In this document: positions 1 to 64,000 of the stretch, piece after piece
Numbering within the stretch: the first letter of the stretch is position 1
Layout: each line of letters opens with the position of its first letter
Assembly: GCF_900444995.1 (NCBI RefSeq)
Contig: NZ_UAPQ01000012.1
Coordinates: 1 to 64,000 of the forward strand
From: Actinomyces bovis
Lineage (GTDB): Bacteria; Actinomycetota; Actinomycetes; Actinomycetales; Actinomycetaceae
Length of the DNA stretch: 64,000 nt
Direction of reading: 5' to 3'
Notes under the pieces: model-generated
What the model saw: only the letters and a program-made list of their open reading frames with translations
The model's database searches: none
What the model was told of the DNA's origin: nothing
Translations under genes and position numbers: made by a program

Positions 1-1
1 G

Positions 2-133
2 CGCGCCCATGAGCTCAACCCGAGCATTGAAACCGTGCTGGTGGACGGTGCCGGACACCAGGTGCGCGGCACCCGCCCCGTGGGATACTACGCGGCGGTG
101 GAGTCCTGGCTGGCGCGCCTGCTGGGCCGCTGA
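2..133 (+). CDS. C-terminal end of an alpha/beta-fold hydrolase (partial)
   Basis: Only the last 43 codons lie in the window; the gene starts before base 1. The peptide contains VDGAGHQVRGTRP followed by a terminal amphipathic stretch (YYAAVESWLARLLGR). This resembles the end of alpha/beta hydrolases, where a G-x-G-H motif supplies the catalytic histidine before the last helix. The nucleophile and acid are outside the window, so the family assignment is tentative and no substrate can be named. Confidence 0.45.
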   Translation, partial: RAHELNPSIETVLVDGAGHQVRGTRPVGYYAAVESWLARLLGR

Positions 134-400
134 AAACACGAAATCATGCGACTGCGCTGCTGGCTTTGGCAGCGGCGCCCAACTGCGGCAGGGGATCTCT
201 GACCGAGGCTGCGGCCTCGCCTCCGCGCCCCAGCTGCTCTTCGCGGCGCGGCACCCAAGCACCCATCCGCCGCGATTGTCGGCACATATGCCAGACGAAT
301 CCCGCCCGCAGCACCTACCATCGGGTAGCAAGCGCCGACGACGAGGTCGTGCGCCTCACCAGCCTTCGGCTCCTGACGCCGAGAGGCCCAGGAGACACAC

Positions 401-1843
401 ATGCAGACGCAAAACGTCACCCGCGCCCGCCCAAAGCGCCCCAAGTCCACACACCCCAAGGCTGAGCCCCTGAACACCAGGCAAAAAATCGGCCTAGTGC
501 TGGCAGTTATCGCCTTCGTCACGCCACTAGTGGTGGACGTGCCCGGATTGGAAGACCTAGGCGAACGGATGCTGGCAGTCTTCCTGCTGGCCATCGTGCT
601 GTGGGTCTCCGAGGCCATCCCCCTGGTGGCCACCGCAATGCTCGTGATCGGCCTGGAGGTTTTACTGATCTCCGACCAGGCGCTGCTGGCCGTACCTAAA
701 GACGCCACGCCCTACAGCAAGTTCCTCGGTGCCCTGGCAAACCCCGTGATCATCCTGTTCCTAGGGGGATTCTTTATTGCCGACGGCGCCGCCAAATACC
801 ATCTGGACAAAAACCTGGCCGCCGTGCTCATCCGGCCATTCACAGGCTCCGCCCGCCGCACCGTCCTAGGCTTGATGGTTATCACCGCCCTGCTGAGCAT
901 GTTCATGTCCAACACGGCGACCACCGCAACCATGTTCGCCGTCGTTATCCCGATCCTGGCGGCTGTGCCAGAAGGCAAACCCCGCGCCGGTATCGCCTTA
1001 TCCATCCCGGTGGCCGCCAATGTGGGCGGCATCGGCACGCCGGTAGGCACACCCCCTAATGCCATCGCCTTGCAGGCACTAGCTGGCCGGGGCTACCACG
1101 TGTCCTTCGCCAGTTGGATGGTGATGGCGGTGCCACTAATGCTGGTGGTGTTGCTGGGGGCTTGGCTGCTGCTGTCACTGTTGTTCATTCCCCAGGGCCT
1201 GGGGGTGGACCTGGAGATGACGACTAACTGGCACACCGACCGGCAGGCAGTCACCTTCTACGTGATCGCCGCCCTGACGATCCTGCTGTGGATGACTGAA
1301 GCCCTGCATGGGATGAGCGCCAATGTGGTCGGCTTCCTGGCGGTGGTGGCCCTCCTGGTGACTCGCGTTATGGGTGGGGAAGACATTGCCAAACTCTCCT
1401 GGCCAGTGCTGTGGCTTGTGGCCGGGGGTATTGCCCTGGGGCAAGGCGTGGCCGCCTCCAAACTGGATGCATGGATCCTCAGCCTGATCAACTGGGAGGC
1501 GCTGCCAGCCATGGCGGTGATCTTGGTGATGGGGGCCTTGGGGCTGGGCATGTCCAATGTCATTAGCCACTCCGCTGCCGCTAACCTCCTCATCCCCCTA
1601 GCCATGGGCTTGGCTACCGGAATCCAAGGGCTTGAGCCGGTGACTATCGCCGTGGTGCTGGCCCTGGCCTGCTCGCTGGGCATGAGCCTGCCAATTTCCA
1701 CGCCGCCCAACGCCATCGCCTACGCCACCGGTGAAGTTGCCACCAACGACATGGCCAAGGTTGGGGTGGTTATTGGGCTGGCGGGCACCGCCCTGCTGGT
1801 GCTGGTGATGCCGCCCTTATGGTCCGCTTTGGGGCTGCTATGA
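401..1843 (+). CDS. DASS/SLC13-type anion (dicarboxylate) transporter
   Basis: A 480-residue polytopic membrane protein of typical length for the divalent anion:Na+ symporter family. Both signature loops are visible: SNTATT followed by GGIGTPVGTPPNAIA in the first half, and SHSAAANLL with LPISTPPNAIAYATG in the second. This reflects the inverted duplication of the family. The likely role is Na+-coupled uptake of C4-dicarboxylates or sulfate; the exact substrate cannot be read from sequence. The first ~25 residues are basic and cytoplasmic, and a later start near the NTRQK segment is possible. Its stop codon overlaps the start of the downstream sensor kinase (ATGA), which suggests co-transcription and perhaps kinase control of anion uptake. 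Confidence 0.85.
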   Translation: MQTQNVTRARPKRPKSTHPKAEPLNTRQKIGLVLAVIAFVTPLVVDVPGLEDLGERMLAVFLLAIVLWVSEAIPLVATAMLVIGLEVLLISDQALLAVPKDATPYSKFLGALANPVIILFLGGFFIADGAAKYHLDKNLAAVLIRPFTGSARRTVLGLMVITALLSMFMSNTATTATMFAVVIPILAAVPEGKPRAGIALSIPVAANVGGIGTPVGTPPNAIALQALAGRGYHVSFASWMVMAVPLMLVVLLGAWLLLSLLFIPQGLGVDLEMTTNWHTDRQAVTFYVIAALTILLWMTEALHGMSANVVGFLAVVALLVTRVMGGEDIAKLSWPVLWLVAGGIALGQGVAASKLDAWILSLINWEALPAMAVILVMGALGLGMSNVISHSAAANLLIPLAMGLATGIQGLEPVTIAVVLALACSLGMSLPISTPPNAIAYATGEVATNDMAKVGVVIGLAGTALLVLVMPPLWSALGLL

Positions 1844-3888
1844 GCACCGCAGCGTCGTCAGGCCCATCCCCTGAGGTGCAGGCCGAAGGGCGCGCCAGAC
1901 TGGTGGTCGCAGTGGTCTCCTCCGCCTCCCTGGGCAGTCAAGCTGCCCATGAGGTGGACTCTGGTGTGGGACAAATCGCGCAGGTGGTGCGGATGCGCTC
2001 CCTGGCTGAGCTGGTAGCTCGCGCTTCCCGGCAAGATGAGCCCGCCATGGGCACCGTCGCCCTCATCATCGTCACCGATGAGGTAGGCAATCTTGACGAC
2101 GTCGCCGCCCTGGTGGCCCAAAGCCCCGCCCTGGCCTCCGCCCGCCTAATCCTGCTGACCGAACGCACAGACCTGCAGGACCTAGGCCGCGCCATCGACG
2201 ACGAACTAGTGCGCGAGGTGGTGGCCGTGCCCTGGACCCCCGGGGCGATCGGAGAGCGGGCCGCCGCCCAAACCTGGCGCTGGATGCAGGAGCACCTGTC
2301 CGAGGAGGAACTACGCCGTCAGGCAGTGGCGGAGGACGCCGACCCCGACGAGCACCTGTCTCCCCTGCTTAGCGCCCTCAGCCACAGCACCGATGCGCTC
2401 ACCAGAGAGTTCATCGCCGCCTGCGAGCAGGTGCTAGGGCCCCGCCCCCGCCTGCACCTGCCCGCCGGCGTGCGGTTAACCCACCAAGGGCAGGCGGTGG
2501 CCGGTGTTTACATCGTCATCAACGGGGCCGTGGCGCTCACCCGCGAGACCCGTGTGGGTGAAGTGACCCTGCACCATGCCACCACTGGCCGCATTATTGG
2601 CTTGGTTGCCTTGGCCTCCCAGGGGCGCGCCTCCGTCACCTCCACCACCACCACCGACGTCGAGCTAATCCTCTTATCCATTGAGCAACTGGACCGCTCA
2701 CTGCGGGAAAACCCCGTAACCGAACAAACCCTGGCCGCACTGCTGATCGGATCCCTAACCACCCGCCTAGCCCGCTCCGAAATCCTCCAGGTGGAGAAGA
2801 TCGAGCTGGTATCCGCCCTGGAAGAAGAACGCAAGCAGGCCACCATGGCGCTGGCTGCCCTAGAGCAAGCCCGCCTGGAGTTGCTGGCGCAGGAGCGTTT
2901 CGCAACCTTGGGTGAGTTGGCCGCCGGCGTTGCCCACGAACTCAACAACCCCGTGGCGGCCCTAGAAGGCGCCAATAAACACCTGCGCCGTGACCTTTCC
3001 GCACTGCTCGCCCGCCACCCCGACGGCGAACTCATCAACACCACGGCCGCTGCCGCCCGCACCCGCCCAGCGGCCTCCACCCGGCAGGAACGCGCAGACC
3101 GGCGCGCCCTGGAAGCCGTGGTGGGTGACCGCGAACTGGCCCGGCGCCTGGTGACCCTAGGGATAGGTGCCCACACCGACCCCGCAGAAGTGCGGGCCCT
3201 GGCAGCCAATGAAGACCGCCTGTCAGTAGCCCTGCTGGCCGCCTCCATTGGCCGTGAGGCCCGCAACGCCACCTTGGCCACTGATCGCATCCGGGGGCTG
3301 GTTTCCTCCCTATCTGCCTACGTCCGCCCCGAGGGTGAGATGAGTCAGGACGTTGATGTGCGCGAGGTCTTAGAAGACTCGCTGCGCCTGACCGCCCACC
3401 GCCTTCACGGCGTCGAACTGGTACGCGAATACGAGGAAGTGCCCACCGTGCCAGGGCGCTCCGGGGAGCTTGCCCAGGTGTGGACCAATATTTTGTCCAA
3501 CGCCGCTGACGCGCTCGCGGCTCGCACGGCGAAGGAGCCCACAGGAACCTGCCAGCCCTGCGTGCACCTGCGGGCCCTGCGGCAAGGCGAGGCGGTGCGG
3601 GTGGAGGTGGAGGACAACGGGCCCGGAATCGATCCGGCTGTGCTGCCACATATCTTTGAGCCCCGCTTCACCACCAAGCATGGGCAGGTGCGTTTTGGGT
3701 TGGGCTTAGGCATGGGCCTGGCCAAGAGCGTGGTGGACTCTCACGGGGGCACCATTGAGGTGGTCTCGCAGCCGGGCCGCACTTGTGTGACCGTAGTGCT
3801 GCAGACCACCGCCCCTAAGGCCCCCGGCCGCGGCCGGTCCAAAGCAGTTCCAAGGGCTGAACAGCCACCAGATAAGGAGGAGCCATGA
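1840..3888 (+). CDS. Sensor histidine kinase with cyclic-nucleotide-binding-like domain
   Basis: A 682-residue soluble kinase. The ATG at 1840 overlaps the transporter stop. Domain order: a receiver-like Rossmann segment (about residues 10-140), a cNMP-binding-like beta-barrel (about 200-310, PAGVRLTHQGQAVAGVYIVINGAV), a coiled linker, a dimerisation helix with the H-box GVAHELNNPVAAL (phospho-accepting His366), then the ATPase (N-box WTNILSNAADAL, G1 VEDNGPGIDP, F-box FEPRFTTKHG, G2 GLGLGMGLAKS). About 100 residues of Ala/Arg-rich sequence separate the H-box from the ATPase, longer than usual. There are no membrane segments, so it senses a cytoplasmic signal. It overlaps the next gene by 4 bp and is very probably that receiver's partner. 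Confidence 0.85.
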   Translation: MSTAASSGPSPEVQAEGRARLVVAVVSSASLGSQAAHEVDSGVGQIAQVVRMRSLAELVARASRQDEPAMGTVALIIVTDEVGNLDDVAALVAQSPALASARLILLTERTDLQDLGRAIDDELVREVVAVPWTPGAIGERAAAQTWRWMQEHLSEEELRRQAVAEDADPDEHLSPLLSALSHSTDALTREFIAACEQVLGPRPRLHLPAGVRLTHQGQAVAGVYIVINGAVALTRETRVGEVTLHHATTGRIIGLVALASQGRASVTSTTTTDVELILLSIEQLDRSLRENPVTEQTLAALLIGSLTTRLARSEILQVEKIELVSALEEERKQATMALAALEQARLELLAQERFATLGELAAGVAHELNNPVAALEGANKHLRRDLSALLARHPDGELINTTAAAARTRPAASTRQERADRRALEAVVGDRELARRLVTLGIGAHTDPAEVRALAANEDRLSVALLAASIGREARNATLATDRIRGLVSSLSAYVRPEGEMSQDVDVREVLEDSLRLTAHRLHGVELVREYEEVPTVPGRSGELAQVWTNILSNAADALAARTAKEPTGTCQPCVHLRALRQGEAVRVEVEDNGPGIDPAVLPHIFEPRFTTKHGQVRFGLGLGMGLAKSVVDSHGGTIEVVSQPGRTCVTVVLQTTAPKAPGRGRSKAVPRAEQPPDKEEP

Positions 3889-4364
3889 AGCTGACCATCC
3901 TGGTTGTGGAAGATGAGCCGGAGGTGCGTGACGCCGTGGTGGGGGACCTGGAGGTTTTTTCATCCACAGTGCGCATTGAGCCAGCTGAGGATGTTGATGA
4001 CGCCTGGGAGGTGGTCGAGGAGGTGATTGACGACGGCGACCTGTTGGCGCTGGTTCTGGCTGACCACCGCCTGCCGGGGCGCAGCGGCGTCGACATGTTG
4101 GTGGAGATGACTGGGGATGAGCGCACTGTTGCGGCAGGCAAAGTGCTGGTAACCGGGCAGGCCGACCAGGCAGACACAATCCGAGCCGTCAACCAGGCGG
4201 GTCTGGACCACTACATTGCCAAGCCCTGGGACCCCGCTGATCTCCAAGACACTGTGCGCACTCAGCTGACGGACTATGTGCTGGCGGAGGGCCTAGACCC
4301 CCTGCCGCATCTGCGCGCCCTGGACGGCGCACGCGCGCTGGAGGTCATCCACGGGACCGACTAG
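3885..4364 (+). CDS. Single-domain response regulator
   Basis: A 159-residue protein that is essentially one receiver domain. It has the acidic cluster VVEDEP (E9, D10), phospho-acceptor Asp60 in VLADHRLPG, a Thr in VLVTGQAD and Lys113 in YIAKPWDP. There is no DNA-binding output domain; only about 35 residues follow the receiver. It probably acts by protein contact, perhaps on the kinase or the neighbouring transporter. A 4-bp ATGA overlap couples it to the kinase gene. The IAKPW motif is also common in receivers of the NtrC/CheY-like class. Confidence 0.85.
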   Translation: MKLTILVVEDEPEVRDAVVGDLEVFSSTVRIEPAEDVDDAWEVVEEVIDDGDLLALVLADHRLPGRSGVDMLVEMTGDERTVAAGKVLVTGQADQADTIRAVNQAGLDHYIAKPWDPADLQDTVRTQLTDYVLAEGLDPLPHLRALDGARALEVIHGTD

Positions 4365-4422
4365 GCGGGGCATCCGACCCTCGGTAAGGGCACGCAGCCG
4401 GGTGGTATGGGAGGATCGGCCT

Positions 4423-5667
4423 ATGACCGCCCTAACTAAGCCTTCGCGCCCCGTGGTTCCAGACGTCCCCTCGCCCCGCAGCCAGGGGGAGTCGATTGCC
4501 ACGGTGCTGGCCATGCTGTCTGTGGCAGCCGTGGGACTTTATTTTGTGCGCACCCTGGTGGGACCGGCGTTCTTAGCGCTGACGCTAGTCATCACGGTGC
4601 GGCCAATGGTCACCTGGATGGTGCGCCACCGCGTGCCCCGGGCTTTGGCGGCAACGGTGGCGCTTACCGCCATCTACGCCTTTGTGGTGGCGATGTTCGT
4701 GGCTATGGGTGTGGCGATTGCGCAGCTGGTAGACACGCTGCCGGACTATTCGAACAAATTTGAAGGGCTTTGGAAGCAGGCCCTGGGGTTGCTGGCCAAG
4801 ATGGGCGTGGACCAGAACACGCTGATGAAGCAGTTCAGCTCCATGATCGACACCCAAAAAGTGGTTTCTGTGGCCCAGGAATTGCTCGGGCAGATCTCCT
4901 CTGCGGGCTCCATGCTGACACTGCTGGCCTTGACCATTGCCTTCATCATCTTTGACACCTCGCGCATTGAGGGGCGCACTGCCGCCTTGGTGGAGCTTAA
5001 GCCGGGGCTGGCTACAGCGCTGGCGGACTTTGCTGTGTCCGTCCGCTCCTACTGGATGGTGTCCACGGTTTTCGGTTTGATCGTTGCGGCCATCAACTGG
5101 GTGTCCTTGTGGTGGCTTGACGTGCCGATGGCGATGACCTGGGCGCTGGTTGCCTTTATCACCAACTACATCCCCAATATCGGCTTTGTGATTGGCGTGA
5201 TCCCGCCGACCATCTTGGCGCTGGTTGACTCCGGGCCGTGGACAGCACTGTGGGTGGTGGTGACCTATGCGGTGGCGAACTTCGTGATCCAGTCGATTAT
5301 TCAGCCGAAGTTCACGGGCGACGCCGTCGGCCTGAATATGACCACCACCTTCTTGTCCCTGGTGCTGTGGTCCACGGTGATTGGCGCCCTGGGCACGATC
5401 CTCGCGGTGCCGCTCACCCTGTTCGCCAAGGCTGTGCTTATTGACTCCGACCCGCGGGCAGCCTGGGTGAGGTTGTTCCTCTCCGCGGGGGATTCCCTGG
5501 ACTTGGAGCCAGATTCTGAGCCCGCAGAGTTGGCGTCACGCGACCTGGATGGCGACGACGTCGAGGGCTTGGATCCGGCTGAGCGCAAGCAGGTGGAGGG
5601 TGTGGCTCGTGAGGCTGCCCGCACTGCTGCGGCAGCGGCCACCGGAAAGGCGCTGCCACCGCGGTAG
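4423..5667 (+). CDS. AI-2E family (PerM-like) transporter
   Basis: A 414-residue membrane protein. The ATG at 4423 is preferred because GGGAGGA sits 7 nt upstream; an upstream in-frame GTG at 4402 has no comparable site. The family pattern is visible: two N-terminal membrane segments, a long soluble middle region (KFEGLWKQALGLLAKMGVDQNTL), then a membrane block with TNYIPNIGFVIGVIPPTILAL and QSIIQPKFTGDAVGLNMTTTFLSL, which is characteristic. Members export small molecules or act as Na+/H+ antiporters, and the substrate here is unknown. The C-terminal ~60 residues are acidic and Ala-rich. Confidence 0.85.
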   Translation: MTALTKPSRPVVPDVPSPRSQGESIATVLAMLSVAAVGLYFVRTLVGPAFLALTLVITVRPMVTWMVRHRVPRALAATVALTAIYAFVVAMFVAMGVAIAQLVDTLPDYSNKFEGLWKQALGLLAKMGVDQNTLMKQFSSMIDTQKVVSVAQELLGQISSAGSMLTLLALTIAFIIFDTSRIEGRTAALVELKPGLATALADFAVSVRSYWMVSTVFGLIVAAINWVSLWWLDVPMAMTWALVAFITNYIPNIGFVIGVIPPTILALVDSGPWTALWVVVTYAVANFVIQSIIQPKFTGDAVGLNMTTTFLSLVLWSTVIGALGTILAVPLTLFAKAVLIDSDPRAAWVRLFLSAGDSLDLEPDSEPAELASRDLDGDDVEGLDPAERKQVEGVAREAARTAAAAATGKALPPR

Positions 5668-5749
5668 CCCAGTGCTGGAGTGGGCGCCAGAACTAGGGTG
5701 TCAGTGGCGGCAAACCCTCTGAGAGGCTGCCTGTTTTCCCTGCAACTCC

Positions 5750-5843
5750 AACAAATGTTGATTTAGGCATCCCCTAAATCAACATGGTTTGGCGTTTTTG
5801 GGGGAAACGTGATGATTTAGCTCGCGGGCCGGGCCTCAGGCGC
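5750..5843. repeat. 94-bp direct repeat, copy 1, with TGTTGATTTAG palindrome
   Basis: This copy lies downstream of the AlbA_2 gene and includes its last codons and stop. It matches 7581-7674 at a constant offset of 1,831 bp with about six differences. It contains the palindrome TGTTGATTTAG / CTAAATCAACA (arms 5756-5766 and 5774-5784, 7-nt centre). A further half-site TGATTTAG at 5813-5820 overlaps the stop codon of the gene. Confidence 0.9.
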
Positions 5844-7562
5844 CAAGCGGTAGGCGGTTGAACGGCCAGAGCCCACACGGCGTAACTGACGGCGTTCCGT
5901 CATAGCGACTAAGGCCTTTTGGGCGGTGCCTCGAGAGATTCCAGCCAAGCGCATCAGATCTCCAGTGCTGATTGTCTCGAAGGCATGACACCAAGCCAGT
6001 GCTGTGCTGATGCAGTCCTCCAGTGTGGTGGAGGCGTAAGGCAGCACTTCGGCGAACCAAGGGGACTGTCTGGCAGGTCGCACCGTCTCGCGCGCGATCG
6101 GTCCTAGTAGCCAGGCATTGTTGTGCTTCTCAATCAATGGGGTGCTGCCAACTGTGCACTGCCCGGTGGCTCGTAAAGCCGCTTCCGCGCCCTCTTGGTC
6201 TGTTTGCAGGGCCTGGGCAACAGAGGTAGCGGTCACAAAGGCGGAACGCAGTAACTGGTCAATTATGACGGCCACCCTGGTGTCCCGCTGTCTTGGCAGA
6301 GGGCGGATCTCTTTGAACAGTTCAGCAACAGGCAAGATCGGATCCCCACCACGCAAAGTGCACACTACATGTGGTCCAGACTCTTCCACGATGCTGGGTG
6401 GGCGGTGACCTAAGGGAATCATGGCGGCATACATGCGATCCACCCCTAAGCCTTGCTTCTCCACTAGTGACAGGGCCCGGAATAAGTCGGCCAGGGCGGG
6501 GTAACGGGCGTGCCGGTTGCTCAGGACGTTGGAGGCGTCGATTCCGCCAGTGAACCCTCCTGGGCTGCGCACAATGAGTGCAGAGTCCAAGGTGATCCAC
6601 CTGACCTCGGTGGGTTCCGGGGAGTTCCAGTCGCGGTGGATCACGCCATTGAGGATCGCTTCGCGAATGGCGCTTGGAGGGACTTTGCGTTGTGGCGTCA
6701 GGGAAAAGCGTTCTGAGGGTTGGGCTGAGTACTCGTTGAGGCTAGCCAGTGCCTGTTCTATGACATTTACCTGCTCCAGCAAAGACAGCTCTGGTGCTGG
6801 GGTGATGCGGTTGGTTACCGAACCGCCGAAGACGTCAAGCACGGTTAGTTCCAGCAAGGTGGCATGGGCTGGAGTGAGTGTGAGTCGGGCGGCTTGGGAT
6901 AGATGATCGTCAGACCTGAGGGCTGCGATTTGGCGCAGTAGGTCCCGGTTAGTTTGTGTGGTTTCCGCGTTCAGGCTGGCGCGGACCAGGGTCATTGCCG
7001 CAGGGGTGACATCCTTGATAGTGAGCGACGAGGTGTCGGCCATGGAGTCATGGTTCTGCGCCTGCTCGCGGTGCAGCCACCACTCTGTTCGATCCACTGG
7101 GCGGCAAGAATCCCCGACCCTCCAGCGCAAGCGGTCGTGGGTGTCGGGGACCGGCTCGCGTGACTCCGCTACATAGAGGACCAGCAGCCGTTGGCCTCCT
7201 ACGTGGTGTTCTTCGATTGCAGGGGCGACGTCGATGGCTTGGTGGATGCGTTGGCGAAGCCAGTCCAGGTTCAGTTCTGTACCAAGAATGACGCCGGAGC
7301 CATCCTCCACCCCCAGTATCAGTGCGCCCCCACCGGGAGAGTTGGCCATGCACGCGACTTCATCGGCCAGTTTGGTAGCTGCTGCTGGATTCTCGGTGCT
7401 TCCTGGCTCCAAGCTGGTGCCGTTGCGTCTGCCAGCTTCCTCCTTGAAGTCAATGCTGGCTGACTCCGAGTGTGAGGTTAGGACTCCGGCAACCTCTGAA
7501 GCCAGAATCCTTGAGACTTCCTGGCGCAGCTGGTCTCTGCGGTCCAAGCCAGTAAGAGCCAC
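5817..7562 (-). CDS. AlbA_2 / HATPase_c_4 regulator with C-terminal winged helix (first copy)
   Basis: A 581-residue protein of the COG2865-like group. The GTG start at 7562 follows a G-rich site (GCGGGGGATAAC). Domain order: AlbA_2 (Schlafen-type) nucleic-acid domain at about residues 30-160 (IDFKEEAGRR, GGGALILGVED), a linker, an ATP-binding HATPase_c_4 region at about 300-400 (REAILNGVIHRDW, RSPGGFTGG, EKQGLGVDRMY), and a C-terminal winged helix (ISTGDLMRLAGISRGTAQKAL). Biochemical function is unknown; such proteins are annotated as predicted transcriptional regulators or defence-related. Its last residues (APEARPAS) lie inside the 94-bp direct repeat that also occurs at the 3' end of pdxK, which suggests insertion as a cassette. 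Confidence 0.85.
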   Translation of the reverse strand: MALTGLDRRDQLRQEVSRILASEVAGVLTSHSESASIDFKEEAGRRNGTSLEPGSTENPAAATKLADEVACMANSPGGGALILGVEDGSGVILGTELNLDWLRQRIHQAIDVAPAIEEHHVGGQRLLVLYVAESREPVPDTHDRLRWRVGDSCRPVDRTEWWLHREQAQNHDSMADTSSLTIKDVTPAAMTLVRASLNAETTQTNRDLLRQIAALRSDDHLSQAARLTLTPAHATLLELTVLDVFGGSVTNRITPAPELSLLEQVNVIEQALASLNEYSAQPSERFSLTPQRKVPPSAIREAILNGVIHRDWNSPEPTEVRWITLDSALIVRSPGGFTGGIDASNVLSNRHARYPALADLFRALSLVEKQGLGVDRMYAAMIPLGHRPPSIVEESGPHVVCTLRGGDPILPVAELFKEIRPLPRQRDTRVAVIIDQLLRSAFVTATSVAQALQTDQEGAEAALRATGQCTVGSTPLIEKHNNAWLLGPIARETVRPARQSPWFAEVLPYASTTLEDCISTALAWCHAFETISTGDLMRLAGISRGTAQKALVAMTERRQLRRVGSGRSTAYRLAPEARPAS

Positions 7563-7580
7563 GTTATCCCCCGCGATCGC

Positions 7581-7674
7581 AACGAATGTTGATTTAGCAT
7601 ACCCCTAAATCAACACGGTTTGGCGTTTTTGGGGGAAACGTGATGATTTAGCTCGCGGGCCGGGCCTCAGGCGC
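7581..7674. repeat. 94-bp direct repeat, copy 2, with TGTTGATTTAG palindrome
   Basis: This is the partner of 5750-5843, located between the AlbA_2 start codon (7562) and the pdxK stop (7667). The palindrome arms are 7587-7597 and 7605-7615, within about 60 bp upstream of the GTG start, so it is well placed as an operator of the AlbA_2 gene. The last bases of the repeat are the 3' end of pdxK, read in another frame from the AlbA_2 C-terminus. Confidence 0.9.
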
Positions 7675-8485
7675 GCCCGTAGCGGCCCTGGTAGACGCAA
7701 TCGAAGGGGGCCTGGCCGTGCATGCGGTTTTCGATCGCGGAGACCACCACTTCCTTAGCGGTGCGTGCAGCCTCCAAAGGCGTCGCCCCCTTGGCCAGCT
7801 CCGCAGTGATCGCCGCAGCCAGAGTGCAGCCCGCCCCGGAGACGCGCTCCTCACCAATGGCCGGGACCTCCAGGACCTCCAGGTTGGTGCCGTCGTAGAA
7901 GACATCCAGAGCGGTGCCGGTGCCCAGCAGCGTGCCGGCCTTTGCCAGCACGTTGGGGACGCCCTGGTTGTGGATGCGCTTGGCGGCGTCCTTGAGTTGG
8001 GCCAGCGTGTTGATCTCCTGGACGCCAGCGAGAATCTGCGTCTCGAAGAGGTTTGGGGTGGCAATGGTGGCCAAGGGCAGCACCTGCTCGCGCAAGGCAT
8101 TGTCGATGTCCAGGGCGGCCCCTGGCTCCTGGCCCTTGCAGATCAGCACCGGATCCACCACGACCTGGCTCAGTTGGTGCTTCCGCAAAGCCTGCGCCAC
8201 GGTCTCAATGGTGGGGATGGTGCCGAGCATGCCGATCTTCACGGCGTCGATCTGCCCATGCACGCCGACGGCGGCCTCGATTTGGTCGGCAATGATCTGT
8301 GGCTCGATAGGCACAAAGCGGTGGTCGAAGCCCTGCTTGGGGTCAAAAGAGACGATGCAGGTAAGAGAGACGCAGCCGAAGACGCCGAGCTGTGTGAAGG
8401 TTTTGAGGTCCGTCTGGGCGCCCGCTCCGCCGGAGGCTTCTGAGCCGGCGATGGCGAGGGTGATGGGGGTGTGCTGTGTGGCCAT
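7667..8485 (-). CDS. pdxK: Pyridoxine/hydroxymethylpyrimidine kinase (PdxK/ThiD family)
   Basis: A 272-residue ribokinase-superfamily kinase that phosphorylates vitamin B6 vitamers and/or HMP with ATP in the cytoplasm. The ATG at 8485 (MATQHTPITLAIAGSEASG) fits the usual N-terminus; an upstream in-frame extension reads as non-coding. Visible motifs: GSEASGGAGAQTDLKTF substrate loop, KIGMLGT, VVDPVLICKG, ATPNLFE and the anion-hole segment VSGAGCTLAAA. The VCKG-like and GAGC motifs resemble the Gram-positive PdxK clade with a cysteine in place of the classical arrangement, so PdxK is favoured over ThiD. The gene sits between two repeat-bounded accessory genes. Confidence 0.8.
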   Translation of the reverse strand: MATQHTPITLAIAGSEASGGAGAQTDLKTFTQLGVFGCVSLTCIVSFDPKQGFDHRFVPIEPQIIADQIEAAVGVHGQIDAVKIGMLGTIPTIETVAQALRKHQLSQVVVDPVLICKGQEPGAALDIDNALREQVLPLATIATPNLFETQILAGVQEINTLAQLKDAAKRIHNQGVPNVLAKAGTLLGTGTALDVFYDGTNLEVLEVPAIGEERVSGAGCTLAAAITAELAKGATPLEAARTAKEVVVSAIENRMHGQAPFDCVYQGRYGRA

Positions 8486-8574
8486 ACGCCAACTCTGCCC
8501 CGCTGGTGGCAGTGCCGCCAAGCGTTTCCTTGCGCGGTGTGGGCGGAGTGAGTTCGCAGCCCGGCTCAAACCAC

Positions 8575-8629
8575 AGTAACTGCTATTTACTGCTAATTTG
8601 GGCTAAATTAGCAGTAAATAGCAGTTACT
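8575..8629. repeat. 25-bp-arm perfect palindrome upstream of fic
   Basis: The arms 8575-8599 and 8605-8629 are perfect inverted repeats around the 5-nt centre GGGCT. Each arm contains two tandem CTGCTA-TTT half-sites about 10 bp apart. It ends 20 bp before the Fic start codon. The same structure with 20-bp arms recurs just after the gene (10005-10049). It is strongly suggestive of an operator for the protein's own winged-helix domain. Confidence 0.9.
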
Positions 8630-8649
8630 CTGTCCTTTAGGAGAGCAGC

Positions 8650-9993
8650 ATGAAGACCCCAGTTCCGCCGCCCGCTCCCCGGGCTGAGCTGCTCAGAAAT
8701 CTGGCAGACCGAGGGATGCTGGCGCGGGTCCTGGCTGAGCCAGGACTGTCTGTTGACCAGGGTTACCACCCCTGGGAGTGGTTCTTCCGGCACGAGTCCC
8801 CCAAAGGCTTTACCCGTGAAGATTGGTGGGCGGCAGTACGGATCGCCAGAGCGCAAAACGCCAGGTCGACCCCCTTCACGATGAAGGACGGAACGCCCCT
8901 GACCTACAACCTTCCAGACCCACTGTTGCGTCTCATTGATGACGTCTCCGCCCGGGCTCGTGGGCAGGTTCAAGTGGCGGAACCGGTTGCAAATACAGCT
9001 AATCGCGACGCCTACCTGGTGCGCTCCCTAGTGGAGGAAGCGATCACCTCCTCCCAGTTGGAAGGAGCCTCCACCTCACGAGTGCGAGCCAAGGAGATGC
9101 TGCGAGAAGGTCGGGCTCCACGAGACCGCAGCGAGAGGATGATTGCCAATAACTACCAGGCCATGCAGCGCATAGCCGATCTGAAGAATGAGGCGCTCAC
9201 GCCTGACCTGGTGCGTGAGGTTCACCGGATCGTCACTGACGGCACTTTGGATGATCCCGCTGACGCTGGCAGACTCCAGGTTCCGGGCGACAGTCGGGTG
9301 AGGGTGTATGGCACCATCACCGAGGAGCAAGTGCTCCATGTGCCACCTGCTGCGGTAGAACTGCCTGAACGGCTAGAAGGACTCTGTGCCTTTGCTAATG
9401 CGGTAGATGAGGTTTCTAGCAAAGGCACCTATATGCCTCCTTTGCTGCGGGCCATCACCCTCCACTTCATGATGGGTTACGACCACTACTTCGCTGATGG
9501 CAACGGCAGGACTTCGCGGGCCGTCTTCTATTGGTCCATGCTCCACCAAGGCTTCTTCCTGACGGAGTTCCTCTCGATCTCCAGGCTGCTGCGCAAGGCC
9601 CCAGCTCAGTACGCCCGCAGTTTCCTGCTCACTGAGCAAGATGAAGGGGACCTGACCTACTTTTTCCTGGCGCAGGCCCAGGTGATAGCCAAAGCAATTG
9701 ACGAACTGGATACATATCTAGCGGACAAGTCCAGAAGAGTCCGTGAAGCAGCGCGGCTCCTGTGTGATCTGGGCCTTAATCACCGGCAGGTGGTGGTGGT
9801 CGAGTCCTTCCTGCGGGACCCGGGCGCTAGTGCCACAGTCGAGAGTCACCGGGCAGCCTTCGGCGTCGTACCGCAAACTGCCCGCACAGACCTGCGTGAC
9901 CTGGAGGATCGTGGTCTGCTGCGCAGTAACCGGCTTGGCAGGCGAGTGGTGTGGTTCCCGGCGCCGGACCTTGGCGGCAAAGTGAGGGCTTGA
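8650..9993 (+). CDS. Fic-domain AMPylase with C-terminal winged helix (class II)
   Basis: A 447-residue protein, ATG at 8650 preceded by AGGAGAG. The Fic core motif HYFADGNGRTSR starts at catalytic His279 and is intact (H-x-F-x-x-GNGR-x-x-R with Asp before Gly). An N-terminal autoinhibitory motif [S/T]xxxE[G/N] is present as SSQLEG (residues 134-139), which makes it a self-inhibited class II Fic protein. The last ~75 residues form a winged helix (FGVVPQTARTDLRDLEDRGLL). It probably transfers AMP from ATP to a target hydroxyl; the target is unknown. It is a single gene without a partner, bounded by matching palindromes on both sides. Confidence 0.9.
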   Translation: MKTPVPPPAPRAELLRNLADRGMLARVLAEPGLSVDQGYHPWEWFFRHESPKGFTREDWWAAVRIARAQNARSTPFTMKDGTPLTYNLPDPLLRLIDDVSARARGQVQVAEPVANTANRDAYLVRSLVEEAITSSQLEGASTSRVRAKEMLREGRAPRDRSERMIANNYQAMQRIADLKNEALTPDLVREVHRIVTDGTLDDPADAGRLQVPGDSRVRVYGTITEEQVLHVPPAAVELPERLEGLCAFANAVDEVSSKGTYMPPLLRAITLHFMMGYDHYFADGNGRTSRAVFYWSMLHQGFFLTEFLSISRLLRKAPAQYARSFLLTEQDEGDLTYFFLAQAQVIAKAIDELDTYLADKSRRVREAARLLCDLGLNHRQVVVVESFLRDPGASATVESHRAAFGVVPQTARTDLRDLEDRGLLRSNRLGRRVVWFPAPDLGGKVRA

Positions 9994-10004
9994 GGGATTG
10001 TCTT

Positions 10005-10049
10005 CTGCTATTTACTGCTAATTTAGGCTAAATTAGCAGTAAATAGCAG
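10005..10049. repeat. 20-bp-arm perfect palindrome downstream of fic
   Basis: The arms 10005-10024 and 10030-10049 flank the centre AGGCT and begin 11 bp after the Fic stop. Over 45 bp it matches the upstream palindrome with one difference. There is no following T-run, so it does not look like a conventional terminator. Confidence 0.9.
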
Positions 10050-10190
10050 TTAGGTGGTAGGCAGAGCGGCCAGCTGAGAGCCCGCGCTGTCTACGACGCC
10101 ACCTACTAGACGGGCCAAGCTGCAGGCCAAAGTTGCGTCGGATTCCACGAACCTCTCCCACCTGGCCTGCCGATCCGTCACTATGGATAC

Positions 10191-12293
10191 ATGACTGTGA
10201 TGCGCAACACCGAGCCCATGCCTGCTGCCCCCGCCTGGGGAACCCGGCTACCAGGAGCCGTGCGCGACGCCGTCGACGCCGCGCTCGCCCACACCCCCAC
10301 CGCTTCCACCAATGCCAGCAGCGGGCCCACCAACCCGGTCGCCACCAACCTGGACGCCACCGCCCGCGAACTCCTCCACGCCCGCATCGAACGCTGGTAC
10401 CCAGACCTCGCCGACGGCCTATCCACCCTCTACGGCGAACCCGCCGCCACCCAAGCCGCCAAAACCATCCTCGCGGCCGCCACCCACGCTTACGCCAGCC
10501 GCGACCCCGAGCTGCGACGCCTAGACCTGACCCGCAGCCTGGACCCCAACTGGGCGCAGAACCCCAGCCGCATCGGCTATGCCGCCTACACCGAACGCTT
10601 CGCCACCAACCTGCGCGGGGTTGCGGAACGCATCCCCTACCTGCGTGAACTCGGCATCAGCTACCTGCACCTCATGCCCCTATTCACCCCCCGCCCCGGA
10701 GACTCCGACGGCGGCTACGCCATAGCCGACTACACCACCATCCGCCCCGACCTAGGCAGCCTGGCAGACCTGACCCACCTCACCACCGCCCTGCGCCACA
10801 ACGGCATCAGCCTGAGCCTGGACCTAGTCCTCAACCACGTCGCCCGCGAGCACGAGTGGGCCCACCGCGCCCGCACCGGCGAGGAACGCTACCGCCGCTA
10901 CTTCCACATCTTCCCCGACCGCACCGAACCGGACGAGTACGAGGCCACCCTGCCCGAGGTCTTACCAGACTCCGCCCCCGGCAACTTCACCTGGGACGCT
11001 GAAGCCCACGGCTGGGTGTGGACCACCTTCAACTCCTTCCAGTGGGACCTGAACTGGCGCAACCCCGACGTCATGGACGAGTTCGTGCGCATCGTCCTAG
11101 ACCTGGCCAACCGCGGCGTGGAGGTGCTGCGCCTAGACGGCCTGCCCTTCACCATCAAACGCAAAGGCACCGACTGCCAAGGTGAACCCGAAGTCCACGC
11201 CATCACCCAGGTGCTCAAAGCCCTCACCCGCATAGCCTGCCCCGCCGTCGCCCTAGAAACCGACGCCGACGCCGTGCCCGCCGAACTACTCCAGTACCTC
11301 GGCCAAGGCCGCTACACCGGGAAAACCGCCGACCTCGCCCAGCACAACCCACTCATGGTGCAAATCTGGTCCATGCTCGCCAGCCGCAGCGTGGTCTTGG
11401 GTGCCCAGGCCCTGCGTGCGCTCCCGGAGGCGCCACCCACCGCCACCTGGATCACCCGCCTGCGCTGTCACGACGAAATCCGCTGGGCCATCCGAGACGC
11501 CGACGCCGAGGCCGCAGGCCTAAATGGCTACTGGCACCGCGTCTTCCTAGCCGACTGGTACCGCGGCGTCTACCCCATGAGCGACGCCCGCGGCCTAGTC
11601 TTCCAGCGCAACCCCCACAACAGTGACAGCCGCATTGCCGGCACCGCCGCCAGCCTGATCGGCATCGAGGCGGCCGCCGAGGCGCTCGCGGGCCTGGGCG
11701 ACGAGACCCCCGCCTGGCGGGAAGAAGAACTGTGCAACTGGTACGAGCAGCGGCTCAACGCCCTGCGCCTGGCCTACGCCATCGTCTACGGCTGGGGCGG
11801 AATCCCAGTCCTGTGGAGCGGTGACGAGCTGGGGCAGTTCAATGACCCCAACTGGGACACTGAGCCGGGGCACGAATCCGACTGCCGCTGGGCTGGACGC
11901 CCCGTGCTCAACCAGACCGCCATGGCGGAGCGGCACGACGCCGGGACCGTAGCCGGGCGGGTATTTGGAGAGCTCGCGCATCTGGGCCGGGTGCGCGCCA
12001 GCCTGCCCCAACTCAGCGCAGAGGTGCGCACCCAGGTAGCACCAGTGGACGACGAAGGCGTGCTGGTCACCTACCGTGACCACCCGCGCGGCAGCTTTGT
12101 GGGCGTGTACAACGTGACCGGCCAGTGGCGCTCTGTGCCTGCAGCCCGCCTCGCCGAGTACGGGGTGTTGGGGGCTGTGGACGTGCTTACCGACACCGTG
12201 CCCTCCGGCTCCACCACCTTGGAGGGGGCTGGTGATGGGCTGGTGCCCGTGCCGCCCTTCGCCGCCTGGTGGCTGGTGCGGCCCACAGACTGA
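10191..12293 (+). CDS. Amylosucrase-like GH13 enzyme
   Basis: A 700-residue enzyme matching the amylosucrase subfamily in length and motifs. It probably transfers glucose from sucrose to an alpha-glucan and releases fructose. The diagnostic block WTTFNSFQWDLNWRNPDV is present, followed by the nucleophile Asp316 (VEVLRLDGLPF), the acid/base Glu356 (VALETDADAV) and the transition-state pair in LRCHDEIRW. The loop after the nucleophile reads DGLPF where amylosucrases commonly have DAVAF. There is no signal peptide, so the enzyme is cytoplasmic or released unconventionally. No clear Shine-Dalgarno precedes the ATG at 10191; nearby alternative starts cannot be excluded. It is monocistronic. Confidence 0.8.
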   Translation: MTVMRNTEPMPAAPAWGTRLPGAVRDAVDAALAHTPTASTNASSGPTNPVATNLDATARELLHARIERWYPDLADGLSTLYGEPAATQAAKTILAAATHAYASRDPELRRLDLTRSLDPNWAQNPSRIGYAAYTERFATNLRGVAERIPYLRELGISYLHLMPLFTPRPGDSDGGYAIADYTTIRPDLGSLADLTHLTTALRHNGISLSLDLVLNHVAREHEWAHRARTGEERYRRYFHIFPDRTEPDEYEATLPEVLPDSAPGNFTWDAEAHGWVWTTFNSFQWDLNWRNPDVMDEFVRIVLDLANRGVEVLRLDGLPFTIKRKGTDCQGEPEVHAITQVLKALTRIACPAVALETDADAVPAELLQYLGQGRYTGKTADLAQHNPLMVQIWSMLASRSVVLGAQALRALPEAPPTATWITRLRCHDEIRWAIRDADAEAAGLNGYWHRVFLADWYRGVYPMSDARGLVFQRNPHNSDSRIAGTAASLIGIEAAAEALAGLGDETPAWREEELCNWYEQRLNALRLAYAIVYGWGGIPVLWSGDELGQFNDPNWDTEPGHESDCRWAGRPVLNQTAMAERHDAGTVAGRVFGELAHLGRVRASLPQLSAEVRTQVAPVDDEGVLVTYRDHPRGSFVGVYNVTGQWRSVPAARLAEYGVLGAVDVLTDTVPSGSTTLEGAGDGLVPVPPFAAWWLVRPTD

Positions 12294-12339
12294 GTGGGCC
12301 GGCTGCAGGTGCTGGGCTGCGGGGCGGCATCATAGAGGG

Positions 12340-14265
12340 ATGACCACCGTGCCCGCCGCGCCTTTTGTGCCTGCCTTCGACAGCACCGACGAGGCTGCTA
12401 GCGCCCAGAACCCAGCTGTCGGCAGTACGACCGGCCAGACTGGCCCTGGACTGGCTCCCACCGGTCAGGCTGCCGACGTCGCGGCGGCCGAAGGTCTAGC
12501 CCCGGCGCGCCTCGCTGCAGACAAGCTGGGCCTAGATGGTCAAGTCATGGACGACTTGGCTCCCGCAGCAGCCGCCACGAGCAGCACTGCCCGCGACGTC
12601 ACCCCGGCGGACCTGGTCGCCGGGGAGGTGCCAGCCCAGGAAGCAGCCCGACCGCTGAGCGTCTTCGACCTCATGCGCGTGGGCATTGGGCCCTCCTCCT
12701 CCCACACCGTTGGCCCCATGCGCGCCGGGCGAGCCTTTGCCGCCGTACTCGCCCAAGCCGTGCGTCACAGCGAAGCCCCTGCACCGCTTGCTGGTGGACC
12801 AGCGTCGCCTGATAGCGCGGCTTCGCCCGCTAACCCGGCTCCGCCCGCCGTTCCGGAATCATCCGCTGAGGTCTCACCCACACCTCTGGTTCCACCCACC
12901 GCACCAGCTTCACCCACCGCCTCGGCAACTCCACCTACCCCAACGCTTAGCGGTACCTGCTGCGGGCCCGTCGCCCGCATCAGCATTGAACTCTTCGGTT
13001 CCCTGGGGGCCACCGGTCGCGGCCACGCCACCGACCGCGCCGTCGTCATGGGGCTGGCCGGATACGCCCCCGAGACCGTACCCACCGACGTCTGCACCAC
13101 CCTCCTGGAGCAGACCGCCAACACCGGCCAACTGCAGGTCGACGGCGTCGGCCCCGTGCCCTTCACCGCCAGTGACATCCGCTTCCTACCCGGCCGCGTC
13201 CTGCCCTACCACGTCAACGCCCTCACCCTTACCGCCTACCGTGGCGACGGCACCCAACTGGCCCGCCGCACCTACTACTCGGTGGGAGGCGGCTTCGTCA
13301 TGGAAGACACAGGCAGCCCCAGCCAGCCTGCCGTCCACGCCCTAGCAACCGCCGCAGCCACTCGTGCCCACGCCCAAGCTGCCCCCTACCCCTTCACCAG
13401 CGGCGCCACCCTCCTGGACCTCTGCGCCCGCACTGGCATGCGCGTTTCCGACCTGGTGCGCGCTAATGAATGCTCGGCCCGCCCTGAGACTGAGGTGGAC
13501 GCCTACCTGGACCTGCTGCACCGCACCATGCGCGAGTGCATCGACGCGGGTCTAGCCACCGACGGCGTCCTGCCTGGCGGGCTAGGCGTACGCCGCCGCG
13601 CCAAGGCCCTGCACGAGCGCCTCTTATCCCGCGCCACCGGGCCCGACGCGGCTTTCGCCCAAGCCGACCCGCTGCGCGGCATGGACTGGGTAGACCTGTT
13701 TGCGTTGGCGGTCAACGAGGAAAACGCTGCCGGGCGTCGGGTGGTCACTGCCCCCACTAACGGGGCAGCCGGGGTGTTGCCTGCCGTGCTCGCCTACTAC
13801 GAGCGCTTTATCCCCGGAGCTGACCGCGCCGGTGTGCATCGCTTCCTGCTGGCGGCAACAGCCGTGGGCGGCCTCATCAAGACCAATGCCTCAATTGCCG
13901 GGGCGGAGGTTGGCTGCCAGGGTGAGGTGGGGTCGGCTTCGTCTATGGCAGCTGCTGGCTTGGCCGAGGCCCTGGGTGGGACGCCTGCGCAGGTGGAGAA
14001 TGCCGCCGAGATCGCCATGGAGCACAATTTGGGGCTCACTTGCGATCCGGTGGGCGGGCTAGTGCAGATCCCCTGTATTGAGCGCAATGCGGTGGCTGCG
14101 GTGAAGGCGATCAACGCGGCGCGTATGGCGCTGTGGGGGGAGGGGCGCCACGCCGTCAGCCTGGACGCGGTCATTGAAACCATGCGGCAGACCGGGCAAG
14201 ACATGCTCTCCAAGTACAAGGAGACCGCTACGGGTGGGCTGGCCGTGAACGTGGTGGAGTGCTGA
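12340..14265 (+). CDS. sdaA: L-serine dehydratase (iron-sulfur), with Ala/Pro-rich extension and insert
   Basis: A 641-residue single-chain L-serine ammonia-lyase that deaminates serine to pyruvate. ATG at 12340 follows AGAGGG. The alpha-beta domain begins at [24 protein letters not shown], and the catalytic domain carries [30 protein letters not shown] and [16 protein letters not shown], with cysteines for the [4Fe-4S] cluster. Family members are about 450-460 residues. The excess is an N-terminal Ala-rich tail of about 105 residues and a Pro/Ser/Ala-rich insert of about 60 residues at roughly 145-205, inside the first domain. Both catalytic blocks are intact, so activity is expected. Confidence 0.9.
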
Positions 14266-14436
14266 ATGCAGCTGTTCAGGTTGGTAAGTGTCCCGAAATG
14301 CAGCACTTTGATTTGCGCGGCTGCTCAGCTGCGCGCAGATTTGGCGTGATTCCAACGAGCTGCCAGCTCGGGTTCTAGGCTCGCAGCTTCAAAGTACTGC
14401 AATCTGTGCCACGTTGGCCCGGAGAGTGCCGGGCGT

Positions 14437-14946
14437 TTACTGGTCCCGCCAGAGAAAACCGAGTTCGCCCAGGTGGGCTTCCACCGCGTCAAGCGTGGCC
14501 TCATCTGCGGCCTCAATGGTGTGCGTGTGCCAGCCGTTGGTGAGTTCAGCCAGGGTGGTGGACACCGGCATGCGCTTGCAGAAGGCGGCGATATCTGTGT
14601 GCGAGCGGATTTGGAGGTCCACGGTGATTTGCCCGTAGAGGCGGTGCTCCACGGAGGCGTCTAAGACGGCGGCCCCCGCGTCGATTATGGCTTCTAGTTC
14701 GGTGGCTACTTGCTCGCGGCTGTGGCGCACGTGGATGGAGCGGCGTGGGCGTTCGGTGGGGCGGGCTAGCAGGTAGCCGCGGTTGGTGGCGAGCACTGGG
14801 GTGCCGGAGGCGCGCAGGAGGGCGATGTCGCCCACGATTACCTGGCGGGAGACGCCTAGGTCTTGGCCCAGACGCCCGGCGGACAGCGGTTTGGTGGCGG
14901 ATTCCAGACGACGACGGATGCAGTTGCGGCGGCTGTCAGCGTCCAC
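14437..14946 (-). CDS. NiaR-like transcriptional repressor (HTH_11 plus 3H domain)
   Basis: About 170 residues from a GTG at 14946 (VDADSRRNCIRRRLE), which gives the usual NiaR length; the frame stays open further upstream. The N-terminus is a DeoR/BirA-type helix-turn-helix (KPLSAGRLGQDLGVSRQVIVGDIALLRASG). The C-terminus is a 3H domain with three conserved histidines (RHSREQ, EHRLYGQ, THTIEA). NiaR proteins bind nicotinic acid and repress NAD salvage or niacin uptake genes. No NAD gene lies next to it, so its regulon is not visible here. Confidence 0.75.
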   Translation of the reverse strand: MDADSRRNCIRRRLESATKPLSAGRLGQDLGVSRQVIVGDIALLRASGTPVLATNRGYLLARPTERPRRSIHVRHSREQVATELEAIIDAGAAVLDASVEHRLYGQITVDLQIRSHTDIAAFCKRMPVSTTLAELTNGWHTHTIEAADEATLDAVEAHLGELGFLWRDQ

Positions 14947-15078
14947 GGCGGCGGCCCTTTCTGGAAGACAGGCGGTGGTTTTGGAGTGATTGTCTCTTAC
15001 GGGTGGGTTGGTGGGGGAGAAGGTGGGGCGGGGTGCGACACGCCGAGGGTGCACAGATGCGGGTGGCAATTTGGTCAA

Positions 15079-15468
15079 CTTTGTCCCCAGGTGGTGGATA
15101 GGGGTGGCGGTTGGGTGGGGTGGGGCCTGGGGAGTGTGCAGGAGTTCGTGTCAGTGGTCCGGGAGACCATGATTCTGCGGGTTGTGCAGGGTTGCTCCCG
15201 TGGCCCCGGTGGTGACGTCGGGGTGGTGTCCACACCCCGTCCACATGGGCGGTCGGGGTTGTCCACAGGAGGGGAGGGCGCTATGCACAGTTTGGTGGCA
15301 GACACATCATCTTGGGGTGCTGGCGGGCAACCACCACTAGGGGTAGTGTCTTTTCTCGCGAGGGTGATTTGCCCTCCCTGGAACTACATCCATGTGGTTC
15401 CGGAGTCTGAAGGTATAGCCTCGCGGCTGGGTCAAACACTTGGCCGCGACTCCCCGGAAGGGACTGAC
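15079..15468. promoter_or_regulatory. Intergenic region upstream of nrdHIE with DnaA-box-like sites
   Basis: This 390-bp region has no credible gene. It contains TTGTCCACA (15259-15267), identical to the actinobacterial DnaA-box consensus, plus near-matches GTGTCCACA (15226-15234) and CCGTCCACA (15237-15245). A short inverted repeat CACTA-GGGG-TAGTG lies at 15335-15348 and could bind a repressor, but it does not match the standard NrdR box well. A G-rich site, GGAAGGGACTGAC, precedes the nrdH ATG. Confidence 0.4.
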
Positions 15469-15714
15469 ATGACCATCACCGTCTACAGCAAGCCCAACTG
15501 CGTGCAGTGCTCGGCCACCTACCGTGCCCTGGACAAGGCTGGACTGTCCTACGAGACGGTGGATATCTCGATGGACGCTGAAGCCCTCGAGCAGGTCAAG
15601 TCCTTGGGATACGCCCAGGCTCCGGTGGTTATGGCCGGCGGGGATCACTGGTCTGGTTTCCGCCCGGACAAGATCAAGGCCGTTGTCGCCGCCGTTGAGG
15701 CCGTCGCGATCTGA
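15469..15714 (+). CDS. nrdH: NrdH glutaredoxin-like redoxin
   Basis: An 81-residue thioredoxin-fold protein with the active site CVQC, the conserved APVV cis-proline segment and the SGFRPDKI C-terminal motif of NrdH. It is the electron donor that reduces the class Ib ribonucleotide reductase NrdE. The ATG at 15469 ([11 protein letters not shown]) gives the standard size. It is the first gene of nrdH-nrdI-nrdE. Confidence 0.95.
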
Positions 15715-15731
15715 GTCTGTGGAGCTGCGTC

Positions 15732-16151
15732 GTGGCTCTCGCCTCAGACGGACCTTTCGTCGTCTACTTCTCCTCCACCTCGGAGAACACACACCGCTTC
15801 GCCACCAAGTTGGGCTTCCGTAGCGCACGCATCCCGATGCTGCCACGCGAGGAGCCTCTGGTGGTGGACCAGCCCTACGTGCTGCTTGTGCCCACCTATG
15901 GCGGTGGCAACACGCGTGGAGCCGTGCCCAAGCAGGTCATCAAGTTCCTGAACAATGAGCACAACCGGATGCTTTGCCGGGCCGTGATCTCCTCTGGGAA
16001 CACAAACTTTGGCGAGGCCTACTGCATTGCCGGGGACATCGTCTCCGCCAAGCTGGGCGTCCCGCATATGTACAAGTACGAGCTGCTGGGTACGCCCACT
16101 GACGTGGAGCGGGTCAAGCAAGGATTGGATGAGTTTTGGCAGACACTCTGA
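15732..16151 (+). CDS. nrdI: NrdI flavodoxin-like protein
   Basis: A 139-residue flavodoxin-like protein with a GTG start 17 bp after nrdH. FMN-binding segments are visible: [12 protein letters not shown] (phosphate loop), [13 protein letters not shown] and [15 protein letters not shown]. NrdI generates the oxidant that assembles the Mn2-tyrosyl radical cofactor of NrdF, which here is encoded 16 kb away. Its 3' end overlaps the nrdE start by 16 bp. Confidence 0.93.
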
Positions 16152-18289
16152 CGGACACTGGGTCCGAGACAGTCCCCCCGGAACTGGATTACCACGCCCT
16201 CAATGCGAAGCTGAACCTCTACGACGCCAACGGCAAGATTCAGTTTCAGGCGGACCACGACGCCGCTCGGCAGTATTTCCTGCAGCACGTCAACAAGAAC
16301 ACCGTTTTCTTCCACGACCTGGAGGAGAAGCTCGAGTACCTGGTTGAGGAGGGCTACTACGAGCAGCGCGTGCTGGACTTGTACTCCCCAGAGTTCATCA
16401 AGTCCGCCTTCAAATCCGCCTATGCCCACAAGTTCCGCTTTGAGACCTTCCTGGGTGCCTTCAAGTACTACACCTCGTACACCCTCAAGACCTTCGATGG
16501 TCAGCGCTACCTGGAGCGCTTTGAGGACCGCGTAACCATGGTGGCCTTGGCTCTCGGTGATGGTGATGAGGCCCTGGCGATGGACCTGATCGAGGAGATC
16601 ATGACCGGGCGTTTCCAGCCCGCCACCCCCACTTTCCTCAATGAGGGCAAGGCGCAGCGCGGTGAGCCGGTCTCCTGCTTCCTGGTGCGCATTGAGGACA
16701 ATATGGAGTCCATTGCGCGCGGCATTAACTCTGCCCTGCAGCTGTCTAAGCGCGGTGGTGGCGTGGCTCTGCTGCTGACTAACCTGCGAGAGATGGGCGC
16801 CCCCATCAAACGCATCCAGAACCAGTCCAGCGGCGTAATTCCGGTTATGAAGTTGCTGGAGGACTCCTTCTCCTACGCCAACCAACTCGGGGCGCGTCAG
16901 GGCGCCGGTGCTGTGTACCTGCATGCCCACCACCCGGACATCCTGCGTTTCTTGGACACCAAGCGGGAGAACGCTGACGAGAAGATTCGCATCAAGACTC
17001 TCTCCCTGGGCGTGGTCATCCCGGATATTACTTTCGAGTTGGCCAAGAAGAACGAGGACATGTACCTCTTCAGCCCCTACGACGTCGAGCGTTTCTACGG
17101 GGTGCCTTTTGCGGATATTTCCGTGACGGAGAAGTACCGGGAGATGGTGGACAACCCTGCCATTAAGAAGAAGAAGATTAATGCCCGCGAGTTCTTCCAG
17201 ACCTTGGCTGAGCTGCAGTTCGAGTCCGGCTACCCGTACATCATGTTTGAGGACACGGTTAACCGGGCGAACCCGATTAAGGGCAAGGTGATTATGTCCA
17301 ACCTGTGCTCAGAGATCTTGCAGGTTTCTGAGGCCAGCGAGCTCAACGAGGACTTGACCTACAAGCACATTGGCAAGGATATTTCCTGCAACCTGGGGTC
17401 ATTGAATATTGCCAAGACGATGGACTCTCCGGACTTCGCCCGCACTATTCGTACAGCGGTGAGGGGTCTGACCGCCGTCTCTGACCAGACTTCCCTGCCT
17501 TCTGCCCCCTCTATTGACCGCGGCAACCGTGAATCCCACGCAATTGGTCTGGGCCAGATGAACCTGCACGGTTATTTGGCTCGGGAGCGGGTGTTCTACG
17601 GTTCGGAGGAGGCGCTGGACTTCACCAATGTGTACTTTGCCAGCGTGCTTTTCCAGGCGCTGACGGCGTCTAATGAGCTGGCTGTGGAGCGCGGCGAGAG
17701 CTTTGTGGGCTTTGAGGATTCCAAGTACGCCACTGGAGAGTTCTTCGAGAAGTACATGACGCAGGACTTTGTGCCAGTAACGGCGCGCGTCAAGGAGCTA
17801 TTTGCTAAGTCCTCGGTGCACGTGCCTACACGCGCTGACTGGGCTGAGTTGGCGGAGAAGATCAAGAAGACTGGGCTTTACAACCGCAATTTGCAGGCGG
17901 TCCCGCCCACCGGTTCGATCTCCTACATTAACAACTCCACCTCCTCGATCCACCCGATTGTATCCAAGGTGGAGATTCGCAAGGAGGGCAAGATTGGGCG
18001 CGTCTACTACCCGGCTGCCTACATGACCAATGACAACCTGGAGTACTACCAGGACGCTTATGAGATCGGCCCAGAGAAAATTATTGACACCTACGCCGTG
18101 GCCACTCAGCACGTGGATCAGGGCCTGAGCCTGACTCTGTTCTTCCCAGACACAGCCACGACGCGTGACGTGAACAAAGCCCAGATTTACGCCTGGCGTA
18201 AGGGGATCAAGACGATCTACTACATCCGGCTGCGCCAAGCCGCGCTGGAGGGCACCGAAGTCCAGGGCTGCGTGTCCTGCATGTTGTGA
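16136..18289 (+). CDS. nrdE: Class Ib ribonucleoside-diphosphate reductase alpha subunit NrdE
   Basis: A 717-residue catalytic subunit that reduces NDPs to dNDPs. The only sensible start is TTG at 16136 ([11 protein letters not shown]), inside the nrdI end, which implies translational coupling. Key features: [40 protein letters not shown] with the radical-site cysteine, two active-site tyrosines near the end ([10 protein letters not shown]) and the redox-active C-terminal pair GCVSCML. It lacks the ATP-cone activity domain, as expected for class Ib. A strong terminator follows (18311-18348), so nrdF is not co-transcribed. Confidence 0.95.
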
Positions 18290-18310
18290 GTGTCTGAGCA
18301 GTAAGCAGAG

Positions 18311-18348
18311 CGTGGGGCTGGACTGAGTTATCTCAGTCCAGCCCCACG
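18311..18348 (+). terminator. nrdE terminator hairpin with iteron motif in the loop
   Basis: Perfect 16-bp arms at 18311-18326 and 18333-18348 enclose the loop GTTATC. It lies 22 bp after the nrdE stop. The loop and adjoining stem read GTTATCTCA, identical to the first unit of the iteron array that follows. Confidence 0.85.
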
Positions 18349-18452
18349 TTATGTAGTTGCCAAGGCTAGTTATCTCCTCTCGGACCTTAGTTATCTCATA
18401 ACTGAGGGTGCTTATGTGATAACTAGGTGCAGTTAGCGCATAAGACGCTCCA
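18327..18452 (+). repeat. Downstream iteron array: six 21-bp units (GTTATCTCATAAC type)
   Basis: Units start at 18327, 18348, 18369, 18390, 18411 and 18432, exactly 21 bp apart. The best unit (18390) is the short palindrome GTTAT-CTC-ATAAC; the outer units keep mainly GTTATST. The array occupies the whole space between the nrdE terminator and the 3' end of the AlbA_2 gene. The same motif in the same orientation recurs upstream of that gene. Confidence 0.88.
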
Positions 18453-18460
18453 GGGGGTCC

Positions 18461-19921
18461 TCAGGCCGTCGGGAACCGGTAGCGGGTCCCTCTGTGTTTC
18501 CCGATTCTTTCGGCGAGCCCACGTCTAACGAGCTCGCCGAGCTCAGCGCGAGCGGTCGTTGAGTCAACCTGGGCAAATTGTCGATAGTCGCTGTTTGAGA
18601 GCTCCGCCCCCGAACGCATCCTGAGCAGGGCTTCCTTCTGTCCGGCAGATAGGCCTGCGAGATCAAGGGAGCCTAGCCAGGCCAGGTCCTTGTAGGTGTG
18701 AAGCGCATGGTTGGGGAAGCGCACGGTGAAACGCACGCCGTTGTCTGTGAAGCGCGGCGGCTCAAGGCCAGCTTCGGCAAGTGCTTGGCGGGTTGCCCGA
18801 ATGCCGGTGCCCATGGCCTCGATCACTCGGTCACCCGCACCCCCGACGTGTCGGCAGATCGTGTAGAGAAACTCATTTACAGCACTCTTACCATCTGGGG
18901 TTCCAAGCTGGTCGACCGATAAGCCCCACAGGCCGCCGGGGCTGGTCAGAACTAGGCCCGAATCAGTTAGGCGTAGCTCTACAGCGCGACCTGCCGTTGC
19001 CTCTGACAGGTCACGGTGGACCAGGGCGTTTGCCACAACTTCGCGGACTGCCACTAGGGGGATGGCGAAGGTGGTCTGTGAGCGTCCATCCCTGGAGACG
19101 ACCAGGGTGCTGCCGATGTTCTGTGACACCCACTCGACGGCGCCGTCGAGAATCTGTGGCAGTGCTCCGGTGAAATCCTTGCGGTTGCGACCCCGCTCGC
19201 CTTTTGCTTCTGCCTGCTTCGAGACAATGGCTGCGGTGAGGCTTAGGTGCGGAAGATGCTGTTGTGGGTAGGTGCCCAAGGCATAAAGTCCAGCGACTGT
19301 CGCTTCTCCGCTGTCTGTGATGGCGTTGAGGCGGAGCAGGATTTCCGCATCGGTGCAGGCTCTAAGTGCTGGGGTTGTCTGTCTGACGGAGATTGCGAAG
19401 TCTTTGACGGCCTGGTCATCTAGGTCGGCCCGAGACGTGCCAGGCACGGGTTCACGGTCATCGCGCGGGCGGTTATGCCGCCGTAGCAACTGCTGCTGTT
19501 CTTGGAGTGACATTGTGTAATCGCCGTCGTACTGCCGGATATACGCCTTGCCGTTCCAGGTGCAAGGCTTCTGGTTAACCGGCGCCTCGGAGACGTTGAG
19601 TGCAGCCACTTCGCGGGAGTCAAGGGTCAGGACGCGGACGTCCACTGTCAGCGGCACGCTCAACCCGCTGCGAGCCTGATTGGTGGCGCGTTCAGCGGTG
19701 TCGTGTGCATTGTCGAGGCCGACCACCGGGGCGTCGCCGCGCTCGTTGACGCCCAGAAGGACCGAGCCGCCCCCAGGCAGGTTGCCGAAGGCGCAAAGCG
19801 TTGGCCCCAGACTCTTAGCTGAGTACTCAGAGAAGGTCTTGACCTCTAGGTCCAGGCAGTCGCCACCTTCGAGAGAGAGCCTCGCGAGCGCCTCCTGGAG
19901 CTCGTTGGTTGTCGTGATCAT
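18461..19921 (-). CDS. AlbA_2 / HATPase_c_4 regulator with C-terminal winged helix (second copy)
   Basis: A 486-residue protein with ATG at 19921 (MITTTNELQEAL); an in-frame TTG at 19939 is a weaker alternative. Domain order: AlbA_2 at about residues 20-140 (LEVKTFSE, FGNLPGGGSVLLGVNE, YIRQYDGDY), an ATP-binding HATPase_c_4 at about 270-400 (AVREVVANALVHRDLSE, SPGGLWG, EAMGTGIRATRQAL), and a winged helix at the end (LSNSDYRQFAQVDSTTARAELGELVRRGL). It belongs to the same group as the gene at 5817-7562 but is clearly diverged. It is transcribed divergently from the cas operon, and iteron arrays of its own kind lie at both ends. Probably an autoregulated regulator or defence-linked switch; function unproven. 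Confidence 0.85.
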   Translation of the reverse strand: MITTTNELQEALARLSLEGGDCLDLEVKTFSEYSAKSLGPTLCAFGNLPGGGSVLLGVNERGDAPVVGLDNAHDTAERATNQARSGLSVPLTVDVRVLTLDSREVAALNVSEAPVNQKPCTWNGKAYIRQYDGDYTMSLQEQQQLLRRHNRPRDDREPVPGTSRADLDDQAVKDFAISVRQTTPALRACTDAEILLRLNAITDSGEATVAGLYALGTYPQQHLPHLSLTAAIVSKQAEAKGERGRNRKDFTGALPQILDGAVEWVSQNIGSTLVVSRDGRSQTTFAIPLVAVREVVANALVHRDLSEATAGRAVELRLTDSGLVLTSPGGLWGLSVDQLGTPDGKSAVNEFLYTICRHVGGAGDRVIEAMGTGIRATRQALAEAGLEPPRFTDNGVRFTVRFPNHALHTYKDLAWLGSLDLAGLSAGQKEALLRMRSGAELSNSDYRQFAQVDSTTARAELGELVRRGLAERIGKHRGTRYRFPTA

Positions 19922-19927
19922 GGATCG

Positions 19928-20065
19928 ATTATCTCTCAAGAGGGGTTGTTATCTCAATAAGTTGGGTAGTTATCTATGTCCACACTCTAGTTATCTCATA
20001 ACAAGGGATAGTTATCTCATAACTGCGGTCAGTTATCTCAATCAAGGTGGAAGTTAGGTGCGTTG
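19928..20065 (+). repeat. Upstream iteron array: seven 20-21-bp units (GTTATCTCATAAC type)
   Basis: Units start at 19928, 19948, 19969, 19990, 20011, 20032 and a degenerate one at 20053; all spacings are 21 bp except the first (20). Units 19990 and 20011 are perfect GTTAT-CTC-ATAAC palindromes. The first unit lies 7 bp upstream of the AlbA_2 ATG, so protein bound here would block its promoter or ribosome entry. The 21-bp period places all units on one face of the helix. Confidence 0.9.
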
Positions 20066-20140
20066 GAGGGTGGGGGCTGGGATCGGCGGGTTGTGAGCGA
20101 CGACGCCGTAGACTGGGGGAGCGCCAAGGCTCGCGTCCGG

Positions 20141-20241
20141 CATCTAGCTGGGCGTGATCGCCTGCTTCATTGAGGGTATGTGGTGCGGTCGAATGGGGCG
20201 CCCGAGCTGTTGCCGCCACTAGGTGGCACTTCACTCAGACC
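20141..20241 (+). ncRNA. Cryptic mini-CRISPR: candidate cas-regulating crRNA-like RNA
   Basis: Two degenerate copies of the CRISPR repeat flank a 32-nt spacer-like segment. The first (20141-20176) is 36 nt and keeps CTTCATTGAGG at the 3' end plus AGCT; its stem is replaced by GGCG-TGAT-CGCC. The second (20209-20241) keeps GTTGC at the 5' end and GCACTTCA in the 3' handle, with the stem replaced by GCCAC-TAG-GTGGC. Both keep a central hairpin, which suggests the RNA fold is under selection. The spacer (20177-20208) resembles the cas promoter region at 20275-20296. A possible -10 element TAGACT lies at 20109-20114. Similar cas-regulating RNAs are known in some other type I and V systems. Expression is unproven. 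Confidence 0.65.
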
Positions 20242-20274
20242 GCTTCCGCGAGGGGTCCTATCAATCGGATCTAC

Positions 20275-20336
20275 TATGTAGTGTGCTTGAAAGGGGTAGG
20301 GAAAGACTTGCGCACTCGGTGATCTAGGCCTAGCAT
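20275..20336 (+). promoter_or_regulatory. Putative cas operon promoter and cryptic-crRNA target
   Basis: A plausible promoter is -35 TTGCGC (20308-20313), a 17-nt spacer, then -10 TAGCAT (20331-20336). Just upstream, 20275-20296 matches the first 22 nt of the cryptic spacer at 17 positions, on the same strand. The preceding trinucleotide is TAC (20272-20274), which would be in the PAM position. An R-loop starting here would cover or abut the -35 element. Confidence 0.5.
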
Positions 20337-20379
20337 CTCTGTTTGTAATCGATCCGGCCTATCTCGACGAGGAGATCTC

Positions 20380-21582
20380 ATGTCTGCCGTACACGTCATC
20401 ACTCTTAAGCACCTTCAAGCAGCCTGCAGCCCGGGCGGCGCCAGTGTTCTGACCTCCGTAACCAAACTCGAGCCAGCGGCTGGCCCACACGCCTCCGTCG
20501 CCCCTGCGAAGTTCAGCGCCCGCGGGAACTCGGTCTTCGCCTACGAGCGCCGCTTCTACGACGGCGCCCCGGTCAACGTAGTCCTAATTGATTCCAAGCA
20601 GTCGCAGAACAACCGCGGTGAGGCGGCGATCGCCACGGCTATCGCCGATGGAGACCCAATCCTCTCGCGCATCCCCCGCATCGAACTCGTCTTCCCGGAT
20701 GGTGCGAGCTTCACGGACCTGGACCTGCCTCACCGTGCCTTTGATGGCCAGATCAGGGCTGGCGCGATAAACGGGAAGTCAGTGACGGCGGCGCCTGAGT
20801 ACCGGAGCCTTCGGGATGCCACAGTCACCCACGCGCGCCCACTGCTCGAGCGCAGCCCCATGACACTGCTGCTGGGTGGCTGGGATGCCTCCCGTAAGAG
20901 TCACCAGGGCCGTTACCGCAGCATCCTGGTGGGCGAGATCATCGGCATTCTTGCTGACCAGGAGGGTGCTGCCGAGGTCAACCAGTCGAAGCGCGGTGGT
21001 GCCCGGATCGACCCCCTAGGCATGCACATCGACCTGCCGGACAAACAGCGCAAGGCGATCGCTGATGCGCAGAAGGCTGAGCTATCCCGTAAGACCTACG
21101 ACGGTGCCGTCGGCCCGAAAGGCAAACCCTCCAACCTTGGTCTGGGGGGAATCCCACCGATGCTTGAACAGCTCGGCGGCGTCAGCTGCCGGGAGATTAT
21201 CCGCTCGCATGTGCTCAGCTTCGCGGCTCTGCGCGCCCTGCGCTTCGACTCCGTCACGCCACAGGGTGACGTCGCCTGCCGGATGGTGCTCGCTGCCCTC
21301 GCGCTGAACGCCCTGGCACGCTCTGACGCCGAGTTGCTCCTACGCGCAAACTGCGACCTGGTTGAGGCAGGCCCCGCCGTCGTGACCCTGGACAAGCGCT
21401 ATGGCGAGAAGGAGGAGTTCTCCCCCCTCACAATCGAGCAGGCCCAGGAACTCCTCAGTGAGGCCATCGCTTATGCGGAGAAGGAAGCAGGGCTGGTGTG
21501 GGACGGTTCCGTACTCAGGGTTGACGGAAACCCTGACGTTCAGGAGGCGGCGGGCGACGCTGACCGTGACGAGGACGCCTGA
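20380..21582 (+). CDS. csb1: Type I-G CRISPR protein Csb1 (Cas7)
   Basis: A 400-residue Cas7-family backbone subunit (GSU0053-type). Recognisable segments are PRIELVFPDG, the highly typical LLLGGWDASRKSHQGRYRSILVGEIIG (residues ~165-190) and GLGGIPPMLEQLGGVSCREIIRSHVLSFAALRALRF. Several copies would coat the crRNA in Cascade and impose the 6-nt periodicity of target pairing. ATG at 20380 follows GAGGAGATCTC. It is the first gene of the operon and its stop overlaps the csb2 start. Confidence 0.9.
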   Translation: MSAVHVITLKHLQAACSPGGASVLTSVTKLEPAAGPHASVAPAKFSARGNSVFAYERRFYDGAPVNVVLIDSKQSQNNRGEAAIATAIADGDPILSRIPRIELVFPDGASFTDLDLPHRAFDGQIRAGAINGKSVTAAPEYRSLRDATVTHARPLLERSPMTLLLGGWDASRKSHQGRYRSILVGEIIGILADQEGAAEVNQSKRGGARIDPLGMHIDLPDKQRKAIADAQKAELSRKTYDGAVGPKGKPSNLGLGGIPPMLEQLGGVSCREIIRSHVLSFAALRALRFDSVTPQGDVACRMVLAALALNALARSDAELLLRANCDLVEAGPAVVTLDKRYGEKEEFSPLTIEQAQELLSEAIAYAEKEAGLVWDGSVLRVDGNPDVQEAAGDADRDEDA

Positions 21583-23129
21583 TGACAAGCGTCGGCATCA
21601 CCGCGAGATTTCCGCTGGGGGTGTACCACGGGCATGCAGCAGACGGCAGCGCCGACTCATTCCCGACGCCGTTGCGCCTGTTTTCCGCCCTGGTTAACTC
21701 GGCTTACACAGGCACAACCACTGGCCCCGATGGCGCCTTGTCAGCAGCGACCTTGGAAGCGCTGAACTGGCTGGAAAACAACCCGCCAAGGGGCTTGTAC
21801 CTGCCACCAAGCAGTCCTGTTAATCCAAGTCAAACTAGCAGGGTCGCCTACCGCAAGACCGGCACCATAGAAAAGAAACAACCGAAGATCGCCCCCAAGA
21901 TGATCTCCGATGGCATTGCCCTGGCAGGCAAATTCGGTTGGATTTGGGAAGAGATGCCGGACTCCGTAAGAGAAATCCTGGCCCGCCTCTGTGAAGATGT
22001 TCCTTGCCTTGGTGAGATGGACAGTCCGGTCGTGTTGGAGGTGAGCAAGGCCGAGCCGAACTGGACCTGGCTGCCAGAAGCCACGGCCTTCACCCCCGGT
22101 GGACGGCGCGTGCCCGTGCCTGCTGTTGGGCGCCGGGCCGTGTTGGAGGCTTTGCACCAAGATTCTCGGCCACGCAAGGCACCGACAGAGAGCGCTGACC
22201 GCTTAGGTGAGACCAGCGACGCCGTCAGGCCATTTCCTGTGTCCATAGAGTGCACACGAGTGCTTCACTACGCGCCCAGGGGCCTGGAACGTCCAAGCAT
22301 GGGCTCACCTTGGAGTGATGTGCTTGTATTCCGCACTGAGGCAGGCGCGGGTGTGCTTCCTGCCGAGCAGCGGCTTGATTGGTGTGTCGGCTTCCACCGC
22401 GCGCTAGTTAGTCGGATTGGTGACGGGACGCCGTCCGTCATCACTGGTCGCTACCCGACTGACCGCTCAGTGCCAGCAAACCGCGTAGCTATTCAGTATC
22501 TTCCGGAGAGCTTGCTCTCTCTGTCGAATATCAAGCTGGATCATCCGGCACCAGGCGTCTTCTTGGTGATGATTCCAAGTGACATCAGCACGGATGACCT
22601 GAATGTCCTTATTGCGGCTCTAGCAGGCATGACCTACGTGACCTCGCGTTGGGGAAGGCTGCGCCTGCGGCGCCACGATGAGTTGGTCCTGACATCAGAG
22701 TTCTGGCATGCCCCGGCTGCGGGGGCGGTGCGCTTGTGGTCCCCAACGCCCGTCGCCGTGCCAGAGGTGACTCGACAAAAAGGCCCATGGACCTTTGAGG
22801 ACGCCATTTTGCTGTCCCTTGGTTTTGTCTGGCGGGACCGGCTTGAGCCGGTGGGCAAAGGCACGCAGGGGTACCGGTCCCTGGTTAAACAGGTTAGGGA
22901 GCGTGGCGCCGGGGTGAGTTGGTATCGCCGGACTGTCAAGAGCCCGTCCTCGTATGCGCACCGCATGCCCGAAGGCATGGTCGCCCAGCCATATACGGCT
23001 GTGCTGAGTTCTGGGGAGCTCACGGGCAACCAGGAACTTGTGGCAATCGGACAGAGCCGACACCTGGGCGGTGGGTTGCTCGCGCCGGTAGACCTGCCCG
23101 CAGAACTAGCTGAATCCCTGAAGAGGTGA
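21582..23129 (+). CDS. csb2: Type I-G CRISPR protein Csb2 (Cas5-Cas6 fusion)
   Basis: A 515-residue GSU0054-type protein. The N-terminal half is Cas5-like, starting with a RAMP strand and the FPTPLRLFSALVNSAY segment. The C-terminal half is Cas6-like and ends with the Gly-rich loop GQSRHLGGGLLAP. It should process pre-crRNA at the UUCG-capped repeat hairpin and hold the 5' handle of the crRNA. No separate cas6 exists in the operon, consistent with the fusion. ATG at 21582 overlaps the csb1 stop (TGATG). Confidence 0.88.
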   Translation: MTSVGITARFPLGVYHGHAADGSADSFPTPLRLFSALVNSAYTGTTTGPDGALSAATLEALNWLENNPPRGLYLPPSSPVNPSQTSRVAYRKTGTIEKKQPKIAPKMISDGIALAGKFGWIWEEMPDSVREILARLCEDVPCLGEMDSPVVLEVSKAEPNWTWLPEATAFTPGGRRVPVPAVGRRAVLEALHQDSRPRKAPTESADRLGETSDAVRPFPVSIECTRVLHYAPRGLERPSMGSPWSDVLVFRTEAGAGVLPAEQRLDWCVGFHRALVSRIGDGTPSVITGRYPTDRSVPANRVAIQYLPESLLSLSNIKLDHPAPGVFLVMIPSDISTDDLNVLIAALAGMTYVTSRWGRLRLRRHDELVLTSEFWHAPAAGAVRLWSPTPVAVPEVTRQKGPWTFEDAILLSLGFVWRDRLEPVGKGTQGYRSLVKQVRERGAGVSWYRRTVKSPSSYAHRMPEGMVAQPYTAVLSSGELTGNQELVAIGQSRHLGGGLLAPVDLPAELAESLKR

Positions 23130-23134
23130 GGAAC

Positions 23135-25825
23135 ATGATCAGCGTTGATGAGTTTGCTGACTTCTTCGCGGCCATTCACGACGGCGAACGCCCCTTTGCT
23201 TGGCAGGAGGAATTGCTCCATGCCCTCGTGAACGATGGGTGCTGGCCAGACCAAATCGCAGCACCAACAGGCTCTGGCAAGTCAGCGGTCGTTGAGATCC
23301 ACGTCTTTGCCAACGCTCTTGCGGCCTGCGGTCAGGGGGCGCGTGTACCTAGGCGGCTCGCCGTCGTCGTGAATCGGCGCGCGCTAACTGACGCGCACGC
23401 AGACCGGGCCGCCCAACTCCAGCGTCTGCTTAAAGAGGCCCCAGATGGCGGCGTTGTGGCAAGAGTCCGGGAGGCACTTGCGAGCTTGTGGGTGGAGGGG
23501 CGCAATCAGAGCGGCCCGCTGATGCTGGCAGTAATGCGCGGCGCAGCGGCGATTGACCGTGACTGGCTGGATGCGCCTGAGGCCTGTGGGGTCTTGTGTA
23601 TGACTCCTGCGATGTGGGGGTCAAGCCTGCTATTCCGGTCATATGGGGCCTGGCCCTTCGCACGGCCACGCCTGGCTGGTTTGCTTGCCTTAGATGCGGC
23701 CGTCGTCGTTGACGAGGCTCACCTGAGTCGGCAGTTGCTTGTGACGGCCCGGCGGGTCGCGGAACTCGTGGGCGCCAGTGCGCACAAGCTCGGCGTTCCG
23801 GCCCTACAAGCAGTGGAGATGACGGCGACGCCGACGAGCAACCAGGGCCGAGTCGTCGCTGTGACGGAGCAGGCGGTCTTAAAGGACTCGTGTCTGGCTG
23901 CACGAGTCGGTGCACCCAAGTCGGTCCTATATGTCCCGACCGGCACCTGGCCCACCAACGGCAAGATGACTCAAAAGTACCTTGAGGTAATCGTGGACCA
24001 AGTGGCTACTCAGGTGGCTGAGGCGCAGAGCTGGGCAGCGACGGGACCGCGGACAGTGGGCTGCGTCCTGAACCGGGTTGATTCAGCGATCCGTGTGGCA
24101 CAGGCTCTGCGCGAGCGAGGCCTGCGTTGCCGCACCTGGGTGGGCAGGATGCGTCCCTGGGATCTGAAGATGATGCGGCGGGAGGACCCTGACCTGTTCA
24201 CCACAGTGGGTTCAGATCAAGTTGATGTGCTGATCGCGACCCAGACTGTGGAAGTCGGGGTGGATCTAGACCTAGCGGCCCTGGTGACTGAGCTAGCTTC
24301 AGGTAGCGCGATCGCTCAGCGGGCTGGTCGAGTTAACCGTATGGCGCGCAGGCAGCGCGGGCCGGTGGTGGTGGTCGGGCCAGAGCTCAAAGCCAAGCTT
24401 GCGGATGATGTTCTGCCATACCAGGCAGCTGATCTGCGATCCGCGCGGGCTTGGGTGCTGGAACGCCAGGCTGTGGGTGACCTTTCGCCGTTGGCGGTGG
24501 TGTCTGCGCCGCCACCGGCAGAAGAGCCTCGCAGAATCCTTTGGCAGCGGCCTGAGCCATGGGATGTGAACCTGTGGGCTAGGACTTCACAGCGACTCGT
24601 GATTGAGCCAGAGCTTGACCTGTGGTTGCGCGATGACCTGGACCCAGAGGTTGATGGCGTGGGAGTTGTGCTGAGGGAGTTGGCGCAACTGCCAGACTCC
24701 TTGGCTTGTGAGTCGCTGCTGAGGGAACTGGAGCCGCAGGACGAGGAGGTCTTCCCGACCAACATCGGTGCGCTCCGCGAACTCGTTCGGCGGATTGCGG
24801 AAGTTAAGTCCGGGCCTTTGGAACGTTCAGTGCTTTGGCGGGACGGCGCGCCATTCCCGAGCTGGCAGGCGCTAGTTGATCAGGGTGAGGATAAGGCTTC
24901 TCGGGAGCTGCGCCCGGGTGACCTGTTGGTCCTGGATTCCGGAGTCCCATTGCTGACGGAGAACGTCGTCACTTCGGACGGCAAGGAGAAGGGGCACGCG
25001 GTGCCGTTGGCGGCTTTCCGTGAGTTTGCTGGCAAGGGCGCCAGTTTGGTCAGCGACGTCGTAGGCGTGGTGACGGATCCCGAGGAGTTAAAGGCCTTTG
25101 CCGATCTCACAGAAGAGGAGATTGCTGCGCGACTCGGCGGGACAATCGCCTTGCCTCCTGGGTGGCAAGAGGGAGAAGCCCCAGCCTGGGTGGTGGTGCG
25201 TGACGCAAACACGGTCTCCTGCGAAGCTGACCAGCACTCGATGTTGTCAGCTCGGGGGCGTGTAGGCCTAGAGGAACACAATGCCGCCGTTGCCCAGCGG
25301 GCACTGGCCTTTGGGAGGAGCCTGGGGGTGGCAGAGCAGGTTTCTGGGCTGCTGGCCGAGGCGGGGCGATGGCACGACGTCGGCAAGGCGGATGTGCGTT
25401 TCCAACGGGCGCTTTGGCGAAAGGATCCTGAAGGGTGCGAACTGCTCGCAAAGAGCGGTGCCACCAATCCCAAGGTGATCAAGCGAGCATGGGCGGACTC
25501 GGGGTTGCCGGGAGGTTGGCGGCATGAACTTGCTTCAGCGGCAGCCTATTGGGACAGCTGTGAGGCCGCCGGGCAGCCTGTGGAGGACCGTGAACTCGTC
25601 ACCAGGTTGGTTGGCACTAGCCATGGCCGAGGGCGCCCTATGTTCGACCACAGCGTTGAGCAGGCCGGGCCGGGACCTGTGGAAGCACTAGCCGAACTGA
25701 TTGGCGAGGGCGAATGGGAGTCGGTTGTGGCCAGGACGGACCGCAACTGGGGGCCTTGGGGCACCGCTTATTTGGAGGGCCTACTGCGAGCGGCTGGCTG
25801 CACGATCTCGGCGGAAGGGAAGTAG
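23135..25825 (+). CDS. cas3: Cas3 helicase-nuclease, type I-G (helicase first, HD last)
   Basis: An 896-residue effector that unwinds and degrades the target DNA. ATG at 23135 follows AGGTGAGG; a GTG at 23126 is in frame. The SF2 helicase is N-terminal: Walker A PTGSGKS (~45-51), DEAH at 193-196, the motif III-like EMTATPT and motif VI QRAGRVNRM. The HD nuclease is C-terminal, with WHDVGKADVRFQ (His746/747-Asp748 region) and upstream histidines in ADQHSML and EEHNAA. This helicase-HD order is the reverse of most type I Cas3 proteins and typical of the former I-U subtype. All motifs are intact. Confidence 0.92.
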   Translation: MISVDEFADFFAAIHDGERPFAWQEELLHALVNDGCWPDQIAAPTGSGKSAVVEIHVFANALAACGQGARVPRRLAVVVNRRALTDAHADRAAQLQRLLKEAPDGGVVARVREALASLWVEGRNQSGPLMLAVMRGAAAIDRDWLDAPEACGVLCMTPAMWGSSLLFRSYGAWPFARPRLAGLLALDAAVVVDEAHLSRQLLVTARRVAELVGASAHKLGVPALQAVEMTATPTSNQGRVVAVTEQAVLKDSCLAARVGAPKSVLYVPTGTWPTNGKMTQKYLEVIVDQVATQVAEAQSWAATGPRTVGCVLNRVDSAIRVAQALRERGLRCRTWVGRMRPWDLKMMRREDPDLFTTVGSDQVDVLIATQTVEVGVDLDLAALVTELASGSAIAQRAGRVNRMARRQRGPVVVVGPELKAKLADDVLPYQAADLRSARAWVLERQAVGDLSPLAVVSAPPPAEEPRRILWQRPEPWDVNLWARTSQRLVIEPELDLWLRDDLDPEVDGVGVVLRELAQLPDSLACESLLRELEPQDEEVFPTNIGALRELVRRIAEVKSGPLERSVLWRDGAPFPSWQALVDQGEDKASRELRPGDLLVLDSGVPLLTENVVTSDGKEKGHAVPLAAFREFAGKGASLVSDVVGVVTDPEELKAFADLTEEEIAARLGGTIALPPGWQEGEAPAWVVVRDANTVSCEADQHSMLSARGRVGLEEHNAAVAQRALAFGRSLGVAEQVSGLLAEAGRWHDVGKADVRFQRALWRKDPEGCELLAKSGATNPKVIKRAWADSGLPGGWRHELASAAAYWDSCEAAGQPVEDRELVTRLVGTSHGRGRPMFDHSVEQAGPGPVEALAELIGEGEWESVVARTDRNWGPWGTAYLEGLLRAAGCTISAEGK

Positions 25826-25829
25826 CACC

Positions 25830-28767
<2,938 letters not shown>

Positions 28768-28944
28768 CGCGAGCGCTCCGATGGTCCTGATTTGCCCGGG
28801 GAGTGCTCGCGGTCCGTTTGGCCTGCGGTTGCGAGGGTCTTGGGCAGGAAGCAACTGCTTCCAGGCTGTTCAAGGGGGCCAGTTGGTGGAGCGCTCGCGG
28901 GAGTGCCGTACAGCGGCGGAAACTTGCGGTATTCTGAAGGGACT
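28768..28944 (+). promoter_or_regulatory. CRISPR leader
   Basis: This 177-bp non-coding stretch separates cas2 from the first repeat and is less AT-rich than many leaders. Polarity is inferred from position next to cas2 and from decay of the repeats at the far end. Its last bases, TATTCTGAAGGGACT, abut the first repeat. Confidence 0.6.
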
Positions 28945-29772
28945 GTTGCAGCTCTTTCGAGAGCTGCACTTCATTGAGGCCAGACCGGCCAGCAATGCTG
29001 GCGTCGACGGCAAGTTGCAGCTCTTTCGAGAGCTGCACTTCATTGAGGCCTCGGCACGGCCGCCGCTGTTACCGCCCTGTTGTGGGGTTGCAGCTCTTTC
29101 GAGAGCTGCACTTCATTGAGGCAAGTCGTTAGACTTAGAATCCGACATTGTAGGCGTTGTTGCAGCTCTTTCGAGAGCTGCACTTCATTGAGGCCCGAAA
29201 TTATCCGTCGTGCGCTCACGGACTTCCTGGTTGCAGCTCTTTCGAGAGCTGCACTTCATTGAGGCAAAAGTATAGTGGGAAACAAAGCCTGGACAAACGT
29301 TGTTGCAGCTCTTTCGAGAGCTGCACTTCATTGAGGCTATGCGGCGGGCACGTCCTTGCTCACCATCTTGGAGTTGCAGCTCTTTCGAGAGCTGCACTTC
29401 ATTGAGGCGAGCGCAAGCACCACCAGCCCCACGATCACGGACGCCGAGTTGCAGCTCTTTCGAGAGCTGCACTTCATTGAGGCAACGAAATCGCGTTCAC
29501 GTGCGATCAATTCAGACTTGTTGCAGCTCTTTCGAGAGCTGCACTTCATTGAGGCCCAGTGGGGTTCAGCATATCCCGCCGTCACATCCCCGGTTGCAGC
29601 TCTTTCGAGAGCTGCACTTCATTGAGGCAAGAGGGGACTCTCGCTCCCACCCTCACCCTCATCGTTGCAGCTCTTTCGAGAGCTGCACTTCATTGAGGCC
29701 ACCTGCCTGGACACGCCGTGCTCATATGGACGCAGTGTTGCAGCTCTTTCGAGAGCTGCACTTCATTGAGGC
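28945..29772 (+). CRISPR. CRISPR array, leader-proximal block: 12 repeats, 11 spacers
   Basis: Twelve identical 36-nt repeats start at 28945, 29014, 29087, 29159, 29230, 29302, 29373, 29448, 29520, 29593, 29664 and 29737. Spacers are 33-39 nt (33, 37, 36, 35, 36, 35, 39, 36, 37, 35, 37) and all different. The repeat begins GTTGCAGCTC and ends CTTCATTGAGGC. Its central hairpin is GCAGCTCT-TTCG-AGAGCTGC, an 8-bp perfect stem capped by a UUCG tetraloop. No spacer was seen to match elsewhere in the window. Confidence 0.98.
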
Positions 29773-29874
29773 CCGAAGGTCGCCGGGACTAGTAATGCCT
29801 GGCAGGTTGAGCATTGTCGCGTCATGCGGCGGTGGATAGAAGTAGGCCTTCCACCGCGCGAGCTCATCATCCAT
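29773..29874 (-). pseudogene. Fic toxin, N-terminal fragment (34 codons)
   Basis: The ATG at 29874 overlaps the antitoxin stop (TGATG), as in vbhA-vbhT-type operons. The peptide MDDELARWKAYFYPP and the following LPGITSPGDLR resemble the N-terminus of Fic toxins (tryptophan and YFYP, then a G-I-T-x-P-x-x-L segment). After codon 34 the frame runs straight into CRISPR repeat 12, so the Fic core with its catalytic histidine is absent. It cannot be functional. Confidence 0.75.
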
Positions 29875-30107
29875 CAGACATGCGCTGCAACCGCGTCCAC
29901 ACCTGCACGTTTCAGGATGCGGTGCAGGTACTCCTGCGTCGTGATCTGGCCACGAACGCGCATGACTAGAAAGGCGAGATCCTCACGGTTAGGTTCCCAA
30001 CCCTCGTGCCAGTTATCGGCGCACGCCTCAATGATACGGTCTCTCTGGCCCTCATCAAGACCTTCGAATAGGTCTGGCCAACGCTCCTCCAACTGCATTC
30101 CTGTCAT
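29874..30107 (-). CDS. VbhA-like antitoxin of a Fic toxin (orphan)
   Basis: A complete 77-residue protein with an excellent ribosome site (AAGGAGGAAAGC before ATG at 30107). Its core, IIEACADNWHEGWEP, followed by a helix and RGQITTQEYLHRIL, matches the VbhA-type layout in which [S/T]xxxE[G/N] blocks the Fic ATP site. Here the motif reads DNWHEG, so the first position is Asp rather than Ser/Thr, while the Glu that displaces the ATP gamma-phosphate is kept. Its toxin partner is truncated to 34 codons, so it is an antitoxin without its toxin inside a CRISPR array. Confidence 0.7.
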   Translation of the reverse strand: MTGMQLEERWPDLFEGLDEGQRDRIIEACADNWHEGWEPNREDLAFLVMRVRGQITTQEYLHRILKRAGVDAVAAHV

Positions 30108-30151
30108 GCTTTCCTCCTTGGCTCCAGTAATTGAGACTACCCGCTTAACGC

Positions 30152-30496
30152 CTATCGTGGGGTCCTCCCCGTTGGGATGACGCCGGCAGGCGTCGGCGCC
30201 AACGACTCGCCGCCGTTAAGGCTCTCCTCCACCTCGGCGGTGGCAGAGTTCAAGGCGGCGACCACCCACGCACCAAAAGCCGGATAGTCACCCGCACCGC
30301 GTGCGCAGACGAGGCGCCACGCACTACGCGCGCGCCCAAGGTCATCGGCACTGATTCGGACGGTCAGCCGCCGCATCTCACCCTGACCAGCGTTGCTGGT
30401 CTTGCTGGCGTTGGTGGCAGCTGGGAGTTCGGCGGGGTCGGGGCCGGTGGCCTTGGGGACCGTGATTGCCTTGCGGGGCTTGGGTTTTGGCTTCAT
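30152..30496 (-). CDS. parB: ParB-like centromere-binding protein of a plasmid partition system
   Basis: A 114-residue protein with a good site (AAGGAGAACGC before ATG at 30496). The N-terminus is basic and Pro-rich. The C-terminal part, MRRLTVRISADDLGRARSAW then PAFGAWVVAALNSATAEVEE and a SLNGGESLAPTPAGVIPTGR tail, resembles small ribbon-helix-helix-like ParB proteins of actinobacterial plasmids. It overlaps parA by 4 bp. With parA truncated it cannot drive partition; it may still bind DNA. Confidence 0.7.
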   Translation of the reverse strand: MKPKPKPRKAITVPKATGPDPAELPAATNASKTSNAGQGEMRRLTVRISADDLGRARSAWRLVCARGAGDYPAFGAWVVAALNSATAEVEESLNGGESLAPTPAGVIPTGRTPR

Positions 30497-30966
30497 GCGT
30501 TCTCCTTGGTGAGCAGCTCGACGATGGACTCCAAGGCGTTCGTGTAGTCACGAGCCTCGGCCCTGGGCACGGGAACACGGTTGGTGGCGGCTGTGGCCAC
30601 CACCTCACGCTCGGGCAGGCGTTCAGGCAGCAGGAGGCTTCCGTGAACCTCCCGTAGCACGTCCATCCAAGCTTCACGGTCCAACCGGTCCTTGCGCCAC
30701 TTGTTTACGACAACCCCCAGAGTCTCCAGGCTAGGGTTGTAGTAGCGCTTCACGGTGTTGATGGTGGCCATGAGCTCGTCCACGCCCTCCACGGAGGAGG
30801 CCCTGGGCTCTGTCACCACCAGGACGTGACTGGCTGCCGTCAAGCAGGCCAGGGTTAGGGTGCCTAGGCTGGGTGGGCAGTCGATGAGCACGACGTCGTA
30901 GTCCTCCGCAGCCCCCTCTAGGGCAGCGCGCAGGCAGTGCTCTCTGCCTGGCTGGTTGTCGGCCTC
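30493..30966 (-). pseudogene. parA: ParA ATPase, C-terminal fragment (5' end lost at CRISPR repeat)
   Basis: 157 residues remain. They include the Walker A' / switch region DYDVVLIDCPPSLGTLTLACLTAA, VVTEPRASSVEGVDEL and LGVVVNKWRKDRLDREAW. The N-terminal ~95-100 residues, including the deviant Walker A loop KGGxGKT, are missing because the coding sequence ends at repeat 13. The open frame continues upstream through two repeats, but those residues (SSRKSCN-type) are translated repeat and not ParA. No ATPase activity is possible. Confidence 0.85.
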
Positions 30967-31146
30967 GTTGCAGCTCTTTCGAGAGCTGCACTTCATTGAG
31001 GCCTGGTTTTGGCTGCTTCGAAGGTCTGGCAGATCAGGTTGCAGCTCTTTCGAGAGCTGCACTTCATTGAGCTTGGCTCCTCGCACGTGACGGTGACGGG
31101 CGCCCCTCAGGTTGCAGCGCCTTTTAGGGCCGTGCTGGTTTAGGGG
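30967..31146 (+). CRISPR. CRISPR array, distal block: one intact and two decaying repeats
   Basis: Repeat 13 (30967-31002) is perfect. Repeat 14 (31038-31073) differs in its last two bases (CT for GC). A strongly decayed repeat 15 (31111-31146) keeps GTTGCAGC and matches 22 of 36 positions without gaps. Spacers are 35 nt (31003-31037) and 37 nt (31074-31110), normal for this array. Progressive decay marks this as the old, leader-distal end. Confidence 0.85.
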
Positions 31147-31546
31147 ACTCTGGCAGCGCCGTCTCTCGGCGCTGGCACGCCTACCGGGCGCGCCAGCCCG
31201 CCCACGAGGGCTCGCCCTGAGGCTGGGTGTGCCAGGCAGTCCGTGGCCTGGCTTCCGTCATCCTGGAACAGTTGGGAGTTCCTGGTTATTTTGAACGGGT
31301 GAGCACCAAAGCCAGCTCCGTCTACAACACTGCATACCTAGGCGGAATAGAGCGTGTTTTCGCCTACGCCGAGGCTCAGGAGGGCTCGCAACTGGAGCCC
31401 AAAGCCATAGACCTGCTGCGGAGCATCGATCAATGCGCTGCTGGCACCTCTACCGAGATTAAAGGCCAGGGCCGGCAGCGCTCGGCCAGCGCTCCACAAG
31501 TGAGGCTCAGTGGAGAAAGCTTGTAAGACCTTTCGCGAATCAGCAG
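31147..31546. other. Intergenic region beyond the array, with a doubtful small ORF
   Basis: A hairpin CAGCGCCG-TCTCT-CGGCGCTG near 31154-31174 could end array transcription. An open frame on the plus strand (31227-31526) encodes VILEQLGVPGYFERV followed by AYLGGIERVFAYAEA, which looks like protein sequence, but there is no good start or ribosome site and I recognise no family. It may be the remnant of a gene broken when the island formed. Confidence 0.3.
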
Positions 31547-32218
31547 ATGGATAAAGAGCAGCTGGCTAGCCTGGTCTACATGCGCCCTGAACTGCCTGAA
31601 GACGCCGAAGTCCCAGCCCTAGCCCCTGAAGCATCCCTTGAAGAACCCGACGCCGAACCCGACACCCCTGACCCCGACGACACTGCGGAGGCCGACGAAG
31701 ACCTCGAAGACCCAGACGAACCAAAAGAGGACAATGAGGGTTTTGAATGGTCAGCCAGAGACAAAAGATGGTTTGCGGTCGCGATTATCTATGCGTTTAT
31801 ATGTCTGCCTGGGATGATGTTTCTCGGGGTGCAATGCGCTAAAGCCTTGCAGCGGGGGTGGGGAGAGTATCAGATTGAGGACTACTTTGATGACTCCGCC
31901 ATCATTGAGGACGCATCCTTAACCTCTGGCGGCGACTTCCTGCACGGATACTATCTGCAGATAGAAGCTAGGCTGGCTCCAGGCGTCTCTGATCAAGACG
32001 TTTGCGAGCTACTCGTTGGGGCAGACAAACGTTTTGGCAAAGCGAAGCTGCGCAGCATTGGCAAGAACGAATTACGTGTTCGCCTCACCGGGGACATCCC
32101 CAGCCATAAAGGTGAGCTTTTCACCTATGTTCCCTTCACGGGTTCTTGGGACGGTTTTACCAGGAAGGACGGGGGCGGGGTCTGCACCAGGGAGTTGCAC
32201 AGTGTCCTAGGTGGTTGA
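31547..32218 (+). CDS. Membrane-anchored protein with acidic N-terminus, unknown function
   Basis: A 223-residue protein. Residues 10-70 are very rich in Asp, Glu and Pro. One transmembrane segment follows (WFAVAIIYAFICLPGMMFLGV, about 78-98), and the C-terminal ~120 residues form a compact, probably extracytoplasmic domain with two cysteines. ATG at 31547 has no convincing ribosome site. I do not recognise the family. It lies between the CRISPR array and nrdF and may belong to the island. Confidence 0.6.
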   Translation: MDKEQLASLVYMRPELPEDAEVPALAPEASLEEPDAEPDTPDPDDTAEADEDLEDPDEPKEDNEGFEWSARDKRWFAVAIIYAFICLPGMMFLGVQCAKALQRGWGEYQIEDYFDDSAIIEDASLTSGGDFLHGYYLQIEARLAPGVSDQDVCELLVGADKRFGKAKLRSIGKNELRVRLTGDIPSHKGELFTYVPFTGSWDGFTRKDGGGVCTRELHSVLGG

Positions 32219-32304
32219 CCCCCGCATCGCCTGGAGTATGAGGCGGGGCCGCAGTCACGGCCACGGCCCGCGCAGGTTAACCCCCGCATCGCCCGGAGCA
32301 TGAG
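32219..32304 (+). repeat. Two 24-bp direct repeats upstream of nrdF
   Basis: The CCCCCGCATCGCC[T/C]GGAG type sequence occurs at 32219-32242 and 32281-32304 with two differences, 62 bp apart. They sit between the unknown membrane protein and nrdF and could be repeated binding sites in the nrdF promoter region. No clear -10 element was recognised. Confidence 0.5.
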
Positions 32305-32403
32305 CCCCCAGTCCGCACGACGCCATCAAGAACACCACCGCCCGTACATCACAACCTGTACCTCACAGCCAGGCTGGGCGGCTAGCGCCGTCGGCGTCGG
32401 TAG

Positions 32404-33413
<1,010 letters not shown>

Positions 33414-33414
<1 letters not shown>

Positions 33415-34844
33415 TGCCCGGTGCGCAGCCGCAAATGCACGAGCTCCCGCCCACCACCGAGCAGGAAATCGTGCCTCGCCCCCGGCCCACCTCACCTCCC
33501 GTCTACCACTCTGGCGCAACCAAAATCGGTGAGCTAGGGACCCGTACCTGGCGCTTGGACGACGTCGTAGACGCCGTGTTCTTCGTGGTCTCCGCCCTGC
33601 TCACCTTGTGGCTCGCCTGGATCTTCCTGAGTGCTGGTCTCTACCTGCGCCCACGCGCCGTGGCCTGCGCGCTGCTGTTCTGGGCCGTCTTGGCCTACCT
33701 GGCACTGCCCCGCATGCACCAAGTGCTTACCTGGCTTTACGTCCCCGACTACTTCATTGGGCGCACCCGCACCGCCGACGGGCTGCTCGGAGACCCGGTG
33801 AACCTGGCGGTATGGGGCAGCGAAGAAGCGATCCACGAGAGCATGCGGGCAGCAGGTTGGGTGCGCGCAGACCCGATCACCCTGCGCAGCTCTTGGGGAA
33901 TCATCGCCTCTTCACTGATGAGACGCTCTTACCCGGCGGCGCCAGTATCCACCCTGACGCTATTTGGCAGAAAGCAGAACTTTGCCTACCAGAAAGAGGT
34001 TGAAGGCAACCCCGCCCAGCGCCACCACATCCGCTTCTGGCACGCCCCGGAGGGTTGGGTGCTGCCAGGAGGTAAACGGGTGGACTGGCTGGCGGCAGCC
34101 ACCTACGACCGCGCCGTCGGACTGAGCACCCTGACCTTCCAGGTCACCCACAAAATCGACGCGAATATCGACATTGAGCGCAACTTCGTGGTTGACGAGG
34201 TGCTGTGGGCCAACCCCGAAGCCAAACTGTATTCCTGGGCTGACTTCTTCACCTCCTATCACGACAAAAACGGTGGCGGTGACCGCGTCTTCACCGACGG
34301 CGACCTCTACGTCCTAGACCTATCCGAAGTGGTCACAGGTAAGGGCGCAGCAGAGTTGGCGTCCTCACAGGAGGCTGACGCCGAGGCCGACCGCAGGCGC
34401 CCCCTAGCCCTGGTTGCCGCCCTGGTGCTGATGACCTTGCGCGTGCTCCTGGACACCGGAGATCTGGTGCGCAAAGCCCTGTATGACCGAGCTGCCTTGG
34501 CCCAAGTCGAACTAGACCCGCAGGAACTCTCACAGATCGACCCGGCGCAGGCCGTCCGGCTTGTGCTAGCAATAATTGTCGTCACAGTGACGCTGCTGAC
34601 CGCCATCCTGGCGGTAGCGGTATGGCGTGGGCATCCACGCAGCCGGATCGCCCTGATGGCAGTGCTCACCCTGGGTGTACTCGCAGATATGAGTGAGATT
34701 TCGGCCTCCGGCGCTGGGCAGGCCCCAGTCAACGTATTGCTCTCCTGCGCGCTAGGCGTTCTGGCCCTGCTTACTATCTCCACCCGCTCCTGCCACCGCT
34801 GGGTGCGTGAGCGCAAGGAAGAACGTTCGCAACTGCCAGCCTGA
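33414..34844 (+). CDS. LssY_C domain membrane protein
   Basis: 476 residues. Two N-terminal membrane helices (DAVFFVVSALLTLWLAWIF and CALLFWAVLAYLALP) precede a LssY_C domain with the characteristic GDPVNLAVWGSEEAIHESMRAAGW, TLRSSWGIIASSLMRRSYPAAPVS and QKEVEGNPAQRHHIRFWHAP. A helical C-terminal half with two or three more membrane segments follows. The function of LssY_C is not established; it is found with PAP2-type lipid phosphatases in some bacteria. It is translationally coupled to nrdF by a TGATG overlap, although a functional link is not obvious. Confidence 0.75.
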
Positions 34845-34887
34845 GCCAGGCAGCCCTAGGTGGCACCGGTCTGGCTAGGCTGAGGGC

Positions 34888-35673
34888 ATGAGCGAGCAGC
34901 CCGAAGTTCCCGGCGGTGACACGGTCCGCATGGGCCTGCCTTTTAACGGCGTCGTCCCGCTGTGGTACGAGGGTGAAAACATCACCTGGCACCACAGCCT
35001 GCAAGCCGACCTCTCCACCCTGCTGGGACTGGGACACATCCAGACCACCCGGGGCCCCTCGCCTACGCCCCCAGGCTGGAGCGAGCAGGTTGAAATCGGC
35101 ACCTTGAGATACGACGACGACGGCGCACCCACGCTGTTCCTGCAGGCCGCAGCGCCCACCGGACGGCGCGCCGTCAACCAGGCTGGAGACGGCGCCCCCA
35201 TACCCCTGAGTGGCCCACTCAGCCCCCAGGAATACATGCAGAGCCAGGTCGACGACGTCGCCATGGCGGTCCACGTGGGGCGCCTTATGATCCGTGCCGC
35301 CCGCGACTCCGCCATCCTGCTGTTCACCCTGCGTGCCCCCCGCGACCCGGAGGCCCACCACCTCCTGTCAATGCCCGCCGAAGTGGACGACGACCTAGTC
35401 ATGCATTTCCACCTAGGGACCCTCCTAGAGATGGAAGGCGGCGCCTGGGACCAGGCCACCCGCCAGGACGGCATGAGCTTGCTGGACCTAGACGTGCCCT
35501 TCGAGCCGCTGCTGGTGGCCGGAAGCAATGAGGGTGAGCCCGGGCTAGACGCCGGCGGCCTAGTGGATATGGCCCGACCGGTGGTGGACTGCCTGCTCAA
35601 GCCCGGCTTCCCCTTCGCCCTGGGCTACTCCTTCATCCTGCCTGAGGACGCGACGCCGACCCCAGCCCAGTGA
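34888..35673 (+). CDS. Conserved-looking cytoplasmic protein, unknown function
   Basis: A 261-residue soluble, acidic protein. ATG at 34888 follows CTAGGCTGAGGGC. I see no signal peptide, membrane segment or catalytic motif that I recognise. Segments such as EYMQSQVDDVAMAVHVGRLMIRAARD and KPGFPFALGYSFILPED are well-formed helices and strands, and codon use is like the neighbours, so it is probably a real gene. It is followed by the FNT channel gene after 140 bp. Confidence 0.6.
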   Translation: MSEQPEVPGGDTVRMGLPFNGVVPLWYEGENITWHHSLQADLSTLLGLGHIQTTRGPSPTPPGWSEQVEIGTLRYDDDGAPTLFLQAAAPTGRRAVNQAGDGAPIPLSGPLSPQEYMQSQVDDVAMAVHVGRLMIRAARDSAILLFTLRAPRDPEAHHLLSMPAEVDDDLVMHFHLGTLLEMEGGAWDQATRQDGMSLLDLDVPFEPLLVAGSNEGEPGLDAGGLVDMARPVVDCLLKPGFPFALGYSFILPEDATPTPAQ

Positions 35674-35813
35674 AGTTTGCGAGGCCAGCGAGGCCCGCCC
35701 AGCCAATATGCACAGAGCCTGCCCAACCGCAGCAGTTCACGGTGACTGACCTCACCGGCAGCCTAGGCCCAAAGTGGTTACTCGCCTGAGCCCCCACAGG
35801 TGAAGGTTGAGAC

Positions 35814-36593
35814 ATGCTCACCCTTACCGAGAACCTGCAGGCCCAGGCCAAGTCCGCCGTCGCCCGCACCGACGGCGCCAGCCGCCTCCTGCCCTTCCTG
35901 GTCTCCTCCATGCTCGCCGGGGCCTTCGTCGGCATCGGCGGAACTTTCATGCTGATGGCCGCAGGCCCCTTTAAAGCTGCAAGCAGCCCGGCCACCGCGC
36001 TTATCTCCGGCCCACCCTTCTGTGTGGGCCTCCTGTTGTGTATCTACGGTGGGGCCGAGTTGGGGACCAGCGCCATGATGACCTTCGCCATCGGCTCCTT
36101 CCGCAAGGCCATTACCTGGCTGAAAGCCGGAAGAGTGCTGCTCCTAATGCTGCTGGGCAACCTAGCTGGCTCCATGCTGCTGGCCGCCTTGCTCTGGGGC
36201 ACCAACATCCTCAACTCCGGGAACGCTGCCGGTGCGATGCTGGCGGCGGTGGTCACCACCAAGGGGAATCTGCCGCTGACGGTGATCTTCTTCCGCGGCA
36301 TCATGTGCAACATCCTGGTGTGCCTGACCATCTGGTGCGTCACCCGGCTCAGCAGTGAAGTCGCCAAAGCCGTGGCGGTGTTCGCGATCATCAGCGCCTT
36401 CGTCACCTGCGGTTTTGAGCACGTGGTGGCGAATATGACCTTCTTCAGCCTGGGCTTGTTCTACGGCGTAGACGGCGCCTCTGTGACCCTGGCTCTGCGC
36501 AACCTGCTGGTTTCCGGCATAGGAAACCTCGTGGGTGGCGCGATTTTTGTGGGCGCCGCCTACCTGCTGGCCGCACGCACCGAGCAGCACTGA
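35814..36593 (+). CDS. Formate/nitrite transporter (FNT) family channel
   Basis: A 259-residue protein with six membrane helices. FNT hallmarks are present: GGAELGTSAMMTF in the first half, FFRGIMCNILVCLTIW in the middle and GFEHVVANMTFFSLG with the conserved central histidine. Family members move formate, nitrite or hydrosulfide as a pentamer. The absence of pfl or nir genes nearby leaves the substrate open. ATG at 35814 follows AGGTGAAGGTTGAGAC. Confidence 0.88.
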   Translation: MLTLTENLQAQAKSAVARTDGASRLLPFLVSSMLAGAFVGIGGTFMLMAAGPFKAASSPATALISGPPFCVGLLLCIYGGAELGTSAMMTFAIGSFRKAITWLKAGRVLLLMLLGNLAGSMLLAALLWGTNILNSGNAAGAMLAAVVTTKGNLPLTVIFFRGIMCNILVCLTIWCVTRLSSEVAKAVAVFAIISAFVTCGFEHVVANMTFFSLGLFYGVDGASVTLALRNLLVSGIGNLVGGAIFVGAAYLLAARTEQH

Positions 36594-36692
36594 GATCTAA
36601 AGGGCGGCGCTAAGAGGGCGCAGGCAGCCAAGAGAAAACCAGGCAGCCCGGGTTATGCGCGCCCGGGCCGCCGCCAGCCTGCCGCGCCGTCG

Positions 36693-38399
36693 TCAGGCCA
36701 AAGCCTGGCGCAGCACTTCCAGACCAACCGACCCCAGCCGCAGCGCCCGCATATGGAACTCCTTGAGGGAGGAACCGCCCGCCAAAGCCGCGTCGCGCGT
36801 CTGCTCCCACAACCGCTGCCCAATCGCGTAGGACGGCGCCTGCCCCGGCCAACCCAGGTAACGGTCCAACTCAAAACGCAAGAAGCCCTCGCTCATAGCC
36901 ACGTTGTGACGCAAGAAAGCCCAGGCTGACTCCGCGTCCCAACGCCCCTCACCCACACCGGGCAGGCCCGCCAACTCCGCAGGACGCTCCTTGCCCAGAT
37001 GCACACCAATATCCAACACCACGCGGGCTGCTCGCAGCCGCTGGGAGTCCAACATCCCAAAGCGGTCCCCCGGATCCGCCTGGAAACCCAAATCCGCCAT
37101 CAACCGCTCCGCGTAAAGCGCCCAGCCTTCACCATGACCACTGACCCAGCAGGCCAGGCGCCGCCAGGAGTTGAGCTCCTCACGCAGGAAAGTCTGCATG
37201 CCGCACTGCAGGTGATGGCCAGGCACCCCCTCGTGGAACACCGTGGTTCGCTCCTGCCAGGTCGCGAAGTCTGCTGTGCCCGCAGGCACCGACCACCACA
37301 TGCGGCCCGGGCGCGAGAAGTCGTCGCTGGGGCCCGTGTAGTAGATCCCGCCAGTCTGGGACGGGGCGATGCGGCACTCCAGGGTGCGCAGCGGGGAGGG
37401 GATATCAAAGTGGGTGCCGTCCAAGGCCGCGATTGCCGCGTCAGAAGTTGCCTGCATCCACTCCTGGAGCGCCTGGGTACCGTGTACCAAACGGCTTGGG
37501 TCAGCGTTAAGCCGCTCAAGCGCCTGGCGCACCGTGGTGCCAGGGCCATAGAGCTCAGCGGCGATCTGACGCTGCTCGGCATCAATGGCGGCCAGGCGCT
37601 CGCGACCCCACTCGTAGGTCTCATCTAGGTCCACTGTGGCGCCCAGGAACTCACGGCTGAAGCGTTGGTAGCGTTCACGCCCGACGGCGTCTTCAGTGGG
37701 CGCTTGGGGCAGGAGCTCGCGTTCCAGCTGCTCGGCAAAGGTGGCGTAGCCAGCGCGTGCGGCAGCGGCAGCTTCCCGCAGCTCCTCAGTCAGGGAGGCG
37801 GGGAGGGTGGTGCCGTCGCCAGTTGTGGGCTGGGCGGTTAGGACGCTGTAGGAGGAGGTGGACGCCTCGGCCTGGTCGCGGGCCTGGGCGATAACTGCCG
37901 CAACCTGACGGCGGGCGGCGACGTCGCCACGCGAGGCCGCCTCACCAAGCGCGCTGAGATAGCCCTTTAGGGCGCCGGGCACAGCGCGCAGACAGGAAGC
38001 GAAAGTCTCCCAGTCGCCCACGGTGTCCGTGGGCAGGTTGTCAAATAGGTCGCGCACGCTCTGGGCCGGGGAGGCGATGTTGTTGAGCACCCGCAGGTTC
38101 TCACCGGCTTCCGCCAGTTCCAGCTCTAGGCCCAGGCGCTCACGCATGGCGGCCAGAGTTACACGGTCGACGTCGTCGGCAGGCTGGAGCTGGTCCAGGG
38201 AGCGCAGCGTGGCCCGTGAAAGCTCCGTGAGTGCTGCTAGGCCCGCGGGGGAGTGGTCATCTAGGGCGCCGCGGCGGCCTGGCAGGCCGTTGTAGACAGC
38301 GAACTCGGGGGAGAGCTCAGCTAGGCGGGCCACATGCGCCTCAGCTACGGCGTCGACGGCGGTGGGCTGGCGGCGGATTGGTGCGGTGGTAGCAGTCAT
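36693..38399 (-). CDS. DUF885 family putative metallo-carboxypeptidase
   Basis: A 568-residue protein with the family zinc motif HEGVPGHHLQ (H-E-x-x-x-G-H-H), EGWALYAERLMADLGF and the PSYAIGQRLWEQTRDAA segment near the C-terminus. DUF885 proteins are predicted metallopeptidases related to the M32-like fold. No signal peptide is evident, so it should act in the cytoplasm. ATG at 38399 is the first codon of a convincing N-terminus. It is divergent from the phosphatase gene at 38529. Confidence 0.85.
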   Translation of the reverse strand: MTATTAPIRRQPTAVDAVAEAHVARLAELSPEFAVYNGLPGRRGALDDHSPAGLAALTELSRATLRSLDQLQPADDVDRVTLAAMRERLGLELELAEAGENLRVLNNIASPAQSVRDLFDNLPTDTVGDWETFASCLRAVPGALKGYLSALGEAASRGDVAARRQVAAVIAQARDQAEASTSSYSVLTAQPTTGDGTTLPASLTEELREAAAAARAGYATFAEQLERELLPQAPTEDAVGRERYQRFSREFLGATVDLDETYEWGRERLAAIDAEQRQIAAELYGPGTTVRQALERLNADPSRLVHGTQALQEWMQATSDAAIAALDGTHFDIPSPLRTLECRIAPSQTGGIYYTGPSDDFSRPGRMWWSVPAGTADFATWQERTTVFHEGVPGHHLQCGMQTFLREELNSWRRLACWVSGHGEGWALYAERLMADLGFQADPGDRFGMLDSQRLRAARVVLDIGVHLGKERPAELAGLPGVGEGRWDAESAWAFLRHNVAMSEGFLRFELDRYLGWPGQAPSYAIGQRLWEQTRDAALAGGSSLKEFHMRALRLGSVGLEVLRQALA

Positions 38400-38528
38400 G
38401 CCTTGAGGTTAGGGCATGCCCAAGCTCCGGGTTTGCGCGTACTTCAGGGTTTGCTGGCTCGTGGCCAGGGGGTGCGCTGCGGCGGCCTGGACTTGTGGGC
38501 TGGGGCCAGGCGCGAGACCCTCTGTGGC

Positions 38529-39212
38529 GTGAATGCACCAGTCGCTCCCGCTGAGCCACCCAGCCTGCCCAACCCGCGCCATCCCGGTCAGCCCTACCGC
38601 ATCGTTATGGTGTGCACCGGCAATATCTGCCGCTCGGCCATGGCGGAAATGGTGCTTACGGACCGTCTGTTAGCTGCCGGGGTGCCGCTTAGCGGGCCGA
38701 AGGGCGTCGTCGTCACTTCAGCGGGGGTGTCCGCGGAGGAGACCGGTAACCCAATGGACTCCCGGGCTCTGCGCCTGCTGGCCGAGCGCGGCTACGGTCA
38801 AGGCGCGGACCAGCCAGCTCGCCTACTTGCCCAGCGTCTCAGCCACCACCGGGCGCACCGCATCAGTGACGCCGAACTGCGACAGGCCGACCTGCTGCTA
38901 GCCATGACCGCCTCCCACCAGCGCGAACTGCGTCGTCGCTGTGAAAGCCTGGGCCTGGATCCGGAGCGCGTACGCATGTTCCGTCACTACGAACCTTCTG
39001 AGCCACAGCAGGCAGCGAGTCCAGAAGCGACTGCAGCTAGGGGCCTGGATGCTGCCCGAGGCCTGGGTGCGGGCGGGGGCCTGGACGTGCCTGACCCTTG
39101 GTACGGCACTATGGCGGATTTTGTAGACACTCTGCAGGTCGTGGAGCGCGTCTCAGAGGCGCTGTGCCCGCGGCTCGAACAGCTTGGCGCTGAGCCGCCC
39201 AAGCCTAGCTAG
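38529..39212 (+). CDS. Low-molecular-weight protein tyrosine phosphatase
   Basis: About 227 residues from a GTG at 38529. The frame is open upstream but would overlap the divergent DUF885 gene. The P-loop VCTGNICRSAMAEM carries the catalytic cysteine and arginine, and the general acid lies in VPDPWYGTMADFVDTL. Two insertions of Ala/Gly/Ser type, including about 25 residues just before the DPWYG motif, make it longer than the usual ~160. It probably dephosphorylates tyrosine kinases or regulators of cell-surface polysaccharide. Confidence 0.82.
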   Translation: MNAPVAPAEPPSLPNPRHPGQPYRIVMVCTGNICRSAMAEMVLTDRLLAAGVPLSGPKGVVVTSAGVSAEETGNPMDSRALRLLAERGYGQGADQPARLLAQRLSHHRAHRISDAELRQADLLLAMTASHQRELRRRCESLGLDPERVRMFRHYEPSEPQQAASPEATAARGLDAARGLGAGGGLDVPDPWYGTMADFVDTLQVVERVSEALCPRLEQLGAEPPKPS

Positions 39213-39237
39213 CCCGCGATGCGCTAGTTCAGGCGCC

Positions 39238-40455
39238 TTAACCTAGGCGCACCGCCAGCCAGCCCATCATGGTGTTTAGGTAGTCCTCGCGGACCGGGCT
39301 GGGGGAGAGCACTAGGTCGTGCACCCCGCCGGGAATCTGCCGGATAGTGACGTCTCGCCCCAGGCAGGCGGAACGCTCCACCATCTGCTCCACAGACAGC
39401 ACCATGTCGCTGCGCAGCGCCTCTTCGGGGGTGGCATCCGGCTGCCCGGTGGTGGTAGAGCAGCACACCAGCACCGGCACTTTCAGGTCCAGGCCATGCT
39501 TGATTTCCCGGTGCAGACGGCGGATACCCGCCATGAAGCCAGCCCGCACAGGGAAAGAGGGCGAGGCCTTGAGGTTAAGGTCCCAGTCCCACTCCCCGCC
39601 CCAGCGCTGGTGCAGTACCCGGACGTACAGGTCATCCTCTACTGCCCCCGGGTCCGCGGCTGTAAGCGCGGCGACGGCGTCGCTGGCTGTGGCCTGCGGC
39701 GTCTTGGTGGCTTCGGTTGCGGAGGAGTCGGCTGGAGCGGAGTCGGCTGGAGCGGGGTCGGCGGTCTCTGCCTGCGTGGCCCTGGCCTCCAAAGCTGCTT
39801 GCGCGGCCAGGCGCGCGGCCTTGTGAGCCTTGGTTTCTGAAGGGTTGCCGATGATCCGGTTCGGGTCGCGGCGGGAGAGCAGGTCCACGTAGGCGGAACC
39901 GTAGGAGCGGACCAGACTGCTGGAGTTCAGCTGCAACCAGGGGGAGTTGAGGGCTAGGGCGCGCACGGACCCGGGGTGGTCTGCCGCCCAGATGACGGCC
40001 TGTAGGCCACCGGTGGAGTGACCGTTGAGGATAACCGTGTGGTGCCCGTGCTCTTCCTTAATGATGCGCAGGGATTCAGCAATCTCCTCGTCGTGCACGC
40101 GCAGGTCGCGCACGTCGTGTGGCGAGGGGTGCTGCGCGCCAGCCCGGCCGCAGGCCCGCAGGTCCAGGGCGTAGAACTCGTAGCCGGCGTCTAGGAAGGC
40201 TTCCGCTAGCCAGGTCTGGAAGAAGTAGTCGTTGCGGCCGTGCAGATAGAGGACGGCGCGCGTGTGCCGGGGCGCGGATCGCGGGGCGGTGGTGGCGCCG
40301 CGCTGGTACACCAGTACGGCGTGGTCTGCGCCGGGTGCGGCCTCTTGGTCGACAGTCACGTTGATACGCCTGGCCACCCAAGGCTCCCCCAGGATGTCCG
40401 GGGTGAGCTCAGGAGCCGGTGGCGTAGTTGGCGTGGACTGGTCGGTCTGCGTCAT
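39238..40455 (-). CDS. Alpha/beta hydrolase (lysophospholipase-like) with Ala-rich insert
   Basis: A 405-residue serine hydrolase. The nucleophile elbow is ILNGHSTGGLQAV, the oxyanion region is AVLYLHGRNDYFFQ and the C-terminal GGVHDLVLSPSPV gives the histidine. About 50 residues of Ala/Asp/Thr/Ser-rich sequence (TADPAPADSAPADSSATEA) interrupt the cap region. No signal peptide. The substrate is unknown; lysophospholipid or acylglycerol are guesses from the general fold. Confidence 0.75.
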   Translation of the reverse strand: MTQTDQSTPTTPPAPELTPDILGEPWVARRINVTVDQEAAPGADHAVLVYQRGATTAPRSAPRHTRAVLYLHGRNDYFFQTWLAEAFLDAGYEFYALDLRACGRAGAQHPSPHDVRDLRVHDEEIAESLRIIKEEHGHHTVILNGHSTGGLQAVIWAADHPGSVRALALNSPWLQLNSSSLVRSYGSAYVDLLSRRDPNRIIGNPSETKAHKAARLAAQAALEARATQAETADPAPADSAPADSSATEATKTPQATASDAVAALTAADPGAVEDDLYVRVLHQRWGGEWDWDLNLKASPSFPVRAGFMAGIRRLHREIKHGLDLKVPVLVCCSTTTGQPDATPEEALRSDMVLSVEQMVERSACLGRDVTIRQIPGGVHDLVLSPSPVREDYLNTMMGWLAVRLG

Positions 40456-40525
40456 GACTCGATCCTGCCATCCGAGGGGGGACTAGGGCCGATAGGTGTC
40501 CTGAATGTGGGCTATCACAAGGTGA

Positions 40526-40568
40526 CTGGTGCGGCCCAGAGGCCTGTCAGGCCTCTGGGCCGCACCAG
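40526..40568 (-). terminator. Strong hairpin terminator
   Basis: Perfect 20-bp arms at 40526-40545 and 40549-40568 with a 3-nt loop, lying about 70 bp after the 3' end of the minus-strand surface-protein gene and upstream of the hydrolase gene. There is no long T-run, which is common for actinobacterial hairpins. Confidence 0.8.
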
Positions 40569-40640
40569 CAGCGGCTGTGAACGGAAGCCTTCAGAGGGGT
40601 TTAGGGCTCCCGGTCAGCAGCTTGAGTCAGCAAGGACCGG

Positions 40641-42780
40641 TCAACTCAGACGCCGCCGTCGCAGTGTCGCTTGCCGAATCCCGAATCCAGCAAGTAGCAG
40701 TGCCGCCACGGCTCCCAACCCGCCTGCGGTGGATACGCCGGTGTTCGACAGCGCTTTGTTGGAACCGCTGTGGTTCGCGGGGCCAGCCGTAGGTGCTGGC
40801 TGCGGGACCACTCCGGACGGGCTGCTAGTAGCCGTCGGTGACGGTGCCTGCGTGCTATCCGACGGGGTGGCAGTGGCTGACGGGCTCGGGCTGGTTGGCG
40901 CAACAGGGGCGGGCTGGTTGTCCGTCGTCTCTGTGACTCCGGGCTTGTCCGCCTGGGGGTAGCCGGGCTCCGGGTCGCACTCGTCACCGATGCCATCCTG
41001 GTCGTAGTCGGACTGACTGTAGTTGTAGACCGTTGGACAGTTGTCAGAGGCTGCCGGGGTGGAGTCTTCGTCGTCGGTCACCATGATTGGGGTGGTAGCC
41101 ACGTTGGTCTGCCCATCGGTCTGGGTGACGCGCAGGGCAAGGTATCCCTTCATCTCGCTGGGGAAAGTGTGGGTCACCTTGGCTTCGGTGGTGGTTTGGT
41201 CGTAGGTGCCGTCGCCGTCGAAGTCCCACTCGTAGCTGGTGATTGTGCCGCTGGTGGCATAGGAACCCCGAGCGTCCAGCGTGAGCGAGTCACCAACCTT
41301 GATCACGTATGGGCCCTGAATCCAGGCAAAAGGCTTGGACAGTTCGGACTCGATCGCCTGATTGATGAGAGTGGCCACGTTGTCAGGTGAAGCAGACTCA
41401 GCGATCGTGCCACCGGAGCGGTCCACCAAGTCCTTAAACGCAGCGGAGCTAAGGCCTCCAGTGTCGATTCCGTACACTACTGCCGGGTCAACCTCCCAGG
41501 CGGCTTTGGCGACGGAGGCGGAGGTGTAACCGGTTTCAGTCTCCGGGTCGCGTGGTGGTGCGTCTCCGATGACGATGACGATCTTGCGCACGCCGTCACG
41601 CCATTTGAGCCCGAGGGCCTGCATCACGCCAGAGTGTGAGGAGGCGGCCACATTGCCGATGTTGCCGCCCTCGTAGGTGAGGGTGCCTAGCGTGTCTTCA
41701 AGTGCTTTTCCGTCAGAGGTGAAGTCGAGCCGAGTCTTGGCTAGGTAGTTTTCCGAGTCGTACTTGGGGTGGTCCTTATAGTCCACCAGGGCAAAGCGGT
41801 AGCTGGAGGCGCTCTTCTGAACGCGCGTGACGATGTCGTGTACCCGGCTGCGTACCGCATCTACGTCGTCTCGCATTGAGCCGGTGGAGTCGATTACAAA
41901 GGCAATGTCGATATCGCCTTTAGTGACGCCGAGATCAGTGTTGCCTGGGCTGGGTACCCCCACCTGATTCTTGATGAGTTCAGCGATTTGGGCATGTCCA
42001 ATTAGGTTGGGGTGGTACCAGTGCATTTGCTCATATGAGGATTCGCTGATAGTTGTGCCGTCCGGCCCTTGACGCCCATTTGTTTCCAGGAACTCATTAA
42101 TCCAACGGTGAGGGTTCCTGGAGAACGCTGAGGGGTCTGGCTCGTGGCCGTCGAAAGCATTTACGACGCCGTCGATGTAAGTGACCTTCAGGCCGGGGTG
42201 GGAGGCGTTCCACTGCCGGACCAGGTCGGACTGTACTTGGCGGGATTGGTCAGAAAGGGCGCGTACATTGGTGCCAGCATCATAAGATTGTCCCCACTCA
42301 TTGAGGATATACTTCCTGTCGGTGGCAAGGCGTGGGTAACCAACCAGGATCACCTGCGCGCCGTCAGGGAGTCGGGCGTCGATCTTGTTCAGGATCTGCT
42401 CCGTTTTGTCCCGCACCACACTTAGGCCCTTCTGGGCAGCTTCGACGTTGTTGCGGCAAGACTTTGGGTCGCGTATGCCTAGGGCAAAGCACTGAGAAAC
42501 GATTTCTGCGAATTTAACGTCGTTGCCACCGACGGTGAACATAACGACGTTAGTGTCTTCCGGAAGCTGGCTGATCTGACTGGGGCGGCCCTGCTGGTCC
42601 TCGAGCAGGTTGGCGGTGGTGTCTCCAGAATGGGCCAAGTTTGTCAGGATAGTGGGATGACCTTGATCGTTTAGCCACTCGGTGTACTTGTGGGCCTGCT
42701 GTTCCCAGACTGATTATGGCCGTGAGCAGCAGTAGCAGGATCGGTAGTCGGGTCCTTTTGGCTTGTTGAGGGATTGGCAT
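40641..42780 (-). pseudogene. SGNH hydrolase-VWA-PKD surface protein, frameshifted and missing the catalytic Ser block
   Basis: A signal peptide starts at 42780 (MPIPQQAKRTRLPILLLLLT). The main frame (ATG at 42638, 665 residues) is in another frame and starts inside the SGNH fold at TEWLNDQGHPTILTNLAHSG. The expected GDSxSxG nucleophile block between them is absent, so this is a deletion plus frameshift. Remaining parts: GGND block, HWYHPNLIGH block, a VWA domain with MIDAS VIDSTGSM, a PKD-like YEWDFDGDGTYD, a Ca2+-binding DNCPTVYNYSQSDYDQDGIGDECD repeat, a Pro/Thr/Ser stalk and the sorting signal LSNTG with hydrophobic helix and RRRR. It is probably not exported in its present form. Confidence 0.75.
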
Positions 42781-42834
42781 GGGAAGTGCCTCCTGGCAAG
42801 GGTGGGGAATCGTTCGGTCCGAGACCTGTCAAGA

Positions 42835-43362
42835 TCATCGTTGACTGATAGAGATAGAGACGCTGTTGTAAAACTGTTCCTCCGGCTTCAAAGACTTCAA
42901 TGGATGGATAGAAAGTGAGAAGGCTGAGAAGGTCTTATGTGTGCGGGTGCTAGACCACCAGTCGTTCTGGGAATTGCTCGGATCGTGAGTCCAGCCAACC
43001 TCTTGAGCGCGGGTGATTAGCTCTTGCACAAGGGCGTCCTGCCCGATCGAGTCATCCCGGAAGAGCCGTTCAAGGCTTGGGTTGGTGTTCTCAATGCTCA
43101 ATAGCCCAGCGGGCTCGTGGTCCATGACGAAGACCGGCTTACGTCCCAGTAGCGGAATTGCTGCCATGGGGTCGGCTTTCATGGCTCGGAAGAGGCGAGC
43201 GTCGTAGCTCAGATAGCCGCCCGGCAGGTAGGCCCAGGTAGCTAGTCCACCCAGCGTGAGGGTGCCTAAGGCGCCCAGGGTTAGCGCGGCGCGGCGGGAT
43301 GGGCGTCGGCTAGCAAGGGCGGGCTCAGTGGCGCGGTCCTTAGGGTGGAAGGTGTGGTTCAT
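42835..43362 (-). CDS. Secreted or membrane-anchored protein, unknown function
   Basis: 175 residues. The N-terminus has twin arginines and a hydrophobic stretch (RRAALTLGALGTLTLGGLATWAYL), probably a Tat-like or uncleaved membrane anchor. The rest contains PMAAIPLLGRKPVFVMDHEPAG and a hydrophilic tail. I do not recognise a family. It lies 54 bp upstream of the damaged SGNH/VWA gene on the same strand and may be its partner. Confidence 0.6.
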   Translation of the reverse strand: MNHTFHPKDRATEPALASRRPSRRAALTLGALGTLTLGGLATWAYLPGGYLSYDARLFRAMKADPMAAIPLLGRKPVFVMDHEPAGLLSIENTNPSLERLFRDDSIGQDALVQELITRAQEVGWTHDPSNSQNDWWSSTRTHKTFSAFSLSIHPLKSLKPEEQFYNSVSISISQR

Positions 43363-43564
43363 AGGCTCGCAGGTCTAAGTGGCGGGACTGTGCAGGTTGA
43401 GGGCGGTTGGCTGAGTCGAAATCGACTGTAAGTTCAGGTCACTCGCTGTGGCAATGGCGAAGCTAGCGCGAAGCGCTCCGGGTCACCCTCACAGCACGTG
43501 ACTTTCGTCCGTTGCCTGAGACGGTATTTGCCTTCAGCCCCATCCTCCGACTACTTTGCTTGCA

Positions 43565-43652
43565 ACCATCCAGAGCAACCGAGAGACCTGGCTCGACGAC
43601 GTTGCAGCAACCCCCGCGCAGCGGTGAGGGTGCTTCCGCCAGGACCGATGGA
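43565..43652 (+). promoter_or_regulatory. SAM (S-box) riboswitch upstream of metNIQ
   Basis: The S-box core is clear: CCGAGAGACCTGGCTCGACG, then GCAGCAACC (P3 region), then GGGTGCTTCCGCCAGGACC. P1 pairs CCATC (43566-43570) with GATGG (43647-43651). The 3' strand of P1 adjoins the metN ribosome site GGAGGAAAG, so SAM binding should hide it. That predicts translational control and shut-off of methionine uptake when SAM is high. Confidence 0.9.
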
Positions 43653-43659
43653 GGAAAGT

Positions 43660-44745
43660 ATGAGTCCAGCACTTACGTCCCCTGAGCAGGCAGCCAGTGC
43701 CTCCGGCAGCCCCGACGCCGTCGCCACCCCCCAGACTGACGCCGCTGCCGCTCCCATGATCTCCCTGAAAGACGTCCACAAGGTCTACACCCTGCGCGAC
43801 GGCAGCCAGGTCCGCGCCCTAGACGGCCTCTCCCTAGAGATTCCCGCCGGTTCCATTCACGGCATCGTCGGCTCCTCCGGCGCCGGAAAATCCACTCTGG
43901 TGCGCTGCCTAACCGCCCTAGAGCGCCCCACCTCCGGCGAAGTGCGCGTAGCCGGGCAAGACCTAACCACCCTCAACCACACCGAGCTGCGCGAAGCCCG
44001 CCGCAAGATCGGCATGGTCTTCCAGCACGCCAACCTGCTGGATTCGCGCACCACCGCCCAAAACATCGCCTACCCACTGGCCCTAGCCGGTGTGAAGAAA
44101 GGCGAACGCCACCAGAGCGTCAAGCGGATGCTGGACCTCGTGGGCCTGGCCGACCGCGGTTTCTCCTACCCCGCTCAGCTTTCCGGCGGCCAAAAACAGC
44201 GCGTCGGCATTGCCCGCGCCCTCGCGGACCACCCCGACGTCCTCTTATGCGACGAACCCACCAGCGCCCTAGACCCGGAAACCACCCGACAAATCCTTGA
44301 ACTGATCCGCGACGTGCGCGACCGCCTCGGCGTCACCGTCGTCATCATCACCCACGAGATGGGCGTAGTCCGCCAGATCTGTGACTCCGTGAGCCTGCTT
44401 GAGGCCGGGCGCGTGGTCGAATCCGGCACCGTGGAGCAGATCGTCTCCCAGCCCTCCTCCCGCCTAGCCCTTGAACTAGTGCCCTTGCCGGAGGTGCCCG
44501 CCGAGGCGCGGCGCGACGGCGAAGTGCTGATCGACGTCGCCCTGACCGCCCACCCCGGCCAGCCCGCCGCCGCAGCCATCATGTCCCTAGCCAAAGACCA
44601 CGGTGCTGACGTCTCCGCCGGCGTCTTCCAAACCCTGGGCACCGCCCAAATCGGCCGCCTAGCCCTAGCTATCCCCGAGGCGCGGGCTGACGCCGCACTC
44701 GCCGCCCTCACCGCAGCCGGAACCCTCGCGGAGGTGCGCGCATGA
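43660..44745 (+). CDS. metN: Methionine ABC transporter ATP-binding protein
   Basis: 361 residues from ATG at 43660, preceded by GGAGGAAAGT. Walker A GSSGAGKST, Q-loop FQHANLL, signature LSGGQKQRVG, Walker B VLLCDEPTSALD and switch His in IITHEMG are intact. A C-terminal NIL/ACT-type regulatory domain (about 275-361), which binds methionine and gives transinhibition, completes the MetN architecture. The first ~33 residues are an Ala/Ser/Thr-rich extension. It overlaps metI by 4 bp. Confidence 0.93.
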   Translation: MSPALTSPEQAASASGSPDAVATPQTDAAAAPMISLKDVHKVYTLRDGSQVRALDGLSLEIPAGSIHGIVGSSGAGKSTLVRCLTALERPTSGEVRVAGQDLTTLNHTELREARRKIGMVFQHANLLDSRTTAQNIAYPLALAGVKKGERHQSVKRMLDLVGLADRGFSYPAQLSGGQKQRVGIARALADHPDVLLCDEPTSALDPETTRQILELIRDVRDRLGVTVVIITHEMGVVRQICDSVSLLEAGRVVESGTVEQIVSQPSSRLALELVPLPEVPAEARRDGEVLIDVALTAHPGQPAAAAIMSLAKDHGADVSAGVFQTLGTAQIGRLALAIPEARADAALAALTAAGTLAEVRA

Positions 44746-45458
44746 CCCCCCTGACCCTCACGCAGCTGCTCCCCCTGGCCTCCGACCCAGACCGGACCTG
44801 GCTCAACAACCCAGTCATCCAGACCAAGCTCTGGCCCGCCACCTTCGAGACCCTGGCCATGACCATCGTCTCCAGCGTCCTAGTGATCGCGCTAGGCCTG
44901 CTCCTAGGCATCGCCCTAGTCACCACGGGGCCACGCGGACGCCACCCCAACCAGGCCCTCTACCAGGTGCTCTCCCAGCTGGTGAATATCGGGCGCTCCA
45001 TGCCCTTCATCATCCTGCTGGTGCTGCTGCTACCCCTGACTCGAATGCTCGTGGGGACCTCGCTGGGTTGGCAGGCGGCCAGTGTGCCCCTGACCATCGG
45101 CGCGATCCCCTTCTACGCACGCATGGTTGAAACCGCTCTAAACAACGTGGAGCAAGGCAAAGTGGAAGCAGCCCTCATGATGGGTGCCTCCTCCAGCCAG
45201 ATCACCTGGGGTGTGCTCGTACGCGAAGCCATGCCCGTCCTAATCCAGTCAGCCACCGTCACCCTCATCACCCTGCTCGGCTACTCCGCAATGGCGGGAG
45301 CCGTCGGCGGCGGTGGACTCGGTGACCTGGCCATCCAGTACGGGCACCAGCGTTCCCAACCGGACGTCATCTGGTGCACCGTGATCCTGATCCTCCTGAT
45401 CGTCGCCATCATCCAGGTGATCGGCGACCTGCTCAGCCGGGCAGTAGACCACCGCTGA
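44742..45458 (+). CDS. metI: Methionine ABC transporter permease
   Basis: A 238-residue permease with five or six membrane segments and a MetI-type EAA loop (EAALMMGASSSQITWGVLVREAMP), the coupling helix that contacts MetN. The GGGGLGDLAIQYG motif is typical of MetI. It is coupled to metN by overlap and followed by metQ after 104 bp. Confidence 0.93.
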   Translation: MTPLTLTQLLPLASDPDRTWLNNPVIQTKLWPATFETLAMTIVSSVLVIALGLLLGIALVTTGPRGRHPNQALYQVLSQLVNIGRSMPFIILLVLLLPLTRMLVGTSLGWQAASVPLTIGAIPFYARMVETALNNVEQGKVEAALMMGASSSQITWGVLVREAMPVLIQSATVTLITLLGYSAMAGAVGGGGLGDLAIQYGHQRSQPDVIWCTVILILLIVAIIQVIGDLLSRAVDHR

Positions 45459-45562
45459 GCCGCGGCCCCGCCGTCGGCACCAATAACGACGACGCCGGGC
45501 CCCACCAGCCAACCCAAAGCAAAAGACTTGGCCAGCTGGCCGCCCATCCGAAAGGAACCCCC

Positions 45563-46423
45563 ATGTCCACTCAGTTCACTCGCCGCCACGTCCTCACCGG
45601 CACCCTGGCCGGAGCCCTCACTCTGACCCTAGCCGCCTGCGGCTCCGCCAAGGACTCCGGCAGCTCCGTCAAAGGCCTCAGCGTTAAAGACGGCGTCGCC
45701 ACCATCACCATCGGCGCCACCCCCCAACCGCACGTCACCATGCTCCAGTGGGTCAAGGAGAACCTGGCCAAAGACGCCGGCCTAGACTTGGAAATCAAGG
45801 AGATCAACGACTACCAGACGCCCAACTCCTCCCTGGCGGACGGCTCGCTCGCTGCGAACTTCTACCAAACCCCCGATTTCTTGGAGGCCCAGAAAGCCGA
45901 GAAGAAGTACGACTTCACCTCCATCGCCAATGTGCACGTGGAGCCCATGGGCGTGTACACCAAGAAGGGCTACAAGAGCCTCGAGGAGCTGCCCGAGGGC
46001 GCCAAGGTCATCCTCAACTCTGACCCCGCTAACTTTGCGCGCGGCTTGCAGCTGCTGGCCACCAACGGCGTAATCGAGCTGGATAAGAACGCCAAGCTCC
46101 CCGCCGACACGGACGTCACTTCCAACCCTAAGAAACTCACCTTCACCCCCATTGAAGGCTCCCTGCTGGTGACCTCCATGGCCGACGCCGACATTGCCGT
46201 CATCAACGGCAACTACGCGATCGACGGCGGCCTAGTGCCCTCAAAGGAAGCCATCGCCCTGGAGCCAGGCGAAGGCTCCCCGCACGCCAACCTCCTGGTG
46301 GTACGCACCGAAAACAAGGACGACGCGCACCTCAAGAAGCTCGCCGAGCTACTGAACTCTGACAAGTTCCGCGAGTACATCAAGAGCACCTGGACGGACG
46401 GCTCTGTCATTCCGGCCTTCTGA
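45563..46423 (+). CDS. metQ: Methionine-binding lipoprotein (NlpA family)
   Basis: 286 residues from ATG at 45563, preceded by AAAGGAACCCCC. The signal peptide ends at the lipobox LAAC, so it is anchored outside the membrane. The NlpA-family fold shows ATPQPHVTMLQWVKENLAKDAG, NSSLADGSLAANFYQTPDFLE and the conserved ADIAVINGNYAIDGG. It delivers D/L-methionine to MetNI. It completes the riboswitch-controlled operon. Confidence 0.93.
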   Translation: MSTQFTRRHVLTGTLAGALTLTLAACGSAKDSGSSVKGLSVKDGVATITIGATPQPHVTMLQWVKENLAKDAGLDLEIKEINDYQTPNSSLADGSLAANFYQTPDFLEAQKAEKKYDFTSIANVHVEPMGVYTKKGYKSLEELPEGAKVILNSDPANFARGLQLLATNGVIELDKNAKLPADTDVTSNPKKLTFTPIEGSLLVTSMADADIAVINGNYAIDGGLVPSKEAIALEPGEGSPHANLLVVRTENKDDAHLKKLAELLNSDKFREYIKSTWTDGSVIPAF

Positions 46424-46455
46424 GTAAGCAAAGGCTAGGCGGGGGCGGGGTCGAT

Positions 46456-47292
46456 TTAAGACGCCGCCCCCGCAGCCATTTGCAACAACCAAGCTAACCA
46501 AGCTCCCAGGATCAACGCCGGGCCCAGGGCGACGCGGGTCTTGAGCTTGGCCTGGCCGGTTGCCAGCAGCACGAGGGCGAGCAGCCCCGCCAGGAAGAAG
46601 CCAATCACAAAGCCCGTCAAGGCCGCGCTCCAGCCCAGCTGCCCCAACCACAGGCCGGTCACGGCGCACAGCTTCACGTCACCTGCGCCCAGTCCGGCGC
46701 GCAGCCAGGCCATCAGAAACACCGCTCCGCCTAGCGCCAAAGCCACCAGGCCAGCTCGCAGCGGCACCAGGCTCGCCGTCGCCAAAGACCCGCTTCGCAG
46801 GAGCAAAACCACGATTTGCGCCATCAAGCCGAGGCCCAGCCAGGCCGCCGCCCCACCAAGGATCCGGTTGGGCAGCCGATGGCAGATCGCATCAATGCTG
46901 CCCGCGGTGCCTAGCAGCATGATTGTGGGCACAGCGACGACGCCGTCGTGCACCTGCCCGTAATGCCAAGCCCACAGCGCCGTGCTGCCACCCAGCAGCA
47001 GAGCCAGCAGCAGCTGGGCCACGGGATGCAGGAGCCACCGCCGTCGAATCGCCGGAGCCGTGGGCTGGGGCGGAGTGGGGCCCGAACTAGCCTGGTGCGC
47101 CACGCTGCCTGCGGCCTCAGCAGCACCTGTATCCGCAGCAGCACCTGTGGCCGCAGCAGCACCTGTGGCCGCAAAGGCTGCTTCCAGGCGCTCCACATAG
47201 GCGCGCGCGTAGGCCAGCACCGGCCCCAAGATCAGGGCGAGGCCTCCGAGCAGTGTTAAAGCCAGCGCGGCTAAGGGCAGGGAGAAGGGCAC
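46456..47292 (-). CDS. Type IV prepilin peptidase (A24 family)
   Basis: A 278-residue polytopic aspartic protease. The two catalytic aspartates are seen in GSIDAICHRLPNR and GLGAGDVKL (GxGD). There is no N-terminal methyltransferase domain, as in TadV/CpaA-type enzymes. A 50-residue Ala/Gly/Thr-rich, partly repeated segment (AATGAAAATGAAADTGAAEA) follows the first helix. Such enzymes process Flp/Tad or com-type pilins. No pilus genes are in the window. Confidence 0.8.
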   Translation of the reverse strand: MPFSLPLAALALTLLGGLALILGPVLAYARAYVERLEAAFAATGAAAATGAAADTGAAEAAGSVAHQASSGPTPPQPTAPAIRRRWLLHPVAQLLLALLLGGSTALWAWHYGQVHDGVVAVPTIMLLGTAGSIDAICHRLPNRILGGAAAWLGLGLMAQIVVLLLRSGSLATASLVPLRAGLVALALGGAVFLMAWLRAGLGAGDVKLCAVTGLWLGQLGWSAALTGFVIGFFLAGLLALVLLATGQAKLKTRVALGPALILGAWLAWLLQMAAGAAS

Positions 47293-47387
47293 TCGCAGAG
47301 TCTTTCACGTGCCCACCCCAAAGGTGAGCGCCAGAACGTGCGGGCCCAATATCGCAGGGCTGCAAAACCTGCGCCCCTAAGACATGA

Positions 47388-47428
47388 GTGGAGGCGTCAC
47401 CGGTCCAGGGCTCCGGTGACGCCTCCAC
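47388..47428 (-). terminator. Hairpin terminator after the small secreted-protein gene
   Basis: Perfect 16-bp arms (47388-47403 and 47413-47428) with a 9-nt loop, about 30 bp beyond the stop at 47460. It is placed to end the minus-strand protease unit. Confidence 0.75.
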
Positions 47429-47459
47429 GGCTAAATTGACCTGTAGCAGTCCCAACCAC

Positions 47460-47969
47460 TTACTGGCCGGTTACATGCAGGTCCTCCTCCGCATCAAGCA
47501 CATACTTCGTGCCCTTGAGGTTCTTGATGAAGCATGCATTCGCGGACGGATCCTGCAGGTAAACCACGATGCCGCCACCGGCCACCTGCCCGGCCATAAT
47601 CGTGGTGCCACAGGCCAGTGAGGCCCGCTGCAAAGACTCCTCCAACACGCTGAACACCGCTTGAGCCTGCCCGGAGGCCTCAATCTGCTTGAGATCCTGG
47701 TCCAAGGTCACCAGCACCCCCGGGCCCTTGGGCTTTGCCTCTGCCGGGCCAGTGGAAGGCGTGGCTGTGCTTGGCTGGAACGGCTCGTGGCTCACGCTGA
47801 TACCTGCATCCTTCATGTTCTGCTCCTGAGTGGCCCCAGTGGCGACGCCGGTGACCGCAGCGGACAGCATGAGTGCAGTCAGCACCGTTGCGGAGGCTGA
47901 GGCTGGGGAAACCTTGCCTCGTGGTGTCGTCGTGGTGTGGTGGATTCGATGGCGGGCCGAGCTACTCAT
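47460..47969 (-). CDS. Small secreted protein linked to the subtilase, unknown function
   Basis: 169 residues. A basic N-terminus and hydrophobic segment (ATVLTALMLSAAVTGVATGA) suggest secretion. A Pro/Thr linker is followed by a domain VLVTLDQDLKQIEASGQAQAVFSVLEESLQRASLACGTTI and a Cys pair. It begins 5 bp after the protease stop on the same strand, so the two are co-transcribed. It might be a propeptide-like inhibitor or accessory factor of the protease; this is a guess from position. Confidence 0.6.
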   Translation of the reverse strand: MSSSARHRIHHTTTTPRGKVSPASASATVLTALMLSAAVTGVATGATQEQNMKDAGISVSHEPFQPSTATPSTGPAEAKPKGPGVLVTLDQDLKQIEASGQAQAVFSVLEESLQRASLACGTTIMAGQVAGGGIVVYLQDPSANACFIKNLKGTKYVLDAEEDLHVTGQ

Positions 47970-47973
47970 CTGC

Positions 47974-49377
47974 TTACTTCCCCTTCTTCGCCTTGATCTT
48001 GCGGATCAGGTCGTCCAACCGCTCCTTGACTGAACGCTTAGTGGGCTCAGGCGCTGGGGAAGGGGCAGGATCGGCCGGAGGCGCAGTCTCAACCGGGGGT
48101 GCCGGGGCCGGCGACGGCGCCGGGTTCACGCCTTTCTGCTTGGCCAACTCCGCCACCGCGCTGGCCGCGTTGATAACGCCAGTGCCGCAGGAGTCCTGGT
48201 CACAGGTCATGGGGGTGGAAGTGCTCTGCAGCAGCTGGGTGGCGCGCGTGGTGTCAAGGTTCGGGTCGATGGCAGTCATCAGAGCCACCGTGCCAGAAAC
48301 GTGCGGGGCGGCCTGGCTGGTGCCGATCATGTACATGTAGGTGTAGCCCTGCGGAGTGGTCTCGGAGGTGTCACCCAGGGACAGGATGCCGCCGTCGGGA
48401 GTGTTCTTATCCATGAAGCCACCGGGCGCAGAAACCTCAACCGTGGAACCGAAGTTCGAGTAGATGGCGCGCTGCCCCGTATTAGTGGTGGCACCCACGG
48501 TGATGACGTTGTTGCAGGAGGCCGGGGCCGCGTTCTTCGCGTCTTCCGCATTGTTGCCAGCGGCGGCCACCACGATGGCGCCACGGGCTACGGCAGCGTC
48601 AATGGTGCGCTGGTAGTAGGCGGGGCAGGCGCGGGCGCCACCCAGGCTCAGGTTGATGACCTTGGCCGGGTTGGGGTTGTCCGGCACGCCGTAGACCTGG
48701 CCACCGGCGGACCAAGTGATGGCATCGACGATGTCTGAGCTGCGCCCACCGCAGCGCCCCAGGGCGCGCACTGGCAGGATCTTTGAGTCCGGGGCGACGC
48801 CGCTGATGCCGGTGCGGTTATTGGTGGCTGCCGCGATGGTGCCAGCCACGTGTGTGCCGTGCCAGGAGGAGGCGTGACCCCGCATGCCTTGCTGGCACTG
48901 GTTGTCGGCGTAGTAGTCACCCTCATCGGCCGGGTTGGCGTCACGACCGTCATTGTCCCCAGAGACCTGTGGGTCAGAGATGAAGTCGTAGCTGGGCAGG
49001 ACCTGGCCCTCAAGGTCGGGGTGGGCCAGGATGCCGGAGTCGATTACGGCCACGGTCACGCCCTGGCCCTTGGACTGGGACTAAGCATTGGTGGCGTTCA
49101 TGCCGAAGTTAGCGGAGGTCAGGTCCCACTGGTGTTTGAAGTACTGGTCGTTGGGGACGTTCTCATCCATGGACTCCACCACCAGGTCAGGCTCCACCGC
49201 CTCTACGCCGTCGGCAGCGCCAGCCTGCGGTGCGGTGGATTGCTTCGGGGATTCGGGGCCTGCGGCTTTGGAGCTGAAGACGCCGCTCATGGTCGCTACG
49301 ACGGCAAGGATTGCAACGACTGCAATCACGGCGATTGCAGCCAGTGGTCCGGCATTCCGGCGAGATGTCGATGTCAT
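47974..49377 (-). pseudogene. S8 (subtilisin-like) serine protease interrupted by an in-frame TAG codon
   Basis: The frame from 49377 has an N-terminal membrane/signal helix and ends after 98 residues at TAG (49081-49083). The same frame resumes directly and encodes an intact catalytic domain: Asp in VAVIDSGILAHPD, His in SWHGTHVAGTIAA and Ser in GTSQAAPHVSGT, then a Pro/Ala-rich tail ending in lysines. At the stop the sequence reads NATNA-stop-SQSKGQGVTVAVID. Subtilases usually have a tryptophan here (A-W-x-x-x-K-G), so a TGG to TAG change explains it. There are no other lesions, so the mutation looks recent. An ATG start shortly downstream would lack the signal. Confidence 0.85.
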
Positions 49378-49706
49378 GGGAGGACTTTCCGTTAGGGCCT
49401 CAGGCGGGACTGGATGGCTCCTAGGGGGAGCCGTTGAGAGCTGGCCAGCGAGGACCGTTCTCTTGGATGGTCCTATCCTTACTGGCCTTTGGGCTTAGGT
49501 AGATGGGTAGGGGCCCCACCGGCCCGAAGGCCTGCAATGGTGCGGCGAGCTCTGCGCCCAGCTGCGGGGTCGCATGGGTAGTGGGAGCGGCAGCGCGGCA
49601 GAAACAGGTTACTGGAAACAGGTCGCCAAGAACGGAGTGGGTGGAGTAGCTAGGGCAGCCCGGTTTGCTTGGCGCAGTGGGGTCGGCGCTGCTCAGTGGG
49701 CTCCGT
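49378..49706. other. Intergenic region with no recognised feature
   Basis: This 329-bp stretch separates the protease gene from the Fe-S reductase gene, both on the minus strand. It should hold the protease promoter. I found no convincing gene, RNA or repeat. Confidence 0.5.
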
Positions 49707-52226
49707 TCAGTTCTGCCCGCGCTTGACGGCCTCAAGCATGAGCGTGGCCACGTCAGTTACACGGACCTGTGCGCCTTCGCTGGCGACGCCGTCGGAAAGC
49801 ATGGCGGTGCAGAAGGGGCAGGCGGTGGCCACCACCTGGGCGCCCGTGCCGATTGCTTCCCGCGAGCGCTCCACCGCGATCCGCGTGCCAATCGACTCCT
49901 CCATGAAGGCGCGCGCCCCGCCGCCACCGCAGCAGAAGCCGCGCTCGCGGTTGCGTGGCATCTCCACGGTCTGGGCGCCGGTGGCTTCGATGAGTTCGCG
50001 CGGTGGGGAGTAGACCTGGTTGTGGCGTCCCAGGTAGCAGGCGTCTTGGTAGGTCACCGTTTGCGGGACGCTGTTTTGGGGCGACGACGGCGTCGCCTCG
50101 GTGGGGGGTGGGGTGTGGTCGCCTTCGGCGTCGGATGGGGTTGAGTTGGCAGCCTGGGCCGGGCTGGCAGCTGGGTGCGATTTGCTAGCTGGGGGGACTG
50201 GGCGCAGGCGGCCGTCGCGCACCAGGGTGTTGAGCAACTGGGTGTAGTGCAGCACCTCGTAGTTCCCACCGATCTGCGGGTACTCGCGGGCGATCGTGTT
50301 GAAACAGTGCGCGCAGCTCACCACGATTCGCTTAGCCCCCACCTCATTTAGAGTCTCCACGTTCTGGGCGGCCAGCGTCTGGAAGAGGATCTCGTTGCCG
50401 GCGCGGCGGGCCGGGTCCCCGGTGCAGGTCTCGCCGTCGCCCAGCACGGCAAAACTCACCCCGGCGGTGTGCAGCAGCTCAGCCAGCGCCCGGGTGGTCT
50501 TCTTGGCGCGGTCCTCGTAGGCGCCTGCGCAACCCACCCACAGCAGGTAGTCCACGCCGGTGGCATCCTCCACATCCACACCGATTACCGGCACTTCAAA
50601 GTCCAGATTCTTAGCCCATTCCAGGCGTTTGCGGGCGGGCAGGCCCCAGGGGTTGCCTTTGGACTCAAGCTTGCGGAACATCTGCCCCAGTTCCTTGGGG
50701 AAGGCTGAGGCCATCAGCACCTGCTGGCGGCGCAGGTCTACCACCCGGTCAATATGCTCAATATCTACGGGGCACTGGTCCACGCAGGCGCCACAGGTGG
50801 TGCAAGACCACAGCACCTCCGGCGGGATGACCTCCCCAATTAATTCTGCGGGGCGCCTGGCCACACCCTGCTCAGTGGGGGCAGCTTTGGCCTCCAGCAG
50901 GGCGCCGAGCACGTCGGCGGTGTGGGCGCTGCCGGGGGCTAGGCCCAGGCTGGTATTGGTGGCCAGGCCATCTTGTGTGCCGGTCAAGCGGCCCAGAAGG
51001 TTGGGACGGCGAGCATCTAGCTGCTCCTGAGTGAGGGAGTCGACGTCGGCCCCCAGCGTGGCGGCAGCCCGCAGCCAGGGGGCGGCAGCGGCGTGATGGT
51101 CGCGCAGCGCCAGGGTAAAGAGCTTGGGGGACAGGGGTTTGCCGGTGTTCCAGGCGGGGCACAGATCCTGGCAACGGCCACATTCGGTGCAGGTGGAAAA
51201 GTCCAGCAGGCCCTTCCAAGTGAAACCATCAATCCGGCCCACCCCCAGCTGCGGCTCCGGGCCCGTGCCCTCCTCCGCAGCCTCCAGGGCCTCATCTAGC
51301 TCATCCAGAGTCTCCAGGGTGAGGGACTTGCCACTGGGCAAACTGATGGGCTCCAGTGGGCCTAGAGCTTTGGTGCCGTCCAGATTGCGACCCGCGTAAA
51401 CGGTTAGGAGTGCCAGGAAGCGGTGCCAGGCCACCCCCATCGAAGGTTGCAGGCCCACCACCACCATCCACACCATGGAGATTGCGATCTTGACGGTGGC
51501 GGTGATGGTGATGGCAATAGCCAGACCATCCGGCCCCAAGGGAGTGAGCAGGGGCGTGGCCCAGGCAGTCAGGGGGTGCAGCAGCCAGGAGGGGGTGTTG
51601 CTCAGATCTGCCGGGTTGCCAGCGAGCACTAAGCGGGCGTGCTCCAGCATCCGCAACACCAGCACGCAGGCCACCACGCCGCCCACCACCGCCTCCACAA
51701 AGCGGGCCTGCGACGCCGTCGAGCCCGTGAAGCGAGAGGTGCGAGTGCGGCGGCCAGCGTCGGAGTCCGGGGCGTAGGGGGCTTGGGTAGCGCCCCGGCG
51801 AGTCAGACGGATGCGCACCACCGTCAGGGCGATGATTCCGGCTAGGGAGAGCCAAGCGATGAACTCCACCGTCCAGGTCCACCAAGGCTGCCGATCCAGC
51901 CAGGGCAGGTGCCAGTCGGGGCCCGCCAGCACTTGGCCGTAGCCGGTTACTAGGGTCAGGAAGAGCAAGGGGAAGCTCACCATCACCAGCCAGTGGGCAG
52001 CTCTAATCCACGGGCGGCCTTTGAAGGCCTGGTGGGACAAGACTGTGCTGAGTGTGTGCCAGAGGCGGCGGGCCACGGGGCTCAGGCGCTCGCGGGGGAC
52101 GGGGCGGCCCACGCGGACGCGGTTGGCGATGGTCAGGGCCGCGCGGGCAAAGAGCCCAACTCCGACGACGCTAAGCGCGGCGGTGATCAGCGCGCACACC
52201 AACTGCACGACGGCGAGGGGAGTCAT
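49707..52226 (-). CDS. Membrane (Fe-S)-binding oxidoreductase, EtfD-like
   Basis: 839 residues. Six or so membrane helices in the first ~280 residues resemble a NarI-type cytochrome b domain (histidines in SHQAFKGRP and AAHWLVM). Two [4Fe-4S] ferredoxin motifs follow (CTECGRCQDLCP and CTTCGACVDQCP), then two CCG domains (GDGETCTGDP with SCAHCFN, and DACYLGRHN with FCCGGGG). This matches actinobacterial EtfD-type proteins that pass electrons from EtfBA to menaquinone in fatty-acid oxidation. An Ala/Pro/Ser/Thr insert of ~50 residues separates the two CCG domains. The electron donor here is not visible. Confidence 0.82.
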   Translation of the reverse strand: MTPLAVVQLVCALITAALSVVGVGLFARAALTIANRVRVGRPVPRERLSPVARRLWHTLSTVLSHQAFKGRPWIRAAHWLVMVSFPLLFLTLVTGYGQVLAGPDWHLPWLDRQPWWTWTVEFIAWLSLAGIIALTVVRIRLTRRGATQAPYAPDSDAGRRTRTSRFTGSTASQARFVEAVVGGVVACVLVLRMLEHARLVLAGNPADLSNTPSWLLHPLTAWATPLLTPLGPDGLAIAITITATVKIAISMVWMVVVGLQPSMGVAWHRFLALLTVYAGRNLDGTKALGPLEPISLPSGKSLTLETLDELDEALEAAEEGTGPEPQLGVGRIDGFTWKGLLDFSTCTECGRCQDLCPAWNTGKPLSPKLFTLALRDHHAAAAPWLRAAATLGADVDSLTQEQLDARRPNLLGRLTGTQDGLATNTSLGLAPGSAHTADVLGALLEAKAAPTEQGVARRPAELIGEVIPPEVLWSCTTCGACVDQCPVDIEHIDRVVDLRRQQVLMASAFPKELGQMFRKLESKGNPWGLPARKRLEWAKNLDFEVPVIGVDVEDATGVDYLLWVGCAGAYEDRAKKTTRALAELLHTAGVSFAVLGDGETCTGDPARRAGNEILFQTLAAQNVETLNEVGAKRIVVSCAHCFNTIAREYPQIGGNYEVLHYTQLLNTLVRDGRLRPVPPASKSHPAASPAQAANSTPSDAEGDHTPPPTEATPSSPQNSVPQTVTYQDACYLGRHNQVYSPPRELIEATGAQTVEMPRNRERGFCCGGGGARAFMEESIGTRIAVERSREAIGTGAQVVATACPFCTAMLSDGVASEGAQVRVTDVATLMLEAVKRGQN

Positions 52227-52432
52227 GGCCTCAGCCTAGCTGCGGCAAGGCTGTGGGCTGGTGCTGGTGGTAGCGCGGGGCGGGCTGGGGTGCGGCGCGT
52301 GTGGGGGCCGGGTGCGGGTGGCGGTGGTGCCGGTGAGACCGTTAGGACGCGGTGCTTGTGGGGCGCCCCTGCAGCCTGGGAGCCGAATGTTGTCAGCGCG
52401 GACCGCCGGGTCCCAGCGGCGGTAGCCGAGTT

Positions 52433-52750
52433 TCAGGCGGTGAGGGACTCGGGGGCGGGGGTGCGCTGGCCGTTGAGCGGGTTGAGATCCTTGCCGCCGT
52501 ACCACTTGGCCACCTGGCGCAGGCTCAACTCGCGGGTGAGGGTGAGGGCTGCGCCGGACAGGACCGCAAAGGTCACGACCTCCAGGAGCTTGTAGTCCAG
52601 CAGCTGTTCCTGCTCCTTAGGGGCGGGGCGGCCGGTGAACGCGCGCCAGCCAGCAGCCACCACCTTGTCTGCTACTAGGCCCGCGACGACCGTGGAGATA
52701 GCGGCGGTGGCCTTCCATACGAGGTCGTTGTGCTTGGTTTTCTTGGCCAT
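52433..52750 (-). CDS. DUF4235 membrane protein
   Basis: A 105-residue protein with a WKATAAISTVVAGLVADKVVAAGWRAFTG segment and a second hydrophobic region (EVVTFAVLSGAALTL), the usual pattern of DUF4235. Function unknown. ATG at 52750 has a good site (AAGGAGCACCCC). Confidence 0.8.
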   Translation of the reverse strand: MAKKTKHNDLVWKATAAISTVVAGLVADKVVAAGWRAFTGRPAPKEQEQLLDYKLLEVVTFAVLSGAALTLTRELSLRQVAKWYGGKDLNPLNGQRTPAPESLTA

Positions 52751-52824
52751 GGGGTGCTCCTTGGGGTAGGTCTGACGCTAGGAAGATCATGCCTTAAAGG
52801 TGGAGCTTTAGCCCACAGTCAGCG

Positions 52825-53901
52825 CTACGCGGCCAGGGTGACGCCCAGGAAAGCGATGGTCGCCACGAGCAGCGTTGCGAGCGCGGCTAAGACGAAGGGG
52901 CGCAGCCCCACGCGAAGCAGATTGCGGACCTTCACCCCGCAACCAAGCCCAAACATTGCCGCAGCTAGCAGCACGCTCTGTGCTGTGGCACCGGCTGTCA
53001 GCGCGGCCTGCGGCAGTGGCACGAAGGAGCGCAGCAGCACCATTGCCAAGAAGCCCAATACGAACAGGGGGATGATTGGGGGCAGTTTGGTGGCGGCGCC
53101 GGCTACGGCGTCGGGCTCCTTTGAGTTGCCGCTCAGTCGCCGTTGCCGAATGCTGAGCACGGCAACCACCGGGGCCAGTAGCAGCACACGGGCAAGTTTG
53201 ACGATTACCGCCACCGTAAGCGCACCACCGCCGATGATGCCGCCTACGGCCACGACTTGGGCGATCTCGTGGACTGAGCCGCCCGCCCACATGCCGGCGT
53301 GATGTACGTCGAGGCCTAGGAGTGGGGCCACTAGCGGGACTAGCGGGATCATGAGTGTGCCAAAGATGACCACTAAGGCGACGGCAGCGATGGTGTCCTC
53401 CTCGGCTTCGTCGTCGGGATCAAGCACCCCGGCGGCACCGGCCACGGCGGCGGCCCCACAGATGGAGAACCCGCAGGCGATCAGCAGGGTTAGTCCGCTT
53501 GGTACGCGCAGCAGTCGTCCCAACAGGATGGTGCCGAGGATTCCGCCTGCGACGATGCAGGCGATCACGGCCAGCATCGGCGCGCCTAGCGCGAGGATAT
53601 CGGCGAGCACGAGTTGCAGGCCGAGCAGGACGATCCCGGCCCGCAGCAGCTTTTTGGCGGAGAAGTCAATGCCGTCAGCGGCAGGGGCTGGCACGCCGAT
53701 ATTGGCCAGCACGATCCCGAGCACGATGGCCACAATCAGCGGGCTGACCGGCAGGAGGCGGCTTAGGCCGTAGCCGATGGCGGCCGCCGCAAGACACAGG
53801 CTCAGGCCGGGTGCGAGGGAGCGTAGGCGCGAGAGGAGGGCGGCGCGGGAGTGGTGGGGTGGGGCGACGGCGTTGGTTTGGGATGGACTCACGCTCTGCA
53901 T
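52825..53901 (-). CDS. YeiH/UPF0324 family putative sulfate exporter
   Basis: A 358-residue protein with about ten membrane helices. ATG at 53901 is chosen for its GAGAGG site. Family segments are LRAGIVLLGLQLVLADI, FSICGAAAVAGAAGVL, AGMWAGGSVHEIAQVVAVGG and KLARVLLLAPVVAVLS. Annotated substrates (sulfate, taurine derivatives) are tentative. A large palindrome lies directly upstream (53920-53975), placed to act as its operator. Confidence 0.82.
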   Translation of the reverse strand: MQSVSPSQTNAVAPPHHSRAALLSRLRSLAPGLSLCLAAAAIGYGLSRLLPVSPLIVAIVLGIVLANIGVPAPAADGIDFSAKKLLRAGIVLLGLQLVLADILALGAPMLAVIACIVAGGILGTILLGRLLRVPSGLTLLIACGFSICGAAAVAGAAGVLDPDDEAEEDTIAAVALVVIFGTLMIPLVPLVAPLLGLDVHHAGMWAGGSVHEIAQVVAVGGIIGGGALTVAVIVKLARVLLLAPVVAVLSIRQRRLSGNSKEPDAVAGAATKLPPIIPLFVLGFLAMVLLRSFVPLPQAALTAGATAQSVLLAAAMFGLGCGVKVRNLLRVGLRPFVLAALATLLVATIAFLGVTLAA

Positions 53902-53919
53902 CCTCTCAGCATTGCCCAG

Positions 53920-53995
53920 AACGCCTGTTCGTGACGAGAACGCCCGCACCGCAGGCGTTCTCGTCACAAACGGGCGTTTTCGTCAGAAATGGGTG
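53920..53995. repeat. Imperfect 26-bp-arm palindrome downstream of the DUF418 gene
   Basis: Arms of about 26 bp (CGCCTGTTCGTGACGAGAAC and its inverse GTTCTCGTCACAAACGGGCG) flank ACC, with three mismatches. The right side continues with a further tandem unit, GGGCGTTTTCGTCAGAAATG. A close relative occurs upstream of the same gene (55356-55447). It lies between the DUF418 stop and the start of the exporter gene. Confidence 0.75.
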
Positions 53996-53997
53996 CT

Positions 53998-55371
53998 TCA
54001 GCGCGCCCGCGCCGACGTCGTCACCGCCCGGCGCAACAGCACCTCCAAGGGGCCGCGGGCGAAGCCCATGCGCTCCATCCACGCACAACCCAGGGCGAGC
54101 GCCGTCCACACCCCAACGGCCACCAAGGCCCCCGTCACCTCACTGACGCCCTGCACCCCAGAGGCCAGCCACGCCCCAAAGACCAGCGCGAACAACACCG
54201 TCTGCCCGATATACACCGTCATCGACCGTTTTCCCACAGCCGCCAGCAACCACCGCAGCCCGCGCAGTGGCCCACCCGCGCCCGAACCCGCCCAGGCCAG
54301 CAGCAACGCCAGCCAACCAGCCGCCCCCACCAAGCCGGTGAAGCTATAGATGGCCATGCTCGGAACCGCCAGCCACTGTGCCAGCGTGCGCCCCTGAACC
54401 AGCAGGTCGAAAGGCACCGACCCCAAAGCCCCAACAGTCAGCGCCAGCACACCACCCACTGCCAGCGCCCGGCGATGAGTATCCGGACGCCGCACCAATT
54501 CAGTGTCGGCCAACCAAACCCCCAGGCAGGTGGCGGGAATCGCCAAGGACACCAGCACCGCCAGCAAGGTGCCAATGGCCCACATCTCCAGACTCAGCAC
54601 CGGATACAGCGGACTAAGCGTCGCGCCAGCCAACTCCTGCCCCAGGACGCCAGCACCACCCGCACCTGCGCCACCGTCTTCTCCCGCCAAGGTGTTCATG
54701 AAGGAACCCAAGTTCAGGAAAGACACCAGATTCACCAGGCAAACCCCCGCCGATACCGCCACCATCACCCACCAGCGCCGCGCCGCGATCACGCCCGCCA
54801 GCAGCACCGCAATCACCGCATAGGTGCCGATGATCTCCCCGGGGAACACCGCCCCATGCGCCGCCCCAAACAGCAGCATCCACCAGCCGCGACGCCGCAA
54901 CAGACGGCGAGAGTCAACCAGCGCCGCCGCCCGCGCCTCTTCGAGCTGCTGAGCGCGCAGCGCACCGTCGATTCCTGCAGGCAGCGCCGCCGCAGTCTGC
55001 TGGACGGCAGCATCCATACGCCGTCGACTCATAGTGGCCAGCCCAAAACCGAAAAGCATCGCGAATAGCGGGAAACTGCGCAGGTCCACCAGTGCACCGC
55101 GCAGGAGCACCCAGCCCTCGGCTAGCGCGTCCGGCGCAGGGTTGTGGTGGAAGAAAGTCAGCCACACCGGCACATTCGCCAAGGCGATCAGCAGCAGCAT
55201 GAAGCCGCGGGCGACGTCGGGGCCCGGGAAGCGGACGGCGGCGGCGCCGGTGAAGGAGGAGAAGCGCCCGGTGCTGCGGCGGGCGGCAGGCTTTCTGGTG
55301 CTGAACCTTCGCTTGGCGACGGCGTCGGTCTGGAACCGGCCCGCGCGACGAGTTCGCCTGTTCGTGCCCAA
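53998..55371 (-). CDS. DUF418 membrane protein
   Basis: About 457 residues with ten or more membrane helices, including RSFPLFAMLFGFGLATM and a C-terminal DUF418 domain (KRSMTVYIGQTVLFALVFG, MGFARGPLEVLLRR). DUF418 proteins resemble acyltransferase-like transporters; function is unproven. The start is uncertain: no ATG or GTG suits, and the best candidate is TTG at 55371, which lies inside the upstream palindromic repeat. The true start may be slightly different. Confidence 0.72.
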   Translation of the reverse strand: MGTNRRTRRAGRFQTDAVAKRRFSTRKPAARRSTGRFSSFTGAAAVRFPGPDVARGFMLLLIALANVPVWLTFFHHNPAPDALAEGWVLLRGALVDLRSFPLFAMLFGFGLATMSRRRMDAAVQQTAAALPAGIDGALRAQQLEEARAAALVDSRRLLRRRGWWMLLFGAAHGAVFPGEIIGTYAVIAVLLAGVIAARRWWVMVAVSAGVCLVNLVSFLNLGSFMNTLAGEDGGAGAGGAGVLGQELAGATLSPLYPVLSLEMWAIGTLLAVLVSLAIPATCLGVWLADTELVRRPDTHRRALAVGGVLALTVGALGSVPFDLLVQGRTLAQWLAVPSMAIYSFTGLVGAAGWLALLLAWAGSGAGGPLRGLRWLLAAVGKRSMTVYIGQTVLFALVFGAWLASGVQGVSEVTGALVAVGVWTALALGCAWMERMGFARGPLEVLLRRAVTTSARAR

Positions 55372-55447
55372 AACGCCTGTTCGTGCCCAAAACGCCTGCA
55401 GTGCGGGCGTCCTCGTCACAAACGGGCGTTTTCGTCAGAAATGGGTG
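55356..55447. repeat. Imperfect palindromic repeat upstream of the DUF418 gene
   Basis: It contains two tandem TTCGCCTGTTCGTGCCCAAA-type units facing GGGCGTCCTCGTCACAAACG and GGGCGTTTTCGTCAGAAATG around AGT. The last 40 bp or so are nearly identical to 53955-53997. The element probably belongs to a dispersed intergenic repeat family and overlaps the likely start of DUF418. Confidence 0.75.
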
Positions 55448-55477
55448 CGCTGGCTCTGGCATAGACTGTCCCCACAA

Positions 55478-55594
55478 CGACAGGGGAGCGCCCCGGCGTC
55501 GGCGAGTATCCTGCCCGCCGCCACCAAAGGCGCTGAGAGTGCGGCGAACCGCAGACCCTCGAACCTGCTCCGGCTAGCACCGGCGAAGGAAGTC
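55478..55594 (+). promoter_or_regulatory. TPP riboswitch (THI element) upstream of thiBPQ
   Basis: The conserved blocks are present in order: CAGGGGAGCGCC, GGCGCTGAGAGTGCGG, CCGCAGACCCTCGAACCTG, CCGGCTAGCACCGGCGAAGG. An extra stem is possible between the first two blocks. It lies 60 bp before the thiB start. Thiamine pyrophosphate binding should reduce expression of the thiamine uptake genes. Confidence 0.93.
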
Positions 55595-55653
55595 GAGACA
55601 CTCCTCGGACGCACCCGCGCCCGGCCCCTCCCGGCCCCAACCAGGAGGAAGCA

Positions 55654-56754
55654 ATGTCCAACCCCCAGCCCACCCGCCGCGTCCTGCTCGCCAGCGCGGG
55701 CCTCACCGCCCTAGGCGCCACCCTGGCCGCCTGCGGCTCCAGCTCCAAAACCAACTCCACCGCCACCGACGGCGCCAGCGCGGCTTCCCCCTCAGCCGGC
55801 GGCAAGAAGGTCACCGTCCTAACCCACGACTCCTTCAACGTCCCCGACGACCTCAAAACCGCCTTTGAAGACTCCTCCGGCTACACCCTGGAGCTCATCC
55901 CCTCCGGCGACGCCGGCGAGCTCACCAACAAACTGGTCCTCACCAAGGACGCCCCCCTGGGCGACGCCGTCTTCGGCATTGACAACACCTTCGCCTCACG
56001 CGCCCTCAGCGAGCAGGTCATCGACGACACCCTCTCCCTCACCCTGCCCACCGGCGCCGACCAATACCTGGTGGACGGCCACAAGGGCCTAGTGCCCATC
56101 GACTTCGGTGAAGTCTGCATCAACGTGGACACCAAATGGTTCGCGGACAAAGGCCTAACCCCACCCGCCAGCTTTGAAGACCTGACCAAGCCCGAATACC
56201 AGGGCCTCTTCGTGGCCATCAACCCCTCCACCTCCTCACCCGGCCTGGCCTTCCTGGTGGCCACCGTCGGCCACTTCGGGGAGGAGGGCTTCGCCCAGTA
56301 CTGGAAGGACCTCAAGGCCAACGGCATGAAAATCGCCGAGGGCTGGACCGCCGCCTACGAGACCGACTTCAGCGCCGGAGAAGGCAAAGGCGCTTACCCG
56401 ATCGTCGTCTCCTACGCCTCCTCGCCCGCCGCCACCATCTCGGAGGACGGCACCACTACCACCCAGGCCCTCTTGAGCACCTCTACCCGCCAAGTCGAGT
56501 ACGCCGGTGTCCTCACCAAGGCCGCCAACCCGGAGGGGGCCAAGGCCTTCATCGAATGGATGCTCTCCGCAGAATTGCAGAGTTCCATCCCAGACCACAT
56601 GTACATGTACCCGGTCAACCCTGAGGCCACCCTCCCGGAGAAACTAAGCAAATTCGGCAAGACCAGCGACGCCCCAATCGTCGTGGCCCCCGCAGACATC
56701 GCCTCCAAGCGTGAATCCTGGCTGACCACCTGGACCGAGACCGTAGGCGCGTGA
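55654..56754 (+). CDS. thiB: Thiamine ABC transporter substrate-binding lipoprotein
   Basis: A 366-residue lipoprotein with lipobox LAAC and a Ser/Thr/Ala linker. The binding fold shows VTVLTHDSFNVPDDL, KDAPLGDAVFGIDNTFASRAL, VPIDFGEVCINVD and the YPIVVSYASSPA segment typical of ThiB. ATG at 55654 follows AGGAGGAAGCA. It binds thiamine or its phosphates outside the membrane. The gene ends 4 bp into the GTG start of thiP. Confidence 0.9.
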   Translation: MSNPQPTRRVLLASAGLTALGATLAACGSSSKTNSTATDGASAASPSAGGKKVTVLTHDSFNVPDDLKTAFEDSSGYTLELIPSGDAGELTNKLVLTKDAPLGDAVFGIDNTFASRALSEQVIDDTLSLTLPTGADQYLVDGHKGLVPIDFGEVCINVDTKWFADKGLTPPASFEDLTKPEYQGLFVAINPSTSSPGLAFLVATVGHFGEEGFAQYWKDLKANGMKIAEGWTAAYETDFSAGEGKGAYPIVVSYASSPAATISEDGTTTTQALLSTSTRQVEYAGVLTKAANPEGAKAFIEWMLSAELQSSIPDHMYMYPVNPEATLPEKLSKFGKTSDAPIVVAPADIASKRESWLTTWTETVGA

Positions 56755-58514
56755 ACCACCTGACGCCGACCCCGGCAGCCCCCCGCTCTCGGGGTCGGCG
56801 TGCGCGTGGCCCCCGCCCCACCTGGTCGCAAAGGCTCGGCTGGACCGCCGCCACCATCCTGCCCCTGGCCTTCCTGACCGTATTCTTCGCCTGGCCCGCC
56901 GCCACCTTGGTGGCCCGGGGCCTGCTCACCGACGGGCACCTAGATCTGAGCGGATTCGGGGAGGTCCTCACCCGCCCCCGCACCTGGCGCATCATCCGGC
57001 AAACCCTGCTGCAGGCCACCATCTCCACCGCAATCTGTGTGGTCTTGGGCGTGCCCGGCGCCCTGGTCCTCTACCGTCGCAGTTTCCCCGGCTGCAAACT
57101 GCTGCGCGCCCTGGTCACAGTGCCCTTTGTGCTGCCTTCGGTGGTGGTGGGCGTGGCTTTCCACGCGCTGGTCACCAAGGGCGGTCCGCTTGGCGCTCTG
57201 CATCTAGATGGCACGACGACGGCGGTGGTCGCCGCCCTGGTCTTCTTCAACTATGGCCTGGTGGTGCGGATCGTAGGCACTATGTGGTCCCGGCTTGATC
57301 CGCGTGCCGTGGAGGCTGCTCGCGTCCTGGGCGCTTCTCCCTGGCGAGCCTGGCGCACCGTCACCCTGCCTAGCCTGGCGCCCGCCATTGCCTCCGCGGC
57401 CTCCATGACCTTCCTGTTTTGCGCCACCGCCTACGGCGTCGTGCTGGTGCTCGGAGGGGTTGGGATCGGCACCATCGAGACCGAGATTTACACCCTGACC
57501 ACCAAATATCTGGACCTGCGGGCCGCCGCCGTCCTATCTGTGCTGCAGTTGGCGGTTATCGCCCTGGCCCTGGGGGTGGCCGAGCGGGCGCGGCGCGCCT
57601 CCCAGGCAGCCCTGCGCCTGCGCATCGACGTGCCCCCTAGCCGACTGCGTCGCGCTGATGCGCCCGCCCTGCTGCTCACTCTGACAGTGGTGGTGGGACT
57701 GCTGGTGGCCCCTATGTGGGTGCTGCTGCTGCGTTCACTGCGTCGCTCCGGCACCTGGACCCTGGCCAATTACACGGATCTGGGCCGCCCCGGCGCTTCA
57801 AAGGCCCTGGTCACCACTGTTTGGGAGGCTGCCGCGAACTCTGCGCAGGTGGCTTTGGTCTCTGCCGCGATTGCGCTGCTGGTGGGTGGGGCTGTGAGCT
57901 TGGTGGTTTCCCGCAGTCCGCGCTCGCGGGCCTTGGCTCGGGGGGTGGGGCTGCTCGACGCCGCTTTCATGTTGCCGCTGGGGGTGTCTGCGGTGACCGT
58001 GGGCTTTGGCTTCCTCATCACTTTGGCGCGTCCGCCCCTGGCCCTTACTCGGAGTTGGTGGATTCTGCCGGTGGCGCAGGCCGTGGTGGCGGTGCCGCTG
58101 GTGGTGCGGACGCTACTGCCTGCCTTGCGTGCCATCGACCCACGCCAGCGTGAGGTTGCTGCGACCCTGGGGGCCGGGCCGGGTCGGGTGCTGGCCACGG
58201 TGGATGGCCCGCATCTGCTGCGCGCCGGGGGCCTGGCAGCAGGTTTTGCCTTGGCTACGAGCTTGGGGGAGTTTGGGGCGACGTCGTTCCTGGTGCGGCC
58301 TCGCACCAATACTTTGCCGGTGGTGCTTTACCGGCTTATTGGCTCACCCGGACCCCAAAACCAAGGCATGGCATTGGCGGCGGGGGTGGTGCTGGCGGTG
58401 GGCACCGCAGCGATCATGCTGGCCTGTGAATGGCTTCAGACGGCGCATCTGGACCGGCCGCGACGCCCAGGGCGCCCACGGTGTGAAGAACTTGGCAGGA
58501 AGGGAAACCCATGA
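56751..58514 (+). CDS. thiP: Thiamine ABC transporter permease
   Basis: A 587-residue fused permease from a GTG at 56751 that overlaps thiB. It has two homologous MetI-type halves, each with an EAA loop (VEAARVLGASPWRAWRTVTLPSL and REVAATLGAGPGRVLATVDGPHL), as expected for ThiP/SfuB-like fusions. It forms the membrane channel with ThiQ. It overlaps thiQ by 4 bp. Confidence 0.9.
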   Translation: MNHLTPTPAAPRSRGRRARGPRPTWSQRLGWTAATILPLAFLTVFFAWPAATLVARGLLTDGHLDLSGFGEVLTRPRTWRIIRQTLLQATISTAICVVLGVPGALVLYRRSFPGCKLLRALVTVPFVLPSVVVGVAFHALVTKGGPLGALHLDGTTTAVVAALVFFNYGLVVRIVGTMWSRLDPRAVEAARVLGASPWRAWRTVTLPSLAPAIASAASMTFLFCATAYGVVLVLGGVGIGTIETEIYTLTTKYLDLRAAAVLSVLQLAVIALALGVAERARRASQAALRLRIDVPPSRLRRADAPALLLTLTVVVGLLVAPMWVLLLRSLRRSGTWTLANYTDLGRPGASKALVTTVWEAAANSAQVALVSAAIALLVGGAVSLVVSRSPRSRALARGVGLLDAAFMLPLGVSAVTVGFGFLITLARPPLALTRSWWILPVAQAVVAVPLVVRTLLPALRAIDPRQREVAATLGAGPGRVLATVDGPHLLRAGGLAAGFALATSLGEFGATSFLVRPRTNTLPVVLYRLIGSPGPQNQGMALAAGVVLAVGTAAIMLACEWLQTAHLDRPRRPGRPRCEELGRKGNP

Positions 58515-59383
58515 GCCTAGGCACTGAGCCGAATCCCGGCGGCACCATCGACTCCAACGGTCAGGTAGGCAGTGACCCGATGGGCAGCGGTCCAGCTGGC
58601 AGGGGGATGGCGGACGCTAACCCGGTGAATAATGGCCCGGCGAATAGTGGCCCGGTTGGCGCAGGCTTAGCGGTTACGGGCTTGAGCGTCATCTACCCGG
58701 CTGCCGACGGCAATCCGCCAGTGCGCGGCGTCGACGGCGTCGACCTGCAGGTGGCTTGTGGTGAGGTGGTGGCTTTGCTGGGCGCCTCCGGCTCAGGCAA
58801 GTCCTCCCTGCTGCGCGCCGTCGTCGGCCTAGAGGATGTTGCGGAAGGAACGATCACCTGGGACGGGCAGGATGTGGTCACCACCCCCGTGCACGAGCGC
58901 GGCTTTGGCCTGATGTTCCAAGACGGTCAACTCTTCCCTTTCCGCGACGTCGCCGGGAATGTGGCCTATGGCTTGGTGGGCCTGCCCCGGGTTGAACGCG
59001 CCGCCCGCGTCACCGAGATGCTGGCACTAGTGGGCCTGTCTGGTTACGAAAAACGCGCCATCAACACTCTCTCCGGTGGGCAAGCTCAGCGCGTGGCCCT
59101 GGCCCGCGCCCTGGCCCCCCGCCCGCATCTGCTGGGCTTGGACGAGCCTCTGTCTGCCTTGGACCGGGCCCTGCGCGAGCAGCTGGCCTTAGACCTGCGC
59201 CGCATCCTCAAAGAGCAGGGCACCACCGCCCTGTACGTCACCCACGACCAAGACGAAGCCATGGTGGTGGCGGACCGGGTGGGAGTTATGGAGGCTGGCC
59301 GCCTGCTGCGGATTGACACCCCTGCGGGCTTGCGCGCTAACCCGGGGTCTGAGGTGGTGGCGCGCTTCTTGGGGCTGAGCTGA
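58511..59383 (+). CDS. thiQ: Thiamine ABC transporter ATP-binding protein
   Basis: A 290-residue ATPase with Walker A GASGSGKSS, Q-loop FQDGQLF, signature LSGGQAQRVA, Walker B HLLGLDEPLSALD and switch His in YVTHDQDEA. The first ~55 residues are an unusual low-complexity Gly/Pro/Asn stretch (NNGPANSGPVGAG); the ABC domain starts near LAVTGLSVIYP. It completes the riboswitch-controlled thiamine uptake operon. Confidence 0.9.
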   Translation: MSLGTEPNPGGTIDSNGQVGSDPMGSGPAGRGMADANPVNNGPANSGPVGAGLAVTGLSVIYPAADGNPPVRGVDGVDLQVACGEVVALLGASGSGKSSLLRAVVGLEDVAEGTITWDGQDVVTTPVHERGFGLMFQDGQLFPFRDVAGNVAYGLVGLPRVERAARVTEMLALVGLSGYEKRAINTLSGGQAQRVALARALAPRPHLLGLDEPLSALDRALREQLALDLRRILKEQGTTALYVTHDQDEAMVVADRVGVMEAGRLLRIDTPAGLRANPGSEVVARFLGLS

Positions 59384-59482
59384 AGACCTTGCGGCTTTCG
59401 CCGGAGGTGATAGGGGTGACGAAGAGGCCATTCAGGGGGGACCATTAGCCAAGACCACTCGCAGCTATCTTGGGAGGCCCTT

Positions 59483-60346
59483 ATGCCACTGGCCGTCAAC
59501 CATCGCTTTGCTCCAGGAGACCTGCCGGTGGAGGCGGGCCGCTACCGGCTCTTGGCCACTGCCGCCTGCCCCTATTGCCGTCGCCTACTGATTGCGCGCC
59601 GCCTGCTGGGACTCGTGCAGGCCCTGCCAGTAGCTTGGTCCTATGGCCGTGGCGACGACGGCTTCTGGGAGCTGACCGGCTCCGACGCCGCCCCCGGCCC
59701 CGATCCCGTTCTGGGCGCCCGCTCTGTGGCCGAGGTCTATGAGCGCACCCCCGGCTACACCCCGCCGCCTACCGTCCCGGCCCTGGTGGACACCACCACG
59801 GGGCAGGTAGTAGCTGATTCCTCCGGCGACCTGCTCTTTGACCTGGCCACCGCCTGGTGGGACCTGCGCGCACCCGGCGCCCCCGACCTGTATCCCCTGG
59901 ACCGGCGCAACTCCACAGAGGCCTGGGATGCCTGGACGGATGAGTACATCGTGGCCCCCTTCCACGCAGCCACCCACAGCCAGGACCCGGCTGAGGTAGA
60001 CGCGGCCACCAATGAGCTACTGCTTGGCTTCGATGTCATTGACACGGTGCTTGCCCGGGCGACCGGCATGGTCGCCAGCCGAGAGGCGGCGTTGACGGTG
60101 CGGGATGTGCCGCCGCTGTCCGCCGTCGTCTCCGTGGAACAGTTCTTGTGCGGTGCGGAGCCTTGTGGCTCCGATATCCGCCTATTCACCTTTGTGCAGG
60201 CTTATGAGTACGGCGGGCGCCAGCAGCTTGGCGACGGCGAAGCCCCCTCGATCTTCTTCTGGCCTGCCCTATCCCGCTGGTTCCGGGCCTTGGAGGCCAG
60301 GCCGGGCTGGATGGGTCCAGAGGAGCGCAGCGCCCTGGGACTGTAA
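59483..60346 (+). CDS. Glutathionyl-hydroquinone-reductase-like GST with CPYC motif
   Basis: A 287-residue protein. A thioredoxin-fold N-terminal domain contains CPYCRR, close to the Cys of xi-class GSTs (YqjG/ECM4, usually CPWA). It also has VPALVDTTTGQVVADSS (cis-Pro and Ser glutathione site) and an all-helical C-terminal domain. In an actinobacterium without glutathione the thiol may be mycothiol; this is inference. ATG at 59483 follows GGGAGGCCCTT. Confidence 0.72.
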   Translation: MPLAVNHRFAPGDLPVEAGRYRLLATAACPYCRRLLIARRLLGLVQALPVAWSYGRGDDGFWELTGSDAAPGPDPVLGARSVAEVYERTPGYTPPPTVPALVDTTTGQVVADSSGDLLFDLATAWWDLRAPGAPDLYPLDRRNSTEAWDAWTDEYIVAPFHAATHSQDPAEVDAATNELLLGFDVIDTVLARATGMVASREAALTVRDVPPLSAVVSVEQFLCGAEPCGSDIRLFTFVQAYEYGGRQQLGDGEAPSIFFWPALSRWFRALEARPGWMGPEERSALGL

Positions 60347-60526
60347 GCGGAGTGGTCACCTAGCGCGGTTGCGTCGATGGAGAGAAGTCTCCAGTCCGCT
60401 GGGCGGTTGGGGGTGACGTGATCGTGATCTTTATGGGTATCCTGCCTTTGTGGGCATATCCCAACTGCCCGCAGCTGGACGCTCTTCCTGGCGTCCTTCC
60501 CTACAAGACCCCCTGAAAGAGCTGCG

Positions 60527-61192
60527 ATGAAGAAGCTGCGCCTTGCCTCAGTTGGTGCTCTGGCCGCGATGGTCCTCATGCCCGCTGGCCTGAACTCTGC
60601 CGCCTACGCCGATGAGGCTTCCGTCCCCGCCCCAGGAGCCCCGGTTGCTGAGGCGCCTGCTGCTGAAGCGCCCGCGCCAGCCGCCCCGGGTGCGGAAGCT
60701 CCAGCTGAGTCGGCGCCGGTTGAGCCGGCTCCGGCTGACCCAGCTCCTGAGACCCCTGAGCCGGAGGCGCCGACCCCCGAAACCCCGGACCCGGAGACCC
60801 CGACCCCTGAGCCTGAGAGCCCGGCCCCCGCACCGGAGCCCGCCCCTGAGCCCGAGAGCCCGGCCCCCGCACCGGCTCCAGAGAACCCCGCTCCTGCGCC
60901 GGCTCCAGAGAACCCCGCCCCAGCTCCTGCCGACCCAGCTCCAGCTCCCGAGGCGCCTGGTGCGGAGGCCCCGGCTCCCGCTCCTGCTGACCCGGGCACG
61001 GGCTCCGCTCCTAAGGCCCCCGCGCAGGCTGCCCCTGAGGCTGGCCACCAGCCCGGTGCTGCTGAGGCCGCACCGGTAAAGCGTCCTCAGCTGGCGAACA
61101 CCGGTATCTCCGGCATGGTCGCCCTGGAGGGTGCTGCGGCTGTGGCGCTTGGTGGTGTGGTGCTTCTGGCCCGCCGCCGCGCTATGAACTGA
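60527..61192 (+). CDS. Sortase-anchored Pro/Ala-rich stalk protein
   Basis: A 221-residue cell-wall protein: a signal peptide (MKKLRLASVGALAAMVLMPAG), about 150 residues of Pro/Ala/Glu repeats of the PAPAPENPAPAP and ETPDPETPTPEPE type, then the sorting signal LANTG, a hydrophobic helix and RRRAMN. There is no adhesive or enzymatic domain. It may act as a wall spacer or carry glycans. ATG at 60527 is preceded by GAAAGAGCTGCG. Confidence 0.8.
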   Translation: MKKLRLASVGALAAMVLMPAGLNSAAYADEASVPAPGAPVAEAPAAEAPAPAAPGAEAPAESAPVEPAPADPAPETPEPEAPTPETPDPETPTPEPESPAPAPEPAPEPESPAPAPAPENPAPAPAPENPAPAPADPAPAPEAPGAEAPAPAPADPGTGSAPKAPAQAAPEAGHQPGAAEAAPVKRPQLANTGISGMVALEGAAAVALGGVVLLARRRAMN

Positions 61193-61207
61193 TCTGCAGG
61201 GCATCCG

Positions 61208-62707
61208 GTGGATGATCGGATGATGAGCCCTGAGGAAATCCTCAGGCAGGTTGGAAACGACGCTGCCAAAGCCTGGGAGGCCCTGCACTCTGGGCAGAAC
61301 TGGACTCCAGCGCAGCGGGAATGGCTGCGCTCGGTAGTTGCAGTTGGGAAGCCTGAGACCGCTGCGGCGGTTGAAGTTGCGCCAGTTCAGGCGGCGTCGA
61401 TTCCGACCGTGCCGTTAAGGACTACGCCAACTCAGGTCGAGGCAGACGCGACGGTGCCGGTGAGCACTGCGCCACCACAGGCCGAGGCGGATTTAACCGT
61501 GCCGGTAAGAACCTTTCCTGCCCACGCTGAGCCGCTAAAGGCAGCGCCGGAGACGATTGCGCCGGTTAGGGCCGTGCCCGCAGCATCGGCTTCGGCACCT
61601 TCCGCGGCACCGGCCTATGCGGCGCCGTCGCAGCCTGCTGCTATCCAGTCAACCTTCCCGGAGCCCGCCGCCGCGCAGGCAGCAGGAGTACATGCAGCAT
61701 CGGCAGGCGCGGGCAGCGCCTTCAGCCCTGCGGGTGCCGGAGCTGGCACGCCTGCCAAGCTGCAGGCAGGGATACCGGTTCCCATCTACGCCAGGTCCAG
61801 CTCCCCGGCGGGAACTGCTGCGGCCCCCTACGGGATGCCTAGCGGGCCGACGGCGCAGCCGACTCCTCCTACCGCATCTAGGTTTGCCGCCACCGCCAAT
61901 AAGGGCAAGGCCCCAAAGAGCAAGCGGTCTGGTCGCTCCAAGGGGGCGCGTTGGGGCGTTCTGGCTGTGGTAGCGCTTGCGCTGCTGGCCATCGGCGGCC
62001 TGCTGTGGGCGTGGAAGAGCGGCATCTTGCCCGGTCTGGGGAAGGACAAGGCTCCAACCCCTGCGGCAAGCCAGGAACCGGCGGCAACCACCGAGCCGAC
62101 CGCTCCGCCCGCCGGCGGGGGACCTGCTGGCGCCCCGGCGGTGCTGCGTTCTGGCACCGGCTCCTACATTTGCTCCAGTGCGGGTCAGGGCGTGCAGTGC
62201 TGGGGCACCAAGCTGGATAAGCAGAAGGTCCCGTTAGCACCGATCTCTGGTTTGGAGAACGTGAAAGTTGTGGGGCTCAGCGTCGGTCATGGCTTCGCCA
62301 CCGCCGTCGGCGACGACGGCACTGTCTACACCTGGGGCGCCAATGACAAAGGCCAACTGGGAACCGCCGCTGGCGCCAACAGCGCAGCCGCCGTCAAGGT
62401 GGGCACCCTGCCAGGCAAACCCAGTCAGATTGTCACCGGCAATGAGCACAGCTGCGCCCTGGTTAACGGAGAGGTTTACTGCTACGGCGGTAACCGCTTT
62501 GGCCAGGTGACCGGCGCCTCCACCAAGGAGCCCGTGGGTGTAACCAAGGTTGAAGGTGTCACGGGAGCCGTGCAACTCGGCACCTCCGGCTACGACGCCT
62601 GGGCCATCACCGCTGAGGGCAGTTGGGCCTGGGGGAACAACACCTGGGGTCAGGTCGCTGACGGGGCGGGCAAGGTTGCCAAGCCAACCTTCACCCCCGC
62701 CAAGTGA
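61208..62707 (+). CDS. Membrane-anchored RCC1-repeat protein
   Basis: A 499-residue protein from a GTG at 61208 (ATG at 61220 is also possible). Order: a short helical N-terminal domain (SPEEILRQVGNDAAKAWEAL), ~180 residues of Ala/Pro/Val low-complexity sequence, a basic patch, one membrane helix (VLAVVALALLAIGGLLWAW), a Pro/Thr linker and an outer domain of RCC1-type repeats (HGFATAVGDDGTVYTWGAND, EHSCALVNGEVYCYGGNRFG, YDAWAITAEGSWAWGNNTWG). Three to four blades are too few for a full seven-bladed propeller. It follows the stalk protein by 15 bp, so probably same transcript. Confidence 0.72.
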   Translation: MDDRMMSPEEILRQVGNDAAKAWEALHSGQNWTPAQREWLRSVVAVGKPETAAAVEVAPVQAASIPTVPLRTTPTQVEADATVPVSTAPPQAEADLTVPVRTFPAHAEPLKAAPETIAPVRAVPAASASAPSAAPAYAAPSQPAAIQSTFPEPAAAQAAGVHAASAGAGSAFSPAGAGAGTPAKLQAGIPVPIYARSSSPAGTAAAPYGMPSGPTAQPTPPTASRFAATANKGKAPKSKRSGRSKGARWGVLAVVALALLAIGGLLWAWKSGILPGLGKDKAPTPAASQEPAATTEPTAPPAGGGPAGAPAVLRSGTGSYICSSAGQGVQCWGTKLDKQKVPLAPISGLENVKVVGLSVGHGFATAVGDDGTVYTWGANDKGQLGTAAGANSAAAVKVGTLPGKPSQIVTGNEHSCALVNGEVYCYGGNRFGQVTGASTKEPVGVTKVEGVTGAVQLGTSGYDAWAITAEGSWAWGNNTWGQVADGAGKVAKPTFTPAK

Positions 62708-62753
62708 GGCCACGCAGGAACGGTTATCTAACCAAGCCCTGACTAAAGGTCAC

Positions 62754-62792
62754 TAAGGCTGAACCCCGGCAAACCGCCGGGGTTCAGCCTTA
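62754..62792. terminator. Bidirectional hairpin terminator
   Basis: A perfect 17-bp stem (62754-62770 with 62776-62792) with loop AAACC, between two convergent genes. A-rich and T-rich flanks suit termination from both sides. Confidence 0.88.
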
Positions 62793-62851
62793 ATTGCAGT
62801 TCGGCACGCTACCTAGCGGCGCTGCTTCCGCTACCCTAAAGTCCAGTGGGC

Positions 62852-64000
62852 TCAGCGCCCCAGCACCGGGTTATACCTAAGCCGGTTGGGCGTCGTCGGG
62901 CATTCTTCGCCGATCTGCATTGGCGCAATTAGCCTATCTGCCCGCAAATCCTCCAAACGCGTCACCACCCGCTCGCGCAAGTTCCACGGGTCAATTGTGT
63001 TCAAGTAGATCTTGGTGCCGCCCTCAAAACCCGCCAAGGTGGATACCCGCCACTTCAGGGTGATATGCCAAGGCATCGGCTGATCCACCCCCGGCGGCCG
63101 GTGGTGCCACTCCTCATTGCATGGCACCTGCGCGCCCGTGGCCGCATGCAAGGCGTGCAGCAGATCAGCGACGGCGTCGACCTCCTCCCGCGCCATCAAC
63201 CAGGGCTCACAAATCGCTGAGGTCGAATACACCTCCAGCGTCGGATAACGGTGCCCAAAGCCAGCGAAAGCCACCGCATATTCATTAGCGGCCACCAACA
63301 GATTGTTGTAGGCCGCATAATCCACACCCAACTCGTTGTACAGATTCGGATTAGCGCGCACCCGCGCCAACTCCAACTCGCTGGTGACCCCCCGCTCATC
63401 AATCGCCACCAACTGCTTGTGCAGGTGGTCAAAAGACGCGCCCGCTGGCCGCAGCCAGTTCTGAAACACCGCCACATAACGCACCCAACGGTTCGCCGCA
63501 TACAAATCCGCCATCGACTCCACCGCCAGGCGCATATACGCCCGGTGCTCTGCCACCGTGAGCGTGCCAGCAGAGGCTAAAGCCGAGGTGTCGACGGCGT
63601 CGTCAGTGAAATGCCGACGGCCAATAATCACATCATGCCCACCGGCAAAAAAGCCTGCCAGATAAGCCCGTCGGGCCGCCTCATCCAGCCGATCCCAAGT
63701 CCTTGGATCCATGCCGGAGGCCTGCATTTTGGTGCGGGCAATAGCGGCCACATGCTCCAGGCCCCGTGGGTCGGCCAAGTACGCCTCCATGCGCTCCCGG
63801 GCGGAGTCCGGCAGCTCGTAGCCGTGATTGGCGTGCCAGTACTCAAAAGGCAGGATTTCAAAGAGGTTAGGTATGCGGCGGAACTCCGCCGGGCGCTTGA
63901 ACAGTGCCGCGGCAGGCACGGCGTCCAGGCGCTCAAAACCGGCGGTTGGCTTGGTGGGGTCGCGCAGCACCACGCGGGACTTCTCCGGTGGCGTCTCCAA
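62852..64000 (-). CDS. DUF4921 / GalT-like HIT-superfamily protein (partial at window edge)
   Basis: 382 residues are visible; the frame is open to the window end, so the N-terminus is probably cut. The histidine-triad-like motif GASFDHLHKQLVA resembles the active site of galactose-1-phosphate uridylyltransferases, and a second site NEEWHHRPPGVDQPMPWHITLKW adds histidines. DUF4921 proteins are related to GalT but their reaction is not established. A strong terminator follows its 3' end. Confidence 0.75.
   Translation of the reverse strand: METPPEKSRVVLRDPTKPTAGFERLDAVPAAALFKRPAEFRRIPNLFEILPFEYWHANHGYELPDSARERMEAYLADPRGLEHVAAIARTKMQASGMDPRTWDRLDEAARRAYLAGFFAGGHDVIIGRRHFTDDAVDTSALASAGTLTVAEHRAYMRLAVESMADLYAANRWVRYVAVFQNWLRPAGASFDHLHKQLVAIDERGVTSELELARVRANPNLYNELGVDYAAYNNLLVAANEYAVAFAGFGHRYPTLEVYSTSAICEPWLMAREEVDAVADLLHALHAATGAQVPCNEEWHHRPPGVDQPMPWHITLKWRVSTLAGFEGGTKIYLNTIDPWNLRERVVTRLEDLRADRLIAPMQIGEECPTTPNRLRYNPVLGR

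Follow-up and report, generated by a model that had tools for sequence, protein, structure and literature searches.

A pair of degenerate CRISPR repeats around a single guide, standing ahead of csb1 in Actinomyces bovis, is very probably a creR-type autorepressor gene of a type I-G CRISPR-Cas system, and an element on another contig of the same genome (C8) most likely exploits the same switch. The pair (20141-20241) lies in the 64,000-nt stretch of DNA analysed here, called the window below, to which all coordinates without a contig name refer. On this reading the mini-CRISPR is a new variant of CreR, and the element-borne copy is the boldest part of the proposal.

The mini-CRISPR and its match ahead of csb1

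The operon meets the requirements for type I-G, with csb1, csb2, cas3g, cas8g, a cas4-cas1 fusion and cas2 together with a CRISPR array (Table 1). All the cas genes are full length, similar in size to their counterparts in relatives; the true start of cas8g is probably further in, near 25830.

Table 1. Features of the mini-CRISPR, its target, the type I-G locus and the matching sites on other contigs (E, E-value)
Feature	Position	Strand	Remarks
Putative creR -10 region (GCCGTAGACT)	20105-20114	+	by eye; not in consensus scan
psiR1, first degenerate I-G repeat	20141-20176	+	would give 5' handle ATTGAGGG of guide RNA
Guide (spacer), 32 nt	20177-20208	+	first 22 nt match cas promoter site at 17
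psiR2, second degenerate repeat	20209-20241	+	3' hairpin, stem 20211-20217/20222-20228
PAM of regulatory target, TAC	20272-20274	+	TAS PAM derived independently from array protospacers
Regulatory target (protospacer) before csb1	20275-20306	+	pairing within 20275-20296
Putative csb1 promoter, TTGCGC-N17-TAGCAT	20308-20336	+	by eye; no hit in strict scans
csb1 (cas7g)	20380-21582	+	TIGR02570, E 3.4e-12; PADLOC Cas7g, 6.2e-29
csb2 (cas5-cas6 fusion)	21582-23129	+	TIGR02165, E 3.8e-85
cas3g	23126-25825	+	TIGR02621, E 7.7e-217; length range as in relatives
cas8g	25701-26870	+	PADLOC Cas8g, E 6.9e-89, residues 46-370; no NCBIfam hit
cas4-cas1 fusion	26861-28468	+	NF049935, E 1.6e-144, below its cut-off; PADLOC Cas1g, 2.4e-244
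cas2	28468-28767	+	TIGR01573, E 1.3e-12
CRISPR array, 12 identical 36-nt repeats	28945-29772	+	
Array spacer 1	28981-29013	+	33/33 to contig C8 (C8:27714), PAM TAG
Array spacer 2	29050-29086	+	37/37 to chromosomal C2, ~710848, minus strand, PAM TAC
Detached array fragment	30967-31073	+	spacer 31003-31037 inside
Detached-fragment spacer	31003-31037	+	35/35 to C8:1667, PAM TAG
Second mini-CRISPR	C8:18254-18365		directly after lytic transglycosylase/M23 peptidase gene

An ectopic pair of degenerate repeats flanking one guide near a cas operon is one criterion for a CreR, and alignment to the array's own repeat shows that it is met here. The element's coordinates and sequences are exactly those given in an earlier note on this DNA, which also described both repeats as having an intact hairpin and 32 nt as a normal spacer length for this array. 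The first description is true of psiR2, whose 7-bp hairpin with an ACTA loop has a z of -2.4 and is equalled by 5 of 200 shuffles, but not of psiR1, where the short stem has no advantage over shuffled sequence (40 of 200 do as well); weak psiR1 hairpins are common to the three loci considered below (the window, its orthologue G013 and a Trueperaceae contig). The second fails narrowly, the array spacers being 33–39 nt long. The sequence CTTCATTGAGG, the 3' end of the repeat, is present exactly within psiR1 at 20165-20175. In several Actinomyces loci the csb1 ribosome-binding region (TCTCRAYGAGGAG, 20366-20379 in the window) resembles it as well, probably by coincidence.

Between the first 22 nt of the guide and 20275-20296, 17 positions agree and five (6, 10, 12, 14 and 18) do not, just as had been claimed. 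This is the top non-self 22-mer score of the guide on either strand of the window (the next is 15), and it was reached by none of 3000 dinucleotide-shuffled spacers in the 139 nt between psiR2 and csb1, nor by any of 2000 when a PAM was demanded as well. Elsewhere in the genome a sequence present in four copies scores higher, at 18/22, but its mismatches at 5 and 8 fall in the seed and the PAM position reads CCT; a further site scores 16/22 with CAA there. Because of the 18/22 sites, confidence in the main explanation was lowered, by the smallest of steps.

The PAM was derived from eight Actinomyces arrays, whose spacers were compared with the loci collected, at a protospacer identity of at least 85%. 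Eight of ten spacers have TAG or TAC (TAS) directly 5' of the protospacer, the exceptions being L032 spacer 14045 (TCT) and L051 spacer 18930 (TGT; present twice and counted once); several matches under 85% likewise lack a PAM. Phage records compared with five arrays yielded one protospacer with a PAM and weak hits for two arrays, and no hits for two of the five. The PAM of type I-G is quoted as TTN in the portion of PMC9638904 available. The regulatory target has TAC in the window, in G013 and in the Trueperaceae contig. A partial guide match to the cas promoter region, beyond chance and with a working PAM, is a further criterion for a CreR; it is met, with the exact promoter placed by eye.

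A plausible -35/-10 pair had been noted beside the match, and one can be picked out by eye (TTGCGC-N17-TAGCAT), with a like-placed TTGTTC-N17-TACGCT in G013, but a strict sigma-70 scan of 19930-20420 found no promoter there. The position of the target bears on whether the element could instead be a CreTA-like addiction module, whose guide represses a toxin gene rather than cas, so that loss of Cascade is lethal. The build is shared: in the haloarchaeal type I-B system, CreA has a degenerate repeat pair around a partial guide, which brings Cascade to a promoter and lets it bind without Cas3 action (PMC9458426, accessible sections). Here, however, the target is directly before csb1, and the by-eye promoter leaves about 40 nt to the csb1 ATG at 20380, hence little room for a toxin; none was seen, without a dedicated search for toxin RNAs. 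To that extent an addiction module seems very improbable.

Further upstream, clusters of AGTTATCTC repeats at 18326-18440 and 19930-20060, several of them spaced 21 or 42 bp, flank a Schlafen-AlbA/RecG-C gene (18461-19939, minus strand) and look like operator arrays of that regulator. Similar repeats are found upstream of csb1 in G013, there without an accompanying Schlafen-AlbA/RecG-C gene.

Conservation in Actinomyces and a parallel in Trueperaceae

Eleven close Actinomyces csb1 loci were compared, the window and ten relatives with csb1 72–84% identical to that of the window. Distribution is patchy: within 600 nt upstream of csb1 the element is present in just two of the 11, the window and G013, and absent from the other nine. 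G013, the sole orthologue found, has a Csb1 84% identical to that of the window and carries the element in the same place, after nrdE. The earlier note had proposed conservation of the repeat remnants and promoter match in homologous loci as a check; G013 keeps both repeats and match, and the nine other loci have no element in those 600 nt.

Covariation of guide and target, which the same note had named as the decisive test, is found in this one orthologue. Over the 22 positions, the window and G013 differ at seven in the spacer and eight in the target, and six of these coincide (hypergeometric p = 0.0023). At positions 2 and 17 the changes are compensatory, with both sides changed and pairing kept. 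Positions 6, 12 and 18 are unpaired in both loci, as is position 10; relative to the window, G013 loses pairing at 11, 21 and 22 and gains it at 14, for a plain count of 15/22. Type I Cas7 flips out every sixth base. Guide-target co-evolution in relatives, another CreR criterion, is thus met in a single orthologue only.

Conservation between the two loci is, judged from the alignment, confined to what a guide RNA would need. The handle stretch (20164-20176) is conserved at 13/13 positions, the psiR2 hairpin with the following CTTC (20209-20232) at 23/24, and the PAM and seed at 11/12, as against 23/46, 14/29 and 27/62 in the flanks. The psiR2 tail (20233-20241) is conserved at just 3/9 and would not be part of the mature RNA. 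Immediately after the hairpin GC, psiR2 has A in the window and G in G013, in each case as in the array repeat of that locus. The putative creR -10 region is identical in G013, and the flank just upstream of it is the poorly conserved one at 23/46.

These islands are hard to reconcile with a decayed old array, in which the repeats would be relics and the promoter match either accidental or a former self-acquired spacer. The strongly degenerate repeats, the nine of 11 close loci without the element and the other self-matching spacers in the strain would all fit such a history. Handle, hairpin and seed as conserved islands, covariation in G013, a match that no shuffle in 3000 equalled and a parallel case in another phylum do not, and decay is judged very doubtful as an explanation.

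The parallel emerged when 50 csb1 loci, not all of them from different genomes, were scanned for any ATTGAGG handle followed by 22 nt that match a nearby site. Most of the 105 rows returned are arrays and palindromes, and a TAC or TAG PAM accompanies only three: the window, G013 and a contig of an uncultured member of the Trueperaceae, a family of the phylum Deinococcota. The third mini-CRISPR is also beside csb1, on the other strand, with the handle of its own 32-copy array (ATTGAGGA), a 37-nt guide and a 7-bp psiR2 hairpin. Its target (L055:9790-9811, with TAC) is paired at positions 1–5, 7–11, 13–15, 19, 21 and 22 and unpaired at 6, 12, 16–18 and 20; a promoter ahead of csb1 (TTGTGG-N17-TATGAT, again placed by eye) has its -10 directly next to the paired part.

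Chance was estimated in the same way for the three loci, with 2000 shuffles each. The plain match count was reached by 0 shuffles in the window, 17 in G013 and seven in the Trueperaceae; with the PAM added, the numbers fall to 0, three and 0. When the count was restricted to the 17 unflipped positions among the first 20 and the PAM was required, none of the 2000 did as well in any locus, with the reservations that this measure was picked after the pattern had been seen and that the Trueperaceae locus was selected from 50.

With the window mini-CRISPR as query, 45 of 49 genomes gave matches at E-values up to 1, the best beyond the window and G013 being two in G015 (2.4e-5 and 4.5e-5), followed by the one on contig C8; one of the G015 hits and a G004 hit were inspected, and neither has repeats. 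Among the matches listed, exact CTTCATTGAGG occurs in 11 of 12 genomes searched, and a backward control in none; 16 such hits outside arrays show no second repeat in the 84 nt read. In IMG/VR there were no matches to the handle-plus-guide pattern or to psiR2; among the 99 stretches with TGCRCTTCATTGAGG, 80 were scored for a stem upstream, and reading the best 14 revealed no mini-CRISPR. A reverse-strand repeat run in Prauserella aidingensis (L054:9150-9340), about 650 bp upstream of csb1 and with two repeats only 18 nt apart, is perhaps another regulatory remnant.

A second mini-CRISPR in an element-like region, and self-matching spacers

The C8 match (C8:18275-18309, E 5.8e-5) belongs to a second mini-CRISPR, arranged as psiR1 with the handle ATTGAGGA, a guide, psiR2 with an 8-bp stem and a 20-bp terminator-like hairpin; the terminator scan lists the psiR2 hairpin itself too. 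A psiR1 stem (CTCCC/GGGAG) is present in the fold of the whole 113 nt and absent when psiR1 is folded alone. The repeat form is GCGCTTC, as in G013 and G033, the window having GCACTTC. A guide RNA from this locus would be about 70 nt long and start AUUGAGGA. The surroundings encode a T4SS coupling protein, a MobA-type relaxase, ParA, a resolvase and two tyrosine integrases, and by its gene content this end of the contig resembles a conjugative or integrative element, with borders that remain undetermined; no tRNA was found beside it, and hence no attachment site. Thirty loci around relatives of the adjoining SLT/M23 gene were scanned, yielding the element itself and one exact CTTCATTGAGG in L143, which is apparently coding and has no second repeat in the 68 nt read.

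The C8 guide matches 20275-20296 at 20 of 22 positions (mismatches at 10 and 18), its top match in the window. A genome scan with positions 10 and 18 left free and three mismatches allowed returned this target site, the C8 guide itself, the host guide and nothing else. Both guides have T18, against the target, so the C8 guide may descend from the creR of another strain, although this is an inference.

The host array bears on what this second guide might do. Three of the 12 window spacers read have a perfect match in the same genome, with a PAM (Table 1). Two of the matching sites, C8:27714 and C8:1667, flank the mini-CRISPR on either side within the element-like end of C8, and the third, on C2, lies among genes named DUF58/MoxR-like from sequence alone. 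The arrays of G013 and G033 gave no perfect self-match among the candidates scored (9 of 46 and 6 of 39), the best being 83%, in G033. A G013 array spacer (L031 spacer 13313; L060:5662) matches the element-like end of C8 at 30/36 with PAM TAG, so that relatives of the element may be targets in other species. In the window the array is itself interrupted at 29773-30966 by a stretch holding a ParA-like gene, which breaks off precisely where the next repeat begins (30966/30967). Identity between 30403-30966 and the ParA region of the C8 element is 79%, suggesting that a related element inserted in the array or recombined with it.

Perfect self-matches alongside full-length cas genes imply that interference is weak or shut off. 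Of the causes on hand, repression by both guides at the creR site is the simplest, and the element most likely uses this switch to lower cas expression and so escape the two array spacers that match it. The fuller proposal, that its guide mimics the host creR, commandeers the I-G Cascade and silences cas, so that the element and the self-matching spacers are tolerated, is favoured only slightly, and the guide as the cause of tolerance is inferred. Protein anti-CRISPRs are common on mobile elements, five of ten element ORFs examined have no Pfam family, and a protein inhibitor on the element could equally account for the self-matches; it is not excluded. Under that explanation, or with an unseen cas defect, CRISPR would be off for another reason and the element's mini-CRISPR would be a bystander. 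Cas genes as long as those of relatives argue against a defect, and a guide that, within three mismatches, matches only the cas promoter site and the two mini-CRISPRs argues against a bystander. This explanation is considered unlikely.

Much less credit is given to a crRNA sponge, a Racr-like decoy that titrates Cas proteins whatever its spacer. According to the part of PMC10651486 that was accessible, Racrs are virus-encoded solitary repeat units, one of which was shown to act on Cas6f and Cas7f, and an aberrant Cas subcomplex is formed. The C8 copy resembles them in that it would be a CRISPR-mimicking RNA on a mobile element. The Racr criterion of a solitary repeat without a guide is not met, however, by the element or by any of the three creR-like loci, which have two repeats and a promoter-matching guide; in both mini-CRISPRs of this genome the seed matches the cas promoter site with a PAM present, and guide and target co-vary in G013, which a sponge of irrelevant spacer content does not explain.

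Proposed regulation and relation to known systems

As we picture it, Csb2 would process the creR transcript to a crRNA-like RNA about 70 nt long, starting AUUGAGGG at 20169 and including the handle ATTGAGGG and the psiR2 hairpin; type I-G Csb2 cuts 3' of the hairpin and leaves an 8-nt handle, as described in the available part of PMC9638904. Loaded into a Cas7g/Cas8g Cascade, this RNA would pair with the site that adjoins TAC and directly precedes the csb1 promoter, and a Cascade on 20272-20306 would reach the -35 region placed at 20308. There is little pairing past position 23 of the guide. With only the PAM-proximal part paired, binding of Cascade would be permitted and cleavage by Cas3 would not, much as with CreA (PMC9458426), so that cas transcription would be repressed rather than the DNA cut. 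The result would be a feedback loop that eases as Cascade is occupied by competing crRNAs or by inhibitors, and that the better-matched element guide would push toward silence. Transcription, processing, repression and the lack of cleavage are all inferred. The earlier note's autorepressor reading is supported by the covariation in G013, the TAS PAM at both targets and the Trueperaceae case, without any expression data.

CreR has been reported for types I-B, I-E and V-A (PMC13131331), and PMC12737573 describes such RNAs as widespread across type I and in V-A. Like these, the window element would yield a crRNA-like RNA that pairs partially with the region of its own cas promoter and makes a repressor of the Cas effector; it differs in its type I-G effector (Cas7g, a Csb2 fusion and Cas8g), its TAS PAM and its mobile-element copy, and in that repression is inferred. 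No type I-G case was found in the literature searched, which did not cover Shmakov et al. 2023 or Liu et al. 2023, and no claim to be first in I-G is made.

Shmakov et al. 2023 reportedly describe stand-alone mini-arrays, also in phages, with guides partly complementary to cas promoters, the phage ones being said to be proposed to lower effector expression. The C8 copy shares the stand-alone repeats and partly complementary guide; it differs in lying in a conjugative-element-like region, in being aimed at the very site of the host creR and in having its region perfectly matched by two array spacers.

If the proposal is true, RNA-guided cas autorepression extends to type I-G, in two phyla, and the C8 copy would act as an anti-CRISPR by overdriving a feedback loop that belongs to the immune system itself. 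More important than the extension is the test case: a single genome combines a host feedback guide, a mobile-element copy of it and perfect self-matching spacers, and their coexistence makes the idea of mobile elements overcoming CRISPR by seizing its autoregulation testable by a deletion of about 110 bp.
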